The notes under the pieces were generated by a model. The model saw only the letters and a program-made list of their open reading frames with translations. It did no database searches and was not told where the DNA came from. The translations under genes were made by a program, and so were the position numbers. Below are positions 1 to 64,000 of a stretch of DNA of 64,000 nucleotides, in pieces (positions within the stretch are counted from its first letter, which is position 1; the number at the start of each line of letters is the position of its first letter). This DNA comes from Hyphomicrobiales bacterium (GTDB lineage: Bacteria > Pseudomonadota > Alphaproteobacteria > Rhizobiales > Xanthobacteraceae), in assembly GCA_017305555.1 (NCBI GenBank), contig JAFKKM010000023.1:1-64000 (forward strand), read 5' to 3'.

Positions 1-854
1 GGATACATCTCGTGGAAGGCTCGCGCGCCACGTGCGGCGAGCAACGGGATATCGCGAACCTTGTAGGCCGCCGGCAATTCCTTCGACAGCGACCAGTTGT
101 TGGAAATCTCGTGATCGTCCCACTGCACGAAGATCGGCACCTCGGCGTTGAAGGCGCGGACATGTTCGTCGAGCAGATTGTATTTATGCGCGGCGCGAAA
201 CTCGGTGAGCGTTTCCGCGACCTTGGCCTTCTCTTCGACGACGAGGTTATTCCACACCTTGCCGTCTGGTAGTTTCACTTCGCTGACGATCGGCCCATCG
301 GCGTAAATCGTATCGCCGGAATGCAACAGGAAGTCCGGCTTGTACTTGCGCATGGTGGCATAGGTGAACATTCCTCCGTCATCGGGATTGATACCCCAGC
401 CCTGGCCGGCGACGTCACCACCCCAAACGAAGCTGACGTCGCGGCGGCCTGCCGGCGCAGTGCGGAAGCGGCCGACCACCGGTTCGCTCTCGACACTCGA
501 GTGCGAGAGATCGCGAAACTTGACGCGATAGAAAATGTCCTGATCGGAGGGCAGATTGTCGACCAACAGCTTCGCGGTGAAGTCGGTTTCCGGCAGCGCG
601 GCGATCGGCGGCAGCGCACGCGCGTTGCGAAACGATTCCGTAGTGGAAACCTCCACCAGCATCTGCGAGGGGCGATCCGCGCGCGACCAGATCACGCCAC
701 TGTCGATGCCGACATCGCCGGACTGCACGCCATGACCGATCAACGGACGATCCGCCGCGCGGCTGAGATAGGGCATCGCCATATTGCCGGCGAGGCCGAT
801 GCCGGTGGCGGTCGCGGTGGTGAGAAAGCGGCGGCGGGACAGGCGGAACGTCAT
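1..854 (-). CDS. phoD: PhoD-like alkaline phosphatase, Tat-exported (3' end outside window)
   Basis: The reading frame starts at 854 and runs off the left edge, giving the first 284 residues. The N-terminus has a twin-arginine signal (SRRRFLTTATATG) and an Ala-rich cleavage region near residue 33, so export is folded and periplasmic. A fibronectin-like N-domain (GVQSGDVGIDSGVIWSRAD) precedes the metallophosphatase core, where FVWGGDVAGQGWG, LLHSGDTIYADG and VQWDDHEISNNW carry the metal-binding Asp, Asn and His residues of the PhoD family. The likely role is phosphomonoester or phosphodiester hydrolysis for phosphate supply. The first 284 residues are a bit over half of a usual 500-residue PhoD. 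The C-terminal active-site half cannot be checked here. Confidence 0.9.
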   Translation of the reverse strand, partial: MTFRLSRRRFLTTATATGIGLAGNMAMPYLSRAADRPLIGHGVQSGDVGIDSGVIWSRADRPSQMLVEVSTTESFRNARALPPIAALPETDFTAKLLVDNLPSDQDIFYRVKFRDLSHSSVESEPVVGRFRTAPAGRRDVSFVWGGDVAGQGWGINPDDGGMFTYATMRKYKPDFLLHSGDTIYADGPIVSEVKLPDGKVWNNLVVEEKAKVAETLTEFRAAHKYNLLDEHVRAFNAEVPIFVQWDDHEISNNWSLSKELPAAYKVRDIPLLAARGARAFHEMY

Positions 855-939
855 CGGTGCTTCCTTGGAAACGTTTTAGGGAGGCAACCTCTATGCAGCG
901 GCTATCTGACAGCCACGGGACGTTTGCGTGACAGATTGA

Positions 940-2433
940 CTACGACGAACTGGCGATCAACTGCACATTGGCCTTCAGGGTGTCCTTGGGTTCGTTCGGC
1001 GGCAACGTCGCCAGCCACATCTTGCGATCCGCCACTGCGTTGTGGAACTGCTCCAGCGCGATGCTGAACGCCGTCAGCGCACCCTGCTCGATGCCGCCGC
1101 GCTCGAAGCAATCCAGCGTGGAGCGAAGAATATCGTCGGCCTCGGCCTGCATACGATCGAGTTCCTCGATCGAATCGCTGCGTCGCGCCAGCGCCAGCAT
1201 GTCGAGCAGGCGGCCTCGGTGCGAGGTATTGCTGGTCCGCTCGTCGCGCTTGAAGTAGCTCGCGAACCAGGCGCCCAGCGATCCAAGCGCCGACAATCCC
1301 ATCAGCGCCCACCAGATGTAATCGCCGTAGCGATCCATGAAGGATTTTTCTTCGCCATCGACATAGGCGGCGGCACCGGGATGCGCTGGCAACACGGCAT
1401 CCTTGTCAGTATCGGGCGTCTCGATCTTCGCCGCGAGCGGGAAGTCGGTCGCCACCTCTTGCCGGATCGCAAAAATTTCCCGTGTCAGCGCCGCCACCGT
1501 CGCCTCGGACAACGTGTCCCGCGCCACGATGTGATACCCGAAGCTGATGGTTTTGATTTCGCTCTGGGGGCGTGCCGGTGCGCCACCGAAAACACCTGCG
1601 GGAATTTCCGCCGTGTCATAGACCGGGTTGTTTTGCACGATGGCATCGGCGGCATCGATCGGCAGGAAGCTCGGCGAGCCGGCATCGCGCAAGGCAGCCG
1701 CGATGGTTTCCGAGATCAACCGGCCGCCAATGGGACCTGCTACGAGATACGCATCGGCTTTATGATTTCGAACAGCCTCGGAGACTTCCGGCGGCGCGAG
1801 CTGGATCACGTTCACCTGGTCCGGCTCGACGCCGTACTGGCGCAAAATGAGATGGAGCAGTTTCACGTTCGCTTGCGTCCGCCCGATCACGCCGATGCGG
1901 CGGCCGGCGAGTTGCGCGATGCTGGTGATCTTTCCGGCGTTCGCGACCTCGGCCAGATCGGTTTTGGGCGGCGACGGCACCAGCAGCATCACGACATTTT
2001 TGCGCAGTGTGGCCACCGCCTGAGCATTCTTCGGGATGTCGAGATCGCCGCGAACGACCGCAAGATCCGCCGTGCCGTCCTTGATCGCCGCGGCACTGGC
2101 ATTGACGCTATCGGTGAGCACCGGACGCAACCGGACCGACTCATGCTGGCGCGCGAACACCTGCGCCATGGTCTGGATCACCTTGACGTCGTCGCTGTTG
2201 GTCGGCCCAACCGCGATCCGCAACGTCACCGGGCGCATGGCGAAGTAATAGGCGCCCGCCACAAGCCCGATCAGCGCCAGCGTCCCCGCCAGCGTGATCA
2301 ACATGACCTTTCGTTTGGCGGAACGCGGCGACAGCGGCGCGGGCGCGCCCTCGCGGCCATCGGCATCGCGGCGCGCGCCTTCCGATGCGGTGTTGACGCT
2401 CAATGTCGGCGATCCGATCGTATCAACAGTCAT
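940..2433 (-). CDS. TAXI-family TRAP solute-binding protein with N- and C-terminal membrane anchors
   Basis: A 497-residue protein. A TM segment near residues 46-66 (MLITLAGTLALIGLVAGAYY) is followed by a type-II periplasmic binding fold of the TAXI/NMT1 kind (RIAVGPTNSDDVKVIQTMAQ, GTADLAVVRGDL, GRRIGVIG). A second TM segment near residue 375 (YIWWALMGLSALGSLGAWFA) precedes a cytosolic helical tail of about 100 residues. Ordinary TAXI proteins are soluble and about 330 residues long, so the anchors and tail are extra. No TRAP permease lies nearby, so the partner and ligand are unknown. The frame is open to 2577, but I prefer 2433: GAGGAG directly abuts that ATG, and the longer form would overlap the divergent dehydratase gene. 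The start is uncertain. Confidence 0.82.
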   Translation of the reverse strand: MTVDTIGSPTLSVNTASEGARRDADGREGAPAPLSPRSAKRKVMLITLAGTLALIGLVAGAYYFAMRPVTLRIAVGPTNSDDVKVIQTMAQVFARQHESVRLRPVLTDSVNASAAAIKDGTADLAVVRGDLDIPKNAQAVATLRKNVVMLLVPSPPKTDLAEVANAGKITSIAQLAGRRIGVIGRTQANVKLLHLILRQYGVEPDQVNVIQLAPPEVSEAVRNHKADAYLVAGPIGGRLISETIAAALRDAGSPSFLPIDAADAIVQNNPVYDTAEIPAGVFGGAPARPQSEIKTISFGYHIVARDTLSEATVAALTREIFAIRQEVATDFPLAAKIETPDTDKDAVLPAHPGAAAYVDGEEKSFMDRYGDYIWWALMGLSALGSLGAWFASYFKRDERTSNTSHRGRLLDMLALARRSDSIEELDRMQAEADDILRSTLDCFERGGIEQGALTAFSIALEQFHNAVADRKMWLATLPPNEPKDTLKANVQLIASSS

Positions 2434-2604
2434 CTCCTCGCGAATGGCTGGCAATCGAGCGGCTACGGTGAACCCGCTAGGGGAAGGCTTGGAACGTCTT
2501 TGGTTCAATATTGTGGCACGGATCGATCCCAGCGGTTTCGGTGTTAGAATAAAGTTCGCGTGAAGAAGCACGCCCACTCAAATCACAAGCACGGAGGTAT
2601 GGTC

Positions 2605-2907
2605 ATGGCGGAACGGCTGTCGAAGGAAGCACGGGCAACCGCGTTGAAGGAACTCAAGGGCTGGGCCGAAGTGCAAGGCCGGGACGCCATCAGCCGAACG
2701 TTCGTGTTCAAGGATTTCAACGAGGCGTTCGGCTTCATGGCGCGGGTGGCGCTGGCCGCCGAAAAGGCCGATCACCATCCGGAATGGCGCAACGTCTACA
2801 AGACCGTGGAGGTCGTGCTCTCCACCCACGATGCCGGCGGCGTCACCGCGCGCGATATCGGTCTGGCGAAGGTCATGAATGCCGCCGCCGGGCAACTCGG
2901 CGTCTAG
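2605..2907 (+). CDS. phhB: 4a-hydroxytetrahydrobiopterin dehydratase (pterin carbinolamine dehydratase)
   Basis: A 100-residue protein with the PCD fold. The active-site segment [27 protein letters not shown] holds the catalytic His pair. It dehydrates the 4a-carbinolamine pterin formed by aromatic amino acid hydroxylases, or acts as a structural or transcription cofactor. Length equals that of typical family members. I chose ATG 2605 because GGAGG at 2593-2597 sits 7 bases upstream; ATGs at 2560 and 2599 are also in frame. No phenylalanine hydroxylase gene is present in the window. It is divergent from the TAXI gene. Confidence 0.92.
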
Positions 2908-2916
2908 GCGTTGGTT

Positions 2917-2970
2917 TGACGCGTTTTCTTCACGCGAACCGGATTCCACTTCGCTCAAAAACGCTATGGA
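2917..2970. repeat. Palindrome-type intergenic repeat, family F (copy 1)
   Basis: The segment GACGCGTTTTCTTCACGCGAACCGG followed by CCACTTCGCTCAAAAACGCT recurs in near-identical form at 22751-22800 (inverted) and 28938-28995. It lies directly after the pterin dehydratase gene. Confidence 0.75.
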
Positions 2971-3063
2971 CCGCCGCTTGTACCGGCGCTGGCACATGAC
3001 CAAATAATGGGCATGAAGCGTTTGGCCCCGGCTGTATTGCCGCACCGTTCAGGGAATCTTGCG

Positions 3064-3444
3064 ATGACAACCGAGCAGACCATGGACTTCGAGCCGGCCT
3101 CGCGTCTGGCCGAAGACCCGGCACGGCTGCGCAAGGAATTCTGGAAGAAGCTGAAGCGCGTGGCGGCGAAGCTTCCCTTCGTCGAGGATTTGCTGGCGGC
3201 CTATTACTGCGCCTTCGACCGCCAGACACCGCGCCATGTCCAGGCGGCGCTGCTTGGCGCGCTGGCCTATTTCATCCTGCCGTTCGATGTCGTGCCGGAC
3301 CTGATGCCGGTGCTGGGCTTCACCGACGACGCCGCAGTGCTCGCCACCGCGCTCCGCATGGTCGCAAGCCACATCAAGCCCGAACACCGCGACGCCGCCC
3401 ACGCGGCATTGACGCGCGGGCTGGAGGATGATGCGGCGGCGTGA
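3064..3444 (+). CDS. YkvA-family (DUF1232) protein
   Basis: A 126-residue protein with the DUF1232 signature at residues 59-90: RHVQAALLGALAYFILPFD, then VVPDLMPVLGFTDDAAVLATAL. The hydrophobic stretch suggests a membrane-associated helical hairpin. The function of the family is not established. The frame is open from 3007, but ATG 3064 fits family length better, with AGGGAA about ten bases upstream. It stands alone between two repeat-containing intergenic regions. Confidence 0.85.
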   Translation: MTTEQTMDFEPASRLAEDPARLRKEFWKKLKRVAAKLPFVEDLLAAYYCAFDRQTPRHVQAALLGALAYFILPFDVVPDLMPVLGFTDDAAVLATALRMVASHIKPEHRDAAHAALTRGLEDDAAA

Positions 3445-3460
3445 TCTCCAAATACGAAGT

Positions 3461-3580
3461 CGCCCCTGCGCAGGCAGGGGCCCATAACCCCTGACATCAA
3501 TTATTTGACAACGTCGCGCGGCAGATTTTCATCACCCGTCGACGACAGAGCGTATGGGTCCCTGCCTGCGCAGGGACGAC
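3461..3580. repeat. Intergenic repeat, family C (copy 1)
   Basis: Two inverted modules occur: CCCCTGCGCAGGCAGGGGCC (3464-3483) and GGGTCCCTGCCTGCGCAGGG (3556-3575). The same pattern, in the form GTCCCCGCGCAGGCGGGGAC, recurs at 7723-7844 and 25296-25327. It fills the gap between the YkvA and oxidoreductase genes, which converge here. Confidence 0.75.
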
Positions 3581-3604
3581 CACAACTCATGTCATCCCGC
3601 CTCC

Positions 3605-4579
3605 TCACGGATGCAGGATCACCTTGCCCATCGCCTTGCGGCCGGCGAGCACCTTCAATGCGTCGGTGGTCTGCGCCAAGGGGAAGGTGCGGTCGACGTG
3701 CGACGACAGCTTGCCTTCCGCGGTCCACTTCGCCAGCCGCTCGAGGTTGGCGCGGTTCTTCGCCGGATTGATCTTGGTCCATGCGCCCCAGAATACGCCG
3801 CGGATATCGCAGCCTTTCAGCAGCGCGAGATTGAGCGGCATCTTCGGAATTTCGCCGGCGGCGAAACCGATCACCAGGAAGCGACCTTCCCAGGCGATGG
3901 CGCGCAGCGCGGCTTCCGAATAGCTGCCGCCGACGGGATCATAGACGATGTCGACGCCCTTGCCGCCGGTGAGCTTCTTCAAGCCTTCCTTGAGATCTTC
4001 CTTGCTGTAGTTCAGCGTCAGTTCGGCGCCGTGCTCTTTCGCGAAGGCCAGCTTTTCGTCGGAGGAGGCGCAGGCGATCACCTTGAGCCCCAGCAGCTTA
4101 CCGATCTCGCAGGCGGCGAGACCGGTACCACCGGCGGCGCCGAGGACCGCGAGCGTCTCGCCCGGCTTCGGGCTGGCGCGATCTTCCAACGCGTGCAGCG
4201 TGGTGCCGTAGATGATGGTGATGCCGGCGGCGCGGTCGAAATCGAGATTGTCCGGAATCTTGATGATGGCAGACGCCGGCAACGCGATCTTCTCACGCGC
4301 GCCGTTATGTCCGCACGACGCCATCACGCGATCGCCAACCTTGAGATCGGTGACGCCCGCGCCGACGCTCTCGATCACGCCGGCGACCTCCGCCGACGGC
4401 GAGAACGGGAACGGCGGCTTGATCTGGTACTTGCCCTGAATCATCAGGAGATCGAAGAAATTCAGCGCCGCCGCCTTGATCGCGATCACCGCCTCGCCGG
4501 GGCTGGCGACCGGATCGGGAATATCCGCAAGCACGAGATCGTCGGGGCCGCAATATTGGGAGCAGAGGATGGCTTTCAT
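3605..4579 (-). CDS. NADPH:quinone oxidoreductase-like zinc-free MDR protein
   Basis: A 324-residue medium-chain dehydrogenase/reductase of the quinone oxidoreductase class. The GroES-like N-domain spans about residues 25-110 (SPSAEVAGVIESVGAGVTDL, KVGDRVMA). The Rossmann domain carries the nucleotide loop VLGAAGGTGLAACEIGKLLG. No structural-zinc Cys cluster is seen. The likely reaction is NADPH-dependent reduction of quinones or activated alkenes. The reading frame stays open to 5578, but homology begins at ATG 4579 (MKAILCSQYCGPDDL). It is divergent from the SDR gene at 4751, with a 171-bp shared promoter region. Confidence 0.88.
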   Translation of the reverse strand: MKAILCSQYCGPDDLVLADIPDPVASPGEAVIAIKAAALNFFDLLMIQGKYQIKPPFPFSPSAEVAGVIESVGAGVTDLKVGDRVMASCGHNGAREKIALPASAIIKIPDNLDFDRAAGITIIYGTTLHALEDRASPKPGETLAVLGAAGGTGLAACEIGKLLGLKVIACASSDEKLAFAKEHGAELTLNYSKEDLKEGLKKLTGGKGVDIVYDPVGGSYSEAALRAIAWEGRFLVIGFAAGEIPKMPLNLALLKGCDIRGVFWGAWTKINPAKNRANLERLAKWTAEGKLSSHVDRTFPLAQTTDALKVLAGRKAMGKVILHP

Positions 4580-4750
4580 GAACACACCTGAAGTTGCCAG
4601 ACGAACTGGATGACACGCACGAAGCGGAATGATGAGGCTTTTTGCCGGATTTGGCCGCAGGCTACAATCTGATTCGAAAGTCGCGCGCGTTGCAAGATGC
4701 ACGAGAAGCCGCAGCACGCGGTTATTCCGGGTGATGGAAGGATTCAAACG

Positions 4751-5602
4751 ATGTTCGAAAAGACATTGCTGGCGGGCAAGCGCATTCTCGTCACTGGCGG
4801 CGGCTCGGGCCTCGGCGCAGCGATGGCGAAACGTTTCGGCGAACTCGGCGCGGAACTGGTGATTTGCGGCCGACGGCGCGAGATACTGGACGCGACCGCG
4901 CAACGCCTGCGCGACGAAACCGGCGCGACGGTTCATGTCATGCCATGCGACATTCGCGATGCGGCGGCCGTCGACGACATGATGGATGCGATCTGGCGCA
5001 ACGCGCCGCTCGACGTGCTGATCAACAACGCCGCCGCAACCTTCATCGCGCAGAGCGAACATCTGTCGCCGCGCGCGGCGGACGCGGTTCTCGCGCCGAC
5101 ATTGCATGGCACGATGTATTGCACGCTTGCCGCCGGCAAACGCTGGATCGAATCGCATCATCGCGGCGTGGCGCTCAGCATCCTCTCGACATCGACCATC
5201 ACCGGCCGCGCCTTCACGGTGCCGTCGGCGATGGCGAAGTCTGCCGTGCTGGCGATGACGAAAAGCCTCGCGGTAGAATGGGGACCGAAAGGCGTTCGCC
5301 TCGTCGCGATCGCACCCGGCTCGTTTCCGACACCGGGCGCATCGGGACAGTTGCAAGCCAAGGGGCGCACCGATGGCGCGGCAAGAAACCCGCTCGGCCG
5401 CGTCGGTGATCACAGTGAACTCGCCGATCTCGCCAGCTTCCTGATTTCCGATCGCGCCGGGTACATCAACGGTGAGATGGTGGTACAGGACGGCGGCGCG
5501 CATCTGCGCTCGTCGGGTGCCGAAGATCTGCTGCAATGGACCGATGCGCAATGGGCCGAGCAACGCGAGGCCGTGCATACCCGCAACATGACCAAACGGT
5601 AA
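4751..5602 (+). CDS. SDR-family reductase, 2,4-dienoyl-CoA reductase-like, lacking the catalytic Tyr
   Basis: A 283-residue Rossmann protein with the cofactor motif VTGGGSGLG, NNAA at the core, and PSAMAKSAVLAMTKSLAVEW in the active-site helix. The usual YxxxK reads SxxxK. That fits the 2,4-dienoyl-CoA reductase branch, where Ser stands at this position. The segment following (IAPGSFPTPGA) also resembles that branch. An NADPH-dependent reduction of an unsaturated acyl-CoA is therefore the best guess. ATG 4751 is chosen for the GGAAGGA about nine bases upstream; the frame is open from 4697. It is divergent from the oxidoreductase at 3605. Confidence 0.85.
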   Translation: MFEKTLLAGKRILVTGGGSGLGAAMAKRFGELGAELVICGRRREILDATAQRLRDETGATVHVMPCDIRDAAAVDDMMDAIWRNAPLDVLINNAAATFIAQSEHLSPRAADAVLAPTLHGTMYCTLAAGKRWIESHHRGVALSILSTSTITGRAFTVPSAMAKSAVLAMTKSLAVEWGPKGVRLVAIAPGSFPTPGASGQLQAKGRTDGAARNPLGRVGDHSELADLASFLISDRAGYINGEMVVQDGGAHLRSSGAEDLLQWTDAQWAEQREAVHTRNMTKR

Positions 5603-5706
5603 TCGCCATCATCGGCACAAAATGCTATGTCCCCCTCATGCAGATTCGGGGCAATTCAAGGCAAAGCCATCTTCCAGTCACAATGCTACGAGAACGAGGC
5701 CCGGTG

Positions 5707-6279
5707 ATGTCGGTGCGGGGTACGTTGATCCTTCTGGCAGGCGCGATGCTATGCGCGAGTTCGACGCTTGCGCTTGCACAGCGCGGCGCGAGAGCCGCCA
5801 AGCCGGAAGCGCATCATGCCGCCGGCAGCAGCGAGCCGACGCTGCTCGGTCAATTTGGTAGCTGGGGCGCCTACACCGCCTCCCCCCACGGCAAGAAGGT
5901 CTGCTTCGCGCTGGCCAAGCCGTCGTCGTCGAAGACCAATCCGCCCAACCGGCCGCGCGACCCGGCCTATGCCTTCATCTCCAGCCGCCCGGCAGAGAAA
6001 GTCGTCAACGAAGTTTCGATCATGATCGGTTATCCGGCGAAGCCCGGTTCGGAATCGACGCTCGAGGTCGGTGGCGCGCGTTATGCGATGTATACCCAGG
6101 GCGACGGGCTCTGGATCAAGAACGCCGCCGAGGAAGAAAAGCTGGTCGAGGCCATGCGCAAGAGCGGCGAGATCACCGTCAAGGCGATGTCCAGCAAAGG
6201 CACCCAGACCACCGACGTGTTCTCGCTGAAGGGCCTGTCGCAGGCGCTGGACCGCATGGCGCACGACTGTCGCCGCTAA
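5707..6279 (+). CDS. Invasion-associated locus B (IalB)-family periplasmic protein
   Basis: A 190-residue protein with a clear Sec signal peptide (LILLAGAMLCASSTLALAQ, residues 6-24). The mature domain reads LGQFGSWGAYTASPHGKKVC, and there is a second Cys near the C-terminus (HDCRR), as in IalB proteins where the pair may form a disulfide. The family is periplasmic and widespread in Rhizobiales; its biochemical role is not settled. ATG 5707 begins the signal peptide. An open frame extends upstream to 5536 but overlaps the SDR gene. Confidence 0.82.
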   Translation: MSVRGTLILLAGAMLCASSTLALAQRGARAAKPEAHHAAGSSEPTLLGQFGSWGAYTASPHGKKVCFALAKPSSSKTNPPNRPRDPAYAFISSRPAEKVVNEVSIMIGYPAKPGSESTLEVGGARYAMYTQGDGLWIKNAAEEEKLVEAMRKSGEITVKAMSSKGTQTTDVFSLKGLSQALDRMAHDCRR

Positions 6280-6393
6280 ATCCTGGCCCGGCTCGGCGGG
6301 ATTCGGGCATTTGCGCCTTTGCAGCGGGCGCGGGAAAGCCTATTTGAGGCGGCAGAAGACCTAGCCGTCCCTTAAAAAGCAGACCCGAGTTCC

Positions 6394-7644
6394 ATGACTG
6401 TTTCGCCTGCCGAAGCCGGTTCCACCAGCGACGCCGCGCGCCTTCGAGCGCTGCCGCCCGGTGACGTGCCGCTGGAGAAGACCCCGCTGGAGAGCTACGT
6501 GCCGCCGGCCGTGCCGTCGCTGGTCGGCCTCTCCCGCACCGAACTTGCCGACCTGCTCGGCGGCATCGGCGTGGCTCCGGCACAGCGCAAGATGCGGGTG
6601 CAGCAGCTCTGGCACTGGATGTATGTGCGCGGCGTCGCCGATTTCGATGCCATGACCACGATCTCGAAGGAGATGCGCGCGCAGCTTGCCGGGCACTTCA
6701 CCGTGGCGCGGCCCGAAGTCGTCGCCGAACAGATTTCCAACGACGGCACCCGCAAGTGGCTGCTGCGGTTGCCGAGCGGCACCGCCGGCGAGAATCCGCA
6801 CGAAGTCGAATGCGTCTATATTCCCGAAACCGATCGCGGCACGCTGTGCGTCTCCTCGCAGGTCGGCTGCACGTTGAACTGTTCATTTTGCCATACCGGC
6901 ACGCAGCGGCTGGTGCGCAACCTCACTGCGGGCGAGATCGTCGGCCAGATCATGGTCGCGCGCGACCGCCTCAACGACTGGGCCGATCGCGCGACGCCGA
7001 CCGGCAACCGCCTCGTCACCAACATCGTGATGATGGGCATGGGCGAACCGCTCTATAATTTCGACGCGGTGCGCGATGCATTGTTGATCGTCACCGACGG
7101 CGACGGCATCGGCATCTCCAAGCGTCGCGTCACCTTGTCAACCTCCGGCGTCGTGCCGAACATTGTCCGCACCGGCGCGGAGATCGGCGTGTCGCTGGCG
7201 ATTTCGCTGCACGCGGTGCGCGACGAGTTGCGCAACGAACTGGTGCCGCTGAACCGGAAGTATCCGCTGGCCGAACTGCTGCAAGCCTGCCGCGACTATC
7301 CCGGCGCATCGAACGCGCGTCGCATCACCTTCGAATATGTGATGCTGAAAGGCGTCAACGATTCGCTCGACGATGCGAAGCTGCTGGTGAAGTTGCTCAA
7401 GGGCATTCCCGCCAAGATCAATTTGATCCCGTTCAATCCGTGGCCCGGTACGCGCTACGAATGCTCCGACTGGGATCAGATCGAGAAATTTTCCGAATAC
7501 GTCTTCAACGCCGGCTACTCGTCGCCGGTGCGCACGCCGCGCGGCCGCGACATCCTCGCCGCTTGCGGACAGTTGAAATCGGAGACGGAAAAACTCTCCG
7601 CCCGCGAACGCCAGGCGCTCCGTGCCATGGCGATGACGGATTGA
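6394..7644 (+). CDS. rlmN: Dual-specificity 23S rRNA A2503 / tRNA A37 C2-methyltransferase
   Basis: A 416-residue radical-SAM enzyme. The cluster motif CTLNCSFC (CxxxCxxC) binds [4Fe-4S]. The two reaction cysteines of RlmN are both present: [10 protein letters not shown] ahead of the cluster motif and DILAACGQL near the C-terminus, the latter being the one that becomes methylated. It methylates C2 of A2503 in the peptidyl-transferase centre and A37 of some tRNAs. An N-terminal extension of about 35 residues ([17 protein letters not shown]) precedes the conserved region. No strong ribosome-binding site is visible. Confidence 0.97.
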
Positions 7645-7907
7645 GGCTCACATTGCGAAACAGCGTCATTTCAAAAACCTGACCGGAAATTCGTTTTGCA
7701 GGTGGATTTGCACCACGAAAATCGTCGTCCCCGCGCAGGCGGTGACCCATACGCCGCAGCGGTTCGGTTTCATCAACCGGGGTGGTGTAAGTTTATAACA
7801 ACCGATGCCAGGGGTTATGGGTCCCCGCCTGCGCGGGGACGACGCCGTGGGTGGTGCCGGCGACTGCATGCCGCGACAGCGGATTGCGGCGAGGAGACAA
7901 CGCCGCC
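7645..7907. repeat. Intergenic region with family C repeat (copy 2)
   Basis: The gap between rlmN and the next gene holds a large inverted pair at 7723-7844: GTCGTCCCCGCGCAGGCGGT on the left and GGGTCCCCGCCTGCGCGGGG on the right. The spacer includes CCAGGGGTTATG, which matches the inverted sequence CATAACCCCTG of copy 1 at 3482-3493. A ribosome-binding GAGGAG for the downstream gene is at 7891. Confidence 0.75.
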
Positions 7908-8381
7908 ATGTCCCTGATCGGCCACCTCTTCGCGATCGTGATCGGCCTTGCGCTGGCGTGTTTCGCCGCCGGCATGGTGATCGTGCTCGCGATCCTGTTT
8001 CCGGACTGGAGCAACATGGCGCTCGGCCCAATCGATCCCGATGCGTTCCATGTGCTGTTCGCCTTCGGCTTCATCTTCGTCAGCGGCTTCGCGCTGCTGC
8101 CGGCGCTGCTGATCGTGTTGATCACCGAAGCCTTCAGTATTCGCAAGGCGCTGACTTACGCGGTTGGCGGCGCGCTCACCGGGCTTGCCTGCTATCTCGG
8201 CTTGGTGCCGTTCGATCCGAACACCATGAGCTTCGACGGCATCGTGCGGCGGCACCTCGAAATCATGATGGGCGCGGGCGTCGTCGCCGGCGCGGTCTAT
8301 TGGCTGATCGCCGGGCGCAAGGCCGGCCTATGGCGCGAGCCGCCGGCACCGCAGGCACCTCCGGCACCACCGCCGACCTGA
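7908..8381 (+). CDS. Four-helix integral membrane protein of unknown function
   Basis: A 157-residue protein. TM segments are visible near residues 5-30 (LFAIVIGLALACFAAGMVIV), 46-75, 85-105 and 126-145, then a short basic loop and a Pro/Ala-rich tail (PPAPQAPPAPPPT). I recognise no catalytic or binding motif. ATG 7908 is preceded by GAGGAG at 7891-7896. The gene is followed 49 bases later by the PAP2 phosphatase and may be cotranscribed with it. Confidence 0.75.
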   Translation: MSLIGHLFAIVIGLALACFAAGMVIVLAILFPDWSNMALGPIDPDAFHVLFAFGFIFVSGFALLPALLIVLITEAFSIRKALTYAVGGALTGLACYLGLVPFDPNTMSFDGIVRRHLEIMMGAGVVAGAVYWLIAGRKAGLWREPPAPQAPPAPPPT

Positions 8382-8430
8382 GCCGCACCACAGACTTCCC
8401 CCGCTCCTCTACCTCGGCTAAACCCCCGCC

Positions 8431-9207
8431 ATGAACCGCACCGGACTTTTCATCGCGCTCGGCCTCGCGCTCGTCATCGGGGTGGCGTTCGGCATTTACC
8501 CCGAACTGGACCTGAAACTCGCCGCGCTGTTCTACGATCCCGCGATCAAGGACTTTCCGGCGCGGCTGCATCCGCTTGCCAATTTCGCCCGGGATGCGGC
8601 GATGTGGGTGGCGTGGGCTTTCGCACTTCCCTCCATCGTCGCGCTGGTTGTGAAGATGTTCCGGCCCGACCGCCCGCTGCTGGTGCGCGGCCGCACCGTC
8701 GCCTTCCTGCTGCTGACGCTGCTGCTCTCTGCCGGCGTGCTGACCAACTTCACCTTCAAGAGCTTCTGGGGCCGACCCCGTCCGGTAACCGTGACCGAAT
8801 TCAACGGCCCACTCCCGTTCGTGGCGTGGTGGGATCATCGCGGCCAGTGCCCGAAAAACTGCTCGTTCTTCTCCGGTGAAGGCGCCACCGCGTTTTGGAC
8901 GCTGGCGCCTGCGGCGCTGGCACCGCCGGCTTGGCGGCCGCTGGCCTATACCGGCGCGGTGATTTTCGGCGCACTCACCAGCGGCCTCCGGATGGCGTTC
9001 GGCGGCCACTTCTTCACTGACGTCTCGATCGCCGGGCTCGTCACCTTCTTCGTGATCTGGTTGCTGCACGGCTATTTCTACCGCTGGCCGTCGACCCGGA
9101 CCACCGACGAACGGATCGACGCCGCGCTGACGCGTTTCGCCTGGCCCGGCTACCGGATGATGCAGCGCTGGCGCGGCCGCGACGTCGGGCCCACACCGTC
9201 GCGGTGA
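8431..9207 (+). CDS. PAP2-superfamily membrane phosphatase
   Basis: A 258-residue polytopic membrane protein with the three PAP2 motifs in order: KSFWGRPRP (Kx6RP), FFSGEGATAFW (at the PSGH position) and RMAFGGHFFTDV (Rx5Hx3D). The nucleophile His and the charge-relay Asp of motif 3 are present. In motif 2 the usual SGH reads SGE. The substrate would be a lipid phosphate such as phosphatidate, undecaprenyl pyrophosphate or lipid A phosphate; the sequence alone does not decide. Its start is ATG 8431, 49 bases after the preceding membrane protein. Confidence 0.85.
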   Translation: MNRTGLFIALGLALVIGVAFGIYPELDLKLAALFYDPAIKDFPARLHPLANFARDAAMWVAWAFALPSIVALVVKMFRPDRPLLVRGRTVAFLLLTLLLSAGVLTNFTFKSFWGRPRPVTVTEFNGPLPFVAWWDHRGQCPKNCSFFSGEGATAFWTLAPAALAPPAWRPLAYTGAVIFGALTSGLRMAFGGHFFTDVSIAGLVTFFVIWLLHGYFYRWPSTRTTDERIDAALTRFAWPGYRMMQRWRGRDVGPTPSR

Positions 9208-9251
9208 GTCCCCATCAGTGCGGCCGCGCTGCCCGGTGGCGCGACGTTTGA

Positions 9252-10637
<1,386 letters not shown>

Positions 10638-10677
10638 GTTGCGCGGCAACTCGCGATCATGGCACCGTCTATCCACT

Positions 10678-10763
10678 CGTCATGGCCGGGCTTGACCCGG
10701 CCATCCACGTTTTGACATACGAGAAAGAAGGCGTGGATCACCGGGACAAGCCCGGTGATGACG
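10678..10763. repeat. Intergenic palindromic repeat, family B (copy 1)
   Basis: Outer arms CGTCATGGCCGGGCTTGACC and GGGACAAGCCCGGTGATGACG enclose an inner pair around ATCCACG/CGTGGAT. Copies lie at 31627, 40614, 51705 and 57782. It sits just after argG and could fold into a strong hairpin in the transcript. Confidence 0.8.
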
Positions 10764-10880
10764 TCCACACGTAGGATACCGCGTCGGCAACTGACTGAGA
10801 CTAGACGCTGTTTGTGTAACTGGATGCTTCGCATAAACCGGAACTGAGCCATGGAGACCACCTGCGGATTGTCTCGCAGG

Positions 10881-11663
10881 CTATCCGGTCTTCTCCATCC
10901 AGTAAGCCGCCGTGCTGTAGGGCACGCTGACCGTATCCTTGCCGGCAAGCGCCGGCGTTACCGCGATCAAGGCGCGTAATCGCGCGATAATCTTCGTCGT
11001 CTCGTCCGAAGGCAGCGCGGCAATGAAGCTCGTCGAGCACACACGATCGATGATCGTCTCGTCCGGCGATCCCACATGGCAATGCGGGAAGTGCTCTTCC
11101 TGCAATGGGCTGAAACCGTCGGCGGGAAAAGCCCGACGCCAGGCGCCATTGGCGTAGCGCGGCGTGTCGCCTTCGTAAGGCGTGATGATCGCGGTGAGCG
11201 CCTTGATCCAATCGACGCTTTCGTCACGCACATTCCATATCAGGCCGAGCCTACCGCCGGGTTTCAACACACGCCGGATTTCAGCAAGCGCCTGTCCGGT
11301 GGCGAACCAATGAAAGGCCTGCGCGCAGGTCACGGCATCAACGCTGTCGTCAGGCAGAGGGATCGACGTTGCCGTGCCGTCATAGGTCACGACGTTCGGC
11401 TGCGCCTGCACGATCTTGGCGCGCATCTCCCTGATCGGCTCGACGGCGATCACCTGCGCGCCGGTCTTCAGAAGATAGGCCGTGAATTTTCCAGTTCCGG
11501 CACCGAGATCGATCACGCTTCGTCCGCCGCACAGGCCGAGCCTATCGCGCAACCAATCGACGATGGCGTCAGGATAGTCGGGACGCCCGCGCGCGTAGAT
11601 GTCAGCCTTCGCTGAAAAGCCCTGCGCGGCGGACCGGTGAATATCGTTTCTGCCGTCGTCCAT
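10881..11663 (-). CDS. Class I SAM-dependent methyltransferase
   Basis: A 260-residue protein with motif I VIDLGAGTGKFTAYLL at residues about 45-60, the acidic residue of motif II (VIAVEPIREMR) and a post-motif segment (VTCAQAFHWFATGQALAEIR) typical of Methyltransferase_11 proteins. The N-terminal AQGFSAKADIYARGRPDYP resembles small-molecule methyltransferases of the UbiE/TAM type. The substrate is unknown. ATG 11663 is chosen because GGAG lies 6 bases upstream; the frame is open to 11708. It is followed on the same strand by the repeat region 10638-10880. Confidence 0.85.
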   Translation of the reverse strand: MDDGRNDIHRSAAQGFSAKADIYARGRPDYPDAIVDWLRDRLGLCGGRSVIDLGAGTGKFTAYLLKTGAQVIAVEPIREMRAKIVQAQPNVVTYDGTATSIPLPDDSVDAVTCAQAFHWFATGQALAEIRRVLKPGGRLGLIWNVRDESVDWIKALTAIITPYEGDTPRYANGAWRRAFPADGFSPLQEEHFPHCHVGSPDETIIDRVCSTSFIAALPSDETTKIIARLRALIAVTPALAGKDTVSVPYSTAAYWMEKTG

Positions 11664-11713
11664 GACACTCTCCATCGCGCGTCGTTTAGCGAGCCGCGAT
11701 GTCTTCATTATGG

Positions 11714-11747
11714 AAAAATGGCCGGGATCGCGCTCCCGGCCATTTTG
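11714..11747 (-). terminator. Rho-independent terminator of the OmpA-type gene
   Basis: A 9-bp perfect stem, TGGCCGGGA (11719-11727) with TCCCGGCCA (11734-11742), is followed on the minus strand by a run of T. It lies about 20-50 bases after the stop of the OmpA-type gene. The other side also has four T, so it may work in both directions. Confidence 0.8.
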
Positions 11748-11766
11748 GTTTTGTACTTGCGCTCGT

Positions 11767-13629
11767 TCAGCGCGGCGGCGCGGCGGACGCCGTTCCGCCG
11801 TTCAGCAGCGGCGTGATGCGGCGGACGGTGACGCGGCGATTTTCCCGCGACGCGCCGTCGGTCTGCACCTTCAGGTTCTGCTCGCCGTAACCCTGCGTCA
11901 CCAGATTCTCCGGTGGCACCTGGAATTGCTGCGTCAGCAATTCCGCCGCCGACTGTGCGCGGCGATCCGACAGCGACAGGTTGTCGACGTCGTTGCCGAC
12001 CGCATCGGTGTGGCCTTCAATCAGGAACACCTCGCGCGGATTGCGCTGGATCGCACGGTTGATGCCATCGGCGATCACCTGCAACTTCGCGGCCTGATCC
12101 GGCGGGATCTCCCACGACCCGGTTTCGAAGTTGATAGTGTCGAGATCAATGCTTGGCATCCGCGCGCGCACCATCGGGCTGTAGCGGACCTCGTCGAGCG
12201 TGTAAGCGCGCTCGATCCGCTCCACCGGCGGTGCCATCAAGGTGTCGTAGATCACCTCCGGCGGCGCGTCTTCCGCTTCGACGATGTAACGGTCACGCGG
12301 GATTGCGATCCGCGGCGGCGGCAGCGATACGAAGTAACCGCCGATCGCACCGGCGACCACGCCAGCGGCGACACCGGCCGCGACCGAGCCGCCCCGGCCA
12401 CCACGATGGTCGTGACGGTCGTTATCGATGATGACGATTTCCTGACCGCGCTGATCGCGGCGGATTCGCCGCAACATACGTCCATCGCGATCGTTCACCG
12501 TGATGATCTGCGTGCCGTCGGGGCGCACCACGATCGTTCGAGTGTCGTTGCCCGCGCGCTCCTGCCGGATATCGCGCGCACCGCGACGGAAGCGATCGTC
12601 TTCGTTGTGCTGGATGAACGAATGCCCGCTCGGATCGCGCACGATGACGCGGCCTGGCTCGGTGATGATGGTTCGTCCGCCCTGCTGGGTCTCACGCCGT
12701 TCGGAACGGAAGTCCTCGATGCGGCGCGGACCTTGTTGCGTGCCCGGTGCAACCACCTTGTCGGCAACCGGTGGCGGCGGCGGCAACGGCGCGGAAACCT
12801 GCGGCGGCTTCACCGACTGCACAGGCGCTGCGGTCTGGTTGCCGGGGGCCGGCGTCGGACCGCTACCCTGCCGAGCATTCGGAACCGGTTGCGGCTGGGT
12901 GGGCGCGGTGGGCTGCGCCGCTGGAGGCTGAACACCCTTCGGGGCACCAGCAGCAGCGGGCGGATGAGTGCCGCCGGCGGCCGGAGGCGGCGTCGTCGGC
13001 GCGGTGCCCTGGCGGCCGGTCGGAGCCGGTTGCGACGGGGTCGGCGCGACAGGCTGCGCCGCTGGAGGCTGAGCCGCCTTCGGGGTGCCATTAACGGGCG
13101 GACGCGACGGGCTGCCCGCCGCGGGCGGCGGAGGTGTCGGCGGCGCTGGAGGATGGGCGGCGGGAGCCTTCGGCGCGGCTGCCGCAGGCGGCGGCGTAGC
13201 CGGCCGCGGCGCCGGTGCAGCAGGACGCTCGGGTTGCGCCGGACGTACAGCAGCCGGCGGGGCATGTTGCGGAGCTGCGGCGGGCGGCGTCGGCGGAGCC
13301 GGACGAGTGGGTGGAGCGGCGTGCGGGGCAGGCGCGGCTGGTGGCGTCGGACGTTGCGGCGCGCCCGCGCCGTGTCCAGCGCCCTGCCCCGCACCTTGGG
13401 GCGGCGCACCGGCAGGCCCACCACGCGGCGCTTCGCGACCGTGCTCGCGCGGACCAGATCGCTCGCGGCCCTTCGCACGATCTTCCGGCTTACCCTCTCC
13501 GGTGGCGGCCTGCGCCATCAGGACGGTGGCGGACGTCCCGCGCGCATCGTCGGCTTGTGCCGGATACGTGACCCACTGGCCGAGGGTCAACGCGGTGGTC
13601 GTCAACATGACGAGACGCAGCTTGGTCAT
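11767..13629 (-). CDS. Proline-rich OmpA-family envelope protein
   Basis: A 620-residue protein: signal peptide (MTKLRLVMLTTTALTLG), a low-complexity Pro/Ala-rich region of about 260 residues, a charged segment rich in Arg/Asp, a glycine-rich hydrophobic stretch (SVAAGVAAGVVAGAIGGYFV), then a C-terminal OmpA peptidoglycan-binding domain with IEGHTDAVGNDVDNLSLSDR and ENRRVTVRRI. The Pro-rich part probably spans the periplasm while the C-domain holds the cell wall. A 47-residue unit (PPAAQPxAPTxxQPxPxxRQG) is repeated twice. ATG 13629 follows AGGAG by about ten bases. It ends at a good terminator. Confidence 0.88.
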   Translation of the reverse strand: MTKLRLVMLTTTALTLGQWVTYPAQADDARGTSATVLMAQAATGEGKPEDRAKGRERSGPREHGREAPRGGPAGAPPQGAGQGAGHGAGAPQRPTPPAAPAPHAAPPTRPAPPTPPAAAPQHAPPAAVRPAQPERPAAPAPRPATPPPAAAAPKAPAAHPPAPPTPPPPAAGSPSRPPVNGTPKAAQPPAAQPVAPTPSQPAPTGRQGTAPTTPPPAAGGTHPPAAAGAPKGVQPPAAQPTAPTQPQPVPNARQGSGPTPAPGNQTAAPVQSVKPPQVSAPLPPPPPVADKVVAPGTQQGPRRIEDFRSERRETQQGGRTIITEPGRVIVRDPSGHSFIQHNEDDRFRRGARDIRQERAGNDTRTIVVRPDGTQIITVNDRDGRMLRRIRRDQRGQEIVIIDNDRHDHRGGRGGSVAAGVAAGVVAGAIGGYFVSLPPPRIAIPRDRYIVEAEDAPPEVIYDTLMAPPVERIERAYTLDEVRYSPMVRARMPSIDLDTINFETGSWEIPPDQAAKLQVIADGINRAIQRNPREVFLIEGHTDAVGNDVDNLSLSDRRAQSAAELLTQQFQVPPENLVTQGYGEQNLKVQTDGASRENRRVTVRRITPLLNGGTASAAPPR

Positions 13630-13923
13630 GATCGTATCGCTCTCCTGAAATCTGATGCGCGACGTGTTCCATCGCGCGAACCTTGCGATGAGCCGATAGA
13701 GGTGCGGCTGCAATGTGGCAGTCGAGACACGTCGATTCGCGTTTTGAGATTTTTATTTTTCGTCGCACGGTGCGTTGATGCCGCGACGCTCATGGCGCAT
13801 TCACGTCACCGGCGAATGCGAATGACAAACTTAACGGTCAAACCTTCGCGAAGTTCCCACACAAATTGACAGCTCGCCGCGAGCGCGCCTTCAATCCCTT
13901 TAAATGATCGGGAGACGGTTTCG

Positions 13924-14301
13924 ATGCCATTGGCTTATTGGTGCGTTCTTGTCGCGGCAATCCTGCCGCTCGTCATCGTTGTGTTCGCGAAAATCGGCGG
14001 CGATGGCGATAATCACCATCCGCGCGACAGTGCGGAGCGACTCCCACCCACGAGCCGTCGCGCCTATGCAGCGCATCTCAATGCTTACGAAAATTTTCCG
14101 TTCTTTGCCGCTGCCGTGATCATCGCCAAGACGCAAGGCGCGCCGCTCGGCACGCTCAACCTGCTCGCCGCCGTCTGCATCGTGCTGCGCATCGCGCACG
14201 CCGCGCTTTACATCGGCGACTACGCGACGCCGCGCTCGGTGGTGTTCAGCGTGGCGTGGCTGATCAACATCGCGATCTTCGTGCTGCCGCTGTTTCGATA
14301 G
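13924..14301 (+). CDS. MAPEG-family membrane protein
   Basis: A 125-residue protein with four predicted TM segments. The region SRRAYAAHLNAYENFPFFAA matches the MAPEG signature (eicosanoid/glutathione metabolism membrane proteins; the E-N-F-P motif binds glutathione in some members). The bacterial members' substrates are mostly unknown. A GGGAGA lies about nine bases before ATG 13924. It converges with the VOC gene, the two stops being one base apart. Confidence 0.88.
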   Translation: MPLAYWCVLVAAILPLVIVVFAKIGGDGDNHHPRDSAERLPPTSRRAYAAHLNAYENFPFFAAAVIIAKTQGAPLGTLNLLAAVCIVLRIAHAALYIGDYATPRSVVFSVAWLINIAIFVLPLFR

Positions 14302-14302
14302 C

Positions 14303-14686
14303 TCACGCCGGAGCGTGACAGACAGCCTCGATATTGTGCCCATCGGGATCGCGTACGAAGGCGCCGTAGTAATCGGGATGATAGTGCGCGCGAATGCCGG
14401 GAGCACCGTTGTCTCGTCCGCCGGCCGCAATCGCCGCGTGGTAGAAGGCATCGACTGCAGCGCGGCTCTTGGCGTGGATCGCGACATGAAGCGGCTTGTC
14501 GAGCCCGCCTTCGCCGCCGATCCAGAAATCAGGCTTGCCGTTCGCTCCGAAGCCGGCCGCAGCCGCATCGTTATCGGACTGACGAACCTCCATCAGCAGC
14601 ACGTAGTCCAGCGGCGCCAAGGCTGCGCAATAAAATGCCTTGGCGCGTTCGTAGTCGGACACTGGGAAGCCGATATGATCGATCAC
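14303..14686 (-). CDS. VOC-family (glyoxalase/dioxygenase-like) protein
   Basis: A 127-residue protein with two beta-alpha-beta-beta-beta repeats of the vicinal oxygen chelate fold: MIDHIGFPVSDYERAKAFYC at the start and YGAFVRDPDGHNIEAVCH at the end. The first His (DHIGF) and the final Glu (NIEAV) are at the usual metal-binding positions. The substrate is unknown. It begins 16 bases after sdhB ends on the same strand, so it may be transcribed as the tail of the sdh operon. Confidence 0.82.
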   Translation of the reverse strand: MIDHIGFPVSDYERAKAFYCAALAPLDYVLLMEVRQSDNDAAAAGFGANGKPDFWIGGEGGLDKPLHVAIHAKSRAAVDAFYHAAIAAGGRDNGAPGIRAHYHPDYYGAFVRDPDGHNIEAVCHAPA

Positions 14687-14702
14687 GGCGCCCCGCCTGC
14701 GG

Positions 14703-15488
14703 TCAGCTCTGCCGCTCGACCAGCTTCAACTTCAGATTGGCAATGGCCTTGGCCGGGTTGAGACCCTTCGGGCACGCCTTGGTGCAATTCATGATGGTAT
14801 GGCAGCGATAGAGCCGGAAGGCGTCCTCGACATTGTCGAGACGTTCGCCGGTCGCTTCATCCCGGCTGTCGCTGACCCAGCGATTAGCCTGCAACAGCGC
14901 CGCCGGACCGAGGTAACGGTCCGAATTCCACCAGTAGCTCGGGCACGAGGTCGAGCAGCAGGCGCAGAGGATGCACTCGTAAAGACCGTCGAGTTTCTCG
15001 CGGTCTTCCTTGCTTTGCTTCCATTCCTTCTGCGGCGTCGGCGTCGTGGTGTGCAGCCACGGCTCGATCGAGGCATACTGCGCGTAGAAGTTCGTAAGGT
15101 CCGGTATGAGGTCGCGCACCACCGGCTGATGCGGCAGCGGGTTGATCTTCACCGCGCCGCCGTCGGCGACGTCGTGCATCGACTTGGTGCAGGCCAGCGT
15201 GTTCTGGCCGTCGATGTTCATGGCGCAGGAACCGCAGACGCCTTCGCGGCAGGAGCGGCGGAACGACAGCGTCGGATCGATGTGGTTCTTGATCCAGATC
15301 AGGCCGTCGAGCACCATCGGGCCGCAGTCGTTGATATCGACGTGATAGGTGTCGACGCTGGGATTCTTGCCGTCGTCCGGGCTCCAGCGATAGATGCGGA
15401 ATTCGCGCGTCTCGGTGGCACCCTCCGGCTTCGGCCAGCTCTTGCCGCCGGTGATCTTGGAGTTCTTCGGAAGCGCAAATTCAACCAT
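14703..15488 (-). CDS. sdhB: Succinate dehydrogenase iron-sulfur subunit
   Basis: A 261-residue subunit of complex II. The [2Fe-2S] motif is [13 protein letters not shown] with a later Cys in NTLACTK. The [4Fe-4S] and [3Fe-4S] clusters are bound by [19 protein letters not shown] and TKACP. It passes electrons from FAD in SdhA to ubiquinone in the membrane. ATG 15488 (MVEFALPKN) gives the normal length; an open frame runs to 15542 through a repeat. Unusually, 114 bases with a family E repeat separate it from sdhA. Confidence 0.97.
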
Positions 15489-15511
15489 CGGTCTTGCCCT
15501 TGCTCTCTGCC

Positions 15512-15590
15512 CGTCATTGCCGGGCTTGACCCGGCAATCCATCCTCTTTGTGAAGATCGATGGATGCGCGGGTCGAGCCCGCGCATGACG
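15512..15590. repeat. Family E palindromic repeat inside the sdh operon (copy 1)
   Basis: Arms CCGTCATTGCCGGGCTTGAC and GGGTCGAGCCCGCGCATGACG flank an ATCCATC/GATGGAT pair. It lies between sdhA and sdhB and matches a second copy at 21250-21324. Confidence 0.8.
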
Positions 15591-15602
15591 TATCGTTTTA
15601 GA

Positions 15603-17432
15603 TCAATACACGCGCGCCTTCGGCGGAATGTACTGAACATCGTTGGTCATCGTGTAGTCATGCACCGGGCGGTAATCGATCGTGGTGGTGCCACGGTCGT
15701 CGAGCCACGCCAGCGTATGCTTCATCCAGTTCTGGTCATCGCGCGCCGAGAAATCCTCGCGCGCATGGGCGCCGCGGCTTTCGGTGCGGTTGGCCGCGGA
15801 ATCCATGGTCACTACCGCCTGCGAGATGAGATTGTCGTATTCCATCGTTTCCATCAGGTCGGTGTTCCAGACCAGGGTACGGTCGAAGGTGGCGATGTCG
15901 CCGATGCCACCGTGAACTTTGTGGATCAGTTCCTGGCCTTCCTTCAGCACGTCGCCGGTGCGGAACACCGCGCAGTTGTTCTGCATGACGTGCTGCATGT
16001 TCTCGCGCAGCTTCGCGGTCGGCGTGCCGCCCTTGGCGTTGCGGAAGCGGTCGAGCCGGCCCAGCGCCTTGTCGGCGGAATCCGCCGGCAGGTCGGGCTG
16101 CTCGGCGCCGGCGGTGAGCTTCTCCGCCAACCGCAGCGCGGCAGCGCGGCCGAACACCACGAGGTCGATCAGCGAGTTGGAGCCGAGACGGTTGGCGCCA
16201 TGCACCGAGACGCAGGCCGCCTCGCCCACCGCCATCAGGCCGGGCACCACCGCATTGTCGTCGCCGTTCTTCTTGGTGACGACCTCGCCGTGATAATTAG
16301 TCGGGATGCCGCCCATGTTGTAGTGCACGGTCGGGATCATCGGGATCGGCTCGCGCGTCACGTCGACATTGGCGAAAATGCGCGCGGATTCGGAGATGCC
16401 CGGCAGCCGTTCGTGCAGCACCTTCGGATCGAGATGATCGAGGTGCAGGTAGATGTGATCCTTCTTCTTGCCGACGCCACGACCTTCGCGAATTTCGATG
16501 GTCATCGCACGCGAGACGACGTCGCGCGAGGCAAGGTCCTTGGCGGACGGCGCATAGCGCTCCATGAAGCGCTCGCCTTCGGAGTTGACGAGATAACCGC
16601 CTTCGCCGCGCGCACCTTCAGTGACGAGGCAACCTGAGCCGTAGATGCCGGTCGGGTGGAATTGCACGAACTCCATGTCCTGCAAGGCGAGGCCGGCGCG
16701 CAGCGCCATGCCGCCGCCGTCGCCGGTGCAGGTGTGCGCCGAGGTGCAGGATGCATAGGCACGGCCGTAGCCGCCGGTGGCAAGGATCGTGGTCTGCGCC
16801 CGGAAGCGATGCAGCGTGCCGTCGTCGAGCTTGAGCGCGATGACGCCGCGGCAAACACCCTGATCGTCCATGATCAGGTCGATGGCGAAGAACTCGATGA
16901 AGAACTCGGCCGAATGGCGCAGCGCCTGCCCGTACATCGTATGCAGCATGGCGTGGCCGGTGCGGTCGGCGGCGGCGCAAGTGCGTTGCGCCTGCGACTT
17001 GCCGAAGTCGACGGTCATGCCGCCGAACGGGCGCTGATAGATCTTGCCTTCCTCGGTACGCGAGAACGGCACGCCCCAGTGCTCAAGCTCGTAGACGGCC
17101 TTCGGTGCGTGACGCACCATGTATTCGATGGAGTCCTGATCGCCAAGCCAGTCCGACCCCTTGACGGTGTCGTACATGTGCCAGCGCCAGTCGTCGGGAT
17201 GCATATTGCCGAGCGAGGCGGAGATGCCGCCCTGCGCGGCGACGGTGTGCGAACGCGTCGGGAAAACCTTGGTGATGCAGGCGGTGCGCAAGCCCGCTTC
17301 GCTGCAACCCACCACGGCGCGCAGGCCTGCGCCGCCGGCGCCGACCACGACGACGTCGTATGTATGATCCTCAAGCGGATAGGCGCGTCCGTTGGTGGCG
17401 GGAGCTCCGCTGCCGTTGCCCTGAGCAGCCAT
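15603..17432 (-). CDS. sdhA: Succinate dehydrogenase flavoprotein subunit
   Basis: A 609-residue FAD protein. The dinucleotide-binding motif is [16 protein letters not shown]. The covalent-FAD His lies in [37 protein letters not shown] and [18 protein letters not shown] carry active-site residues. It oxidises succinate to fumarate in the TCA cycle and respiratory chain, on the cytoplasmic face. It starts 3 bases after the sdhD stop, in the order sdhC-D-A-B. Confidence 0.98.
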
Positions 17433-17435
17433 GCG

Positions 17436-17843
17436 CTACACTCCAGATGACAGTTTGAAAATCGCGTATGCCGACGCCAGCGCGACCGCTATCGCGAAGA
17501 AGTTGTTGGCGAGGATGGCGACGAGTTTGACCTTCTCGCCGTGAATATAGTCTTCGATCACCACCTGCATACCGATCTTCATGTGCCAACTGCTGGCGAC
17601 GACGAACAACAGCATGATCAGCGCGACCACCGGCGTGCCGAGAATCTGCCCGGCGCCGGCCTGATTGCGGCCGAGCAGCATCATGACGATGATGATGACC
17701 GGCACGGTGAGCAGCAACATGCCGACGGCGGTGACACGCTGCCACCAGAAATCCGACGTCGCATGGGAGCCCGAAGCGCCGAGGCCGCGCACCCGCTTCA
17801 GCGCGGTGCGGATCGACGAATTGGAGGAGGTTCCTTCGCTCAT
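17436..17843 (-). CDS. sdhD: Succinate dehydrogenase membrane anchor subunit
   Basis: A 135-residue protein with three TM helices, including TAVGMLLLTVPVIIIVMMLL and ALIMLLFVVASSWHMKIGMQ. The His in the SSWHMKIGMQVVIEDYIH segment is at the haem b/quinone position of alphaproteobacterial SdhD. It anchors complex II with SdhC. Its ATG overlaps the sdhC stop by four bases (ATGA), indicating translational coupling. Confidence 0.94.
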   Translation of the reverse strand: MSEGTSSNSSIRTALKRVRGLGASGSHATSDFWWQRVTAVGMLLLTVPVIIIVMMLLGRNQAGAGQILGTPVVALIMLLFVVASSWHMKIGMQVVIEDYIHGEKVKLVAILANNFFAIAVALASAYAIFKLSSGV

Positions 17844-18238
17844 CGTCCGCCTCCGAAAGCATAGGCCAGGACCCACAGCAGCACCGTCAGCACGACGCCG
17901 CCGATCAAGGCCGCCCAGGTCAGCCCTTCGCGCTCGGAGGGGCCGAAGCCGTAACCGAGATCCCAGACGAAGTGGCGAATGCCGCTGAGCAGGTGGTGCA
18001 TCAGCGCCCACGTATATCCGAATACGATCAGGCGGCCGATCCAGCTTCCAATGAAGCCCGAGAAGATGGCGTAAGCACCTGGACCGGAGGCCACCGCCAT
18101 CAGCCACCACGCCAGCAGGATGGTGCCGAAGTAAAGCGCGAGGCCGGTGACGCGATGGACGATGGACATCGCCATCGTCAGGGTCCAGCGATAGGTTTGC
18201 AGGTGCGGCGAAAGAGGTCGATCGATCCTGGCGGTCAT
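17840..18238 (-). CDS. sdhC: Succinate dehydrogenase cytochrome b556 subunit
   Basis: A 132-residue protein with the family signature RPLSPHLQTYRWTLTMAMSI followed by VHRVTGLALYFG and the haem-ligand region MHHLLSGIRHFVWDLGYGFG. Three TM helices. It is the first gene of the sdhCDAB operon. ATG 18238 is preferred because it gives the standard MTARIDRPLSPHL start; an open frame extends to 18307. Confidence 0.95.
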   Translation of the reverse strand: MTARIDRPLSPHLQTYRWTLTMAMSIVHRVTGLALYFGTILLAWWLMAVASGPGAYAIFSGFIGSWIGRLIVFGYTWALMHHLLSGIRHFVWDLGYGFGPSEREGLTWAALIGGVVLTVLLWVLAYAFGGGR

Positions 18239-18531
18239 GGCTGCTTTTGGTTGATTTCGGTTGCAAGCGCGACACGCTGCCCGATGTAGTGGGATCGGGT
18301 AGAGCAATTCTATTTACGAAGTCAAAAGCCTGATGGCAACGGTCAATTCGTCGAGACTGAATTTAAATTCACTCTTTTAACCGATCCTTGTAATCGACTC
18401 TTATGCGTTTTTTGCGCGACGATTTTTGGCGCGGCATGTCGGCTCACGCAATGACAACGTCTGGAATAGCAGGAACGAACCTTCAACTTGCCGATTGTCG
18501 TTTCGCGATTGTCCCACGCCGAGGTGAAGCT
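18239..18531. promoter_or_regulatory. Divergent intergenic region, sdh promoter side and PepSY gene
   Basis: These 293 bases separate sdhC from the PepSY gene. The stretch 18300-18415 is AT-rich compared with its surroundings and contains a perfect 12-bp palindrome GAATTTAAATTC at 18359-18370. I cannot place the sdh promoter with confidence. Confidence 0.4.
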
Positions 18532-18795
18532 ATGACCGGATTTCGGAGTTCTCTCATCGCCGCCGCCGCGCTGATCGCCAGCACCGGCATGACCCTCGCC
18601 GATCAACCCGGTGCCGACTGGATCACCCGGGAACAGGTGACGCAGAAACTCACCGCAGCCGGCTACACCAACATCACCGGGCTCAAGGCCGACGACGGCC
18701 ATTGGGAAGGCAAGGGTGTCAAGAACGGCAAGATCATGGAGTTCCATGTCGACCCGCGCAGCGGCGCGCTGACCAAGGAAGAAATCGACGATTGA
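18532..18795 (+). CDS. Small periplasmic PepSY-like protein
   Basis: An 87-residue protein: signal peptide (MTGFRSSLIAAAALIASTGM) then a PepSY-type domain (TREQVTQKLTAAGYTNITGL, EFHVDPRSGALTKEEIDD). Domains of this type bind or inhibit periplasmic partners; no function is proved for this small form. GAGGTGAAG lies just before ATG 18532. It converges with matB. Confidence 0.78.
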   Translation: MTGFRSSLIAAAALIASTGMTLADQPGADWITREQVTQKLTAAGYTNITGLKADDGHWEGKGVKNGKIMEFHVDPRSGALTKEEIDD

Positions 18796-18832
18796 GAGCG
18801 CGGGTTCACACACCCGCGCGGTCCCGACAACA

Positions 18833-20359
18833 TCAGCCCTGATACAGCGCCTTGTACTTGTCGCGCAGCACGTTCTTCTGCACCTTGCCCATAGTGTTGC
18901 GCGGCAGGTCGTCTTCGAACAACACGCGCTTCGGCATCTTGAACTTGGCGAGACGACCGTCGAGCGCGTGCAGGATCGCAGCCTCGTCGAGTTTCGCGCC
19001 CTTCTGCGGCACCACGACAGCGGTGACGCCCTCGCCGAAATCGGCGTGCGGCAGGCCGATCACCGCGGATTCGACCACACCGTCGATGGCGTCGATCTCG
19101 CTCTCGATCTCTTTCGGGTAGACGTTGAAGCCACCGGAAATCACAAGATCCTTGCCGCGCCCGACGATGTGGACGTAGCCCTTGGCGTCGATCTTGCCGA
19201 GGTCGCCGGTGATGAAGAAGCCGTCGTCGCGGAATTCCGACTTGGTCTTCTCCGGCATCCGCCAATAGCCCTTGAACACGTTCGGGCCCTTCACCTCGAT
19301 CATGCCGATCTCGTCGGCCGCAAGCTGCTTACCGGTTTCCGGATCGACCACGCGCGCCGATACGCCCGGCAGCGGGAAGCCGACCGCGCCCGGCACACGC
19401 TCGCCGTCATACGGGTTCGAGGTGTTCATGTTGGTTTCGGTCATGCCGTAGCGCTCCAGCACCGCATGGCCCGTGCGCGCCGACCATTCGCGATGCGTAT
19501 CGGCAAGCAGCGGCGCGGAGCCCGAGATGAACAGCCGCATATGGCTGGTCGCCTCCCGGGTCAGGTTCGGGCTTTGCAGCAGCCGCGTATAGAATGTCGG
19601 CACGCCCATCAGCACGGTTGAGCGTGGCATCAGCTTGATGATCAGTTCGGGATCGAGCTTCGGCAGGAAGATCATCGACCCGCGCGCGAACAGCGTGACG
19701 TTGCTCGCCACGAACAGGCCATGGGTGTGATAGATCGGCAGCGCGTGGATCAGCACATCCTTGTCGGTGAAGCGCCAGTAGTCCACCAGCGTCAGCGAAT
19801 TGGAGGCGAGGTTGTCGTGCGACAGCATCGCGCCCTTGGAGCGGCCGGTGGTGCCGGAGGTGTAGAGGATCGCGGCGAGATCGTCGTTGCCGCGCATGAC
19901 GGTGGCGAAATCAGATTTCTCCCCGTCGGCGCCATCGGTCAGCGAGCCCTTGCCCGCCGCATCCAACGTCTCGACCTTTGCGTTGACCTTCGCGGCAATG
20001 GCGCGAAGCCCCTCAGCTTTCACCGGATCGCAGACCACCACCGACGGCTCGGCGTCGGTGATGAAATAATCCAGTTCGTTGAGCGTGTAGGCGGTGTTGA
20101 GCGGCAGGTAGACCGCGCCAGCGCGCACCACCGCAAGATACAGGATCAAATTCTGAACCGACTTCTCGACCTGCACCGCGACGCGATCACCTAGTTTGAC
20201 GCCGCGCTTCACCAGGAAATTCGCGATCTGTCCGGAACGCGCGATCAGGTCGCCATAGCTGATGTGCTGGCCGTCGAGAGTTTCGATCGCCAATCGCGAC
20301 GGATCGTCGAGGTTGTCGAACAGGCGGGAAAACAGATTGGCGTTTGCGGTGCTATTCAT
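18833..20359 (-). CDS. matB: Malonyl-CoA synthetase
   Basis: A 508-residue ANL-superfamily adenylating enzyme. AMP-binding motifs are YTSGTTGRSKGAMLSH, YGMTETNMNTSNPYDG and GDLGKIDAKGYVHIVGRGKD. The C-terminal catalytic Lys is in RNTMGKVQKN. It closely resembles the MatB of Rhodopseudomonas palustris, which makes malonyl-CoA (and methylmalonyl-CoA) from the free acid and is controlled by lysine acetylation at this Lys. No malonyl-CoA decarboxylase (matA) or malonate transporter lies beside it. It diverges from the SDR at 20467. Confidence 0.93.
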   Translation of the reverse strand: MNSTANANLFSRLFDNLDDPSRLAIETLDGQHISYGDLIARSGQIANFLVKRGVKLGDRVAVQVEKSVQNLILYLAVVRAGAVYLPLNTAYTLNELDYFITDAEPSVVVCDPVKAEGLRAIAAKVNAKVETLDAAGKGSLTDGADGEKSDFATVMRGNDDLAAILYTSGTTGRSKGAMLSHDNLASNSLTLVDYWRFTDKDVLIHALPIYHTHGLFVASNVTLFARGSMIFLPKLDPELIIKLMPRSTVLMGVPTFYTRLLQSPNLTREATSHMRLFISGSAPLLADTHREWSARTGHAVLERYGMTETNMNTSNPYDGERVPGAVGFPLPGVSARVVDPETGKQLAADEIGMIEVKGPNVFKGYWRMPEKTKSEFRDDGFFITGDLGKIDAKGYVHIVGRGKDLVISGGFNVYPKEIESEIDAIDGVVESAVIGLPHADFGEGVTAVVVPQKGAKLDEAAILHALDGRLAKFKMPKRVLFEDDLPRNTMGKVQKNVLRDKYKALYQG

Positions 20360-20466
20360 GCATCATTCCAAAATGGCTGGATGAGCTGGAGCGATTTGTT
20401 CCGGCGGGATCGATCCCCCATCAATAGCAAGAACGCGCTTGCGAGCGCAAATAAAAGGCGGGCGGA

Positions 20467-21225
20467 ATGACAAACACAACGAAACGCGTGGCATGGGTGA
20501 CGGGCGGCGGCAGCGGCATCGGGCAAGCCGGCGCCGAGGCCTTAGCGGCGGACGGCTGGACCGTAATCGTCTCCGGGCGGCGCAAGGACGCGCTCGACGC
20601 AGTGGCGAATAGCATCAACGCGAAAACAGGAGGGCGCGCCGAGGCAATGCCGCTCGACGTCAGCAATGTCGCCGACGTCGAGGCCGCGGCACAGCAGATC
20701 GTGGCCAAGTATGGCCGCATCGACCTTCTCGTCAACAGCGCCGGCATCAACGTGCCGAAGCGAAGCTGGGCCGACATGGAGATCGCGGGCTGGGACAAGC
20801 TGGTCGATATCAACCTCAGCGGCGTGTTGTACTGTATGCGCGCGGTACTACCGACGATGCGCGCGCAAAAGGATGGCTGCATCATCAACGTCGCCTCATG
20901 GGCAGGGCGTCACGTCTCCAAGATGCCGGGCCCGGCCTACACCACGACCAAGCACGCGGTGCTGGCGCTGACTCATTCCTTCAACATGGACGAATGCGTC
21001 AACGGGCTGCGCGCCTGTTGTCTGTCGCCAGCGGAGGTCGCGACACCGATCCTTAAGCTACGCCCCGTGGTGCCGAGCGCGGAGGAGCAGGCGCGGATGT
21101 TGCAGCCGGACGATCTCGGCCGCACCATCGCCTTCGTCGCCAACATGCCGCCGCACGTCTGCGTCAACGAAATCCTCATCAGCCCGACCTGGAATCGCGG
21201 TTTTGTTGCAATGTCGAGCCACTAG
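20467..21225 (+). CDS. SDR-family oxidoreductase
   Basis: A 252-residue classical short-chain dehydrogenase with VTGGGSGIGQAG (cofactor), NSAG, catalytic Ser in NVASWAG and YTTTK (Tyr/Lys). All catalytic residues are intact. GRR after the second strand suggests NADP preference. The substrate is unknown. A shared 107-bp region with matB, which diverges, might mean joint regulation. Confidence 0.88.
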   Translation: MTNTTKRVAWVTGGGSGIGQAGAEALAADGWTVIVSGRRKDALDAVANSINAKTGGRAEAMPLDVSNVADVEAAAQQIVAKYGRIDLLVNSAGINVPKRSWADMEIAGWDKLVDINLSGVLYCMRAVLPTMRAQKDGCIINVASWAGRHVSKMPGPAYTTTKHAVLALTHSFNMDECVNGLRACCLSPAEVATPILKLRPVVPSAEEQARMLQPDDLGRTIAFVANMPPHVCVNEILISPTWNRGFVAMSSH

Positions 21226-21249
21226 AGCGTTTCAACTTGCACATCGACC

Positions 21250-21324
21250 CGTCATTGCCGGGCTCGACCCGGCAATCCATCTTGCTTCGAGAAGATGGAT
21301 GCGCGGATCAAGTCCGCGCATGAC
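21250..21324. repeat. Intergenic palindromic repeat, family E (copy 2)
   Basis: CGTCATTGCCGGGCTCGACC and CAAGTCCGCGCATGACG arms flank ATCCATC/GATGGAT. This is the same element as within the sdh operon at 15512. It lies between the SDR and LysE genes, which converge. Confidence 0.8.
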
Positions 21325-21371
21325 GAGAGAATGGTTCCTTCAAAGCAGAGAGATTCTGGCTGCGGATGCGC

Positions 21372-21998
21372 TCAAGTCGGCGCCGTGCTCCACGCGAACC
21401 ACAGCGCCACCAACGCCAACAGCACTGACAATACGCGCCGCACGATGGTTTCGCGGCGCGGATCGTTGAGCACAGGCTCCAGCGTGCCGGCCAGCATTAC
21501 GATGGTGGAATGCACGAGAGCGCCGACGCAGACATAGATCGCCGTCAGCGTCATCGCCTGCGGCACCGGCGCCAGATGCGGCGCGATGAAAGTCGGCAGC
21601 ACGGCGATGTAGAACACGCCCGCCTTCGGATTGAGCAGGTTGGTGATCAGCCCGCGCGCGAAGTAACGTCCCTCACCTTCGGTGGCCGTCGTCACCGCCG
21701 AGGATTTCCAGCCGTCCCATGCGAGATAGAGCAGAAACAGAACGCCGGCCCAGCGCAGCAATCCATAAAGAACATCGGACGCTTGAATCGCTTCCGCAAC
21801 GCCGAAAGCCGCGATCGCGCCGATGATCGCGAGGCCCAGCGTGACGCCCGCGACGGTCATGAAACCGGCACGGCGGCCGTCGGTGGCCGACACCAGCGCC
21901 AGATAGGTCATGTTCGGCCCCGGCGTCAGTTCGATCACCAACGCCGTCACCAGAAACGACGCCAGCGTCGAGCCCGTAAGTCCCCCGATATTCATCAT
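21372..21998 (-). CDS. LysE/RhtB-family amino acid exporter
   Basis: A 208-residue protein with about six TM helices. The family signature ELTPGPNMTYL is at residues 23-33, and NLLNPKAGVFYIAVLP is the second conserved block. These transporters export amino acids or related metabolites; the substrate cannot be read from sequence. Two consecutive ATGs (21998 and 21995) are both possible starts. Confidence 0.9.
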   Translation of the reverse strand: MMNIGGLTGSTLASFLVTALVIELTPGPNMTYLALVSATDGRRAGFMTVAGVTLGLAIIGAIAAFGVAEAIQASDVLYGLLRWAGVLFLLYLAWDGWKSSAVTTATEGEGRYFARGLITNLLNPKAGVFYIAVLPTFIAPHLAPVPQAMTLTAIYVCVGALVHSTIVMLAGTLEPVLNDPRRETIVRRVLSVLLALVALWFAWSTAPT

Positions 21999-22238
21999 GA
22001 CGAATGCCTAGAATACTCACTTGGCGATGAAAAGAGCCCACGCGCGCCGGCTGCGCGGCTGATGGTCACCTCGCGGCGGCTCTGTTACGGTGATATCGGA
22101 TCATCGGGTTGAAACTCTCTCTCCCCAGCCGGGTTCTATCAGAACGATCGGATTCAAGGTTCACGACACGCAACAACGAGGCTCTTTTCCGGAAATCGCC
22201 GGCGGGCTCGCGTGTCGCGACGTCACAACGGAGGTCAC

Positions 22239-22751
22239 ATGCTGCTTCGTACCGTGTTTGCCACCGCACTCATCTCCACGCTAGCCATGGCGACGGCCTC
22301 GGCCGAAACCGCCAAAGCCACCTTCAAGAATGCCGAAGGCGCCAGCGTCGGAAGTGCCGAACTTGTTCAGGTCAATGACGGCGTCCTGATCAAGCTGGCG
22401 CTGAAGGGCCTTCCGCCCGGCGGCCATGCCTTCCACGTCCATGCCGTCGGCAAATGCGAAGCGCCCTTCACCACGGCGGGCGGACACTTCAATCCGGCGA
22501 ACAAAAAGCACGGCATGATGGCGAGCGACGGCCACCACGCCGGCGACATGCCGAACCTCGACGTGCCGGCTAACGGTGAGTTGAAGGTCGAAGTGCTCAA
22601 CACCGGCGTGACCCTGGCGAAGGGCGCGCCGAACTCGCTGCTCAAGCCGGACGGCACCGCGCTGGTCATCCATGCCACCGTTGACGACTACAAATCCGAT
22701 CCGGCCGGCAATGCCGGCGGCCGCATCGCCTGCGCGGTGGTCGAACAATAG
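22239..22751 (+). CDS. sodC: Periplasmic Cu,Zn superoxide dismutase
   Basis: A 170-residue protein with a signal peptide (LLRTVFATALISTLAMATAS). The metal ligands HAFHVHAVGKC, GGHFNPANKKHG, HAGDMPNL and VIHATVDDY are intact, as is the C-terminal GNAGGRIACAVV with the Cys of the structural disulfide. It destroys superoxide in the periplasm. GGAGG at 22230-22234 fixes the ATG at 22239. Confidence 0.95.
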   Translation: MLLRTVFATALISTLAMATASAETAKATFKNAEGASVGSAELVQVNDGVLIKLALKGLPPGGHAFHVHAVGKCEAPFTTAGGHFNPANKKHGMMASDGHHAGDMPNLDVPANGELKVEVLNTGVTLAKGAPNSLLKPDGTALVIHATVDDYKSDPAGNAGGRIACAVVEQ

Positions 22752-22800
22752 CGTTTTCAAGCGAAGTGGGACCTGGTTCGCGTTAAGAAAACGCGTCAAA
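22751..22800. repeat. Palindrome-type intergenic repeat, family F (copy 2, inverted)
   Basis: GCGTTTTCAAGCGAAGTGGG followed by GGTTCGCGTTAAGAAAACGCG is the reverse complement of the element at 2917. It sits between the convergent sodC and MFS genes. Confidence 0.75.
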
Positions 22801-22808
22801 CAAAGACT

Positions 22809-24005
22809 CTACACCTGCGAGGACTTGAGCGGCCGCTGAAACGCGGCCGCGATCGCGCCGACCGCGAGCGTCGCGGCGGACACGCCGAGGCCCGACGACA
22901 GGCTGCCGGTGGCGTCGGTGATCATGCCGGTGACGATTGGCCCCAGCGTCTGTCCGATACCGAAGGCGATGGTCATGGCCGCAATGGCCGAGGGCCACAG
23001 CGTCGCCGGATAATTGAACCGCACATAGGCGGTGGTCGCGGTGACCACTGCGAAGAACGCGACGCCGAACACCAGCGCCGAGACCGCGAGCATCAGCGCC
23101 GACTGGCTGAACAGCGGCAAGGCCGCGCCGATGGCGTTGAAGCCGAGAATGATGGCGGTCGAGACGCCGCTCTGGCCCCGCGCCAGCAGCCGACGCCAGA
23201 CCCAAGGCGATGCAAACGCGCTCAATCCGATCAGGCACCAGAACGCGCTCTGCGCCGCCGCACCGCCCCCCGCATCGCGCACGAACGCGATCATGAAGGT
23301 CATGTAGGCGATGTAGCCGGCGCCGAACAGAAAGTAGCTGACAAGATAGATCAGCACCGGCCGGATCGCGAACCTGCCCGGCTCCGCATCGGCGACGGAT
23401 GCGGGCGCATCGACGGAATTGCGCAGCAACACGATCATCATCACCATCGAGATCGCCGCCATCGCCCACCAGACGATCCACCACGAACCGGGTCCGAAAT
23501 ATTGCAGCATGAACGGCGCCAGCACACCTGACGCGAAGATGCCGATGCCGGGGCCGGCATAAAACAGACTCAGCAGCAGACTGGCGCGTGCCGGCTGCGA
23601 TTGCGCCAGCCGCGCCGCCATCGCACCACCGGCGACGAACGCCACCGCCGCGCCGACGCCGATCAATAGCCGCGCGAAACTCAGCACGACGAAGTTGCCC
23701 GACAGGCCGGAGAGGATCAGCGCCGCGACACAAGCCAGCGTGCCGTCGCGCAGCACCCGCGACAACCCGAAACGGCTGCACAGCTTCGAGGCAATCAACG
23801 CGCCGCCGAGATATCCGGCGGCGTTGATGGTGTTCATGAAACCCGCGGCAGCATAGGACCAGCCCAGCGAGTCGCGCATATCGGGCAACACCAGCGAATA
23901 GGCGAAGCGCCCGATACCGAGCCCGATGGTCGGCGCCAGCGACAGAATGAGCAATAGCCGCGCAACATGCGCGTGCTCGGCGGGATCGGATTTCGGGAAT
24001 GTCAC
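22809..24005 (-). CDS. YbfB/YjiJ-family MFS transporter
   Basis: A 398-residue protein with 12 predicted TM segments. The start of the first TM region, LAPTIGLGIGRFAYSLVLPD, is the signature of the YbfB/YjiJ MFS branch; IASKLCSRFGLSRVLR is the loop 2-3 motif. The substrate is unknown. I chose the GTG start at 24005, preceded by CGGAG six bases upstream. An ATG at 24092 is also in frame but adds an unlikely N-terminus. Confidence 0.87.
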   Translation of the reverse strand: MTFPKSDPAEHAHVARLLLILSLAPTIGLGIGRFAYSLVLPDMRDSLGWSYAAAGFMNTINAAGYLGGALIASKLCSRFGLSRVLRDGTLACVAALILSGLSGNFVVLSFARLLIGVGAAVAFVAGGAMAARLAQSQPARASLLLSLFYAGPGIGIFASGVLAPFMLQYFGPGSWWIVWWAMAAISMVMMIVLLRNSVDAPASVADAEPGRFAIRPVLIYLVSYFLFGAGYIAYMTFMIAFVRDAGGGAAAQSAFWCLIGLSAFASPWVWRRLLARGQSGVSTAIILGFNAIGAALPLFSQSALMLAVSALVFGVAFFAVVTATTAYVRFNYPATLWPSAIAAMTIAFGIGQTLGPIVTGMITDATGSLSSGLGVSAATLAVGAIAAAFQRPLKSSQV

Positions 24006-24155
24006 TGGCAACTCCGGAAGCGATCTATTGTGGCAGCGTCCGGCGGGTTTGCACAGTCCACCCCGCTCAACAGTGTCTTGCCATTTGCGCAATGGGGCTT
24101 TAGCAAAAGCGCGGATTTTCCCGCATTCCCGTAACGTTCATCAGGCAAGGCGATC

Positions 24156-25268
24156 ATGACCACCCATAAACTGCTGCTTCTTCCCGGCGACGGCATCGGC
24201 CCCGAGGTCATGGGCGAAGTGAAGCGTCTGATCGGCTGGCTCGGCGCGCAGGGCATCGCCAGGTTCGAGACCGAGGAAGGCCTGGTGGGCGGCGCCTCCT
24301 ACGACGCGGACAAGGTCAGCATCACCGATGCCACCATGGCGAAGGCGCTTGCCGCCGACGCCGTGCTGTTCGGCGCGGTCGGCGGCCCGAAATGGGATCC
24401 GGTGCCGTATGAGGTGCGCCCGGAAGCCGGCCTGTTGCGGCTGCGCAAGGACCTCGCGCTGTTCGCCAACCTGCGCCCCGCGATCTGCTATCCGGCACTG
24501 GCGCAGTCCTCGAGCCTGAAGCCCGAAGTGGTCGAAGGCCTCGATATCATGATCGTGCGTGAATTGACCGGCGGCGTCTATTTCGGCGAGCCGAAGACCA
24601 TCACCGATCTCGGCAACGGCCAGAAGCGCGCTATCGATACGCAGGTCTACGACACCTATGAAATCGAACGCATCGCCCGCGTGGCCTTCGATCTCGCGCG
24701 CAAGCGCCGCAACAAGCTGACCTCGATGGAAAAGCGCAACGTCATGAAGAGCGGCGTGCTTTGGAACGAGGTGGTGACGCAAGTGCATCAGCGCGAATAC
24801 AAGGACGTCGCGCTCGATCACCAGCTCGCGGATTCCGGCGGGATGCAGCTCGTGCGCTGGCCGAAGCAGTTCGACGTTATCGTCACCGACAATCTGTTCG
24901 GCGACATGCTGTCCGACATCGCGGCGATGCTGACCGGCTCGCTCGGCATGTTGCCCTCCGCGTCGCTCGGCGAGACCGACGTCAAGACCAAGAAGCGCAA
25001 GGCGCTGTACGAGCCGGTCCATGGCTCCGCGCCGGACATCGCCGGACAGGGCAAGGCCAACCCGATCGCGATGCTGGCCTCGTTCGGCATGGCGCTGCGC
25101 TATTCGTTCGACATGGGCGACCTGGCCGACAAGCTCGACCAAGCCATCGCCGCTGTTTTGGCGAAGGGCCTCCGCACCGCGGATCTACAATCGGAAGGCG
25201 CCACCATCGTCTCCACCGCCGGCATGGGCGAAGCCATCCTCAAGGAAATGCAAGCGCTGCACGGCTGA
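24156..25268 (+). CDS. leuB: 3-isopropylmalate dehydrogenase
   Basis: A 370-residue beta-decarboxylating dehydrogenase: [19 protein letters not shown] at the N-terminus, [13 protein letters not shown] around the Tyr, [12 protein letters not shown] and [20 protein letters not shown] at the substrate and NAD sites. It carries out the third step of leucine synthesis. It ends just before a family C repeat and a strong bidirectional terminator. Confidence 0.97.
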
Positions 25269-25295
25269 GCACGGCGTTCATGCGCTGACACCACG

Positions 25296-25327
25296 GAGTC
25301 GTCCCCGCGCAGGCGGGGACGACTCCC
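25296..25327. repeat. Intergenic perfect palindrome, family C (copy 3)
   Basis: Perfect inverted arms of 14 bp, GGAGTCGTCCCCGC and GCGGGGACGACTCC, with a 4-base loop, 27 bases after leuB. It is the minimal form of the larger elements at 3461 and 7723. Confidence 0.8.
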
Positions 25328-25351
25328 TAAAAATGCTCCCGCTAACGCAAT

Positions 25352-25381
25352 AAAAAATGCCCCGCGATGCGGGGCATTTTT
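25352..25381. terminator. Bidirectional rho-independent terminator (leuB and 25400 gene)
   Basis: A perfect 10-bp stem AATGCCCCGC / GCGGGGCATT with a 3-base loop, flanked by A on the left and T on the right. It lies between the convergent leuB and the hypothetical gene that ends at 25400, so it can serve both. Confidence 0.9.
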
Positions 25382-25399
25382 GCTTGAAGCGAACGCCGC

Positions 25400-25780
25400 T
25401 CAGTACAGCGGGAATTGCTGCGGGAAGCCGCCGAGGTCCTGGGCGGGGCTCAACGGCTGGCGGTCCAGCGGACGGTTCAGGTTCTGGTTGGCGAACGACT
25501 GCCCCGGCGGGATCGCGTAATCCATGAACTTGCGCTCGCCCGGCAGCACCTCGGTGCCGGCATCGAGCCACGAGCGCTTGGTGACATAAATGCGGGTCCG
25601 CGGCCCGGACTGATACGAGACGTTGGGCCCGTGCTGGGTATAACCGCGTTCACCGCGCTTGCGCGGGGCGGCATCGGCCTGCGGCACGCTGACGCCGACG
25701 GCCAGCACGGCCACCGCCGCCAGCAACGCCACGCGGCGCAGCGCGGTCAGGTTCGGGGCGGTGAGCAAATTCGAGATCAT
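25400..25780 (-). CDS. Hypothetical secreted basic protein
   Basis: A 126-residue protein with a hydrophobic export signal (VALLAAVAVLAVGVSVPQAD, residues 18-37) and a short mature part rich in Arg, Pro, Gln and Tyr (RTRIYVTKRSWLDAGTEVLP, SFANQNLNRPLDRQ). I do not recognise a family. Codon use is like its neighbours and it ends at a good terminator, so it is probably real. Confidence 0.65.
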   Translation of the reverse strand: MISNLLTAPNLTALRRVALLAAVAVLAVGVSVPQADAAPRKRGERGYTQHGPNVSYQSGPRTRIYVTKRSWLDAGTEVLPGERKFMDYAIPPGQSFANQNLNRPLDRQPLSPAQDLGGFPQQFPLY

Positions 25781-25938
25781 CAGGTCCTCACGTCAGGCAA
25801 ATCTTGGACAGGCAGGAATCGATCCTGCGATCAGAGGTCCACTTTAGCGGCCGGGCGGCCCTGCGGACAAGGTCATTCGGGCCACACCCGATGACAATAA
25901 TGCCTTGAGCTGCAAAATGTTGCATGGCTGCCAGCCTA

Positions 25939-26781
25939 TTATAGCGCCCCACGCAGCCGGGGGTTCTGCACGCTGACGATCCAGTCGCCGGCCTCCCGTC
26001 CTCCGCCGCTTCCGCAATCGGTCCGCCGCAGTTCGGCGCGGGCAAACAGCTCCGCCAGCCCGGCGTCGTTGCCGGCTTTCAGCAGTACCAGACGGCTCAG
26101 CAAACAGGCAATGGCGGCACGCTGGGCGGCTATCGTCTCGCCCTGGCAGGACCAACCCTCGAAGCGGAGGCTGGGGTTGGCGAAGACCTTGGCGAAGCCG
26201 AGGCAGGGCACAGCAGCTCCGACGCGGTCGGTCAGGCTCAACAGCTTCACCGGGCCGAACTTGCTTTCGACCATGCCGGCGGTCTGCGCTTCATCGAGGC
26301 CCCCCGCATGGAAACCGGCCTCCATCAATACCGCCGCCGTCGCGGACGCTACGAGCTCAGGGCCGGGACGGTCGATCCGGAGCCCGGCGATCGGCGTCTG
26401 GCCGGCAGACCAGCGCATCACGTCCCGGCGCCCCTCCCGGTCGCTCAGAAAGACCTCGTAAGCCGCTGTGGCGCCAGCCGTATCGAACTGGCTGATGGCA
26501 AAAGCCGGCGCCGCATGGGGGACCAACCGCCAGCCGTCATGCGGCGCGTCGTCTTTCAACACAGCATCGAGATGCAGTTCCGCGAGGCTGTCGCCGAAAT
26601 TCCACTGCGACACGACAGCGACGCCGCCGATGGCAACGATCGCCAACACCACCATATAGGCAACAATGCACGTTGCGACCGCGCCGCATTCCATCGCGAA
26701 GCGGCGCAAGGTCGGGAGCAAGGTTGCACTGATCCCGGTCAGGTGCGGAAAACCCGCACGGCTGGCGGGAACGAAGCGCAT
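25939..26781 (-). CDS. Hypothetical single-TM protein with extracytoplasmic domain
   Basis: A 280-residue protein with one TM segment near residues 37-59 (VATCIVAYMVVLAIVAIGGV) and a large domain after it that contains conserved-looking blocks GRRDVMRWSAGQTPIAGLRI and LRFEGWSCQGETIAAQRAAI, plus four Cys. I recognise no family. An internal ATG near residue 30 (MECGAVATC) could be the true start. It diverges from asd, with 115 bases between them. Confidence 0.7.
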   Translation of the reverse strand: MRFVPASRAGFPHLTGISATLLPTLRRFAMECGAVATCIVAYMVVLAIVAIGGVAVVSQWNFGDSLAELHLDAVLKDDAPHDGWRLVPHAAPAFAISQFDTAGATAAYEVFLSDREGRRDVMRWSAGQTPIAGLRIDRPGPELVASATAAVLMEAGFHAGGLDEAQTAGMVESKFGPVKLLSLTDRVGAAVPCLGFAKVFANPSLRFEGWSCQGETIAAQRAAIACLLSRLVLLKAGNDAGLAELFARAELRRTDCGSGGGREAGDWIVSVQNPRLRGAL

Positions 26782-26896
26782 GGAAAAGCCTAAAAAACGT
26801 GCGAATGTTGTATTGTGGGCGTTTCTCGCATAGAAGCGCTCCCGCTTGCTTGCCGCAGCGCGCGGCGGAGCGGCATTTTTGCTCGGAGAGTGAACG

Positions 26897-27931
26897 ATGG
26901 GTTACAAGGTTGCGATCGCCGGGGCGACCGGCAATGTCGGACGGGAAATGCTCAACATCCTGGATGAGCGCAAATTCCCGGCGGACGAAGTCGTGGCGCT
27001 GGCCTCACGGCGCAGCGTGGGCACTGAAGTGTCTTTTGGCGACCGCACCCTGAAAGTGAAAGCCCTCGAAAACTACGATTTCAGCGACGTCGACATCTGT
27101 CTGATGTCGGCCGGCGGCGACGTGTCCAAGGAATGGTCACCGAAGATCGGCGCGCAGGGCACGGTGGTGATCGATAACTCATCGGCGTGGCGTTACGACG
27201 CCGACGTGCCGCTGATCGTGCCCGAGGTCAACGCCGACGCTGTCGCCGGCTACACCAAGAAGAATATCATCGCCAACCCGAACTGCTCGACGGCACAACT
27301 CGTCGTCGCGCTGAAGCCGCTGCACGACAAGGCGAAAATCAAGCGCGTCGTGGTTTCGACCTATCAGTCGGTGTCGGGCGCCGGCAAGGAAGGCATGGAT
27401 GAGCTGTTCGCGCAGACCAAGGCGGTCTACACGGCCAGCGATCTCGTCACCAAGAAATTCCCGAAGCGGATCGCCTTCAACGTGATCCCACATATCGATG
27501 TCTTCATGGAAGACGGCTACACCAAGGAAGAGTGGAAGATGGTGGCCGAGACCAAGAAGATCCTCGATCCGAAGATCAAACTCACCGCGACCTGCGTGCG
27601 CGTGCCGGTGTTCATCGGCCACTCGGAGGCGGTCAACATCGAGTTCGATCAGCCGATCAGCGTCGACGAGGCGCGCGAGGTGCTGCGCAAGGCGCCGGGC
27701 TGTCTGGTGATCGACAAGCGCGAGCCGGGCGGCTACGTCACGCCGTATGAATCGGCGGGCGAAGACGCCACCTACATCAGCCGCATCCGCGAGGACGCGA
27801 CGGTGGAGAACGGCCTGGTGCTGTGGTGCGTCTCCGACAACCTGCGCAAGGGCGCGGCGCTCAACGCGATCCAGATCGCGGAATGCCTGATCAACCGCAA
27901 GCTGCTGCAACCGAAGCAGAAGGCGGCGTAA
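26897..27931 (+). CDS. asd: Aspartate-semialdehyde dehydrogenase
   Basis: A 344-residue enzyme: cofactor motif VAIAGATGNVGREML, catalytic Cys in IIANPNCSTAQLVVAL, QSVSGAGKEGMDEL, and the base His in VPVFIGHSEAVNIEF. It makes aspartate semialdehyde for lysine/diaminopimelate, threonine and methionine synthesis. GGAGAG lies before the ATG. A strong terminator follows. Confidence 0.97.
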   Translation: MGYKVAIAGATGNVGREMLNILDERKFPADEVVALASRRSVGTEVSFGDRTLKVKALENYDFSDVDICLMSAGGDVSKEWSPKIGAQGTVVIDNSSAWRYDADVPLIVPEVNADAVAGYTKKNIIANPNCSTAQLVVALKPLHDKAKIKRVVVSTYQSVSGAGKEGMDELFAQTKAVYTASDLVTKKFPKRIAFNVIPHIDVFMEDGYTKEEWKMVAETKKILDPKIKLTATCVRVPVFIGHSEAVNIEFDQPISVDEAREVLRKAPGCLVIDKREPGGYVTPYESAGEDATYISRIREDATVENGLVLWCVSDNLRKGAALNAIQIAECLINRKLLQPKQKAA

Positions 27932-27953
27932 GGCGAGAGCCGGTAACGAATGC

Positions 27954-27982
27954 AAAACGGGCGGCGCGAGCCGCCCGTTTTT
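27954..27982 (+). terminator. Rho-independent terminator of asd
   Basis: An 11-bp stem AAACGGGCGGC / GCCGCCCGTTT with a GCGA loop and a run of five T, starting 23 bases after the asd stop. Confidence 0.9.
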
Positions 27983-28024
27983 GTTTGGTCGTTTTCGTTT
28001 CGGCGCTTGCGAACAAAGCAACAT

Positions 28025-28108
28025 CGTCATTGCGAGGAGCGAAAGCGACGAAGCAATCCAGTCATTGCTTGCAGCTTGCTGGATTGCTTCGCTGCGCTCG
28101 CAATGACG
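28025..28108. repeat. Intergenic palindromic repeat, family A (copy 1)
   Basis: Arms CGTCATTGCGAGGAGCGAAA and GCTGCGCTCGCAATGACG, with an inner pair GAAGCAATCCAG/CTGGATTGCTTC. Copies: 35076-35158, 41348-41431, 51563-51644, 56754-56837. The arms could form a near-complete hairpin. Confidence 0.85.
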
Positions 28109-28129
28109 ACTGCGACTAACGTACCGGAA

Positions 28130-28780
28130 CTACACCGCGACCGCATTCTTCGGCGTGCGGAATTCACCGCTGGCCTTGTCGAGGATGTAGAGATCACCCT
28201 TGGCGACGCCGAAATAGGCGCCATGCAGCAGCAGTGTGCCGCGCTCGACCTTGGTGCGGATGCACGGGAACGTCATCAGATTTTGCAGGCTGCGCTTGAT
28301 GACACCGTGCTCGAGCCGGGTAATGAAGGTTTCCTGATCCTCGCCCGCAATCGGCTTTAGCTTGGACGTATCCGGCTCGATGATCGACATCCAGCGGCCG
28401 ATGAAATCGCCGGGCGACAGCGGCGCGCTATCCTGCGTCAGCGCCTTGACGCCGCCGCACTGGGCATGGCCCATCACCACGATGTGCTTGACGCGCAGCA
28501 CCTGCACCGCGAATTCCAGCGCGGCGGAAACGCCATGCGCCTCGCCGTCCGGCGCGTAAGGCGGCACCAGATTGGCGACGTTGCGCACCGTGAACAATTC
28601 ACCCGGCCCTGCGCCGAAAATCGTCTCGGGCGCGACGCGCGAATCGGAACAGCCGATCAGCATGGTTTCGGGCGACTGCCCATGCACCGACAATTCGCGA
28701 TAGCGCGATTGTTCGGCGGGCAGTCGATGGGTCGCAAAATCGCGGTATCCCGCGATCAGATGTTTCGGGAACGTCAGCAT
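28130..28780 (-). CDS. Beta-class carbonic anhydrase
   Basis: A 216-residue enzyme. The zinc ligands are Cys in IGCSDSRVAPE (with the Asp-Arg dyad) and His/Cys in VVMGHAQCGGVKAL. It interconverts CO2 and bicarbonate in the cytosol. ATG 28780 (MLTFPKHLIAGYRDF) fits the usual N-terminus; an ATG at 28819 would add 13 residues and the frame is open to 28975. Neither start has a strong ribosome-binding site. Confidence 0.93.
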   Translation of the reverse strand: MLTFPKHLIAGYRDFATHRLPAEQSRYRELSVHGQSPETMLIGCSDSRVAPETIFGAGPGELFTVRNVANLVPPYAPDGEAHGVSAALEFAVQVLRVKHIVVMGHAQCGGVKALTQDSAPLSPGDFIGRWMSIIEPDTSKLKPIAGEDQETFITRLEHGVIKRSLQNLMTFPCIRTKVERGTLLLHGAYFGVAKGDLYILDKASGEFRTPKNAVAV

Positions 28781-28937
28781 GAGCGTGGCCTGATGATGGA
28801 TGATGGCCTCATGAACCATAGCGATCCCATCGGAACAAGGCTTTCTCTCGACGGCGCGCGGTGTTAGGGCTTTGAGTCTGTTCCCGCGCCAAGAGCCATT
28901 TCCGTTCCGATGGAATCGAAACGGGGCTCTGGATTCT

Positions 28938-28995
28938 CGTTTTGACGCGCGTTCTTTACGCGAACCGGCACCCACTTCGCTCGAAAACGCTCTCG
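28938..28995. repeat. Palindrome-type intergenic repeat, family F (copy 3)
   Basis: GACGCGCGTTCTTTACGCGAACCGGCA followed by CCCACTTCGCTCGAAAACGCT matches the copy at 2917 in the same orientation. It lies in the promoter region between the divergent carbonic anhydrase and CoA lyase genes. Confidence 0.75.
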
Positions 28996-29040
28996 CCGAC
29001 GACCGCGCGCAAGCCGCGCGAATGATTGAGGAATTGCATC

Positions 29041-29922
29041 ATGACCCGTCCCCGCCGCAGCCTGCTGTTCATGCCGGGTTCCAATGCGCGGGCGCTGGAG
29101 AAAGCACAGACGCTCGCCGCCGACGGCCTGATCCTCGATCTCGAGGACGCGGTGGCGCCGGACGCCAAATCGTTGGCGCGCGACCAGATCGCGCGCGCGG
29201 TAGCCACGCGCGGGTTCGGCAAGCGCGAGGTGCTGATCCGCATCAACAGCCTCGACTCGCCGTGGTGGCTTGACGATCTCAACATGGCGGCGGCGGCGCG
29301 GCCCGACGGCATCCTGGTGCCGAAGGTGTCCACCGTGGAAGATCTCAAACTGGTCGCCGACCGACTCGCTGAAGCCAACGCCGATCCGGCCGTGAAGGTG
29401 TGGGCGATGATCGAGACCGCGCGCGCCATTCTCGACGCCGACAAGCTCGCCGCGCAGGCTCGCGATCCGGCGATGCGCCTTGCCGGCTTCGTGTTCGGCC
29501 CGAACGACATCGCGCGCGAAACCCGCATCCGCATGGTGCCGGGCCGCGCGACCATGCTGCCGATCATCACCCATTGCGTGCTGGCGGCCCACGCCCACGG
29601 CCTCGAAATGCTCGACGGGCCATACGGCGACATCGGCAACATGGACGGCTTGAAGCAGGAGTGCGCGCAGAGCCTCGATCTCGGCTTCGACGGCAAGACG
29701 CTGATCCACCCGAGCCACCTCGCGATCTGCAACGAAGCCTTCACGCCGCCGGCGGACGAGGTCACCAATGCCCGCAAGATCGTCGCCGCCTTCGACCTGC
29801 CGGAAAACGCCTCGCGCGGTGCCATCCAGCTCGACGGCCGCATGGTGGAGCGTCTCCACGCCGAAATCGCCCGCCGCACCATCGCCATCTCGGACGCCAT
29901 CGCGACGCTGGAACAGGGTTAG
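29041..29922 (+). CDS. HpcH/HpaI-family CoA ester lyase (CitE-like)
   Basis: A 293-residue protein of the CitE/malyl-CoA lyase superfamily: [38 protein letters not shown] (Mg-binding acidic residues), [12 protein letters not shown] and [16 protein letters not shown]. Candidate reactions are cleavage of citramalyl-, malyl- or beta-methylmalyl-CoA; the sequence does not choose between them. ATG 29041 follows GAGGAA by eight bases. It is followed after 92 bases by purH. Confidence 0.88.
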
Positions 29923-29934
29923 CCAGTGATTTAA

Positions 29935-30014
29935 GGGCAGAATTGCCCCTATGTGGTTCCGTCGACGGGGAAAGCGTGCTACCCGACGGCGTAAATCCCC
30001 CAGGAACCACATCC
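29935..30014 (+). promoter_or_regulatory. Structured purH leader that hides the ribosome-binding site
   Basis: A 4-bp hairpin (GGGC 29935-29938 with GCCC 29945-29948) is followed by a perfect 10-bp helix, ATGTGGTTCC (29951-29960) with GGAACCACAT (30003-30012). The right strand includes the likely ribosome-binding AGGAA (30002-30006) and ends two bases before the purH ATG. Within the 42-base loop, GTCG (29961-29964) can pair with CGAC (29984-29987) and the GGGG run (29967-29970) with CCCC (29997-30000), as in a pseudoknot. This is a candidate translational riboswitch. I do not see the CCGCCUGGGC element of the ZTP class. Confidence 0.6.
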
Positions 30015-31607
30015 ATGTCCGACACTCCGCGCCGCGTGACCCGCGCACTGCTTTCCGTTTCCGACAAGACCGGCCTGATCGATTTCGCCAAGGCGCTCGC
30101 TGCTCAGGGCGTCGAATTGGTCTCAACCGGCGGAACCGCCAAGGCCATCGCGGCGGCGGGCCTGAAGGTGCGCGACGTCTCCGAACTCACCGGCTTCCCG
30201 GAGATGATGGACGGCCGCGTCAAGACGCTGCATCCGAAGGTGCATGGCGGCCTGCTGGCGATCCGCGACAACGCCGAGCACGCCAAGGCGATGAAGGATC
30301 ACGCCATCGCGCCGATCGATCTGCTGGTGGTCAATCTCTATCCGTTCGAAGCGACCGTCGACAAAGGTGCGCCTTACGAGGACTGCATCGAGAACATCGA
30401 TATCGGCGGCCCGGCGATGATCCGCGCTGCCGCCAAGAACCACGACGACGTCGCGGTGGTGGTCGAGGCCGGCGATTATCAGGCGGTGCTGGATGAACTC
30501 GCTGCCAACAACGGCGCAACCACGCTCTCGCTGCGCCGCCGCCTCGCCGCCAAAGCTTATGCGCGCACCGCTGCCTATGATGCCGCGATCTCCAACTGGT
30601 TCGCCGTGCAGTTGAAGGACAACGCGCCGGACTACCGCGCCTTCGGCGGACGCCTCGTGCAGCGGCTTCGCTACGGCGAGAACCCGCACCAGACCGCTGC
30701 GTTCTACCGCACGCCAGATCACCGTTTCGGCGTCGCCACCGCACGGCAGGTACAGGGCAAGGAATTGTCCTACAACAACATCAACGACACCGACGCCGCT
30801 TACGAATGCGTCGCCGAGTTCGACGCCAAGCGCACCGCCGCCGTCGCCATCATCAAGCACGCCAATCCCTGCGGCGTCGCGGAAGGTGCCGACCTCGTCA
30901 GCGCGTATCGCAAGGCGCTGGCCTGCGATTCGACATCGGCCTTCGGCGGCATCGTCGCGCTGAACCGCACATTGGATGCGGAAGCCGCGCGCGCCATCAC
31001 CGAGATTTTCACCGAGGTGATCATCGCGCCCGACGCGAGCGAGGAAGCCATCGCCATCGTCGCGGCGAAGAAGAACCTGCGCCTCTTGCTCGCCGGCGGC
31101 CTGCCCGATCCGCGCGCGCTCGGCCTCACCGCCAAGACCGTCGCCGGCGGCCTGCTTGTGCAGAGCCGCGACAACGCGTCGGTCGACGACATGACGCTGA
31201 AGGTCGTCACCAAGCGCGCACCGTCCGAGGCCGAATTGCGCGACCTGCGCTTCGCCTTCCGCGTCGCCAAGCATGTGAAATCCAACACCATCATCTACGC
31301 GAAGGATCTCGCCACCGTCGGGATCGGCGCCGGCCAGATGAGCCGTGTCGATTCCGCGCGCATCGCGGCACGCAAGGCGGAAGACGCCGCGCGCGAATTG
31401 AAGCTGAAAGAGCCGATGACGCGCGGCTCGGTGGTGGCGTCGGATGCGTTCTTCCCGTTCGCGGACGGGATGCTGGCCTGCATCGAGGCGGGCGCGACGG
31501 CGGTGATCCAGCCCGGCGGCTCGGTGCGCGACGATGAAGTGATCAAGGCCGCCGACGACCACAACATCGCCATGGTGCTCACCGGCACCCGGCATTTCCG
31601 GCATTAA
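30015..31607 (+). CDS. purH: Bifunctional AICAR formyltransferase / IMP cyclohydrolase
   Basis: A 530-residue enzyme catalysing the last two steps of purine synthesis. The N-domain (IMP cyclohydrolase) shows [28 protein letters not shown] and [16 protein letters not shown]. The C-domain (formyltransferase) has [14 protein letters not shown], the Lys-His pair in [11 protein letters not shown], and [13 protein letters not shown] 30015 is the family start ([14 protein letters not shown]). It needs 10-formyl-THF and AICAR, so the structured leader may respond to a related metabolite. Confidence 0.97.
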
Positions 31608-31626
31608 GAAAAGCCACCTTTCAGTA

Positions 31627-31753
31627 CGTCATGGCCGGGCTCGTCCCGGCCATCCACGTTTTTTCTGGGTAAGTTGCTGTGAAGACGTGGATGCCCGTGA
31701 CATAGGCGAGCAACGCGACGCCGTTCTTCAAAGGGCTGTGCACGGGCATGACG
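31627..31753. repeat. Intergenic repeat, family B long variant (copy 2)
   Basis: The outer arms CGTCATGGCCGGGCTCGTCC and CACGGGCATGACG flank the usual ATCCACG/CGTGGAT pair. An inserted segment reading GGCGAGCAACGCGACGCCGT then TCTTCAAAGGGCT is shared only with the copy at 57782-57908. It separates the convergent purH and MFS genes. Confidence 0.8.
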
Positions 31754-31784
31754 AACACTAAGTTTGTTCGAAAACAGAAGACCG

Positions 31785-33164
31785 TTACTCCCGCACCCGC
31801 GTCAGCAGCATCAGCCCCATCAGGAACAGCACCACGATCACGCCCATGCCAGCCTTCTGGCTGGCGGTGGCCGCGGTGACGATGCCGATCAGAAGCGGCC
31901 CGATGAACGACGTCACCTTTCCTGTCAGCGCGAACAATCCGAAGAACTGCGTGATGCGATCCTTCGGCGCCATCCGGATCAACAGCGAACGCGACGCAGC
32001 CTGCAACGGCCCGCCCATCATGCCGATCAAACCGCCGAGTACGAGATAGGCTTTCTCCGCAGGCGAGGCGAACAGCGCGCCGCCCGGCTGCGGCGGCGTC
32101 ACCGCAATGAACAGGATCGAATCGCGATCCACCAGCAGGATGGTGAAGCTCGCCAGCAGCAGCACGGTAAGCGCGCCGGCGATCACCCGCTTCGGCCCGA
32201 AGCGATCGTCGAGCTTGCCGCCCATCCACGCGCCGAAGGTGCCGGCAATCGCCAGCAGGATGCCGAAGGTGCCCATCTGGATGGTGCGCCAGCCGAAGGT
32301 GCCCGCCGCATAAATGCCGCCGAACGCGAACAGCGAAATCAAGCCATCAGTGTAGAGCATGTTGGCGAGCAGAAATGTCGCAATCGACTTTCGCCGCGGC
32401 AATTCACTCAACGTCTGCCGCAATTCGCGCAGGCCCTCGCGCAACGCCTCGCGCACCGGCCGCTTCGACGGGAAATCCGGCGTCAGCAAGAACATTGGCA
32501 GTACGAACACGACGAACCACAACCCGGTGAGCGGCCCGACGATACGGTCCCCCTGATGCATCGCCGGATCGAGCCCGAACAGCGGCATCAAGCCGAACAG
32601 CGTGCGGCCGCCGTCGGGGCTTCCGGCGAGGAAACCCAGCACCAGCACCAGGCTGAGAATGCCGCCGATATAGCCGGTGGCCCAGCCGGTGCCGGACAAT
32701 CGGCCGATCTTCTCCGGCGGCACCAGCGACGGCATCATCGCATTGTTGAACACCGTGGCGAATTCGACGCCGACGGTCGCGATCGCATAGGCAATCAGCA
32801 CCGGCAGAATCAGGCTCGGGTCGCCCGGCTTGCCGATCCACATCAGGCTGGAGCCCAGCACCAACAGCACGCCGAACACCGCGATCCACGGCTTGCGCCG
32901 GCCGCTGGCGTCGGCGATAGCGCCGAGGATCGGCGACATGATCGCGATCAGAAATCCCGCCGCCGCCGTCGCGAAGCCCCACAGCGATTGCCCTTCCGCC
33001 GGCGTCGCTGCCACGAAGGTCGCGAAGTACGGCGCAAACACAAAGGTCGTGATCAGCGTGAAATAAGGCTGCGCCGCCCAATCGAAGAAGATCCATGCCA
33101 CCACCGCCGAACGCGGCGGATAGGTTGCAGGCACATCTGCACGCGTGGCGGCCGCTACCGACAT
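31785..33164 (-). CDS. UMF1-type MFS transporter
   Basis: A 459-residue protein with about 12 TM segments. FFDWAAQPYFTLITTFVFAP at the N-terminus and LLDxxGRRKPW-like loop AIADASGRRKPWIAVFG mark the UMF1/Atg22-like MFS branch. Its substrate is unknown; distant eukaryotic relatives export amino acids from vacuoles. It is divergent from ggt. Confidence 0.85.
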   Translation of the reverse strand: MSVAAATRADVPATYPPRSAVVAWIFFDWAAQPYFTLITTFVFAPYFATFVAATPAEGQSLWGFATAAAGFLIAIMSPILGAIADASGRRKPWIAVFGVLLVLGSSLMWIGKPGDPSLILPVLIAYAIATVGVEFATVFNNAMMPSLVPPEKIGRLSGTGWATGYIGGILSLVLVLGFLAGSPDGGRTLFGLMPLFGLDPAMHQGDRIVGPLTGLWFVVFVLPMFLLTPDFPSKRPVREALREGLRELRQTLSELPRRKSIATFLLANMLYTDGLISLFAFGGIYAAGTFGWRTIQMGTFGILLAIAGTFGAWMGGKLDDRFGPKRVIAGALTVLLLASFTILLVDRDSILFIAVTPPQPGGALFASPAEKAYLVLGGLIGMMGGPLQAASRSLLIRMAPKDRITQFFGLFALTGKVTSFIGPLLIGIVTAATASQKAGMGVIVVLFLMGLMLLTRVRE

Positions 33165-33316
33165 GGGATCATTCCTTGGGAATTGCCTTGCGAATCACCG
33201 AGGCATTTTGCGTACCGCATCCGCCACCGTATAGCATGACGGGTATGTGCTTGCCGATACGATGCCGACGTCACAAATCTGTTGCGAGCCGCCTGCCACG
33301 CCCCGAGGAGCCTCCG

Positions 33317-35068
<1,752 letters not shown>

Positions 35069-35075
35069 AGCATTT

Positions 35076-35158
35076 CGTCATTGCGAGGAGCGCAGCGACG
35101 AAGCAATCCAAGAGCTGCGAAGAAAGAACTGGATTGCTTCGCTTCGCTCGCAATGACG
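35076..35158. repeat. Intergenic palindromic repeat, family A (copy 2)
   Basis: CGTCATTGCGAGGAGCGCAG and CTTCGCTCGCAATGACG arms with the GAAGCAATCCA/TGGATTGCTTC inner pair. It lies between the convergent ggt and GST genes. Confidence 0.85.
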
Positions 35159-35185
35159 AAGGTGCTCGTTCCCGCAATTGGCAAC

Positions 35186-35851
35186 CTAATTCCCCACCGT
35201 ATACGGCCCGCCCTTTTCCAGCGCGCGCTGGTAGGCCGGGCGCGCGTGGATGCGCTTGAGGAAGTCCAACGCCTTCGGATGATGTGCCGAGAGACCTGCG
35301 CGCGAGGCCGCCGCTTCCAGCGGAAAGCTCATCTGGATATCGGCTGCGGTGAAGTCGTTGCCGGCGAACCATTCGCTTTTATTGAGCTCGGTTTCCCAGA
35401 ACGCCATGTGCTGCTTGAGTTGCGGATCGACCAAGGTGGCCAATGCCTGCCCGGTTATTTTTTTCACCAGCGGCCGCAGCAACAGCGGCGAGCGGCGCGG
35501 CATCAGCGAGAAGATCAACTTCATCAGCAGCGGCGGCATCGCCGAGCCTTCGGCGTAGTGCAGCCAGTAGGTGTAGCGCAGCCGCTCCGGCGTGTTCGGC
35601 GGCGGGATCAGCCGGCCCTCGCCGTAGTTGCCGACAATGTATTCGATGATCGCGCCGGACTCCGCGACGGTGTTGCCGCCGTCGGTGACCACCGGCGATT
35701 TGCCGAGCGGATGGATCACCGCCAGTTCGCGCGGCGCCTGCATGGTCGGCAGCCGCTGGTAGCGCACGATCTCGTACGGCAGGCCCAGTTCCTCCAACAG
35801 CCACAGCACCCGTTGGGAGCGCGAATTGTTGAGGTGATGCACGGTCAACAT
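35186..35851 (-). CDS. Glutathione S-transferase-family protein
   Basis: A 221-residue protein with the thioredoxin-fold N-domain (MLTVHHLNNSRSQRVLWLLE) in which the Ser after NN is the likely glutathione-activating residue, and GNTVAESGAIIEYIVGNYGE at the glutathione-binding loop. A helical C-domain follows (WFAGNDFTAADIQMSFPLEA). It probably conjugates or reduces electrophiles. It diverges from the DUF2239 gene, and the strong operator-like repeats lie in the shared 157-base gap. Confidence 0.9.
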   Translation of the reverse strand: MLTVHHLNNSRSQRVLWLLEELGLPYEIVRYQRLPTMQAPRELAVIHPLGKSPVVTDGGNTVAESGAIIEYIVGNYGEGRLIPPPNTPERLRYTYWLHYAEGSAMPPLLMKLIFSLMPRRSPLLLRPLVKKITGQALATLVDPQLKQHMAFWETELNKSEWFAGNDFTAADIQMSFPLEAAASRAGLSAHHPKALDFLKRIHARPAYQRALEKGGPYTVGN

Positions 35852-35934
35852 GAGGAGACTCCCTGAGCGGCGGCCTTGTGGCGAAAGGGCCTCAAATCAG
35901 GCAGCGATTTCAATGCTTTTGCAACCTGCAAATA

Positions 35935-35977
35935 TTTATCCGGGTAATATTGACAGAATATTTTTGCCCGGATAAAA
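35935..35977 (+). promoter_or_regulatory. Near-consensus promoter flanked by paired TTRYCCGGRTAA operators
   Basis: Two pseudo-palindromic 12-mers occur, TTATCCGGGTAA (35936-35947) and TTGCCCGGATAA (35964-35975), in mirror orientation and 28 bp apart centre to centre. Between them is TTGACA (35950-35955), and 16 bases on is ATAAAA (35972-35977), overlapping the second site. This would place a dimeric repressor over the promoter of the DUF2239-MATE pair. The regulator is not identified in the window. Confidence 0.7.
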
Positions 35978-36008
35978 AGCGCAACTTCGTCTTCCTGGAC
36001 CATCAGCC

Positions 36009-36599
36009 ATGAGCAACCCAGCCAATTTTACCGTCTTCGAGAACGATCACCGTGTCGCCACCGGGCCGCTGGCCGAAGTGGCGCTGGTGGTCAAATGGAT
36101 GGCCGACCGGCCGGGCTCGACGTCGATCCTGATTTTCGACGACGCCACCGGCCGCACCATCGATCTCGACCTGCGCGGCAGCGACGCCGAGGTGGTGGCG
36201 AGGCTGCGGCCCGCCGCAAGCCCACCGGCCCCTGCCACCGCGCCGGAGCTGCCACGCGGCCGCGGGCGACCGAAGCTCGGCGTCGTCGCCCGCGAGGTCA
36301 CGCTGCTGCCGCGCCATTGGGATTGGCTCTCCATGCAGCCGGGCGGCGCCTCGGTGGCGCTGCGCAAGCTGGTCGAGGAGGCCCGCCGCCGCAATGGCGA
36401 CCACGATCGCGCCCGCATGGCGCGCGACGCCGCCTATCATTTCATGTCGACGATGGCCGGCAACTGGCCTGGCTTCGAGGATGCCTCGCGCGCGCTGTTC
36501 GCAAGCGACCGCCATCGATTCGCCGAACTGATCGCGTCATGGCCTCCGGACGTTCGCGATCATATCGTGAAACTCGCTTTCAACGACAACGCCGGCTGA
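36009..36599 (+). CDS. DUF2239-family protein
   Basis: A 196-residue cytosolic protein. The DUF2239 pattern is visible: VFENDHRVATGPLAEVALVV, DDATGRTIDLDLRGS, then RGRGRPKLGVVAREVTLLPR followed by HWDWLSMQPGGASVALRKLV. The second half looks like a ribbon or helix-type DNA-binding segment, but no biochemical role is established. It is followed after 17 bases by the MATE exporter, so the two are likely an operon controlled by the operator promoter upstream. Confidence 0.85.
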   Translation: MSNPANFTVFENDHRVATGPLAEVALVVKWMADRPGSTSILIFDDATGRTIDLDLRGSDAEVVARLRPAASPPAPATAPELPRGRGRPKLGVVAREVTLLPRHWDWLSMQPGGASVALRKLVEEARRRNGDHDRARMARDAAYHFMSTMAGNWPGFEDASRALFASDRHRFAELIASWPPDVRDHIVKLAFNDNAG

Positions 36600-36616
36600 G
36601 CGGCAGAAAGACCATC

Positions 36617-37969
36617 ATGACCGCCCCCGTCGTTCCCCTCTGGCGGACGTATATCGTCTTCCTGTTGCCGATGATGCTGAGCAACATCCTGCAAGCGCTG
36701 TTCGGCACCATCAACAGCATCTATCTCGGACAGATGATCGGCGTCGACGCGCTTGCCGCCGTCGCCGGCTTCTTCCCGGTGATGTTCTTCTTCATCGCCT
36801 TCATCATCGGGCTCGGCGCCGGTGCTTCGGTGCTGATCGGACAGGCCTGGGGCGCGCGCGAGCCGGAGCGCGTCAAGGAAGTCGCAGGCACCACGCTGAC
36901 ATTGGCACTGCTTGGCGGCGCGGTCATCGCCGTGTTCGGCGGCATCTTCACACGCGACCTGTTGATCATGCTGGCGACGCCCGCCAACGTGCTCGATGCC
37001 GCCACCGATTACGCGCGGATCATGATGATCGCGATTCCTGCGACCTTCGCCTTCCTGCTGCTGACCTCGATGATGCGCGGCGTCGGCGACACCGTCACGC
37101 CGCTGTTCGCGCTCGCCTTCTCCACCGCGATCGGCCTCGTCGTCACGCCCGCGCTGATTCAAGGCTGGTTCGGCCTGCCCAGGCTCGGCGTTGCCAGCGC
37201 CGCTTATGCCTCGGCCACGGCGTCCATCGTCACGCTATGCTGGCTCGCCATCTACATGCGACGAAGCAAACACGCGCTGGCGCCGGATCGCGCCTTTCTG
37301 CGCGGGATGGTTCCCGATTTCTCGCTGCTGGGCAAAGTGTTGCGGATCGGTTTGCCGACCGCTGTGCAGCTGGTGGTGATGTCGCTCGCCGAACTGGTGC
37401 TGCTCGGCATCGTCAACAGTTTTGGGTCGGACGCGACGGCCGCTTACGGCGCGCTCAACCAGGTGCTGGCCTATGTGCAGTTTCCGGCGATCTCGATTGC
37501 CATCACCGCCTCGATCTTCGCTGCGCAGGCGATCGGCGCCGGCCATGTCGATCGCCTCGGCGCCATCGTGAAAACCGGCCTGCTACTCAACCTGATCATG
37601 ACCGGTGCACTGGTGGCCCTGGGCTATCTGCTGTCGCGGCTGATCATCGGCCTGTTCATCATCGACGAGAACGTGCTCGAGCTAGCGCAGCACGCACTGC
37701 ACATCGTGCTGTGGAGCACGGTGCCGTTCGGCATGGCCGGCGTCTTCTCGGCGACGATGCGCGCCAGCGGCACGGTGCTGGTACCGACGCTGCTGTCGAT
37801 TGTGTCGATCCTTGCGGTGGAGGTGCCGGCCGCGATCCTGCTTAGTCGCGCGCTCGGCCTCTCCGGCGTCTGGACCGCCTATCCGATCACGTTCTGCGCC
37901 ATGCTGCTGTTGCAGATGATGTTCTACTGGTTCGTCTGGCGCAAGAAGAAGATCGAGCGGCTGATCTGA
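36617..37969 (+). CDS. MATE-family multidrug efflux transporter
   Basis: A 450-residue protein with 12 predicted TM segments in two MatE repeats: LLPMMLSNILQALFGTINSI with YLGQMIGVDALAAV, and GLPTAVQLVVMSLAELVLLG with VNSFGSDATAAYGALNQVL. Family members export cationic drugs or metabolites by Na+ or H+ antiport. It starts 17 bases after the DUF2239 gene. Confidence 0.92.
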   Translation: MTAPVVPLWRTYIVFLLPMMLSNILQALFGTINSIYLGQMIGVDALAAVAGFFPVMFFFIAFIIGLGAGASVLIGQAWGAREPERVKEVAGTTLTLALLGGAVIAVFGGIFTRDLLIMLATPANVLDAATDYARIMMIAIPATFAFLLLTSMMRGVGDTVTPLFALAFSTAIGLVVTPALIQGWFGLPRLGVASAAYASATASIVTLCWLAIYMRRSKHALAPDRAFLRGMVPDFSLLGKVLRIGLPTAVQLVVMSLAELVLLGIVNSFGSDATAAYGALNQVLAYVQFPAISIAITASIFAAQAIGAGHVDRLGAIVKTGLLLNLIMTGALVALGYLLSRLIIGLFIIDENVLELAQHALHIVLWSTVPFGMAGVFSATMRASGTVLVPTLLSIVSILAVEVPAAILLSRALGLSGVWTAYPITFCAMLLLQMMFYWFVWRKKKIERLI

Positions 37970-38086
37970 CGCCAAGGCGGCGTTCGGAGTACCGCGTCCG
38001 CTCTTATATGATATCCATCATAAAAAGTGGTGGACGCGGCGGCGCGGCTGCGCCACACTCCTCGCGCATTGTCCGAGGAGCCTTTC

Positions 38087-38698
38087 ATGAGCCAGCCGCC
38101 CCGCCCGCAATTCCTGTTCGATTTCGGCAGCCCCAACGCCTATCTCAGCCACAAGGTCATTCCGGCCATCGAGAAGCGCACCGGTGTCACGTTCGAATAT
38201 GTGCCGATCCTGCTCGGCGGCATCTTCAAGGCTACCAACAACAAGTCGCCGGCCGAGACGCTGGCCGGCATCAAGAACAAGCGCGAGTTCATGGAGCTTG
38301 AAACGCAGCGCTTCCTCAAGCGCTTCAACGTCAAGCCCTACGTCTGGAATCCGAATTTCCCGGTCAACACCCTGATGCTGATGCGCGGCGCGATCGCGGC
38401 GCAGGCCGAAGGCGTGTTCGAGGCATACGTCGAGGCCGCCTTCCATCACATGTGGGAGGAGCCGAAGAAGATGGACGATCCCGAGGTGCTGGGCAAAGCC
38501 TTGACCGCATCGGGGCTGGATGCCGCGAAACTGTTCGCCCGCGCACAAGAGCCCGAGATCAAGAACAAGCTGCTGGAGAACACGCAAGCCGCGGTGGCGC
38601 GCGGCGCGTTCGGGTCACCCACCTTCTTCGTCGGCGACGAGATGTTCTTCGGCAAGGAGCAGTTGCGCGAGGTCGAGGAGTTGATTGTGGGGAAATAA
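38087..38698 (+). CDS. 2-hydroxychromene-2-carboxylate isomerase (DsbA/kappa-GST family)
   Basis: A 203-residue thioredoxin-fold protein: FLFDFGSPNAYLSHKVIPAI (the Ser of kappa-class enzymes), VPILLGGIFKATNN, and GAFGSPTFFVGDEMFFGKEQ near the end. Family members isomerise 2-hydroxychromene-2-carboxylate in naphthalene breakdown with glutathione; many homologs act on other compounds. No aromatic degradation genes lie near, so the real substrate is open. GAGGAG before ATG 38087 decides the start. Confidence 0.88.
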   Translation: MSQPPRPQFLFDFGSPNAYLSHKVIPAIEKRTGVTFEYVPILLGGIFKATNNKSPAETLAGIKNKREFMELETQRFLKRFNVKPYVWNPNFPVNTLMLMRGAIAAQAEGVFEAYVEAAFHHMWEEPKKMDDPEVLGKALTASGLDAAKLFARAQEPEIKNKLLENTQAAVARGAFGSPTFFVGDEMFFGKEQLREVEELIVGK

Positions 38699-38709
38699 AG
38701 CGAAGACAA

Positions 38710-38809
38710 CGTCATCCTGAGGAGCGCTCCGCAGGAGCGCATCTCGAAGGATGCGCAACAACGGTCATCCTTCGAGGCTCGCCAAGATGGCTCGCACCTC
38801 AGGATGACG
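38710..38809. repeat. Intergenic palindromic repeat, family G
   Basis: Outer arms CGTCATCCTGAGGAGCG... and ...CACCTCAGGATGACG are complementary, and inner GAAGGATG/CATCCTTC pair as well. It is a single copy in this window. Confidence 0.75.
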
Positions 38810-38831
38810 TGTCGCACCATTGGAGAACCCC

Positions 38832-39569
38832 ATGCAAAAGCGTAATGCCACCGTCGCGGTGATCGGCGCCGGCGACTACATCGGCGCCGAAATTGCCAAG
38901 AAATTCGCCGCCGAAGGCTTCACTGTGTTCGCCGGTCGCCGCAACGGCGACAAGCTCGCGCCGCTGGTGAAGGAGATCGAGGATGCGGGCGGATCTATCG
39001 TCGCGCGATCGCTCGATGCCCGCGAGGAAGGCGAGATCAACGCCTTCCTGCAAGACGCCGACAAGCACGCGCCGCTAGAGGTGACGATCTTCAACGTCGG
39101 CGCCAACGTCAACTTCCCGATCCTGGAAACCACCGACCGCGTCTTCCGCAAAGTCTGGGAAATGGCCTGCTGGGCCGGCTTCCTCGCCGGCCGCGAGTCG
39201 GCGCGGCTGATGCTGCCGCGCGGCCAGGGCAACATCTTCTTCACCGGCGCCACCGCATCCTTGCGCGGCGGCTCCGGCTTCGCGGCGTTTGCCAGCGCCA
39301 AGTTCGGCCTGCGTGCGGTGGCGCAGGCGATGGCCCGCGAACTCGGGCCGAAGCACATTCACGTCGCCCACCTCATCATCGATTCCGGCGTGGACACCGC
39401 CTGGGTGCGCGAACGCCGCGAACAACTGTGGGGCAAGGAGGCTCTGAACAATCCCGATCTGCTGATGCCGCCCGCTTCCGTCGCCGAAAGCTACTGGCAG
39501 CTTTACCAACAGCCGAAGAGCGCCTGGACATTCGAGTTGGAGATTCGCCCATTCGGCGAAAAGTGGTAG
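38832..39569 (+). CDS. SDR-family protein with Phe at the catalytic Tyr position
   Basis: A 245-residue Rossmann protein with cofactor motif VIGAGDYIGAEIAKKF (atypical GxGxxIG) and a GRRNGDKL segment suggesting NADP. The active-site block reads TGATASLRGGSGFAAFASAK, so the usual YxxxK is FxxxK. The Ser region is also unusual. The protein may bind cofactor without classical SDR catalysis. ATG 38832 follows GGAGAA closely. It may be cotranscribed with panE, 71 bases downstream. Confidence 0.82.
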   Translation: MQKRNATVAVIGAGDYIGAEIAKKFAAEGFTVFAGRRNGDKLAPLVKEIEDAGGSIVARSLDAREEGEINAFLQDADKHAPLEVTIFNVGANVNFPILETTDRVFRKVWEMACWAGFLAGRESARLMLPRGQGNIFFTGATASLRGGSGFAAFASAKFGLRAVAQAMARELGPKHIHVAHLIIDSGVDTAWVRERREQLWGKEALNNPDLLMPPASVAESYWQLYQQPKSAWTFELEIRPFGEKW

Positions 39570-39640
39570 CGCTGCACCCACTCGAAGCGGTAGCGTGCTG
39601 GCGGTTCGCAAGAACAAGAAGAAACAGCGGGAGCTAGGCA

Positions 39641-40561
39641 ATGCGCATTCTGGTACTTGGGGCCGGCGCGATCGGCGGCTATTTCGGCGGACGGTTGCTG
39701 CAATCCGGCGCGGACGTGACCTTTCTGGTGCGGCCGCGTCGCGCCGAGGAGTTGGCTCGCGACGGTCTCGTCATCAAGAGCCCGCACGGTGACATCACCT
39801 TGCCAAAACCGCCGACCGTGCTGGCGCAGGATTTGAAGCAAACCTTCGATATCGTGCTCCTGACCTGCAAGGCGTTCGACCTCGACGACGCCATCGCTTC
39901 CATCGCGCCCGCCGTGGGTTCGCACACCGCGATCATGCCAATGCTGAACGGGATGCGGCACCTCGACGTGCTCGACGCGAAGTTCGGCCGCGACCGCGTG
40001 CTGGGCGGTCAATGCTCTATCGCGGCGACGCTGAACGCCGACCGCCATGTGGTGCAGCTCTCGCCGATGCAGGCGGTCGGCTTCGGCGAACGCGACGGCA
40101 GCATGTCGGACCGCGTGCGCCAGGCCGACGCCATTTTCCAGCGCGGAAAATTCGACGGCAAGGCTTCAACCACCGTCGTCCAGGACATGTGGGAGAAGTG
40201 GACGCTGCTGGCGACGCTGGCGTGTTCGACCTGCCTGATGCGCGCAGCGCTGGGCAATATCCTGCAAGCACCCGGCGGCCGCGACTATATTCTCGGCGTG
40301 CGTGACGAGATTCGCGCCATCGCCAGCGCCGCCGGTCACAACCCGCGCGCCCCGTTCATCGAGCGTATCACCACGATGCTGACGACCGAGGGTTCGCCCT
40401 TCACCGCATCGATGTTCCGCGACATTCAAGGCAATCTGCCGATCGAGGCCGATCACATCGTCGGCGACCTGATCGCCCGCGCCGACGCCGCGACAATCGA
40501 CGTCCCGCGCCTGCGCGTGGCGTATGCGCATCTGAAGACGTATGAGGCGCAGCGGGGGTGA
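39641..40561 (+). CDS. panE: 2-dehydropantoate 2-reductase (ketopantoate reductase)
   Basis: A 306-residue protein: cofactor motif RILVLGAGAIGGYFGGRLLQ, catalytic Lys in MWEKWTLLATLACSTCLMRA, and the C-terminal helical domain with SMFRDIQGNLPIEADHIVGD. It reduces ketopantoate to pantoate with NADPH in pantothenate and CoA synthesis. Several paralogs exist in these bacteria, so some may have other substrates. Note that coaBC, a later step of the same route, is also in the window. Confidence 0.88.
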   Translation: MRILVLGAGAIGGYFGGRLLQSGADVTFLVRPRRAEELARDGLVIKSPHGDITLPKPPTVLAQDLKQTFDIVLLTCKAFDLDDAIASIAPAVGSHTAIMPMLNGMRHLDVLDAKFGRDRVLGGQCSIAATLNADRHVVQLSPMQAVGFGERDGSMSDRVRQADAIFQRGKFDGKASTTVVQDMWEKWTLLATLACSTCLMRAALGNILQAPGGRDYILGVRDEIRAIASAAGHNPRAPFIERITTMLTTEGSPFTASMFRDIQGNLPIEADHIVGDLIARADAATIDVPRLRVAYAHLKTYEAQRG

Positions 40562-40613
40562 GCCTACGTTTATCAAATGTGATAAGCATTCGTGGCGAGG
40601 ATCAACTCTCCAA

Positions 40614-40705
40614 GTCGGCATGCCCGCGCTTGTCGCGGGCATCTACGTTTTTACGGAGAATCCACAAACAAGGCGTGGATGGCCGGGTCAAGCCCGGCCA
40701 TGACG
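40614..40705. repeat. Intergenic palindromic repeat, family B (copy 3)
   Basis: GTCGGCATGCCCGCGCTTGTC and GGGTCAAGCCCGGCCATGACG arms with a TCTACG/CGTGGA inner pair. It lies between the convergent panE and cytochrome genes. Confidence 0.78.
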
Positions 40706-40751
40706 GCAAACTCATCGACTGAATTTGGTCGCTTCCATAGATTGTCATGCC

Positions 40752-41330
40752 TCACAATCGCGACAGGTAATGCGCCAGCGCGGTGATTTCTTCTTCGCTC
40801 AACGGATACGCGACATCGGCCATCGCCGCGCCGCCGCCGCCGGCGCGGGCGCCGGATTTGTAATCGTGCAGCGCCTTAAGCAGATAATCTTCGCGCTGGC
40901 CGGCGATGCGGGCCACCGCCTTGGTGCCGGCATAACTATCGGTGTGGCACGACGCGCAGCGCCGTCCCTTCGCCGCCATCTCACCCTTCTTCGATAGATC
41001 GGGATTGTCGTCGGGCGCGCCCTTCGGCGGCGTCAGTGAGGCGAAGTAAGCACCGAGGTTGCGGACGTCGTCATTCGTGAGCTGTTCCGCCATCGGCGCC
41101 ATCACATCGCTCTTGCGCGCACCGCCGCGAAAGAACACCAGTTGCCACTGGATGAACTGATCCGGCTGCCCCGCCAGCGACGGCGTATTCTCCATCTGCG
41201 AGATGCCGTTCTCGCCGTGGCAGGCAACGCACATCTCCGCCTTGGCCTTGCCGGCGGCGATATCGGCAGCGAGAGTCGATGAGCCGGACAGAAGCAGAGC
41301 GACCGCCGCCGCAAGAAAAGCAATTCGCAT
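40752..41330 (-). CDS. Di-haem class I cytochrome c (c4-like)
   Basis: A 192-residue exported protein: signal peptide (MRIAFLAAAVALLLSGSSTL) and two haem motifs CVACH and CASCH about 96 residues apart. MENTPSLAGQP and the later Met residues provide axial ligands. It lies directly behind the sorbosone-type dehydrogenase on the same strand, with a family A repeat between them, so it is a likely electron acceptor for that enzyme. ATG 41330 has GGAGGA nine bases upstream; ATG 41339 is also possible. Confidence 0.9.
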   Translation of the reverse strand: MRIAFLAAAVALLLSGSSTLAADIAAGKAKAEMCVACHGENGISQMENTPSLAGQPDQFIQWQLVFFRGGARKSDVMAPMAEQLTNDDVRNLGAYFASLTPPKGAPDDNPDLSKKGEMAAKGRRCASCHTDSYAGTKAVARIAGQREDYLLKALHDYKSGARAGGGGAAMADVAYPLSEEEITALAHYLSRL

Positions 41331-41347
41331 ACGAACCATTCCTCCAC

Positions 41348-41431
41348 CGTCATTGCGAGCGAAGCGAAGCAATCCAGTCTTTACGAAAGAAAGTCTGGAT
41401 TGCTTCGTCGCTCACGCTCCTCGCAATGACG
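41348..41431. repeat. Intergenic palindromic repeat, family A (copy 3)
   Basis: CGTCATTGCGAGCGAAGCGA and CTCACGCTCCTCGCAATGACG arms. It lies between two genes of the same probable operon (dehydrogenase and cytochrome c), inverted relative to the other A copies. Confidence 0.85.
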
Positions 41432-41460
41432 GACCTAACGTTCCGCTGCGCGGCAGACGC

Positions 41461-42732
41461 TTACTTCTTCGCCTGCGCCTTGTCGTAGCTGATGCGATAG
41501 ATCGCACCGGCCCAATCGTCGGCAATCAGGATCGAGCCGTCCTTGGCCTGGATGATATCAGTGGGCCGGCCGAGATAGGTCTGCTTGCCCTCGATCCATC
41601 CCGACGCGAACACCTCGGTCTTCGGGTTCTTGCCGTCCGGCCCGACGATCACCCGCACGATCCGCGCACCCTGATACTGATGCCGGTTCCATGAACCGTG
41701 CTCGGCGATCAGGATGTTGTTCTTGTACTCGGCCGGGAACTGGCTCCCGGTATAGAACTTCATGCCGAGCGGCGCGACGTGATCGCCGAGCTTGACGATC
41801 GGCGGCGCGAACTCCGAGCACTTGTGGCCCATGGCGAACTTCGGATCCGGCGTATCGCCCTGATGGCAATACGGATAGCCGAAGTGTTCGCCGAGCTTCG
41901 AGATCATGTTGAGCTTGTCGCTTGGCGAGTCATCGCCGAGCCAGTCCCGCGCGTTCTCGGTGAACCAGTATTTGCCGGAGCGCGGATCGACGTCGCCGCC
42001 GACGCTGTTGCGGACACCGAGCGCAACCAGTTCGGCATTGCCGGTCTTCGGATCGACGCGGCGAATTTGCGAGGTCGAGGTCGGCGGCAGGCCGATGTTG
42101 AAGGGAGGGCCGATCGGAATGTAGAACCAGCCGTCTTTGTCGACCGCGATGTATTTCCAGCCATGCGCGGCGTAAGACGGCATGTCGTCATACACCACCT
42201 TCGGCTCCGGCATCTTGTCGAGATTCGCCTCCGGGTTGTCGTAGCGCATGATCTTGTTGATATCGACCACGTACAGCGCGCCGTTGAGATAAGCGAGCCC
42301 GGTCGGCATCTTGAGGCCCTTGATGATGGTCTTGACCTCTTTTTTGCCGTCCTTGTCGGTGATCGCATAGACGTTGCCGAGGCCGAACGAGCCGACGAAC
42401 AAGGTGCCCTTGTCGCCCCACGCCATCTGCCGCGCAGCGAGCACGCCCGAAGCGTAGACCTCGATCTTGAAGCCCTTCGGCAGCTTGATCTTCTTCATGG
42501 TGTCGGCGAGTTCGGCGTCCGACATGCCGGTCGGTGGACCGGACGGCGGCGCGAGACCCTTCTGCGCTTCGGTCTCGTCGCCGAGGAACCAGTCGTCCGG
42601 CGGATGGGTCCAGAATTCCTTGTTGCCGGATTGATAGCTCTTCAAGCCATCCGCGGCGGTGGCCTGCGGCGCGCCACCAAGCGACAACACCGTCGCCAGC
42701 GCCAGAACCGATCCTGCGATTGCTGACTTCAT
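41461..42732 (-). CDS. Sorbosone dehydrogenase-family (beta-propeller) oxidoreductase
   Basis: A 423-residue exported protein with signal peptide (VLALATVLSLGGAPQATA). The beta-propeller pattern of PQQ-linked sugar/sorbosone dehydrogenases is visible: LPKGFKIEVYASGVLAARQM, HGWKYIAVDKDGWFYIPIGP, LGVRNSVGGDVDPRSGKYWF, AEHGSWNRHQYQGARIVRV and DGSILIADDWAGAIYRI. It would oxidise an aldehyde, sugar or alcohol in the periplasm. The cytochrome c following it fits as electron acceptor. PQQ use is inferred from the family, not proven. Confidence 0.85.
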   Translation of the reverse strand: MKSAIAGSVLALATVLSLGGAPQATAADGLKSYQSGNKEFWTHPPDDWFLGDETEAQKGLAPPSGPPTGMSDAELADTMKKIKLPKGFKIEVYASGVLAARQMAWGDKGTLFVGSFGLGNVYAITDKDGKKEVKTIIKGLKMPTGLAYLNGALYVVDINKIMRYDNPEANLDKMPEPKVVYDDMPSYAAHGWKYIAVDKDGWFYIPIGPPFNIGLPPTSTSQIRRVDPKTGNAELVALGVRNSVGGDVDPRSGKYWFTENARDWLGDDSPSDKLNMISKLGEHFGYPYCHQGDTPDPKFAMGHKCSEFAPPIVKLGDHVAPLGMKFYTGSQFPAEYKNNILIAEHGSWNRHQYQGARIVRVIVGPDGKNPKTEVFASGWIEGKQTYLGRPTDIIQAKDGSILIADDWAGAIYRISYDKAQAKK

Positions 42733-42977
42733 CGCGTCCCTCCCTGAATCAATGTTGTGACATTGTTATTGTCGATATGTCGCCAAACGATAGATGGCGT
42801 CTGCGAGATCATGCGAGAGGTCGGGACGGTATCATATTCATTGCGATGGAGAAGCGCGTTCCGCGCGCGGCTGGCACGACAAAATATCGTGAGCCGTCGC
42901 GACAATAGTCACGCCACCGGTAGAGATCATTTGAAACGCATTGCATCGGTGTGCATCGCACAACGCGCCGCTGTCCG

Positions 42978-45215
42978 TCATAGACGCTTCACTGTCAGCC
43001 GGCCGGTGCCGCGGTTGTTGCGATAGAACAGGTCGTACCAGCGCGGAATGCCAATCACCGCGTCGTTGACGAAGATAAAGAGTTCGCCGCTGCGCGTCGG
43101 CTTGATCACAGATTCCACCTTGCCGTTTTCAGGATCTGGATCGAGAAACACCTCCTCGCCGCCGATCGCGCCGTAGCGCAACACCAGGCGAAACCACGGC
43201 CGCGTCAGCTCGCGGCGCAGCGGCACGCCGAGCAGCAGCCACGCCCGCTGCGCCCAGCGCGGCGCGTCGGTGGTGTAGAAACCGCCGAGCGGCGACGGGA
43301 TATCGCTGTCGTACCACGGCGCGGTGATCTCGACCTCGACGCGATAACGCGCGCCGAATCCATCCACGGCAACGCCGGTGCCGGCACATAGGTGCGAGGT
43401 CGCGAAGTCGAACGTCGCCTCTTCGCCGCGTGCGAGCCCGTGCGCCCTCGGGCTTTCGTCGCAGGTGAAGCCGGCGACGTCCTGCACATTATAAAGGAGG
43501 TGGCTGCCGAAGGTGACGCCGAGATAAACAAATAGCGCCGCAAAGAACGTCGGCGCCCAGCGACGCTTCAATTGCCGGTGAAACCAGACATAGGCCGCGC
43601 TCGCGCGCAGACGGTAGATCCAGTCGGTCGGCAAGCCCGTGGGTGCCGCCGGTGTTCTCTGCCAGATCGCATTCATCGAATCGGTGATGCGGATCGCAAG
43701 CCGCGTGCCCCACCATGTCAGCGCGATCGCCAGCGCCAGCAAAAGCGCGAACTGCACCGGACTACGCGCATAGGCATTGATCCAGGTCTGCGCAAAGCCC
43801 GGCAGGAAGCCGCCGGCCACCCGGATGATGTCCGACACCCAGCGGATCGGGCTGGTGTATTCATCCGCCGCCGGCAGCGAGCGCGCCAGCGGATAGAGCA
43901 ACAGCCACGCGGTCGCCCCAACCGTTGCGAAGTAGACCAGCCGCCGTTTCCAGATCTCGTTCCAGACATGCTCCTGCGTCTTGGCGCGCGAGGACGCCTC
44001 GACATTGTTCTCAAAGCCGTATTGATCCGGCGTCAGCACCGTGCCGTCGTCGATCACCACATCGTAGACGTCGGGCAAACCGACCGGCGCGTAGTCTTGC
44101 GAGCGGCCGGCGATGCGCTTGAACGCGCTGGCGTGTATCTTCGGCCGCGCGACGAATACTTCGTCACGTCTCGAGACGCGTTCGTTACACAATTCGATCA
44201 GCTTGCGCGGCCCGTAACGATAATAGCCGCCGAGGCCCTTGCGCGGGTCGTAGAGCCGCCCGTCCTTGTCGCACATCGAGATGGCGTTCTTGAAACTGTC
44301 GGGATCGGCTGGCGGCGTACCGTGATCCGACTTGAAGCGCAGGCCGCAGCGCTGCGCTTCCGTCATCATCCAGACCAGCGGAATGTAGGCCAGCGCATCG
44401 TCGGGATAGCCGCCACCGACATTGGAATGCACGCCGGCGAACCACACTTGACTGATCTGCTCGTCCTCGACGTGGCGCTTGCCGTCGTCGCGCGGCGCGA
44501 GCGGCACGGTGCCGCGTTCGTCCCACAATTCCGGATGGAAGGTGGTGCGCGGTTCGTCCAGCGACAGCGCCTGACAGGCGCGCGATACACGTTCGAGATC
44601 GAGCCGGTGATTGGGCAACTCCAGCGGCCAGATCCAGCGGCTGACGCCGCGCGTCATCTCGTCCATCGGCAGTCCGTAGGCGGCAACCGTGTCCCACACG
44701 CCGATAAAGCGAATGCGGCTGATGGCGCGATTGTCGGCCTTGTCGTAGCGCGGCAGTAGCTTGTCGCGCAGCGCGCGGAGCGGTTTCTCGATGTGCCAGA
44801 AGGTGTGATAGCGCTCGCGGCGATAGGCACGATAGGCGGCGTGCGCCTTGCGGTCCAGTTCGCGCTCGCTGTCTGCGGCAACCAATCCCTGATTGAGGAT
44901 CAGCCCCATCACTACGCGAATGGTGAACGCGCCGCGGCTGAAGCCGAAGCCGAATAATTCGTCGCTGTCGTCGCGCCAGTTACGGCAGGCGAACTTGTAG
45001 ATATCGATGACGTTGCGCTTCAATCCGAAGCCGAAGGCACCGCCGAGGATCGCCAAGGGCTTGAACGACGACGTGCCGACGCCGTCGTCATAGAACGCAA
45101 CCTGGTCGGAACCGGCGAGATCGAGCGCCTCGAAGGTGCGCCAGACATTGGTGCGCCACACCTTGGCGGCGGAGTTGCCGGTGCCGTCGGACAACAGGAT
45201 GATCTTGCGGCCCAT
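42978..45215 (-). CDS. DUF2235 (Tle1-like phospholipase fold) membrane protein
   Basis: A 745-residue protein. The N-terminal DUF2235 alpha/beta-hydrolase domain starts at GRKIILLSDGTGNSAAKVWR, has the nucleophile elbow GFGFSRGAFTIRVVMGL, the acid region FIGVWDTVAAYGLPM and the His region VWFAGVHSNVGGGYPDDALA. Three TM segments follow (near residues 455-475, 508-530 and 585-605), then a soluble C-terminal domain. The fold is that of T6SS Tle1 lipases, but no secretion genes or immunity protein are nearby, so a housekeeping lipid hydrolase is more likely. GGAGG before ATG 45215 decides the start. Confidence 0.88.
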   Translation of the reverse strand: MGRKIILLSDGTGNSAAKVWRTNVWRTFEALDLAGSDQVAFYDDGVGTSSFKPLAILGGAFGFGLKRNVIDIYKFACRNWRDDSDELFGFGFSRGAFTIRVVMGLILNQGLVAADSERELDRKAHAAYRAYRRERYHTFWHIEKPLRALRDKLLPRYDKADNRAISRIRFIGVWDTVAAYGLPMDEMTRGVSRWIWPLELPNHRLDLERVSRACQALSLDEPRTTFHPELWDERGTVPLAPRDDGKRHVEDEQISQVWFAGVHSNVGGGYPDDALAYIPLVWMMTEAQRCGLRFKSDHGTPPADPDSFKNAISMCDKDGRLYDPRKGLGGYYRYGPRKLIELCNERVSRRDEVFVARPKIHASAFKRIAGRSQDYAPVGLPDVYDVVIDDGTVLTPDQYGFENNVEASSRAKTQEHVWNEIWKRRLVYFATVGATAWLLLYPLARSLPAADEYTSPIRWVSDIIRVAGGFLPGFAQTWINAYARSPVQFALLLALAIALTWWGTRLAIRITDSMNAIWQRTPAAPTGLPTDWIYRLRASAAYVWFHRQLKRRWAPTFFAALFVYLGVTFGSHLLYNVQDVAGFTCDESPRAHGLARGEEATFDFATSHLCAGTGVAVDGFGARYRVEVEITAPWYDSDIPSPLGGFYTTDAPRWAQRAWLLLGVPLRRELTRPWFRLVLRYGAIGGEEVFLDPDPENGKVESVIKPTRSGELFIFVNDAVIGIPRWYDLFYRNNRGTGRLTVKRL

Positions 45216-45414
45216 CTGACGGCCTCCGCAGCGGCGGCTGACATCCGCGTAACGCGTGAAGAATTGCACATTCGCCGCTGGCGCGGAAGCAGCCGCGTTC
45301 CATCGTCGTCACGGCGATTTTACCGGCAATTTGATTCAATGACGAATGCCGGGAATAAATCCGACAGAGTCCGAGTCTCCTCCGCATGCAACGCACCTGC
45401 GATGGAGCCTCGCG

Positions 45415-46362
45415 ATGACAGACAAACCACACGCCCCCGACGATGTGCACGTAACCCGCCGCCACGCCCTCGAATGCATGGTGTGGGCCGGAACTGGCGT
45501 GCTCTGGACCATGAGCGGCGGCGTCCCGGTCGCGCGCGGCCTGCTCGGCGAAGCCAAGGCGGCAACGGAGACCGGCTTCAGCTTCCTGCAAATGAGCGAC
45601 AGCCACATCGGCTTCAACAAGGCCGCCAATCCCGACGCGCTTGCAACGCTGCGCGAAGCTGTGGCCAAGGTGAAGGCGCTGGCGGTGAAGCCGTCCTTCA
45701 TCATTCACACCGGCGACATCACTCATCTATCGAAGCCTGCCGAATTCGACAACGCCGATCAGGTCTTCGGCGAAACCGGCCTGCACATTCGCTACGTCCC
45801 CGGCGAGCACGACATCATCGATGAAGCACGCGGCCAGGCCTATCTCGATCGTTATGGCAAGGGAGCGAAGGGTGCCGGCTGGTACAGCTTCGACGATCAT
45901 GGCGTCCACTTCGTCGGACTCGTCAACGTCGTCGACCTCAAGAGCGGCGGTCTCGGCAATCTCGGCGCCGAGCAACTGGCGTGGCTCGAGGACGACCTGC
46001 GCGACAAGAGTAACAGCACGCCGATCGTGGTGTTCGCACATATCCCCTTGTACGTCCTCTACGAGCGATGGGGCTGGGGCACCGACGATGGCGGGCGCGC
46101 GCTGACGCTGCTGAAACGTTTCGGCTCGGTCACCGTGCTCAACGGGCATATCCATCAGCTCGCGCAAAAGGTCGAAGGCAACATGACCTTTCACACCGCG
46201 CTGTCGACCGCGTTCCCGCAGCCCGCGCCCGGATCGGCGCCCTCACCCGGCCCGATGGTGGTGCCCGCCGGAAAACTCCGCAGTCTGCTCGGATTGTCGT
46301 CGGTGACGTTACGCCGAACCGGCACACCGCTCGCCATCGTCGATACGACGCTCGACAAGTAA
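45415..46362 (+). CDS. Calcineurin-like metallophosphoesterase, exported
   Basis: A 315-residue protein with a Tat-like start (TRRHALECMVWAGTGVLWTM) and the metal motifs in order: QMSDSHIGFN, IHTGDITHLS, YVPGEHDIID (GEHD at the GNHD position), VVFAHIPLYV and NGHIHQLAQ. It hydrolyses some phospho-compound outside the cytoplasm. It precedes the cupredoxin by 15 bases; the next genes encode an ECF sigma factor and its anti-sigma factor, so the four may form a regulon. Confidence 0.88.
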   Translation: MTDKPHAPDDVHVTRRHALECMVWAGTGVLWTMSGGVPVARGLLGEAKAATETGFSFLQMSDSHIGFNKAANPDALATLREAVAKVKALAVKPSFIIHTGDITHLSKPAEFDNADQVFGETGLHIRYVPGEHDIIDEARGQAYLDRYGKGAKGAGWYSFDDHGVHFVGLVNVVDLKSGGLGNLGAEQLAWLEDDLRDKSNSTPIVVFAHIPLYVLYERWGWGTDDGGRALTLLKRFGSVTVLNGHIHQLAQKVEGNMTFHTALSTAFPQPAPGSAPSPGPMVVPAGKLRSLLGLSSVTLRRTGTPLAIVDTTLDK

Positions 46363-46377
46363 TCGGACCTCATCGCC

Positions 46378-46758
46378 ATGACACCGCAGTTCGACAACGA
46401 CTCCCGAAAGTCAAATCACAGCTTGCGTCTCGCCATTGCCTTCGCAGTTGCGACCGGCCTCGGCACCGGCATCCTCACCGCGCGACAGGTGCGCGCCGCG
46501 ACGGACAAGCCGGCTGTTATCACCATCGATAATTTCACCTTCGGTCCCGCCAATCTGACCGTGCCGGCGGGAACGACCGTCACATGGACCAACCACGATG
46601 ATATTCCGCATTCCATCGTCGCGACCGACAAGGCGTTTCGTTCGGCCGCGCTCGACACCAATGACTCCTACACTTTTACCTTCAAGACCGCCGGCACCTT
46701 CGCGTATTTCTGCGGCCTGCACCCGCACATGACCGGGAAAGTGATCGTGACGCCGTGA
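46378..46758 (+). CDS. Cupredoxin (plastocyanin/amicyanin-like) blue copper protein
   Basis: A 126-residue exported protein: hydrophobic signal (SLRLAIAFAVATGLGTGILT) and type-1 copper ligands in DDIPHSIVATDK (His) and YFCGLHPHMTGKV (Cys, His, Met). It carries single electrons in the periplasm. Located between the phosphoesterase and the ECF sigma gene. Confidence 0.92.
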   Translation: MTPQFDNDSRKSNHSLRLAIAFAVATGLGTGILTARQVRAATDKPAVITIDNFTFGPANLTVPAGTTVTWTNHDDIPHSIVATDKAFRSAALDTNDSYTFTFKTAGTFAYFCGLHPHMTGKVIVTP

Positions 46759-46822
46759 GCTAATCGCGCGCCGTCCCACGCGGGCGGCCCACGAATGTGC
46801 TACACGGGAGCCGGCATTCGAA

Positions 46823-47401
46823 TTGTCCGGGCGTATCGAGGTAACGAAAATTATCGTGCGGACCAGCGACGACAGCGCGTTGTTCGATGACATCTTCCTG
46901 CCGCATCTTCAGGAGGCTTATCGTCTCGCGCGCTGGCTGACGGGAAACGCGAGCGACGCCGACGACGTGGTGCAGGAAGCCGCGATGCGCGCCTTCCGCG
47001 CCATCGGCACCTCGGATGTGATCAATCCACGCGCATGGAGCCTGACGATCGTGCGCAACACCGCCTATAGCTGGCTGATGAAGAACAAGCCGAAGGATGT
47101 CGTGTTCGCAGAAGACCTCGGCGAAGCCGACCGGGAGAGCCTCGATCGCGACGTGACTTCCGACCGACAGGACACGACGCCCGAGGATGTCGCCATTCTC
47201 AACGCCACCGCCGAGGAAGTGCGCAAAGCGCTCGCGGCGCTGCCGGCGCTGTTTCGTGAAATCGTCGTTCTGCGCGAGATGCACGAACTAAGCTATCGTG
47301 AGATCGCCTCCGTCACCAACCTGCCGATCGGCACCGTGATGTCGCGCCTGTCGCGCGCGCGACAATTGCTGATCGGCGCACTGGGCGAGGTCCGACCATG
47401 A
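46823..47401 (+). CDS. ECF-type RNA polymerase sigma factor
   Basis: A 192-residue sigma factor: region 2 (LARWLTGNASDADDVVQEAA) and region 4 with helix-turn-helix (SYREIASVTNLPIGTVMSRL). It overlaps the anti-sigma gene by four bases (ATGA), the typical arrangement. The start is uncertain: TTG 46823 has GGGAGCC ten bases upstream, while GTG 46856 gives a 181-residue form. It is most like the cupredoxin/oxidative-stress-associated sigma groups by context only. Confidence 0.93.
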   Translation: MSGRIEVTKIIVRTSDDSALFDDIFLPHLQEAYRLARWLTGNASDADDVVQEAAMRAFRAIGTSDVINPRAWSLTIVRNTAYSWLMKNKPKDVVFAEDLGEADRESLDRDVTSDRQDTTPEDVAILNATAEEVRKALAALPALFREIVVLREMHELSYREIASVTNLPIGTVMSRLSRARQLLIGALGEVRP

Positions 47402-48147
47402 CGCCGTCCGTCTCGAACAACGACGATCTGACCTTGCAGGCTTACTGCGACGGTGAACTCGATGCCGCCGCGACCAGCGCGTTCGAGCAACGCCTGGCGA
47501 CCGACGCTGCTCTGCAACGCCGGCGCGATCAGGTGATGGCGCTGCGTGCACGGCTTCGCGGATTGTCCGAGGACGCGCCGCCGTCCGACCTCGTGGCCCG
47601 CATCAAGGCCAACGCCGTCGCGCAACCGCAGCGCCAGCAGCGATGGCCGTGGCGCGCGATGGCGGCGTGTCTCGTGATCGGCATCCTCGCCGGCAGTACC
47701 CCGATGTGGCTGATCCATCGCGACCAGATCTCCGATCAAATCGCCAGCGTCATCATCGGCAATCATATCCGTGGAGCGCTGGCGCCGCAGTCGTTCGACG
47801 TAGCGTCGTCGGATCGTCACACCGTAAAGCCGTGGTTCGCGGCCCGCGTTGCCGAATCGCCGAAAGTGCCCGATCTGGCGCAGGCCGGGTTCGCGCTCGT
47901 CGGCGGCCGCATCGACGTCATCGGCCAGACCCCGGTGCCGACCATTGTTTACAAACACGCCGCCCATGTCGTGAGCGTCAGCGCGCTGCCGCAGCACGAG
48001 GCCATCGCCGCCGACACCACGATCGCCGGCTACCATCTGCGAAGCTGGCGCGACGGCGACTTCGTCTATGTCGCCGTGTCCGATATTCCGGAAACCGACC
48101 TCGCGGCTTTCGAGCGCGCCTTCATCGCCGAGGCCCGCCAGCTCTAA
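47398..48147 (+). CDS. Membrane-bound anti-sigma factor
   Basis: A 249-residue protein: N-terminal anti-sigma helical domain (LQAYCDGELDAAATSAFEQR), one TM segment near residues 84-103 (WPWRAMAACLVIGILAGSTP), and a periplasmic domain (FALVGGRIDVIGQTPVPTIV) resembling the sensor half of ChrR/NrsF-like anti-sigma proteins. It presumably holds the overlapping ECF sigma factor until an envelope signal releases it. No zinc-binding HxxxCxxC is visible. Confidence 0.9.
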   Translation: MTPSVSNNDDLTLQAYCDGELDAAATSAFEQRLATDAALQRRRDQVMALRARLRGLSEDAPPSDLVARIKANAVAQPQRQQRWPWRAMAACLVIGILAGSTPMWLIHRDQISDQIASVIIGNHIRGALAPQSFDVASSDRHTVKPWFAARVAESPKVPDLAQAGFALVGGRIDVIGQTPVPTIVYKHAAHVVSVSALPQHEAIAADTTIAGYHLRSWRDGDFVYVAVSDIPETDLAAFERAFIAEARQL

Positions 48148-48214
48148 ACACCCAGAAACGACAAAGCCGCCTTGCGGCGGCCGGTCGATTAGCAGGTGTT
48201 TGCGCTTGGGTTTC

Positions 48215-48289
48215 TGGAGCGGGCGAAGGGATTCGAACCCTCGACCCCAACCTTGGCAAGGTTGTGCTCTACCCCTGAGCTACACCCGC
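48215..48289 (-). tRNA. tRNA-Gly (GCC anticodon)
   Basis: Read on the minus strand, the 75-base gene starts GCGGGTG and ends CGCCCGCTCCA (encoded CCA). The acceptor stem, D-arm (AGCTCAGGGGTAGAGC), anticodon loop CTTGCCAAG (anticodon GCC) and T-arm (GAGGGTTCGAATCCC) are all canonical. Confidence 0.97.
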
Positions 48290-48655
48290 ATCCGAGAACT
48301 CCGGCGGCGCACCGCCGAGCGGCAGAGCTATGCCAAAAGCGGCCCGCGAATGCAACAGCCTGACGGCGTCCCGCGCGAATAAACCGCGCCGCGACGACTT
48401 TTCCGGTTTTCCGATCCTGCCCCGTTCCATCAGCGGCATCCTGCCGATTGCCGCAATAGCCATGGCCCGCCCATTCAAGATATTGTTATATAATGATTTT
48501 CAGCAAAATATTGCCCGCTTTCGGGGATCACATCGGCACAACCCGCCGCCACGGTCGCGACACAGCGGCGGATTGCAAATCCTCCTCCGCCACGCCATTT
48601 ACAGCCCCACGGCCGCGTTTCATCCGGCAAGCCCAGAACATCAGGTGAGGTTAAC
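48290..48655. promoter_or_regulatory. Gap before the thioredoxin gene with AT-rich promoter-like stretch
   Basis: These 366 bases hold no credible gene. An AT-rich segment at 48480-48515 contains TATAAT (48489-48494) on the plus strand, a possible -10 box for the thioredoxin-TPR gene; no good -35 box is seen. The remainder shows no repeat of the families listed here. Confidence 0.4.
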
Positions 48656-49576
48656 GTGACAATTCTCGAGCAGGGTGACGGCGCGACGCCGTCGGCAAGC
48701 GCCGATCTCATCAAGGAGACCACCACGCAGACGTTCATGAAGGACGTCATCGAGGAATCGAAGCGCCAGCCGGTGCTGATCGATTTCTGGGCGCCGTGGT
48801 GCGGTCCCTGCAAACAACTCACGCCGATCATCGAAAAGGCCGTCCGCGCCGCCAAGGGCAAGGTCAAACTGGTGAAGATGAACATCGACGAGCATCCGGC
48901 CATCCCCGGCCAGATGGGCATCCAGTCGATCCCGGCGGTCATCGCCTTCGTCAACGGCCAGCCGGCCGACGGTTTCATGGGCGCGCTGCCGGAAAGCCAG
49001 GTCACGGCCTTTATCGATAAATTGACTGCGGGCATTCCCGACGCCGCCGGCGACATCGCCGACCTGCTCAAGGAAGCCGAAGCGGCGCAGGCCGCCGGCG
49101 ATGCCTCGACCGCCGCCGCGATCTATGCCGAAGTCCTCGCCGCCGATGCCGCCAACATTCCGGCTCTCGCTGGCCTCGCGCGCTGCTACGCCGAGAGCGG
49201 CGCCATCGAGCAGGCCAAGCAGACGCTGGCGCTGGTGCCGGAAGCCAAGCGGAGCGATGCGGCCGTCAGCGCGGTGCAGGCGATGATCGATCTCGCCGAG
49301 CAGGCAACCTCGCTCGGCCCGGTCGCGGAACTGGAACAGAAGGTCGCCGCCGATCCGCTCGACCATCAGGCGCGGTTCGACCTCGCCACCGCGCTCAATG
49401 CCGCCGGCAAGCGCAATGACGCCACGCAGCACCTGCTTGAAATCGTCAAGCGCGACCGCAAATGGAATGACGACGGCGCGCGCAAACAGCTCGTGCAGTT
49501 CTTCGAGGCCTGGGGCGGCGCCGACGATGCTACCGTCGAAGGCCGCAAGCGCCTGTCGACGATCCTGTTCTCGTAG
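48656..49576 (+). CDS. Thioredoxin-TPR protein (CnoX/YbbN-like chaperedoxin)
   Basis: A 306-residue protein: N-terminal thioredoxin domain with active site WAPWCGPCKQL, followed by TPR repeats (AAGDASTAAAIYAEVLAADA, DLATALNAAGKRNDATQHLL). This layout is that of YbbN/CnoX, which protects clients from oxidation and passes them to GroEL or DnaK. The start is GTG 48656 with GGTGAGG about six bases upstream. The two active-site Cys are present, unlike E. coli YbbN which lacks CxxC. Confidence 0.92.
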   Translation: MTILEQGDGATPSASADLIKETTTQTFMKDVIEESKRQPVLIDFWAPWCGPCKQLTPIIEKAVRAAKGKVKLVKMNIDEHPAIPGQMGIQSIPAVIAFVNGQPADGFMGALPESQVTAFIDKLTAGIPDAAGDIADLLKEAEAAQAAGDASTAAAIYAEVLAADAANIPALAGLARCYAESGAIEQAKQTLALVPEAKRSDAAVSAVQAMIDLAEQATSLGPVAELEQKVAADPLDHQARFDLATALNAAGKRNDATQHLLEIVKRDRKWNDDGARKQLVQFFEAWGGADDATVEGRKRLSTILFS

Positions 49577-49623
49577 GACCAAACCAACCAACAAGGCATC
49601 ATCCCGCAACGTCAGGGCCAGCC

Positions 49624-50298
49624 ATGCCGATCAATGCCGAATATCGCGGCCCCGTCGATCTTCCGGAAGTGATCCCGGTGTTTCCACTGCCGGGCGCACT
49701 ATTGCTGCCGCGCGGCCAGATGCCGCTCAACATCTTCGAGCCGCGTTATCTCGCCATGGTCGACGATGCCTTCCGCGACGGCCATCGCCTGATCGGCATG
49801 ATCCAGCCCGACGCGGCGCACAGCCAAAATCCCGATCATCCGACATTGTTCAAGGTCGGATGCCTCGGCCGCATCACCCAGCTCGCCGAATCCGGCGACG
49901 GCCGCTACATCCTCGAACTCACCGGCGTGTCGCGCTTCAAGGTGGTCGAAGAGCTGTCGGTGCTGACGCCGTACCGTCAGTGCAAGGTTGACCTGTTCCC
50001 CTTCGTCGACGATTTCACCGCACGCAAGGGCGAGGACGACGTCGACCGCACCACGCTGCTCGAGGTGCTGTCCGATTTTCTCAAGGTCAATCACCTCAAG
50101 GTCGATTGGGAAGGCATCGAGAAGGCGCCGAACGAGGCGCTGGTCAATGCACTGGCGATGATGTCGCCTTACGGCCCCGCCGAGAAGCAGGCAATGCTGG
50201 AAGCGCCGGATCTGAAGACCCGCGCGGAAATCCTGATCGCCGTCACCGAAATGGACCTCGCCAAGAAGCGCACCAGCGGCGACCCGCCGTTGCAATAG
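49624..50298 (+). CDS. LON-substrate-binding-domain protein (stand-alone)
   Basis: A 224-residue protein with the Lon N-terminal (LON_substr_bdg) domain: EVIPVFPLPGALLLPRGQMP followed by LNIFEPRYLAMVDDAFRDGH, and FKVGCLGRITQLAESGDGRY. It lacks the ATPase and protease domains of Lon. Rhizobial relatives sit beside thioredoxin-TPR and Trm112 genes, as here. It starts 47 bases after the thioredoxin gene. Confidence 0.9.
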   Translation: MPINAEYRGPVDLPEVIPVFPLPGALLLPRGQMPLNIFEPRYLAMVDDAFRDGHRLIGMIQPDAAHSQNPDHPTLFKVGCLGRITQLAESGDGRYILELTGVSRFKVVEELSVLTPYRQCKVDLFPFVDDFTARKGEDDVDRTTLLEVLSDFLKVNHLKVDWEGIEKAPNEALVNALAMMSPYGPAEKQAMLEAPDLKTRAEILIAVTEMDLAKKRTSGDPPLQ

Positions 50299-50306
50299 CT
50301 GCGCGC

Positions 50307-50657
50307 TCAGTAGCCCGCGATCGCAAACGCCGACACCGCGCCGAGCAAAACCCAGCCGAAGTGCCGACCGCGCGTTGCCCAGGCGTTGACCAGCGTCGCG
50401 AACAGATAGTTCACCGCCATCGTCGCCACGATCCAGTGCCGTGCCGTTTGCGATTCGAAATACGGCGTCGCGATCAGGAGCGCGCCGCCGGCGATCCACG
50501 CCACCGTGCTGCAGTGCCAGACCAACCGCACCAGCAATCGCAACCGCGGCGGCGTCACGGTGACGTGGGGAAAGAGTTTGGTTTCGCTCAGGACGGCATG
50601 GATCAGCGCAACGACGATCGCGGTGACGCCGGCGATTTGAAGTAAAACATCCCGCAT
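50307..50657 (-). CDS. Small four-helix membrane protein, TetR target
   Basis: A 116-residue protein with four TM segments (LLQIAGVTAIVVALIHAVLS, STVAWIAGGALLIAT, ATMAVNYLFATLVNAW, FGWVLLGAVSAFAIAGY). The function is unknown. ATG 50657 follows GGAG by six bases (the frame opens at 50669). Its upstream promoter TTGACG-N17-TATAGA is bracketed by palindromes that also lie ahead of the divergent tetR gene. Confidence 0.82.
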   Translation of the reverse strand: MRDVLLQIAGVTAIVVALIHAVLSETKLFPHVTVTPPRLRLLVRLVWHCSTVAWIAGGALLIATPYFESQTARHWIVATMAVNYLFATLVNAWATRGRHFGWVLLGAVSAFAIAGY

Positions 50658-50665
50658 CGGAGTCT

Positions 50666-50725
50666 CCATACATATGTGTATGGTCTATACGCCCGGGCTT
50701 TGCCCGCGTCAATACAGTCGTGTAT
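50666..50725. promoter_or_regulatory. Divergent TetR operator region with strong leftward promoter
   Basis: CCATACATATGTGTATGG (50666-50683) and ATACAGTCGTGTAT (50712-50725) share the half-site ATACA/TGTAT. Between them, on the minus strand, TTGACG (50707-50712) and TATAGA (50684-50689) are exactly 17 bases apart. One operator covers the start point, the other the -35 box. A TetR gene begins ten bases to the right. Confidence 0.8.
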
Positions 50726-50734
50726 GGTGAACGC

Positions 50735-51298
50735 ATGACGGATCAGCTCTCGGCCACGGACTGGCTCAAACAAGGTCTCAAGACGCTGACGACCAGCGGC
50801 TTCGTCGCGCTCAAGGCCGAGCCACTGGCGAAGGCCATGGGCGTCTCCCGCGGCAGCTTCTATTGGCACTTCGCAGACGTCGCCGCCTTTCACGCGGCGC
50901 TGCTCGACTACTGGCGCGAGGTCGCCGCTGAGCGCGTCATCGCCGCGCTCGAAACCGAAGGCCGCAGCGAGGACGCCTTGCGGCGGCTGATCCGCACCGC
51001 GTTCGACACCCGGCTCGCGACCGAAGCGGCGATCCGCGGCTGGGCCATGCACGAACCGCTCGCGCGCAAGGCGGTGGATGCGATCGACCGCCGCCGGATG
51101 TCCTACATCGCGAGCCTGCTGGAAAAATCCGGATGGCCGCCATCGCGCGCAACGGCGCAGGCGCAAATTCTTTACTGGGCGTTTGTGGGGTTCACGCTGA
51201 GCGATCGACAACTTGCGCGGAAGCAACAGCAGGACGCGATCGCGGAATTGATCCGCATCGTGGCCCCGCAAGGCCGTCGCCAGCCCGGCAAGGTGTGA
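50735..51298 (+). CDS. TetR/AcrR-family transcriptional regulator
   Basis: A 187-residue protein with the TetR DNA-binding domain: [20 protein letters not shown] and [18 protein letters not shown]. The ligand-binding C-domain is unassigned. ATG 50735 lies only ten bases beyond the right operator half-site, so it likely represses itself and the divergent membrane protein. A GTG at 50720 is also in frame. The pair splits the LON-domain gene from the Trm112 gene. Confidence 0.9.
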
Positions 51299-51330
51299 TA
51301 AAGAACGGAGAGAATTTACCGGAGATGACC

Positions 51331-51525
51331 ATGCCCTCGAACGAGCATTCTGAATCCAGCGTCGATCCAAAGTTGCTGGAGATTTTGGTGTGCCCGCTCA
51401 CCAAGGGCCCGCTGGAATTCGACGCCGCGCGGCAGGAACTGATCTCGCGCACGGCCAAACTCGCCTACCCGATCCGCGACGGCATCCCGATCATGCTCCC
51501 GGAAGAAGCGCGGCCGCTGGACTGA
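51331..51525 (+). CDS. Trm112-family protein
   Basis: A 64-residue protein: [20 protein letters not shown] and the closing [17 protein letters not shown] are the bacterial Trm112/UPF0434 signature. In eukaryotes Trm112 activates methyltransferases; bacterial forms may do the same. It starts 32 bases after tetR; GGAG is seven bases before ATG 51331. Confidence 0.93.
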
Positions 51526-52119
51526 GGCGCGCTCGGCCTTTAGGCCCCAGCCGTTACTCCGCCGTCATTGCGAGGAGCGAAGCGACGAAGCAATCCAGCC
51601 CTCGTTTGATGGCCCTGGATTGCTTCGCTGCGCTCGCAATGACGGTGCGGCGAAGACTCGGGGACAACTGGCCCTGATTCAATAAGACGATATGCGTCTC
51701 CACTGTTATGGCCGGGCTCGTCCCGGCCATCCACGCCTTTCCTTTTTTCAGCCGCCTCAAGTCGTGGATGCCCGGGACAAGCCCGGGCATGACGAGGTGG
51801 CGGGTGGCAGGCGGCGCAACCTTGGCCGCCTCCCCGCGCTCGCCTGAATATCGCGCTCAAACTGAAATTTCCGGCCCAAGTTTCGCCGCTGCGCGAGAGC
51901 GGTCGCACCCGCATTCACGCCACAGGCGAACTTTCTCTCTCGTTTGTCAGAAGGAGAATTTTCTCCCAGAACCGCCAATTTAAGCGAATGATGTTTTGTT
52001 ATTTTCCGAAACGGCCCTCTGGGCGATAGAAATTTGCTACACCGGTATCAATTGAAGATAACGCGACCGACGCAAGCGGCGCCGATCCGCTCAAGTGATC
52101 CCTGTTGGAGGAGCCTGCC
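51526..52119. repeat. Intergenic region with family A (copy 4) and family B (copy 4) repeats
   Basis: This 594-base gap contains an A element at 51563-51644 (CGTCATTGCGAGGAGCGAAG, inner GCAATCCAG/CTGGATTGC) and a B element at 51705-51795 (ATGGCCGGGCTCGTCCCGGC, then GGACAAGCCCGGGCATGAC). From 51800 on there is no repeat and no gene. Near 52034 a weak promoter-like pair, TTGCTA and GATAAC with 17 bases between, precedes the AhpD-like gene. Confidence 0.75.
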
Positions 52120-52695
52120 ATGGCCCGTTTGCCCATTCTCACCGTCGAAACCGCCCCCGAAGCCGCCAAGGACGGCGTCGCCAAGGCCGAAAAAGCCAAC
52201 GGCTTCATCCCGAACCTGATCGGCCTGCTCGCCAACGCGCCGGTCGCGCTGGAAACCTACCAGACTGTCTCCGGCATCAATGCCCGCAGCGGGCTGTCGC
52301 TGGCAGAGCGCGAAGCGGTGCAGATCACTGCCGCCGCGACCCACGGCTGCGGCTTCTGCGTCGCCGGCCACACCGCCGTCGCCACCAAGAAGGCCGGTTT
52401 GAAGGAAGACGTCGTCAACGCGTTGCGCGCCAACGCCAAGGTGCCGGACGGCCGCCTCAACGCCGTCGCCGACTTCACCCGCGCGGTGATCCGCAGCCGT
52501 GGCGCGGTGGCGGATGCCGAGCTCGCCACCTTCAAGGCCGCCGGCTTCAACGACGCCAATGCGCTCGAAGTGGTGCTCGGCGTCAGCCTCGCAACGCTGT
52601 GCAACTTCGCCAACAACCTCGGCAAGCCGGACCTCAACCCGCAGCTTCAGCCTTACGCCTGGAGCGGTGCGCCCACCGCTGTCGCGGCCGAGTAA
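52120..52695 (+). CDS. AhpD-like / carboxymuconolactone decarboxylase-family peroxidase-related protein
   Basis: A 191-residue protein with the AhpD core: GLSLAEREAVQITAAATHGC followed by GFCVAGHTAVATKKAGL (CxxC-xxx-H). The family includes alkylhydroperoxidase partners. The start, ATG 52120, follows GGAGGAG. It is the first gene of a five-gene operon that adds a flavin-type acyl-CoA dehydrogenase homolog and an ABC importer. It may deal with peroxides or a reactive product formed by that enzyme. Confidence 0.88.
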   Translation: MARLPILTVETAPEAAKDGVAKAEKANGFIPNLIGLLANAPVALETYQTVSGINARSGLSLAEREAVQITAAATHGCGFCVAGHTAVATKKAGLKEDVVNALRANAKVPDGRLNAVADFTRAVIRSRGAVADAELATFKAAGFNDANALEVVLGVSLATLCNFANNLGKPDLNPQLQPYAWSGAPTAVAAE

Positions 52696-52706
52696 AGGCA
52701 CTGATC

Positions 52707-53795
52707 ATGACCACGCTTCCTGCCGATCTCACCGCCTGGCTCGACGACACGGCCACACATCTCGACACCAGCAATGATGCAGCGGCACATGTCGTGCCGC
52801 GCCTCGCCGACGCCGGCCTGTTCCGCATCGGCGTGCCGGTGGCCTATGGCGGCAGCGGCGGCGACATCAACGATGCTGTTGCGGCGATCAGCTCAGTATC
52901 GGAACGGTCGCTGGCGGCGGGATTCGTGTTCTGGGGTCATCGCACCTTCATCGAATACCTGCTGCAATCGCCGAATGCGACGTTGCGCGAAAAGCTGTTG
53001 CCGGAGCTTCTGGCGGGCCGACGCGCCGGCGCCACCGGTCTCTCCAACGCGATGAAATTCCTCTCCGGCATCGAGGAATTGCAGATCAAGGCGCAGCGGC
53101 AGGATTTCGGCCTGCGCATCGACGGCAAACTGCCGTGGGTGACCAATCTGCGCCTCGGCGGCTTCGATGTTGCCGCTGCAATTCAAGGCGACGGCCATGC
53201 GCCGGCCTTCGTCGCGGTGCTGTCGTCCGACGACGACGGGCTCGAGCGCTCCGCCGATCTCGACCTGATGGCGATGCGCGCCACCAGCACCGCTGCACTC
53301 AAGATCGACAACGTCCGCATCAGCGAAGACCGCATCCTGCACAAGAACGCCAGCGAGTGGCTGCCGAAGGTTCGCCCCGCGTTTCTGGCGCTGCAATGCG
53401 CGATGTCGAGCGGCCTCGCCCGCCGCGCGCTTAACGAAGCCGGTGCGCGTCTCAATCGCGAGCGCGATGTGCTGGCGCAGCCGGTGATCGAACTCGAAGC
53501 CGCGTTGCGTGCTGCCGAAGCGGCGTTGCGCGACGGCCTCAACGGCAACCGTTTTGTCGAGCATCCGGCGCAACTGTTCCGTCTTCGCATCCGCCTTGCG
53601 GAAATCGCGGCGGACGCCTTGCAACTCGAACTCTACGCCGCCGGCGGACGCGCTTATCTCTCCGGCCCCGGCGAAGGTTTCCAGCGCCGTCAGCGCGAGG
53701 CCGCGTTCCTGCCGATCATCACGCCGAGCATCGTGCAACTGAAGCTGTCGCTGCAAATCCACGAACAGCCGGCGGCGATCTCCGCCATCGCGTGA
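52707..53795 (+). CDS. Acyl-CoA dehydrogenase-superfamily flavoprotein
   Basis: A 362-residue protein with the ACAD fold: GLFRIGVPVAYGGSGGDIND at the start, GATGLSNAMKFLSGIEEL in the middle, and AADALQLELYAAGGRAYLSG in the C-terminal helical domain. The usual catalytic Glu region is not clear, as in flavin monooxygenases of the SfnB/DszC type in this superfamily. With the ABC genes that follow (4 bases apart), it may oxidise the imported compound. Confidence 0.82.
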   Translation: MTTLPADLTAWLDDTATHLDTSNDAAAHVVPRLADAGLFRIGVPVAYGGSGGDINDAVAAISSVSERSLAAGFVFWGHRTFIEYLLQSPNATLREKLLPELLAGRRAGATGLSNAMKFLSGIEELQIKAQRQDFGLRIDGKLPWVTNLRLGGFDVAAAIQGDGHAPAFVAVLSSDDDGLERSADLDLMAMRATSTAALKIDNVRISEDRILHKNASEWLPKVRPAFLALQCAMSSGLARRALNEAGARLNRERDVLAQPVIELEAALRAAEAALRDGLNGNRFVEHPAQLFRLRIRLAEIAADALQLELYAAGGRAYLSGPGEGFQRRQREAAFLPIITPSIVQLKLSLQIHEQPAAISAIA

Positions 53796-53799
53796 CGCC

Positions 53800-54633
53800 A
53801 TGACCCAGCTTGCCCTTCACCCTTCGCGACACGACGCACCGGCACTTGAAACGCCGGTGCTGCAAGCGCCGATTCTACAAGCGCGTGGTGTCGCGCTGCG
53901 TTATCCCGGCCAATCCCGCGCCACGATCGAGGGATTCGATTTCGCATTGGCTCCCGGCGAGACGGTGAGCCTGCTCGGCTCCAGCGGTGTCGGCAAATCC
54001 AGCCTGTTGCGTGTCCTCGCCGGCCTGCAAGCGCCGACCGAAGGCCACGTCACCATGAACGACGCGCCGCTCGTTGGCGTGCATCCGCGCGTCGCGGTGG
54101 CGTTTCAGGACCCGAGCCTGCTGCCGTGGCTGACGCTCGAGAAGAACGTCGCCTTCGGCCTCGACTTCAAGCATCAGCCGAGGCAGTCTCGCGCCGAGAG
54201 CGAAGCGCGCGTCGAGATGGCGATCCGCGAAGTCGGCCTCACACAGTCGCGCCGAAAATTTCCCGCTGAACTGTCCGGCGGCATGGCGCAACGCACGGCC
54301 TTGGCGCGTTGCCTCGCGCGCAAGCCGGAGATTCTGCTGCTGGACGAACCGTTCGGCGCACTCGACGAAGTCACGCGCACCGAGATGCAGCATCTGTTGC
54401 TGAAGGTGGTGCGTGACTTCCGCACCGCCGCGATCCTGATCACCCACGATATCGACGAAGCGCTGCTGGTCTCCGATCGCATCCTGCTGCTCGGCGGTGC
54501 GCCGGCCTCCGCAATCGGCGAGTGGCGCATCGATCTGCCGAAACCGCGCGAGGATTTTATCGCGGAGCTCGGCGCGATCCGCGTCGATATCCTCTCGACG
54601 CTGCGCGGCACCGCGCAACGTCGCGCGGCCTAA
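53800..54633 (+). CDS. ABC transporter ATP-binding protein, SsuB/TauB type
   Basis: A 277-residue ATPase: Walker A SLLGSSGVGKSSLLRVL, Q-loop AFQDPSLLPW, signature LSGGMAQRTAL, Walker B EILLLDEPFGALDE and H-switch LITHDIDEALL. This is the nitrate/sulfonate/taurine class. A 25-residue N-terminal extension precedes the domain. Its start lies 4 bases after the ACAD gene. Confidence 0.93.
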   Translation: MTQLALHPSRHDAPALETPVLQAPILQARGVALRYPGQSRATIEGFDFALAPGETVSLLGSSGVGKSSLLRVLAGLQAPTEGHVTMNDAPLVGVHPRVAVAFQDPSLLPWLTLEKNVAFGLDFKHQPRQSRAESEARVEMAIREVGLTQSRRKFPAELSGGMAQRTALARCLARKPEILLLDEPFGALDEVTRTEMQHLLLKVVRDFRTAAILITHDIDEALLVSDRILLLGGAPASAIGEWRIDLPKPREDFIAELGAIRVDILSTLRGTAQRRAA

Positions 54634-54686
54634 TTCCCGTCGCGCTGCATTCGCACGCGCGCGAAACGACACCTGAAAGGTCTGCC

Positions 54687-55889
54687 ATGTCCGCCGATGA
54701 GTTTACCCGTTTTGATGTGTCACGCCGTCAGATGCTGAAGCTGTCTGCGCTCTTGACCGCTGGCGGCGCCGCGCCGCTGCTCCGCGCCTACGAGGCCCGC
54801 GCAGAAGAGGCCGACGCGCCGCTGCGGATCGGCTATCTGCCGATCACCGACGCGACGCCGCTGCTGGTGGCGCACGGCAAGGGCTTCTTCGAAGAGCAAG
54901 GCATCAAGGCCGAGAAGCCGGTGCGGCTGCGGAGCTGGGCGCAGGTGCTGGAGGCCTTCATCTCCGGCCAGGTCAACGCCGTGCATCTGTTGTCGCCGAT
55001 GACGGTGTGGGCGCGCTTCGGCAGCAAGGCTCCCGCGAAAGTGGTGGCGTGGAATCACACCAGCGGCTCGGGGCTCAGCGTATTGCCGCACATCAACAGC
55101 GTGAAGGATCTCGGCGGCACCACCGTCGCAATCCCGTTCTGGTATTCGATCCACAACGTCGTGCTGCAAATCCTGCTGCGCGAGAACGGGTTGACGCCGG
55201 TGTCGAAGCGCACCGGCAAGCCGGCCGCCAACGAAGTCAATCTCGTGGTGATGGCACCCGCCGACATGGTGCCGGCGCTCGCCTCGAAACAGATCAGCGG
55301 CTACATCGTCGCCGAGCCGTTCAACGCCGCCAGCGAAGTGCTCGGCGTCGGCAAGATGCTGCGCTTCACCGGCGACGTCTGGAAGGATCACGCCTGCTGC
55401 CTCGTGTTCATGCACGAGCGCGACCTCCAGCAGCGCCCGGAATGGGTGCAGCGCGCGGTCAACGCCATGGTGAAGGCGCAGCTGTGGACCCGCGATCATC
55501 GCGCGGAAACCGCCGCGCTGTTGTCGAAGGACAATCCGAACCAGTACACGCCGCACAGCGTCGAGGTGCTGACCAAGGTGCTGGCGCCGCCGCCGAGCGA
55601 CGAAAGCATTTACGTCAAGAGCGGCGCGATTCGGCACGCCGATTGGCGCGAGCGCCGCATCGATTTCCAGCCGTACCCTTATCCGAGCTACACCGAGGAA
55701 CTGGTGCGCCGTCTTAAGGATACACTGGTCGAAGGTGATCGCGGCTTCCTCGATAAACTCGATCCGACAGCCGCAGGACGCGAACTGGTCGACGACAACT
55801 TCGTGAAGAAAGCAATTATCGCGAGCGGCGGCATGGCCGCGTTCGGCCTGCCGGAGACATTCACCCGCAGCGAAGTGATCGCAGCATGA
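54687..55889 (+). CDS. ABC transporter substrate-binding protein, CmpA/NrtA-like
   Basis: A 400-residue protein with a twin-arginine signal (SRRQMLKLSALLTAGGAAPL) and the NMT1/CmpA-type fold: LRIGYLPITDATPLLVAHGK, SGQVNAVHLLSPMTVWARFG, and MLRFTGDVWKDHACCLVFMH. Relatives bind nitrate, bicarbonate, or sulfonate-like anions. The ligand is unknown. It overlaps the permease gene by four bases. Confidence 0.9.
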   Translation: MSADEFTRFDVSRRQMLKLSALLTAGGAAPLLRAYEARAEEADAPLRIGYLPITDATPLLVAHGKGFFEEQGIKAEKPVRLRSWAQVLEAFISGQVNAVHLLSPMTVWARFGSKAPAKVVAWNHTSGSGLSVLPHINSVKDLGGTTVAIPFWYSIHNVVLQILLRENGLTPVSKRTGKPAANEVNLVVMAPADMVPALASKQISGYIVAEPFNAASEVLGVGKMLRFTGDVWKDHACCLVFMHERDLQQRPEWVQRAVNAMVKAQLWTRDHRAETAALLSKDNPNQYTPHSVEVLTKVLAPPPSDESIYVKSGAIRHADWRERRIDFQPYPYPSYTEELVRRLKDTLVEGDRGFLDKLDPTAAGRELVDDNFVKKAIIASGGMAAFGLPETFTRSEVIAA

Positions 55890-56737
55890 GCATGAGCTGG
55901 CCTACCGACAGTTTGACGCGCGCGGAGCGGCGAGCACTCGCGCAGTCGACCTCGCGTCCGACCAGCTTCAACATCGCACGGCCGGCATGGACCAATGCGG
56001 CATTGGGCGTCGGGGGATTGCTGGCATTGCTCGTGCTCTGGTGGCTTGGCACCGACGTGCTGGCGTCGCCGGACGGATTCATCCGGCACTTCTCGCCGAC
56101 CACCGCGATTCCGAAACTGATCGTGCTGCTCAGCGGGCCGGACCTGCCGGTGCATATCCTGGTGAGTCTGCGCCGCGTGCTGGTGGGGCTCGGCTTCGCG
56201 CTGTTGGTCGGCGTGCCGCTCGGCCTCGCCATCGGCAGCTTCCAGCGGCTGAATTCGGCGACCTCGCCGGCGTTTCAGTTCCTGCGCATGATCTCGCCGC
56301 TGTCGTGGATGCCGATCGCGGTGATGGTGTTCGGCGTCGGCGACGATCCGATCTATTTCATGCTGGCGTTCGCGGCGGTGTGGCCCATCGTGCTCAACAC
56401 CGCGGAAGGCGTACGCCGCTTGCAGCCGGCCTGGCTCAGCCTCGCGTCAAGCCTCGCCGCGACGCGGTGGGAAACGCTGTGGCACGTCATCCTGCCCGGC
56501 GTGCTCGGCCATGTCCTGACCGGACTGCGGCTCGCCATCGGCATCGTCTGGATCGTGCTGGTGCCGTGCGAGATGCTCGGCGTCTCCGCCGGCCTCGGCT
56601 ACTTCATCCTCGATACCCGCGACCGCCTCGCCTATTCCGAATTGATGGCGACTGTGCTGATGATCGGCCTGCTCGGCTTCCTGCTCGACGCCGGCGCCCG
56701 CGCGCTCTATCGCCTGGCGACGCGCAGCCACGCGTAA
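55886..56737 (+). CDS. ABC transporter permease
   Basis: A 283-residue protein with six TM segments and the permease EAA-like loop (RWETLWHVILPGVLGHVLTG). It forms the channel with the preceding ATPase and binding protein. Start ATG 55886 overlaps the previous stop (ATGA). A family A repeat begins 17 bases after the stop. Confidence 0.93.
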   Translation: MSMSWPTDSLTRAERRALAQSTSRPTSFNIARPAWTNAALGVGGLLALLVLWWLGTDVLASPDGFIRHFSPTTAIPKLIVLLSGPDLPVHILVSLRRVLVGLGFALLVGVPLGLAIGSFQRLNSATSPAFQFLRMISPLSWMPIAVMVFGVGDDPIYFMLAFAAVWPIVLNTAEGVRRLQPAWLSLASSLAATRWETLWHVILPGVLGHVLTGLRLAIGIVWIVLVPCEMLGVSAGLGYFILDTRDRLAYSELMATVLMIGLLGFLLDAGARALYRLATRSHA

Positions 56738-56753
56738 CCGGCGACTTTCCTTT

Positions 56754-56837
56754 CGTCATTGCGAGGAGCGCAGCGACGAAGCAATCCAGTTCTTGCTTTG
56801 TGGCCTTCTGGATTGCTTCGCTTCGCTCGCAATGACG
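56754..56837. repeat. Intergenic palindromic repeat, family A (copy 5)
   Basis: CGTCATTGCGAGGAGCGCAG and CTTCGCTCGCAATGACG arms with inner GAAGCAATCCAG/CTGGATTGCTTC. It lies between the convergent ABC permease and mutM genes. Confidence 0.85.
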
Positions 56838-56857
56838 GAAAGGTCGCGGAACGCGCG

Positions 56858-57739
56858 CTACTTCTGACAACTCGGGCACCAGAACGTCGAACGGCCGTTT
56901 TGCACGAACCGCTTCACGGTGCCGCCACAGCCGCGCGTCCGGCACTTTTCGCCCTCGCGGTCGTAGACCTGAAACGAGTGCTGGAAGTAACCCAGTTCGC
57001 CGGACGTCTGGCGATGGTCGCGCAGCGACGAGCCGCCGGCTTCGATCGCCTGATTCAGCACCTCGTGGATCGACGTCACCAGCCGCTTCGCGTGATCGGT
57101 CGGCGCGCTCTTTTTATCCGCAAGTGTCGCGGCCTTGCGCTTCGGCGACAGATGCGAGCGAAACAGCGCCTCGCAGACATAGATGTTGCCGAGGCCGGCG
57201 ACGACGCGCTGATCCAGCAGCGCGGCCTTGAGACTGGTGGCCTTGCCCGCCGTCGCCTTCGCCAGCATCGCCGCGTCGAAGGCGTTGCCGAGCGGCTCCG
57301 GGCCAAGGCCTTTCAGAAGCGGCTCTTCGTCAAGCGCGGCGCGCGCGATGATCTTCATGTAACCGAAGCGGCGCGGATCGTTGAAAATCACGCTGGCGCC
57401 CGACGACATCTGGAACAGCACATGATCGTGCGCGCGATCCTCGTTGCGCGGATAGTGAAATTCGCCGGGCGTCGCGGCACCCTCCGCCGTCACCACGCGA
57501 AACGAGCCGGACATGCCCAGATGCATCAACAACACGTCGCCGGATTCGAGATCGGCCATCAGGTATTTGGCGCGGCGGCCGAGGCCCGTCACCGTCTGCC
57601 CTTGCAGGCGCGCGACGAAATCCGGCTGGAACGGAAAGCGCAGATCCGCGCGGCGAGTTTCGGCGCGGACGATGCGCGCGCCCTCCATCGCCGGCTGCAA
57701 GCCGCGACGCACGGTTTCGACTTCGGGGAGTTCGGGCAT
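56858..57739 (-). CDS. mutM: Formamidopyrimidine-DNA glycosylase
   Basis: A 293-residue repair enzyme: the catalytic N-terminal Pro and Glu in [14 protein letters not shown], a helix-two-turn-helix region, and the C-terminal zinc finger [13 protein letters not shown]...FWCPSCQK. It removes 8-oxoguanine and Fapy lesions. It is convergent with the ABC operon and lies on the opposite strand to ubiE, as is common in alphaproteobacteria. Confidence 0.96.
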
Positions 57740-57781
57740 TGGCTCTCTGTCTTACTGACGGCAGAGTATACGTCTCTCGAT

Positions 57782-57908
57782 CGTCATGGCCGGATTTATT
57801 CCGGCCATCCACGTCTTCCTCGGACCTGCACAGAAAAGACGTGGATGGCCGGGACACAGGCGAGCGGAAGCGACGCCGTTCTTCGAACGGCTATGCCCGG
57901 CCATGACG
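57782..57908. repeat. Intergenic repeat, family B long variant (copy 5)
   Basis: CGTCATGGCCGGATTTATTC and ATGCCCGGCCATGACG arms, with the inserted segment GGCGAGCGGAAGCGACGCCG then TTCTTCGAACGGCT that is otherwise seen only at 31627-31753. Confidence 0.8.
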
Positions 57909-57931
57909 AATTGATATTTCGTGCGAGATAT

Positions 57932-58309
57932 TTAAGCCCCCGTCTCGCTCTCGGTGAACACCAGCCAGTTATAAAACGGATCAGCCACCGTCATGGTGGT
58001 GGCGCCCCAGGGCTGGCGCTCCAGCCCTGGCCGCGCGTAGCCGTAGTGTTTGGCGAGCAGGCCCGCATGATACTCCGCAAGGCCGGCGGTTTCGATCATC
58101 ACCCGCGCGCCCGGCGCGCTGTCGCCGTGGTGCTCGCTCAGATGCAGCCGCGCCGCGCCCAGCGAGAGGCCCATGTAAAGCGGCAGGTCCGGCTCGAAGC
58201 GGTGCTCGAACGCGACCTTGAAGCCGAGAAAATCGAGGTAAAATTCCCGTGCCTTGCGGATATCGAACATCCGCAGGATCGGGGTGACGGTGGTAAAACG
58301 CGCGACCAT
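57932..58309 (-). CDS. VOC-family (bleomycin-resistance-like) protein
   Basis: A 125-residue protein of the glyoxalase/bleomycin resistance fold: TPILRMFDIRKAREFYLDFL then LGFKVAFEHRFEPDLPLYM, and the C-terminal TMTVADPFYNWLVFTE. A drug-binding or dioxygenase-type role is possible; no ligand can be deduced. ATG 58309 is preceded by AGGG. The frame is open to 58501, but the extra part has no homology. Confidence 0.85.
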   Translation of the reverse strand: MVARFTTVTPILRMFDIRKAREFYLDFLGFKVAFEHRFEPDLPLYMGLSLGAARLHLSEHHGDSAPGARVMIETAGLAEYHAGLLAKHYGYARPGLERQPWGATTMTVADPFYNWLVFTESETGA

Positions 58310-58442
58310 TGCCAATCCCTTGGGCTGTCCCCTGCAATTCGGCCCGGTTAACCACGGCGCGCGGCAAGCGCCGCCGTGACCGGGTCTGGTGTGTAGCGTA
58401 CCGCAGCGCGGCAGGCTATGGTCCGGCCCGGAGAGCATCGGC

Positions 58443-59204
58443 ATGGAACCTACCGACCAGACCACACATTTCGGCTTCCGCGACGTCGCGCTGGACGACA
58501 AGCAGTCGCTGGTGAACGACGTGTTCCGCAGCGTCGCGTCGCGTTACGACCTGATGAACGACCTGATGTCGGGCGGGATGCATCGCGTCTGGAAGGACGT
58601 CATGATCAACGCGCTGAACCCGCCGCGCAACGACGCGCCGTTTGCGCTGCTCGATGTCGCCGGCGGCACCGGCGACATCTCCTTTCGCGCGGCGAAGGCC
58701 TCCGGCTACGGCTTCCACGCCACCGTCTGCGACATCAACGGCGACATGCTGGCGGTCGGCCGCGAACGCGCGGCGAAGCAGATGCTCGACGACCGGGTGT
58801 CGTTCGTCGAAGGCAATGCCGAGGCGCTGGCGTTCCCGGATCGCTCCTTCGACGCCTACACCATCGCTTTCGGCATCCGCAACGTGCCGCGCATCGATCT
58901 TGCGTTGCGCGAGGCCTGGCGCGTGCTCAAGCCCGGCAGCCGCTTCCTGTGCCTCGAATTTTCCACTGTGGACGTGCCCGGCCTCGACCGGCTCTATGAG
59001 CTGTTCTCGTTCAGGGTGATCCCGCCGCTCGGCCGCGCCGTCACCGGCGACGCCGAATCCTATCAGTATCTCGTCGAATCGATCCGCAAGTTTCCGAGGC
59101 CCGCCGCCTTCGCCGACATGATCCGCGACGCCGGCTTCGCGCGCGTCACCTGGCAGCCGCTGTCCGGCGGCATCGTGGCACTGCATTCGGGCTGGCGCTT
59201 GTGA
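58443..59204 (+). CDS. ubiE: Demethylmenaquinone/ubiquinone C-methyltransferase
   Basis: A 253-residue SAM-dependent methyltransferase: [20 protein letters not shown] then HRVWKDVMI, motif [39 protein letters not shown] and GIRNVPRI. It methylates the ubiquinone ring precursor. GGAGAG before ATG 58443 decides the start. It overlaps ubiB by four bases. Confidence 0.97.
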
Positions 59205-60769
59205 TCTCCGCACTCTCGCATGTCGCGCGGCTGACACGCGCCGCTTACGTGTTCGCGCGTGAAGGCGTGTTCGGAACCGTCGATCCGGCCTTGGTGCCGG
59301 CGCCGGGTCAGATTTTGCTGCGCACCGCACGGCTGATCGAACGGCGCGGCGCGAAATCCGGCCCACGCCTGTCGCGCGCATTGACCCGGCTCGGCCCCGC
59401 TTACCTGAAACTCGGACAATTCCTCGCCACGCGGCCCGACGTCGTCGGCGTTGCGCTCGCGCGCGATCTCGAAAGCCTGCAAGACCGCCTGCCGCCTTTC
59501 CCGCAAGCGGAGTCGGAAAAAGTCGTCGCCGCATCGCTGGAACGCCCTGTGGCGCAGGCGTTCGCGACATTCGGTCCGGCGGTTGCCGCCGCCTCCATCG
59601 CGCAAGTGCATCGCGGCGAGGTGGAGCGCGATGGCGAGCGCCGGCAGGTTGCGGTGAAAGTGTTGCGACCCAACGTCGGCACGCGCTTCCGCCGCGATCT
59701 TGCCGACTTCCAGTTTGTCGCCGAGCGCGCGGAGCGCTATTCGGCGGAAGCGCGGCGGCTGCGGCTGATCGAGATCATCAACACCATGTCGCGCTCGGTC
59801 GCGATGGAGATGGACCTGCGGCTGGAAGCGGCCGCGCTCTCCGAGATGGCGGAGAATACCCGCGACGATCCCGACTTCCGCGTGCCGACGGTGGACTGGG
59901 ACCGCACCACCAACAACGTGCTGACGATGGAGTGGATCGACGGCATCGCGCTGAACGACCATGCGCGGCTGGCGTCGTCGCAGGTCGATCTGCCGGATCT
60001 CGGCCGCAAGGTGATCCAGAGTTTTCTGCGCCACGCGCTGCGCGACGGCTTCTTCCACGCCGACATGCATCCCGGCAACCTGTTCCTCGACGACTCGGGA
60101 CGCTTGGTCGCGGTGGACTTCGGCATCATGGGCCGGCTCGGGCTGAAGGAGCGGCGCTTTCTCGCGGAGATTCTGCTCGGCTTCATCACACGCGACTATC
60201 GCCGCGTTGCCGAGGTGCATTTCGAGGCCGGCTATGTGCCGGCACATCATTCGGTGGAGAATTTCGCGCAAGCGATCCGCGCCATCGGCGAGCCGATCCA
60301 CAACCGCACCGCCGAAGAAATCTCCATGGCGAAGCTGTTGTCTCTGCTACTGGAGGTGACGGCGCTGTTCGACATGCAGACGCGGCCTGAATTGATCCTG
60401 TTGCAGAAAACCATGGTGGTGGTGGAAGGGGTGGCCCGCAGCTTCGACCCCAAGCTCGACATCTGGACCGTGGCCGACCCGGTGGTGCGCCAATGGATCG
60501 AGCGCAACCTCGGACCCGTAGGTCGCATCCAGGGCGCGATGGCCGGTGCCGGCGAACTCGGCAAGGCGATGAGCAGCCTCCCCACCATCGCCTCGCGCTC
60601 GATCCGGGTGCTGGAACAGCTCGAGGTGATGGTGCGCGACGGGCTGGTGCTGTCGCCGGACACCATCGCCGCGCTCGGCCGGGTCCGCGCCCGCCAGAAC
60701 CGCTGGCGAACCATTGCCGTCTGGGTGATCGCTATCACCTTTGTCAGTATTTTGTGGCTGGTGCGCTAG
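59201..60769 (+). CDS. ubiB: UbiB/ABC1-family protein kinase-like ATPase of ubiquinone synthesis
   Basis: A 522-residue protein: KxGQ motif [20 protein letters not shown], Ala-rich loop [25 protein letters not shown] and [10 protein letters not shown] of the ABC1 kinase core, and a C-terminal TM segment ([18 protein letters not shown]). It supports ubiquinone synthesis in the inner membrane. The start is GTG 59201, which overlaps the ubiE stop (GTGA). Confidence 0.96.
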
Positions 60770-60779
60770 TCCATTCTGA

Positions 60780-60824
60780 TTGCATCGCCCAATTACGAAT
60801 GATAGCATTGCTATCATTTTTGAC
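60780..60824 (+). promoter_or_regulatory. 21-bp palindromic FitA-like operator over the coaBC promoter
   Basis: AATGATAGCA (60798-60807), a single T, and TGCTATCATT (60809-60818) form a perfect palindrome. The core half-sites TGATAGCA and TGCTATCA match what I recall of the FitAB operator of Neisseria gonorrhoeae, although spaced differently. A possible promoter is TTGCAT (60780-60785) and TAGCAT (60803-60808), 17 bases apart, so the operator would cover the -10 box. The coaBC product itself carries a FitA-type DNA-binding domain. Confidence 0.8.
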
Positions 60825-60836
60825 ATGGAAGCTGCC

Positions 60837-62267
60837 ATGGCCAGCCTGACCATTCGCAAGCTCGACGACGCCATCAAAGCCGAACTCCGCTTGCGTGCAG
60901 CGCAGCATGGACGCTCCGTCGAAGATGAGGTGCGCAACATTTTGCGCGACGCGGCCAGCGCCCGAACATCAGCGGCCGACCATCCATATCGCACCGCAGC
61001 ATCGCAAGAGCCTGCGCGTTCAAGCCAGAATATCGGAAATTTACGAGCGACTTTGATTATCGGCGGCGGAATCGCGGCCTATAAGGCACTCGACCTGATC
61101 CGACGCCTCAAGGACAACGGTTTCATCGTCCGCTGTGTGCTGACAAATGCTGCGCAGCAATTCGTCACCCCGCTGGCCGCCAGCGCGCTGTCGAACCAGC
61201 GCTGCTACACCGACCTGTTCGATTCCGCGAGTGAGTTCGATGCTGGCCACATTCGTCTGGCGCGGGACTGCGACTTGATCGTAGTGGCCCCCGCCACCGC
61301 CGATTTGATGGCAAAGATGGCACAAGGCCATGCCGACGACCTCGCCACCGCCATCCTGCTGGCCACCGACCGGCCCGTGCTGCTCGCACCTGCGATGAAC
61401 CCCCTGATGTGGGGCAACGCCGCCACCCGGCGCAATGTCGCGCAATTGCAGCGGGACGGCATCCGCATGATCGGCCCCAACAGCGGCACCATGGCGGAGG
61501 CCGGCGAAGCCGGCGTCGGCCGCATGTCGGAGCCGTTGGAGATCGCCGCACGGGCGCTGGAGGTAGTTCGGCCGCCGCACGCCCGGCCGCTCGCCGGCAA
61601 GCGCATCCTGATTACCGCCGGGCCGACCCACGAGCCGATCGACCCGGTGCGCTACATCGCCAACCGCTCCTCCGGCAAGCAGGGCTTTGCCATCGCCGCC
61701 GCCGCCCGCGAGGCCGGTGCGGAGGTCACGCTCGTCACCGGCCCAGTCGGACTCGGCGATCCGGCCGGCGTCAACGTCAAGCGCGTCGAAAGCGCGCGCG
61801 ACATGCTGGCCGAGGTTGAGACCGCGCTGCCCGCCGATGTCGTGATCTTCGCCGCGGCGGTGGCGGACTGGCGCGTCGCCAATCAGGGCGAGCAGAAGAT
61901 CAAGAAGACTGCGAGCGGATTTCCGCAACTCGATCTCGTCGAAAACCCCGACATCCTCGCCACCATCGCGCATCGCACCGACGGGCGGCCGCCGCTGGTG
62001 ATCGGCTTCGCGGCGGAAACCGAGCACCTGCTCGACAACGCCCGTTCGAAACTCGCGCGAAAAGGCTGCGACTGGATCGTCGCCAACGACGTCTCGCCCG
62101 CAACCGGCATCATGGGCGGCGACCGCAACACCGTGCATCTCATCAGCAAGGATGACGGCGCGGTGGACGGCGTCCGCATCGACTCATGGCCGGCGATGGG
62201 CAAGGACGAGGTCGCAACGCATCTCATCGAACAGATCGCCGCCACGTTACAGAAGCACCCATCATGA
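60837..62267 (+). CDS. coaBC: FitA-type antitoxin domain fused to bifunctional CoaBC
   Basis: A 476-residue protein. Residues 1-39 ([37 protein letters not shown]) are a FitA-like ribbon-helix-helix DNA-binding domain. A polar linker (40-68) joins it to CoaC (69-about 250; [19 protein letters not shown], His in [19 protein letters not shown]), then CoaB (about 254-476; [38 protein letters not shown]). It decarboxylates and ligates in CoA synthesis. The Cys of the E. coli ACGxxGxGRM loop is not seen ([11 protein letters not shown], residues 220-230). ATG 60837 follows GGAAG by five bases; ATG 60825 is possible. It is the third gene after ubiE-ubiB and overlaps dut by four bases. The fusion has no PIN-domain toxin partner nearby. 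Confidence 0.9.
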
Positions 62268-62737
62268 CCGTTTCACCGCAAACATCCGTGACCGTCGAAT
62301 TCCTGCAACTGCCGCACGGGCGCGGCCTGCCGCCGCCGGCCTATCAGACCGAACATGCCGCCGGCATGGACCTCGTCGCCGCGGTTCCCGAAGACGCGCC
62401 GATGGTGCTTGCGCCCGGCGCCTACGGCATGATCCCGACCGGGCTCGTCATCGCGCTGCCGCCCGGCTTCGAGGCGCAGGTGCGGCCGCGCTCCGGCCTC
62501 GCCGCCAAGTTCGGCATCACCGCGCTCAATTCGCCCGGCACCATCGACGCCGACTATCGCGGCGAGATCAACGTGCTGCTGATCAACCACGGCCGCGAGT
62601 CCTTTACGATCAAGCGCGGCGAGCGCATCGCGCAGATGATCGTGGCGCCGGTGACGCACGCAACGCTGGTTCCCGTCGACGGCGAACTCTCCGCCACCGC
62701 CCGCGGCACCGGCGGCTTCGGCTCGACCGGCCGTTGA
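62264..62737 (+). CDS. dut: dUTP diphosphatase
   Basis: A 157-residue trimeric dUTPase with all five motifs: [48 protein letters not shown] and [11 protein letters not shown]. It hydrolyses dUTP to dUMP, preventing uracil in DNA and supplying thymidylate synthesis. Its ATG overlaps the coaBC stop (ATGA), so the two are translationally coupled. Confidence 0.97.
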
Positions 62738-63134
62738 TGCAATCGGCCTGTGACTGAATAGAATCGCCACGAATACTGAGCACTCCCTCTCCCGCTTGCG
62801 GGGGAGGGTTGGGGTGGGGGAACTCCACACAAAAAGCGCCCCCTCTCTGTCTCTCCCCCGCAAGCGGGGGAGAGGACCACGATCGCGAGCGCTGACGCCT
62901 GCATTTTTTCCGCCCGGGACTCCCGTTCACGGTCTGGACTCTGTTCGCGCGAGTCCGGTTGGGGGATATTGAGAGCGATTCGCGCGCGGTGCTGGTGGGC
63001 CGCGCCGTGGCTCAGAGTCTGTTTCAACTTCGCTGAAACAGACTCCTCGCTTATCTTTTTGATTGAGCATGATGTTGTCCGAAAACCGGTTTCCACTTTT
63101 CGGGATCATGCTCTAAGCGGTTTTGGGGCGAACG
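62738..63134. repeat. Gap with family D repeat, 11-bp hairpin and 50-base palindrome
   Basis: Three elements fill this gap. (1) 62784-62875: inverted CCCTCTCCCGCTTGCGGGGG and CTCCCCCGCAAGCGGGGGAG. (2) 63016-63044: perfect hairpin AGTCTGTTTCA / TGAAACAGACT with a 7-base loop. (3) 63065-63113: GAGCATGAT ... ATCATGCTC surrounding GTTGTCCGAAAACCGGTTTC, a common rhizobial palindrome. No gene is credible here. Confidence 0.75.
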
Positions 63135-64000
63135 ATGTCAGGCGTCATCGCAGCGATACGTCGGACCATGCTGTCATGCACATCGCTGGTGCGCGACGGC
63201 ATGACCGGCCTTGCCGCGACCACGCTGCTTGCCACCACGCCGGCATGGGCGGACGACGGCGGCGTCATCGCGCGGACGTTGGCCGCATTCGCCGAGTTCG
63301 ATCAGCGCAGCATGGCTGCCGCGACATCGGCACTCGGCGTGCTGGGCTTCTCCGTGCTCGCCGCCATTCTCCTGATGCGCACGCGGGTTCGCGCCGGCAC
63401 CAACGAGCGCCGCCTACGCGCCGACCTTCATACGTTACAAGCGGAAACCGATCGCTATCGCGCGCTGCTGTTCGCGGAACCGCAGGTGCTGATCTCGTGG
63501 CCGGCTGGCGACGATCGCCCGGACATCAGCGGCGACGTCGCCTTGGTGCTGCCGCAAGATTCCCCGTCGCTTGCACCACAACGCGTGCTGGCGTTCGGCA
63601 CCTGGCTGCCGCCGGAACCGGCGTTGCAGATGGACCATGCCGTCGATGCGTTGCGCGAAGCCGGCGAGAGCTTCCAGCTTCACCTCACCGCCAGCAACGG
63701 CCGCGCGGTGGAAGCGATGGGCCGCGCCATCGGCGGCCAGGCTATCGTGCGGATTCGCGATCTCGGCGGCTTGCGCCGCGACCTCGCCGAGATGAGCCTG
63801 CGCTATCGCGACCTCGCTGCCGAAACCGAAATGCTGCGCGGCATCGCCGCGTCCGCACCTTGGCCGCTGTGGGCGCGCAAGGCCAACGGGCAACTGGCTT
63901 ACGCCAACGCCGCCTATGCCAGCGCCACCGACGCGGCGACACCCGCCGATGCGGTCGTCGGCAACTTTGAGCTGCTCGACAGCGATGACCGCGCCGCGAT
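63135..64000 (+). CDS. Membrane sensor histidine kinase with PAS-like region (3' end outside window)
   Basis: The first 288 residues are visible; the frame is open at the window edge. They show a signal-like start (GLAATTLLATTPAWA, residues 25-39), a TM segment (ALGVLGFSVLAAILLM), a coiled coil (NERRLRADLHTLQAETDRYR) and a diverged PAS-like sensing domain ending near SAPWPLWARKANGQLAYANA, where a second PAS domain begins. Kinase domains must lie beyond the edge. By position after ubiB-coaBC-dut it may be the DivL-like kinase of alphaproteobacterial cell-cycle control, an inference from context only. Confidence 0.75.
   Translation, partial: MSGVIAAIRRTMLSCTSLVRDGMTGLAATTLLATTPAWADDGGVIARTLAAFAEFDQRSMAAATSALGVLGFSVLAAILLMRTRVRAGTNERRLRADLHTLQAETDRYRALLFAEPQVLISWPAGDDRPDISGDVALVLPQDSPSLAPQRVLAFGTWLPPEPALQMDHAVDALREAGESFQLHLTASNGRAVEAMGRAIGGQAIVRIRDLGGLRRDLAEMSLRYRDLAAETEMLRGIAASAPWPLWARKANGQLAYANAAYASATDAATPADAVVGNFELLDSDDRAA

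Follow-up and report, generated by a model that had tools for sequence, protein, structure and literature searches.

A conserved srpJKLM-type operon in a Hyphomicrobiales genome that may scavenge a sulfur compound

The 64,000-nucleotide stretch of Hyphomicrobiales DNA analysed here (the window; contig JAFKKM010000023.1 of assembly GCA_017305555.1) carries a five-gene operon which is probably a self-contained module of the srpJKLM type, one for the scavenging and oxidative breakdown of a small molecule that most likely contains sulfur. In the proposed pathway the molecule, probably an organosulfur or reduced sulfur compound, would be captured by a Tat-exported binding protein (SBP) and brought into the cell by an ABC permease and ATPase. 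A flavoprotein with the fold of the acyl-CoA dehydrogenases (ACADs) would then oxidise the imported molecule with O2 and so make its sulfur available for cysteine synthesis, while AhpD, or OsmC or DUF4242 elsewhere, would reduce peroxide or oxidised thiol intermediates left by the flavoenzyme. Sulfur limitation would be expected to switch the genes on, as would oxidant stress in some lineages.

Organization and conservation of the operon

The genes lie on the forward strand in the order AhpD/CMD protein (52120-52695; 191 aa), ACAD-fold flavoprotein (52707-53795; 362 aa), NitT/TauT-type importer ATPase (53800-54633; 277 aa), SBP (54687-55889; 400 aa) and importer permease (55886-56737; 283 aa), and their coordinates give gaps of 11, 4 and 53 bases followed by a 4-base overlap. 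The corresponding Pfam families are CMD (PF02627), Acyl-CoA_dh_N (PF02771), ABC_tran, NMT1_2 and BPD_transp_1, with PF02627 and PF02771 both above cut-off. Open reading frames, coordinates and Pfam thus confirm to the base the five-gene, one-strand layout and the gene families described in the initial annotation. As in srpJKLM, a flavoprotein of the ACAD clade, an ATPase, an SBP and a permease are encoded in a single operon.

All five genes occur in identical order and orientation at 20 of 22 related loci, a count that takes in one locus (L050) in which the ATPase and SBP genes are in broken pieces, and such conservation argues that the arrangement is not due to chance. The incomplete loci are one in which the contig ends after the ACAD gene (L042) and one with no AhpD match upstream (L049). 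The module is found on plasmids of four other phyla too, and the operon looks like a conserved module that is seemingly mobile and widely shared among aerobic bacteria.

Upstream of the operon is a perfect 14-base palindrome, GGAGAATTTTCTCC (51953-51966), which is a possible operator. The genome has no other exact copy. Of the near relatives, L031, L032 and L034 retain the palindrome and L033 has an altered form. A regulon defined by the palindrome was rejected, the genome holding one exact and four one-mismatch copies versus 2 for the backward control pattern. A second block, CGATAGAAATTTGCTACACCGGTATCAATTGAAG (52024-52057), is common to the window and L031-L034 and possibly corresponds to a promoter or activator region. 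The search for sigma-70 promoters returned 0, and the search for riboswitches and structured RNAs in positions 48000-58000 of the window and in seven related loci returned tRNAs only.

The flavoprotein and its thiol-redox partner

The initial annotation likened the flavoprotein to SfnB and DszC, and close kinship of this kind is not supported. The protein scores 59.9 bits against the SfnB model (TIGR04022; cut-off 430.9) and 24.7 bits against the DszC model (cut-off 850), and the C-terminal RTxxxHDP histidine motif of DszC, TdsC and MsuC is absent from it. In a tree that included SfnB/DszC-like proteins from three loci, though not DszC itself, and that carried a long-branch warning for L077 and L169, the module flavoproteins form a clade apart from both these proteins and the ordinary ACADs (support 96/95). 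Since the curated cut-offs are missed and the histidine motif is lacking, the likeness to the SfnB/DszC/TdsC/MsuC flavin monooxygenases is only superfamily-deep and extends to the common fold. For want of that motif the oxygenase reaction is a matter of inference as well, and the flavoprotein is described here as a probable O2-dependent oxidase or monooxygenase.

The best PDB matches of the flavoprotein, by both sequence and fold, are isovaleryl- and butyryl-CoA dehydrogenases, as would be expected of an ordinary acyl-CoA dehydrogenase paired with an importer that supplies a carboxylic acid to be broken down for carbon. The sequence matches, however, end near residue 215-320, Pfam recognises the N-terminal ACAD domain only, and the operon includes neither a CoA ligase nor an ETF gene. 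Together with the separate clade, these features make such a catabolic role very unlikely.

The AhpD protein retains the active-site pattern E...CxxC...H, which is kept in 40/40 and places it in the AhpD/CMD thiol peroxidase family. The small partner gene varies among module loci and encodes AhpD, OsmC (often accompanied by a rhodanese) or DUF4242; in five of the eight OsmC-type loci (L012, L013, L014, L079 and L099) the rhodanese gene adjoins those for OsmC and the ACAD. Because the active site is complete and AhpD is replaced elsewhere by OsmC, a member of a thiol-peroxidase-type family, it is plausible from sequence that AhpD acts as a thiol peroxidase-type helper which can be swapped for another thiol-redox partner.

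The importer and its ligand

The N-terminus of the window SBP contains SRRQMLK, and an RR motif lies near the N-terminus in 49 of the 51 SBPs examined; this twin-arginine signal predicts that the protein is Tat-exported. Ten Trp, His, Ser and Cys residues of the ligand site are invariant among the 51 aligned SBPs (50/50 or 51/51, as one truncated row is without some of the columns, and the set contains near copies). The complete Trp/His/Cys-Cys site is common to the AhpD, OsmC and DUF4242 variants, and its invariance suggests that all variants probably bind one ligand. The site is argued from the alignment and not from geometry, since the predicted SBP model is of moderate confidence (pLDDT 75.4). 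It spans at least five bacterial phyla.

The importer resembles those of ssuEADCB and tauABCD, where the operon likewise couples a NitT/TauT-type ABC importer to an enzyme that uses oxygen. The resemblance is limited, however, in that every curated NCBIfam cut-off for sulfonate, taurine and nitrate subfamilies is missed, and the three proteins cannot be assigned to SsuABC or TauABC. The SBP reaches 100.6 of the 163.5 needed for SsuA_fam and also misses TauA, the permease reaches 119.9 of 342 for TauC and 92.1 of 347 for SsuC, and the ATPase reaches 173.2 of 395 for SsuB and 178.5 of 357 for TauB. The module enzyme also differs in fold from SsuD, which is luciferase-like, and from TauD, which has a fold other than that of an ACAD-like flavoprotein.

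The fold of the SBP is nearest to 3un6, CmpC and NrtA, and the top scores of the ATPase and permease are with or near nitrate models, which could indicate a nitrogen or inorganic carbon system (uptake of nitrate, cyanate, nitrile or bicarbonate) accompanied by an unrelated flavoenzyme. Against this, Q155 and K269 of NrtA, which we take to be nitrate-binding positions, are replaced by S128 and C238 in the window SBP, and Ser and Cys occupy these positions in 50/50 and 51/51 relatives. Since every cut-off is missed in addition, a nitrogen or inorganic carbon substrate is very unlikely. The initial annotation had proposed uptake and oxidative breakdown of a sulfur or nitrogen compound; nothing was found for the nitrogen part, while the sulfur part gains support from the comparisons described in the next section.

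It is also improbable, if somewhat less so, that the SBP carries a metal ion or an organometal or metalloid on which the flavoprotein and AhpD act. Among the SBP models SaoX ranks directly behind the broad SsuA family, the permease scores best with SaoP, and Sao systems may handle organometals. The SBP ligand site includes four His residues and a Cys pair, and the nearest solved structure, 3un6 from S. aureus, contains zinc and has the Cys pair, H124, H156 and W84 in common with the module SBPs; a Ruminococcus plasmid relative of 3un6 adjoins the Ni-enzyme gene cooS. The Sao scores, however, are far below the equivalog cut-offs (60.5 of 300 for SaoX and 159.7 of 295 for SaoP), and 3un6 differs from the module SBPs at H100, W122, S128 and W152, so its ligand need not match theirs. 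In addition, none of the module variants includes a gene for metal resistance or metal uptake.

Links to sulfur supply and to oxidant stress

The window SBP shares ~58% identity with its counterpart on pANL, a plasmid of Synechococcus elongatus (PCC 7942) for which a single ABC transporter is listed, with the gene order DUF4242-ACAD-ATPase-SBP-permease behind cysK. In pANL, srpL encodes a TauA-like SBP and srpM a TauC-like permease (PMC13125312), and the accessible part of PMC8049743 expands srp as sulfur regulated plasmid-encoded gene and cites a study through which these genes have been called sulfur-regulated since 1995. The order of the ACAD, ATPase, SBP and permease genes and the ligand-site residues of the SBP match those of the window. 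The pANL cluster differs in having DUF4242 in place of AhpD and in being plasmid-borne beside cysK and other srp genes, whereas no sulfur gene adjoins the window operon. A literature search by pANL locus tags gave no match, and we know of no substrate assigned to the srp importer. Going by their gene names, srpL and srpM are presumably under sulfur control themselves, and the homology of the window SBP to SrpL and of its permease to SrpM supports a sulfur compound as substrate.

The neighbourhoods of the module point in the same direction. Genes for sulfur acquisition were found beside the module at 9 of the 39 loci compared and in none of the 40 control regions (p 0.001); the controls were placed at round-number positions in 9 genomes and were not matched one-to-one with the cases. 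Since the SfnB-like, DmoA-like, CysK and one of the permease queries were derived from case loci, a second count was made with E. coli queries alone, and Ssu/Tau-like neighbours were found at 7/39 module loci versus 0/40 controls (p 0.005). Near copies (L031-L034, L036, L047, L104 and L107) had been omitted beforehand, as had short contigs (L042, L048 and L049) and two loci with no ACAD (L101 and L102). At 30 of the 39 loci, the window's own neighbourhood included, the test found no sulfur gene. On a Pseudonocardia plasmid the module is flanked by NtaA/DmoA together with a second ACAD gene and, at its other end, by an LLM oxidoreductase and a rhodanese. The sulfur-acquisition neighbours, and the rhodanese of the OsmC-type variants, favour the sulfur-compound reading.

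Further support comes from P. aeruginosa, where PA2327-PA2331 are annotated as an NrtA-like SBP, an ATPase and an acyl-CoA dehydrogenase in a row and are probable orthologues of the module, judging from annotation and gene order. PA2328-PA2330 decrease together with cys and ssu genes upon deletion of PA2504, and thus co-vary with the sulfur regulon. Sulfur demand is not the sole signal, given that PA2330/PA2331 are activated by quorum sensing and that a hypochlorite (NaOCl) study lists PA2328-PA2331 among upregulated genes. Nothing on this operon appears under PA232x/PA233x numbers in the accessible main text of PMC7950407, PMC7760384 and PMC13423671, or under PA23xx numbers or AhpD/ACAD names in the accessible part of PMC12581299.

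The response to NaOCl bears on a different explanation, in which the module is primarily a defence against thiol oxidants, reactive chlorine among them. It would take up a compound formed by oxidant attack and remove or salvage it, and control by sulfur would come second. Of the nine module loci that lie outside the window's class, eight (L088-L096, L093 excepted) have a Cupin_6 AraC regulator next to the module, in genomes with no more than 1-4 regulators of this kind apiece. The regulator is a homologue of E. coli RclR and aligns with it at both redox cysteines. In P. aeruginosa the AhpD-family protein RclX, encoded beside RclR much as in these versions of the module, protects against HOCl and HOSCN, according to the accessible part of PMC7950407. 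The RclX operon, however, consists of that one gene and lacks both an importer and a flavoprotein, and an importer is an unusual component for detoxification. Among nine further Cupin_6 regulators from these genomes, 4 (perhaps 5) carry both cysteines too, the window genome has no Cupin_6 protein and hence no RclR-type regulator, and the oxidants in question also increase expression of ordinary sulfur uptake genes (PMC7950407). Oxidant defence as the main role is therefore unlikely, and scavenging of a sulfur compound is the reading preferred here.

A broader proposal, offered tentatively, is that the module represents a third general sulfur-scavenging route beside ssu and tau, with one conserved ligand, its own flavoprotein clade, interchangeable AhpD, OsmC and DUF4242 partners and an RclR-type oxidant-sensor switch in some lineages. 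In its boldest form the proposal makes the ligand a small anion containing sulfur, for example thiocyanate; if true, this would tie together the rhodanese, the RclX-like AhpD and the regulator of RclR type. The srp genes are now linked to chromosomal operons of Nitrobacter, Bradyrhizobium, Xanthobacter and Methylopila, to genomes in a different class of the same phylum and, probably, to Pseudomonas. The exchange of AhpD, OsmC and DUF4242 offers a testable clue to the function of DUF4242, and, as all aligned SBPs have the same ligand site, identification of one ligand would assign a function across several phyla.

Conservation of the five-gene operon

The five open reading frames at 52120-56737 on the plus strand were re-found with the positions and gaps described in the initial annotation. 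Pfam and NCBIfam models assign their products, in order, to a CMD/AhpD protein, a flavoprotein with an acyl-CoA dehydrogenase (ACAD) N-terminal domain, an ABC ATPase, an NMT1_2 substrate-binding protein (SBP) and a BPD permease. Among the families listed, the importer subunits and the flavoprotein missed all curated NCBIfam cut-offs, and the AhpD protein passed only the generic AhpD core-domain model (36.8 versus 27.8 bits), its score of 65.4 bits with the peroxidase-related model falling below 81.8. The window holds five copies of CATTGCGAGGAGC, which belongs to a short palindromic repeat (positions 28028, 35079, 41416, 51566 and 56757), versus 0.26 expected from shuffling, and the copies at 51566 and 56757 flank the operon.

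A conservation scan of a collection of 84,980 species, represented by one genome each, yielded 22 distinct loci, 20 of which have the five genes in the same order. The other two are L042, where the sequence stops after the ACAD gene, and L049, where an AhpD match is absent; among the 20, L050 has its ATPase and SBP genes as broken pieces. Hosts include Nitrobacter, Bradyrhizobium, Tardiphaga, Xanthobacter, Methylopila, Microvirga, Chenggangzhangella and a Nitrosovibrio MAG, among others, and plasmid matches comprise 46 records, including Synechococcus, Thermomicrobium, Deinococcus and Pseudonocardia. One genome (G033) carries two complete copies of the operon, L103 and L104, on different contigs. 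Searches of open-licence papers turned up no description of the five-gene module as such.

When the phylum was sampled evenly, the SBP was matched at E <=1e-60 in 17 of 398 genomes (18 matches), and an ACAD of the module kind adjoins it in 16 of the 18 matches, accompanied by AhpD in 13 and OsmC in 3. At the two matches without an adjoining ACAD gene (L101, 7583-8890, and L102, 7515-8660), SBPs with the same ligand site lie beside large hybrid sensor histidine kinases, and near the L102 protein there is a GGDEF response regulator too, an arrangement suggesting that the ligand might double as a signal.

The flavoprotein, its small partner and the ligand site

The predicted model of the flavoprotein (pLDDT 89.6) has the ACAD fold and matches acyl-CoA dehydrogenases in the PDB, with DszC, TdsC and KijD3 slightly lower, while sequence matches to the PDB fade beyond residue 215-320. 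In printed alignments the RTxxxHDP end motif is present in TdsC and altered in MsuC, whereas the window flavoprotein has FLPxxTPS instead. In a tree from which near copies were excluded beforehand, all 42 module ACADs included form one group (support 96/95) together with three rows first taken as generic (L012-L014, which have OsmC and rhodanese genes beside them); the 15 ordinary ACADs and the 3 SfnB-like proteins fall outside it.

The AhpD motif E...CxxC...H is kept in 40 of 40 proteins. OsmC stands in AhpD's place at eight loci (L012-L014, L078, L079 and L098-L100), in five of which rhodanese adjoins OsmC and the ACAD. DUF4242 does so on the Synechococcus elongatus plasmid pANL and in Thermomicrobium and Pseudonocardia, by annotation, and in Kovacikia, by similarity; a KCxC motif is common to the three DUF4242 sequences read. 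A partner of any of these kinds is absent upstream at the Bartonella plasmid locus L073. The exchange of AhpD, OsmC and DUF4242 suggests a thiol-redox job beside the flavoenzyme, in line with the earlier guess that AhpD handles peroxide.

In an alignment of 51 SBPs, near copies included, H235, C237 and C238 are identical in all 51, and W84, H100, W122, H124, S128, W152 and H156 in 50 of 50, one truncated row lacking this set. The Pseudonocardia SBP, compared by eye outside this alignment, retains the Cys pair as well as the motifs with His and Trp. Ser and Cys replace Q155 and K269, the ligand positions of NrtA. Given these invariant residues and replacements, a single ligand is probably common to all module variants, and it is probably not nitrate. 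The nearest solved structure, the zinc-containing 3un6, has only part of the site in common. A relative of this S. aureus SBP is encoded with its ABC importer on the Ruminococcus albus plasmid pRUMAL02 (L168, 5911-10649), where cooS, the anaerobic CO dehydrogenase gene, lies directly 3' of the importer.

Regulators beside the module

The nine loci L088-L096 come from the window's phylum but from a different class, probably beta/gammaproteobacteria. A Cupin_6 AraC gene adjoins the module in eight of them; in L093 this place is taken by an EamA transporter gene. Chance is excluded as the reason for this adjacency because the eight genomes total only 17 Cupin_6 proteins. The window genome has zero. 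Both RclR-like cysteines (C21 and C89 of RclR, which sense oxidants) are found in all eight adjoining regulators, the first being exact in one alignment and shifted in another, and also in 4 or 5 of the 9 other Cupin_6 proteins of these genomes. An Rrf2 regulator gene lies 5' of the module in Methylopila and Xanthobacter and upstream of the srp cluster on pANL, although the pANL protein lacks the cysteines of the other two. TetR regulators beside the OsmC-type modules L078, L098 and L099 share a Gly-Cys in the ligand domain, which to us recalls redox-sensing TetR proteins.

A probable connection with sulfur

The gene order on pANL is cysK, gamma-glutamyltransferase family, DUF4242, ACAD, ATPase, SBP and permease. 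PMC13125312 describes srpL as a TauA-like periplasmic component and srpM as a TauC-like permease, and since the pANL gene table holds only one ABC transporter, the one in this cluster, the SBP is srpL and the permease srpM. A fixed-query test of flanks for sulfur-acquisition genes was positive at 9 of 39 module loci versus 0 of 40 control regions (Fisher p 0.001), and E. coli queries alone gave 7 of 39 versus 0 of 40 (p 0.005). The flanks of the window operon were negative in the fixed-query test. In Microvirga, a DmoA/NtaA-family monooxygenase gene near the module passes its NCBIfam cut-off; neighbouring genes that score below cut-off are SfnB/DszC-like (Bradyrhizobium and Xanthobacter) or SsuC/SsuA-like. 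On the Pseudonocardia plasmid, one flank of the module carries genes for an NtaA/DmoA monooxygenase, a second ACAD and an importer, and the other flank an LLM oxidoreductase with rhodanese. The genes 3' of that module (L169, 12322-15248), which also include hydroxyethylthiazole kinase, may hint at a sulfur heterocycle.

From annotation and gene order, we infer that Pseudomonas PA2328-PA2331 are orthologous to module genes. PMC8466066 reports a joint decrease in the transcripts of PA2328, PA2329 and PA2330 (NrtA-like SBP, ATPase and acyl-CoA dehydrogenase) and of cys and ssu genes. Tables in two papers mark PA2328-PA2331 as up (PMC10687435) and as lowered by a quorum-sensing inhibitor (PMC7775676), and a passage of PMC8863103 counts PA2330 and PA2331 as core quorum-sensing genes. 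The module is most likely an srp-type system for scavenging under sulfur starvation, for which we infer the steps from ligand binding to oxidation.

Follow-up and report, generated by a model that had tools for sequence, protein, structure and literature searches.

The palindrome that precedes coaBC in the 64,000-nucleotide stretch of DNA analysed here (hereafter the window) is in all likelihood the operator of a ribbon-helix-helix (RHH) domain fused to the CoaBC enzyme itself, both having come from a captured fitA-fitB toxin-antitoxin module, with the fused protein probably repressing its own promoter together with dut. CoaBC carries out an essential step of coenzyme A (CoA) synthesis, and to our knowledge no DNA-binding form of this enzyme has been described.

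The coaBC reading frame (60837–62267, + strand) opens with ATG 60837 and encodes 476 residues, in which an N-terminal RHH domain is followed by a complete bifunctional CoaBC (TIGR00521, 385 bits). The domain (60840–60956, + strand) belongs to the FitA-like subfamily PF22513, scoring 63–67 bits against a cut-off of 27, and its nearest RHH protein by sequence among solved structures is Neisseria gonorrhoeae FitA (2h1o, 2bsq); the two structures that score above FitA are repeat proteins, matched through the low-complexity linker. The fold predicted for residues 1–73, which has the two helices in place and a strand that is unformed in the monomer model, is nearest to DNA-bound FitA, the best matches being the FitA chains of 2bsq (1.3–1.4 Å over 42–43 columns, 42–43% identity) with E-values that are weak (0.1) because the chain is short. 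Between the RHH domain and CoaC lies a linker (60957–61043, + strand), and across 110 fused proteins the mean pairwise identity amounts to 0.73 for the RHH domain and to 0.77 and 0.74 for the enzyme parts, compared with 0.13 for this unconserved linker. Six residues of the domain are invariant in these proteins, namely R7 (110/110), R20, S27, E29, E31, and R33. At locus L176, near position 2001 on the coaBC side (genome G231), the RHH reading frame stops after 53 residues, and there RHH and CoaBC appear to be split by a frameshift or stop, either real or an assembly error.

The palindrome itself, AATGATAGCA-T-TGCTATCATT, occupies 60798–60818, spanning 21 bp with two 10-bp arms that are 100% complementary and 1 nt between them. 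It ends 18 bases before ATG 60837 and begins 29 bp past the ubiB stop codon, which confirms the position and the perfect symmetry given for it in the initial annotation. No second odd palindrome with 9-bp or longer arms exists in the window, 20 mononucleotide shuffles of which yielded 0–1 palindromes with 10-bp arms, and the 21-mer is single in the 5.17-Mb genome with 3 mismatches allowed. Two boxes set 9 bp apart make up this core operator, TGATAGCA at 60800–60807 on the + strand and TGCTATCA at 60809–60816 (that is, TGATAGCA on the − strand), and both fit the consensus TGATNNCA derived from relatives. A further box, TGATTGCA, stands alone on the + strand at 60777–60784, 23 bp upstream of the first core box, and its partner at 60786–60793 is degenerate; compared with the two-pair layout of relatives described below, the window thus has two pairs of which the upstream one has been reduced to a single leftover half. 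The palindrome had also been said to overlap a plausible −10 box, which holds insofar as the TATCAT inside it resembles the consensus and goes no further, for a promoter scan found no + strand promoter at the palindrome and returned a minus-strand match alone, produced by its symmetry.

The fused protein was searched in 199 genomes of the family and the coaBC loci were retrieved, a locus being taken as fused when the alignment begins at the RHH domain (110 loci) and as unfused when it begins at CoaC (20 loci). With the upstream sequences placed side by side, the conserved unit proved to be an 8-bp box, TGATNNCA, near-palindromic by itself and present mostly as TGATTGCA, TGATAGCA, or TGATATCA, with neighboring boxes exactly 9 bp off. 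When a box pair is counted as two such boxes with a total of at most one mismatch, a pair is located within 150 bp upstream in 93 of the 110 fused loci, where 0.06 would be expected from shuffles, an expectation that takes no account of shared ancestry and is partly covered in this respect by the tree-based and second-clade tests given below. The pair is perfect in 73 fused loci, and among the unfused loci one was found in 1/20 within 400 bp. Two main layouts prevail: 33 loci have three consecutive boxes, and 26 have a pair of pairs in which 13–14 bp separate the start of the second box from that of the third. The boxes of a pair are often inverted as in the window and also occur as direct repeats (37 FF and 10 RR among 163 pairs), which makes the palindrome one of the forms taken by a tandem array. 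The strict palindrome was accordingly discarded as the conserved element, since congeners are imperfectly palindromic and yet keep the boxes (L005, AATGATAGCATTGATATCATT; L006, AATGATATCAATGATATCATT; L007, AATGATATCATTGATATCATT). A sigma70-like match spans the box pair in 41 of the 93 loci, often with TTGATT within a box as the −35 element, and since prediction gives no clear promoter for the window, the idea of repression through promoter overlap rests on these relatives.

Seventeen of the 110 fused loci have no good pair within 150 bp. They include degenerate arrays (for example TGAAAGCATTGCTTTCA in L059), arrays located farther upstream, 165–290 bp from the start codon (L020, L056, and L094), and two fused loci, L047 and L057, with no box pair in the 400 bp upstream. 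In L020 and L056, GC-rich inverted-repeat elements of the CCCGGCC...GGCCGGG type are situated between the array and the coaBC start. Boxes that have decayed or been displaced in L047, L057, L020, and L056 would be expected if the RHH domain and the boxes were a fossil of a captured module with no regulatory role, the domain merely aiding the assembly or stability of CoaBC, and in most bacteria coaBC does function without an RHH domain; however, residues 2–9, the predicted DNA-binding strand, are highly conserved (0.80, with R7 kept throughout) and the boxes have been retained in the great majority of fused loci despite large divergence, and we therefore regard such a fossil as improbable.

A wider regulon was considered and set aside, because among the matches listed the perfect pairs from 198 genomes fall mainly at coaBC or fitA genes. 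No other promoter recurrently carries a perfect pair among the listed matches that were inspected, and the minority of one-mismatch matches inspected in the window's own genome contains no noteworthy target gene. In genus g26, a second perfect pair occurs near the 3′ end of mutM (L175:2001-2017, L176:5690-5706, and L191:2001-2017); in L175 this pair separates the convergent ends of two genes, a protease-like ORF and mutM, rather than marking a promoter. The sequence TGATAACATTGTTATCA at L180:2001-2017, identical in genome G106, separates a gene for a TetR-like regulator from a divergently oriented one for an enoyl-CoA hydratase-like protein, and is probably the site of a separate regulator rather than a FitA box.

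The association between boxes and domain was examined on a rooted tree set in which one box-pair rule was applied to every row. A box pair is present in 38/41 fused, 4/6 intact-module, 1/2 toxin-stump, and 1/28 domain-less loci, and in 4 independent comparisons on well supported branches the boxes go with the domain in 3.8 on average and oppose it in about 0, although a sign test cannot reach significance with four comparisons. Scanning of named genomes supplied a second clade, distant from the family and comprising Mesorhizobium, Phyllobacterium, Zhengella, and relatives, in which each of the 12 fused loci has a box pair no farther than 150 bp upstream (0.015 expected). No pair occurs in the 400 bp upstream of coaBC at any of 38 named domain-less loci (Microvirga, Methylobacterium, Rhizobium, Ensifer, Bosea, and others). 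Confinement of the fusion to one family is thereby rejected, fused CoaBC having been seen in Mesorhizobium, Phyllobacterium, and Zhengella; a thinly sampled class-wide search gave no fused CoaBC outside the family among the matches listed. The co-occurrence of palindrome and RHH fusion in relatives that had been proposed as a check is thus found when the palindrome is read as a box pair (93/110 against 1/28 in the family, and 12/12 against 0/38 in the second clade).

The boxes are also found where the antitoxin stands by itself. Of 45 free-standing FitA genes, most of them adjoining a PIN toxin gene, 34 carry one or more perfect boxes no more than 100 bp away (1.7 expected), and in several of them a 12-bp gap separates two boxes. 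The half-sites of the Neisseria FitAB operator likewise have a 12-bp gap between them, whereas the boxes of the window are 9 bp apart. Since the box type is shared with free-standing FitA genes, cross-talk is possible in species with both, and this lends something to the idea that another, unlinked regulator, for instance a second FitA-like protein, binds the site and that the fused RHH domain has a different role. Against this stand the box at coaBC, which tracks the domain across species, and the genome of the window, where CoaBC has the only full FitA-like RHH and the one other PF22513 match is partial (29.5 bits) and belongs to an Arc-like protein; we give an unlinked regulator a very slight chance. 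The initial annotation's proposal that the fused RHH domain recognizes this site is accordingly favored by the co-occurrence, by the box shared with FitA genes, and by the lack of a second full FitA-like RHH in this genome, and what changes is the recognized element, which is the 9-bp-spaced box and not the strict palindrome.

A palindrome 29 bp past a stop codon could alternatively be an intrinsic terminator of the ubiE-ubiB transcript, its RNA forming a 10-bp hairpin followed by U residues, and this structure, U run included, is indeed obtained when the RNA of the window is folded (z −1.97 for a 71-nt stretch). Many of the relatives' pairs, however, are the direct repeats counted above, which are unable to fold in this manner, and a T run is found in only 17/93 loci, so that the hairpin with its T run, possible in the window, is not conserved in most relatives. 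Moreover, presence of the pair tracks the RHH domain and not ubiB, given that relatives with ubiB upstream but no domain have no pair, and the identical box type precedes fitA genes elsewhere. We consider a terminator very unlikely, and the operator of the fused domain remains our preferred reading.

The origin of such a fusion can be followed at the junction between ubiB (59201–60769, + strand; TIGR01982), the upstream neighbor that marks it, and coaBC. In L116 the operator boxes are accompanied at the junction by a complete fitA, tail included, and a complete fitB (PIN, 45 bits), and fitA and fitB overlap each other and the coaBC start. The intact order ubiB-fitA-fitB-coaBC is also found in L199, L202, L209, L241, L248, and L371, the last from Rhizobiaceae. 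In L118 and L188, the fitB behind fitA has lost its interior, which leaves the first and last residues of the PIN protein joined, and in the remaining relatives with RHH the domain runs straight into CoaBC. The window belongs with the latter: no PIN toxin gene adjoins the RHH domain, which continues into CoaBC, and the window protein has no toxin-binding C-terminal tail, residues 42–68 forming the linker of 0.13 identity and the tail being found only in free-standing FitA proteins. As in FitAB, boxes for the RHH lie in the promoter region of its gene. Co-occurrence of box and domain, presence of the box at FitA genes, graded junctions, and conservation of the domain together argue for an antitoxin captured by CoaBC with its operator, and for the fusion the most fitting account is that capture took in both after toxin loss, an origin absent from the initial annotation. 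In the CoaBC trees, fused, intact, and other states are interleaved with modest support and the number of fusions is not fixed by them.

Some junctions deserve mention on their own account. In L116, L199, L202, L209, L241, and L371, an intact fitA-fitB lies in one apparent operon with the essential coaBC, and a toxin gene placed in this way can hardly be removed by large deletions without harm to coaBC. In Mesorhizobium sp. J18 (L352:2456-3147), the same junction has a FitA-like antitoxin ORF with a different PIN-like toxin ORF (LVVDTSVLIAILNKE...), which suggests that the junction is a recurrent insertion place.

The scenario proposed from these comparisons starts with a fitA-fitB module that would have inserted between ubiB and coaBC, after which the toxin gene would have been deleted, and finally the DNA-binding part of the antitoxin would have been joined in frame to coaBC with loss of the toxin-binding tail. 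Each 8-bp box would be held by one RHH dimer, boxes 9 bp apart being occupied side by side. In this way the fused CoaBC would repress its own promoter, with the overlapping dut, and set its own level. In FitAB, a type II toxin-antitoxin system of the VapBC kind, the toxin makes no contact with the DNA and stabilises the complex by which antitoxin dimers are held on the operator (PMC3920265). The RHH subfamily (PF22513) and the box type before the gene are common to FitAB and the fused CoaBC, and in both the boxes would be read by RHH dimers that a partner holds together; the window has neither the toxin nor the toxin-binding tail, and its RHH is part of a metabolic enzyme. Mycobacterial CoaBC, for which Mycobacterium smegmatis is an example, forms a dodecamer with a CoaC core and is regulated by CoA thioesters (PMC7794376); a CoaBC dodecamer might take over the toxin's part as a scaffold and keep RHH dimers together on the DNA. 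DNA binding, the one-dimer-per-box arrangement, repression, the dodecamer tether, and a response to FMN, substrates, or CoA thioesters are all inferred from sequence comparison.

Regarding the genes around coaBC, ubiE and ubiB lie upstream, and control of coaBC independent of the ubiE-ubiB transcript is plausible. Downstream, dut (62264–62737, + strand; NF001862/TIGR00576) overlaps coaBC by ATGA and is probably co-transcribed, so that shared control, as had been expected for dut, is likely. Control of the downstream kinase, which had been raised as a possibility, is not supported; that gene begins some 400 bp past the end of dut, with repeat-rich DNA in between. At 62780–62880, between dut and the next gene, the window has an element rich in inverted repeats, made up of CCCTCTCCCGCTTGCGGGGGAGGG and a near-inverted copy, which resembles a dispersed repeat.

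A precedent among enzymes that act as repressors is PutA, an RHH-bearing flavoenzyme, trifunctional in proline utilization, that represses its own operon (PMC5293562). CoaBC resembles it in having an N-terminal RHH on a flavoenzyme and matching operators before its own gene, autogenous repression being known in PutA and proposed for CoaBC. CoaBC is nevertheless an unrelated enzyme of another pathway, its RHH is of the FitA-antitoxin type and would have originated through toxin-antitoxin capture, and it has no known switching signal; nor is it a member of the PutA family, as Pfam and NCBIfam find only CoaBC domains in the enzyme part and no proline or P5C dehydrogenase domain. Antitoxins exapted as transcription factors have been reviewed, and these are separate regulators, mostly of the Xre type (PMC8987985). 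Like them, the fused domain is an antitoxin DNA-binding domain without its toxin and with a proposed role in host gene control, but it lies covalently within the enzyme whose gene follows, and stages of its decay survive in relatives. With ordinary CoaBC the fused protein shares the two catalytic domains (TIGR00521), the ordinary form having no DNA-binding domain. A search confined to open-access literature found no paper that links CoaBC, under this name or that of the decarboxylase, to RHH, antitoxins, or Bradyrhizobium, and none on a DNA-binding CoaBC. PutA-like enzyme-repressors and antitoxins that became regulators are known separately, and here they appear combined in CoA synthesis.

A broader hypothesis, which we put forward only tentatively and consider rather doubtful as a whole, is that the junction repeatedly received FitA-type modules, that the antitoxin joined CoaBC independently in at least two rhizobial clades, and that the dodecamer tethers the domains while the ligand state of the enzyme (substrate, FMN, CoA thioesters) gates repression of its own operon; if true, this would amount to a direct switch for CoA status made from a selfish module. 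The candidate operator is short and simple and can be assayed immediately. Control of CoaBC by a captured antitoxin appears to exist in Bradyrhizobium, Rhodopseudomonas, Afipia, Mesorhizobium, Phyllobacterium, and relatives, a common soil- and plant-associated group, and since its living members still show the module whole, the module with its toxin cut to a stump, and the fusion, the route that may have led from a selfish module to a host regulator is testable step by step.
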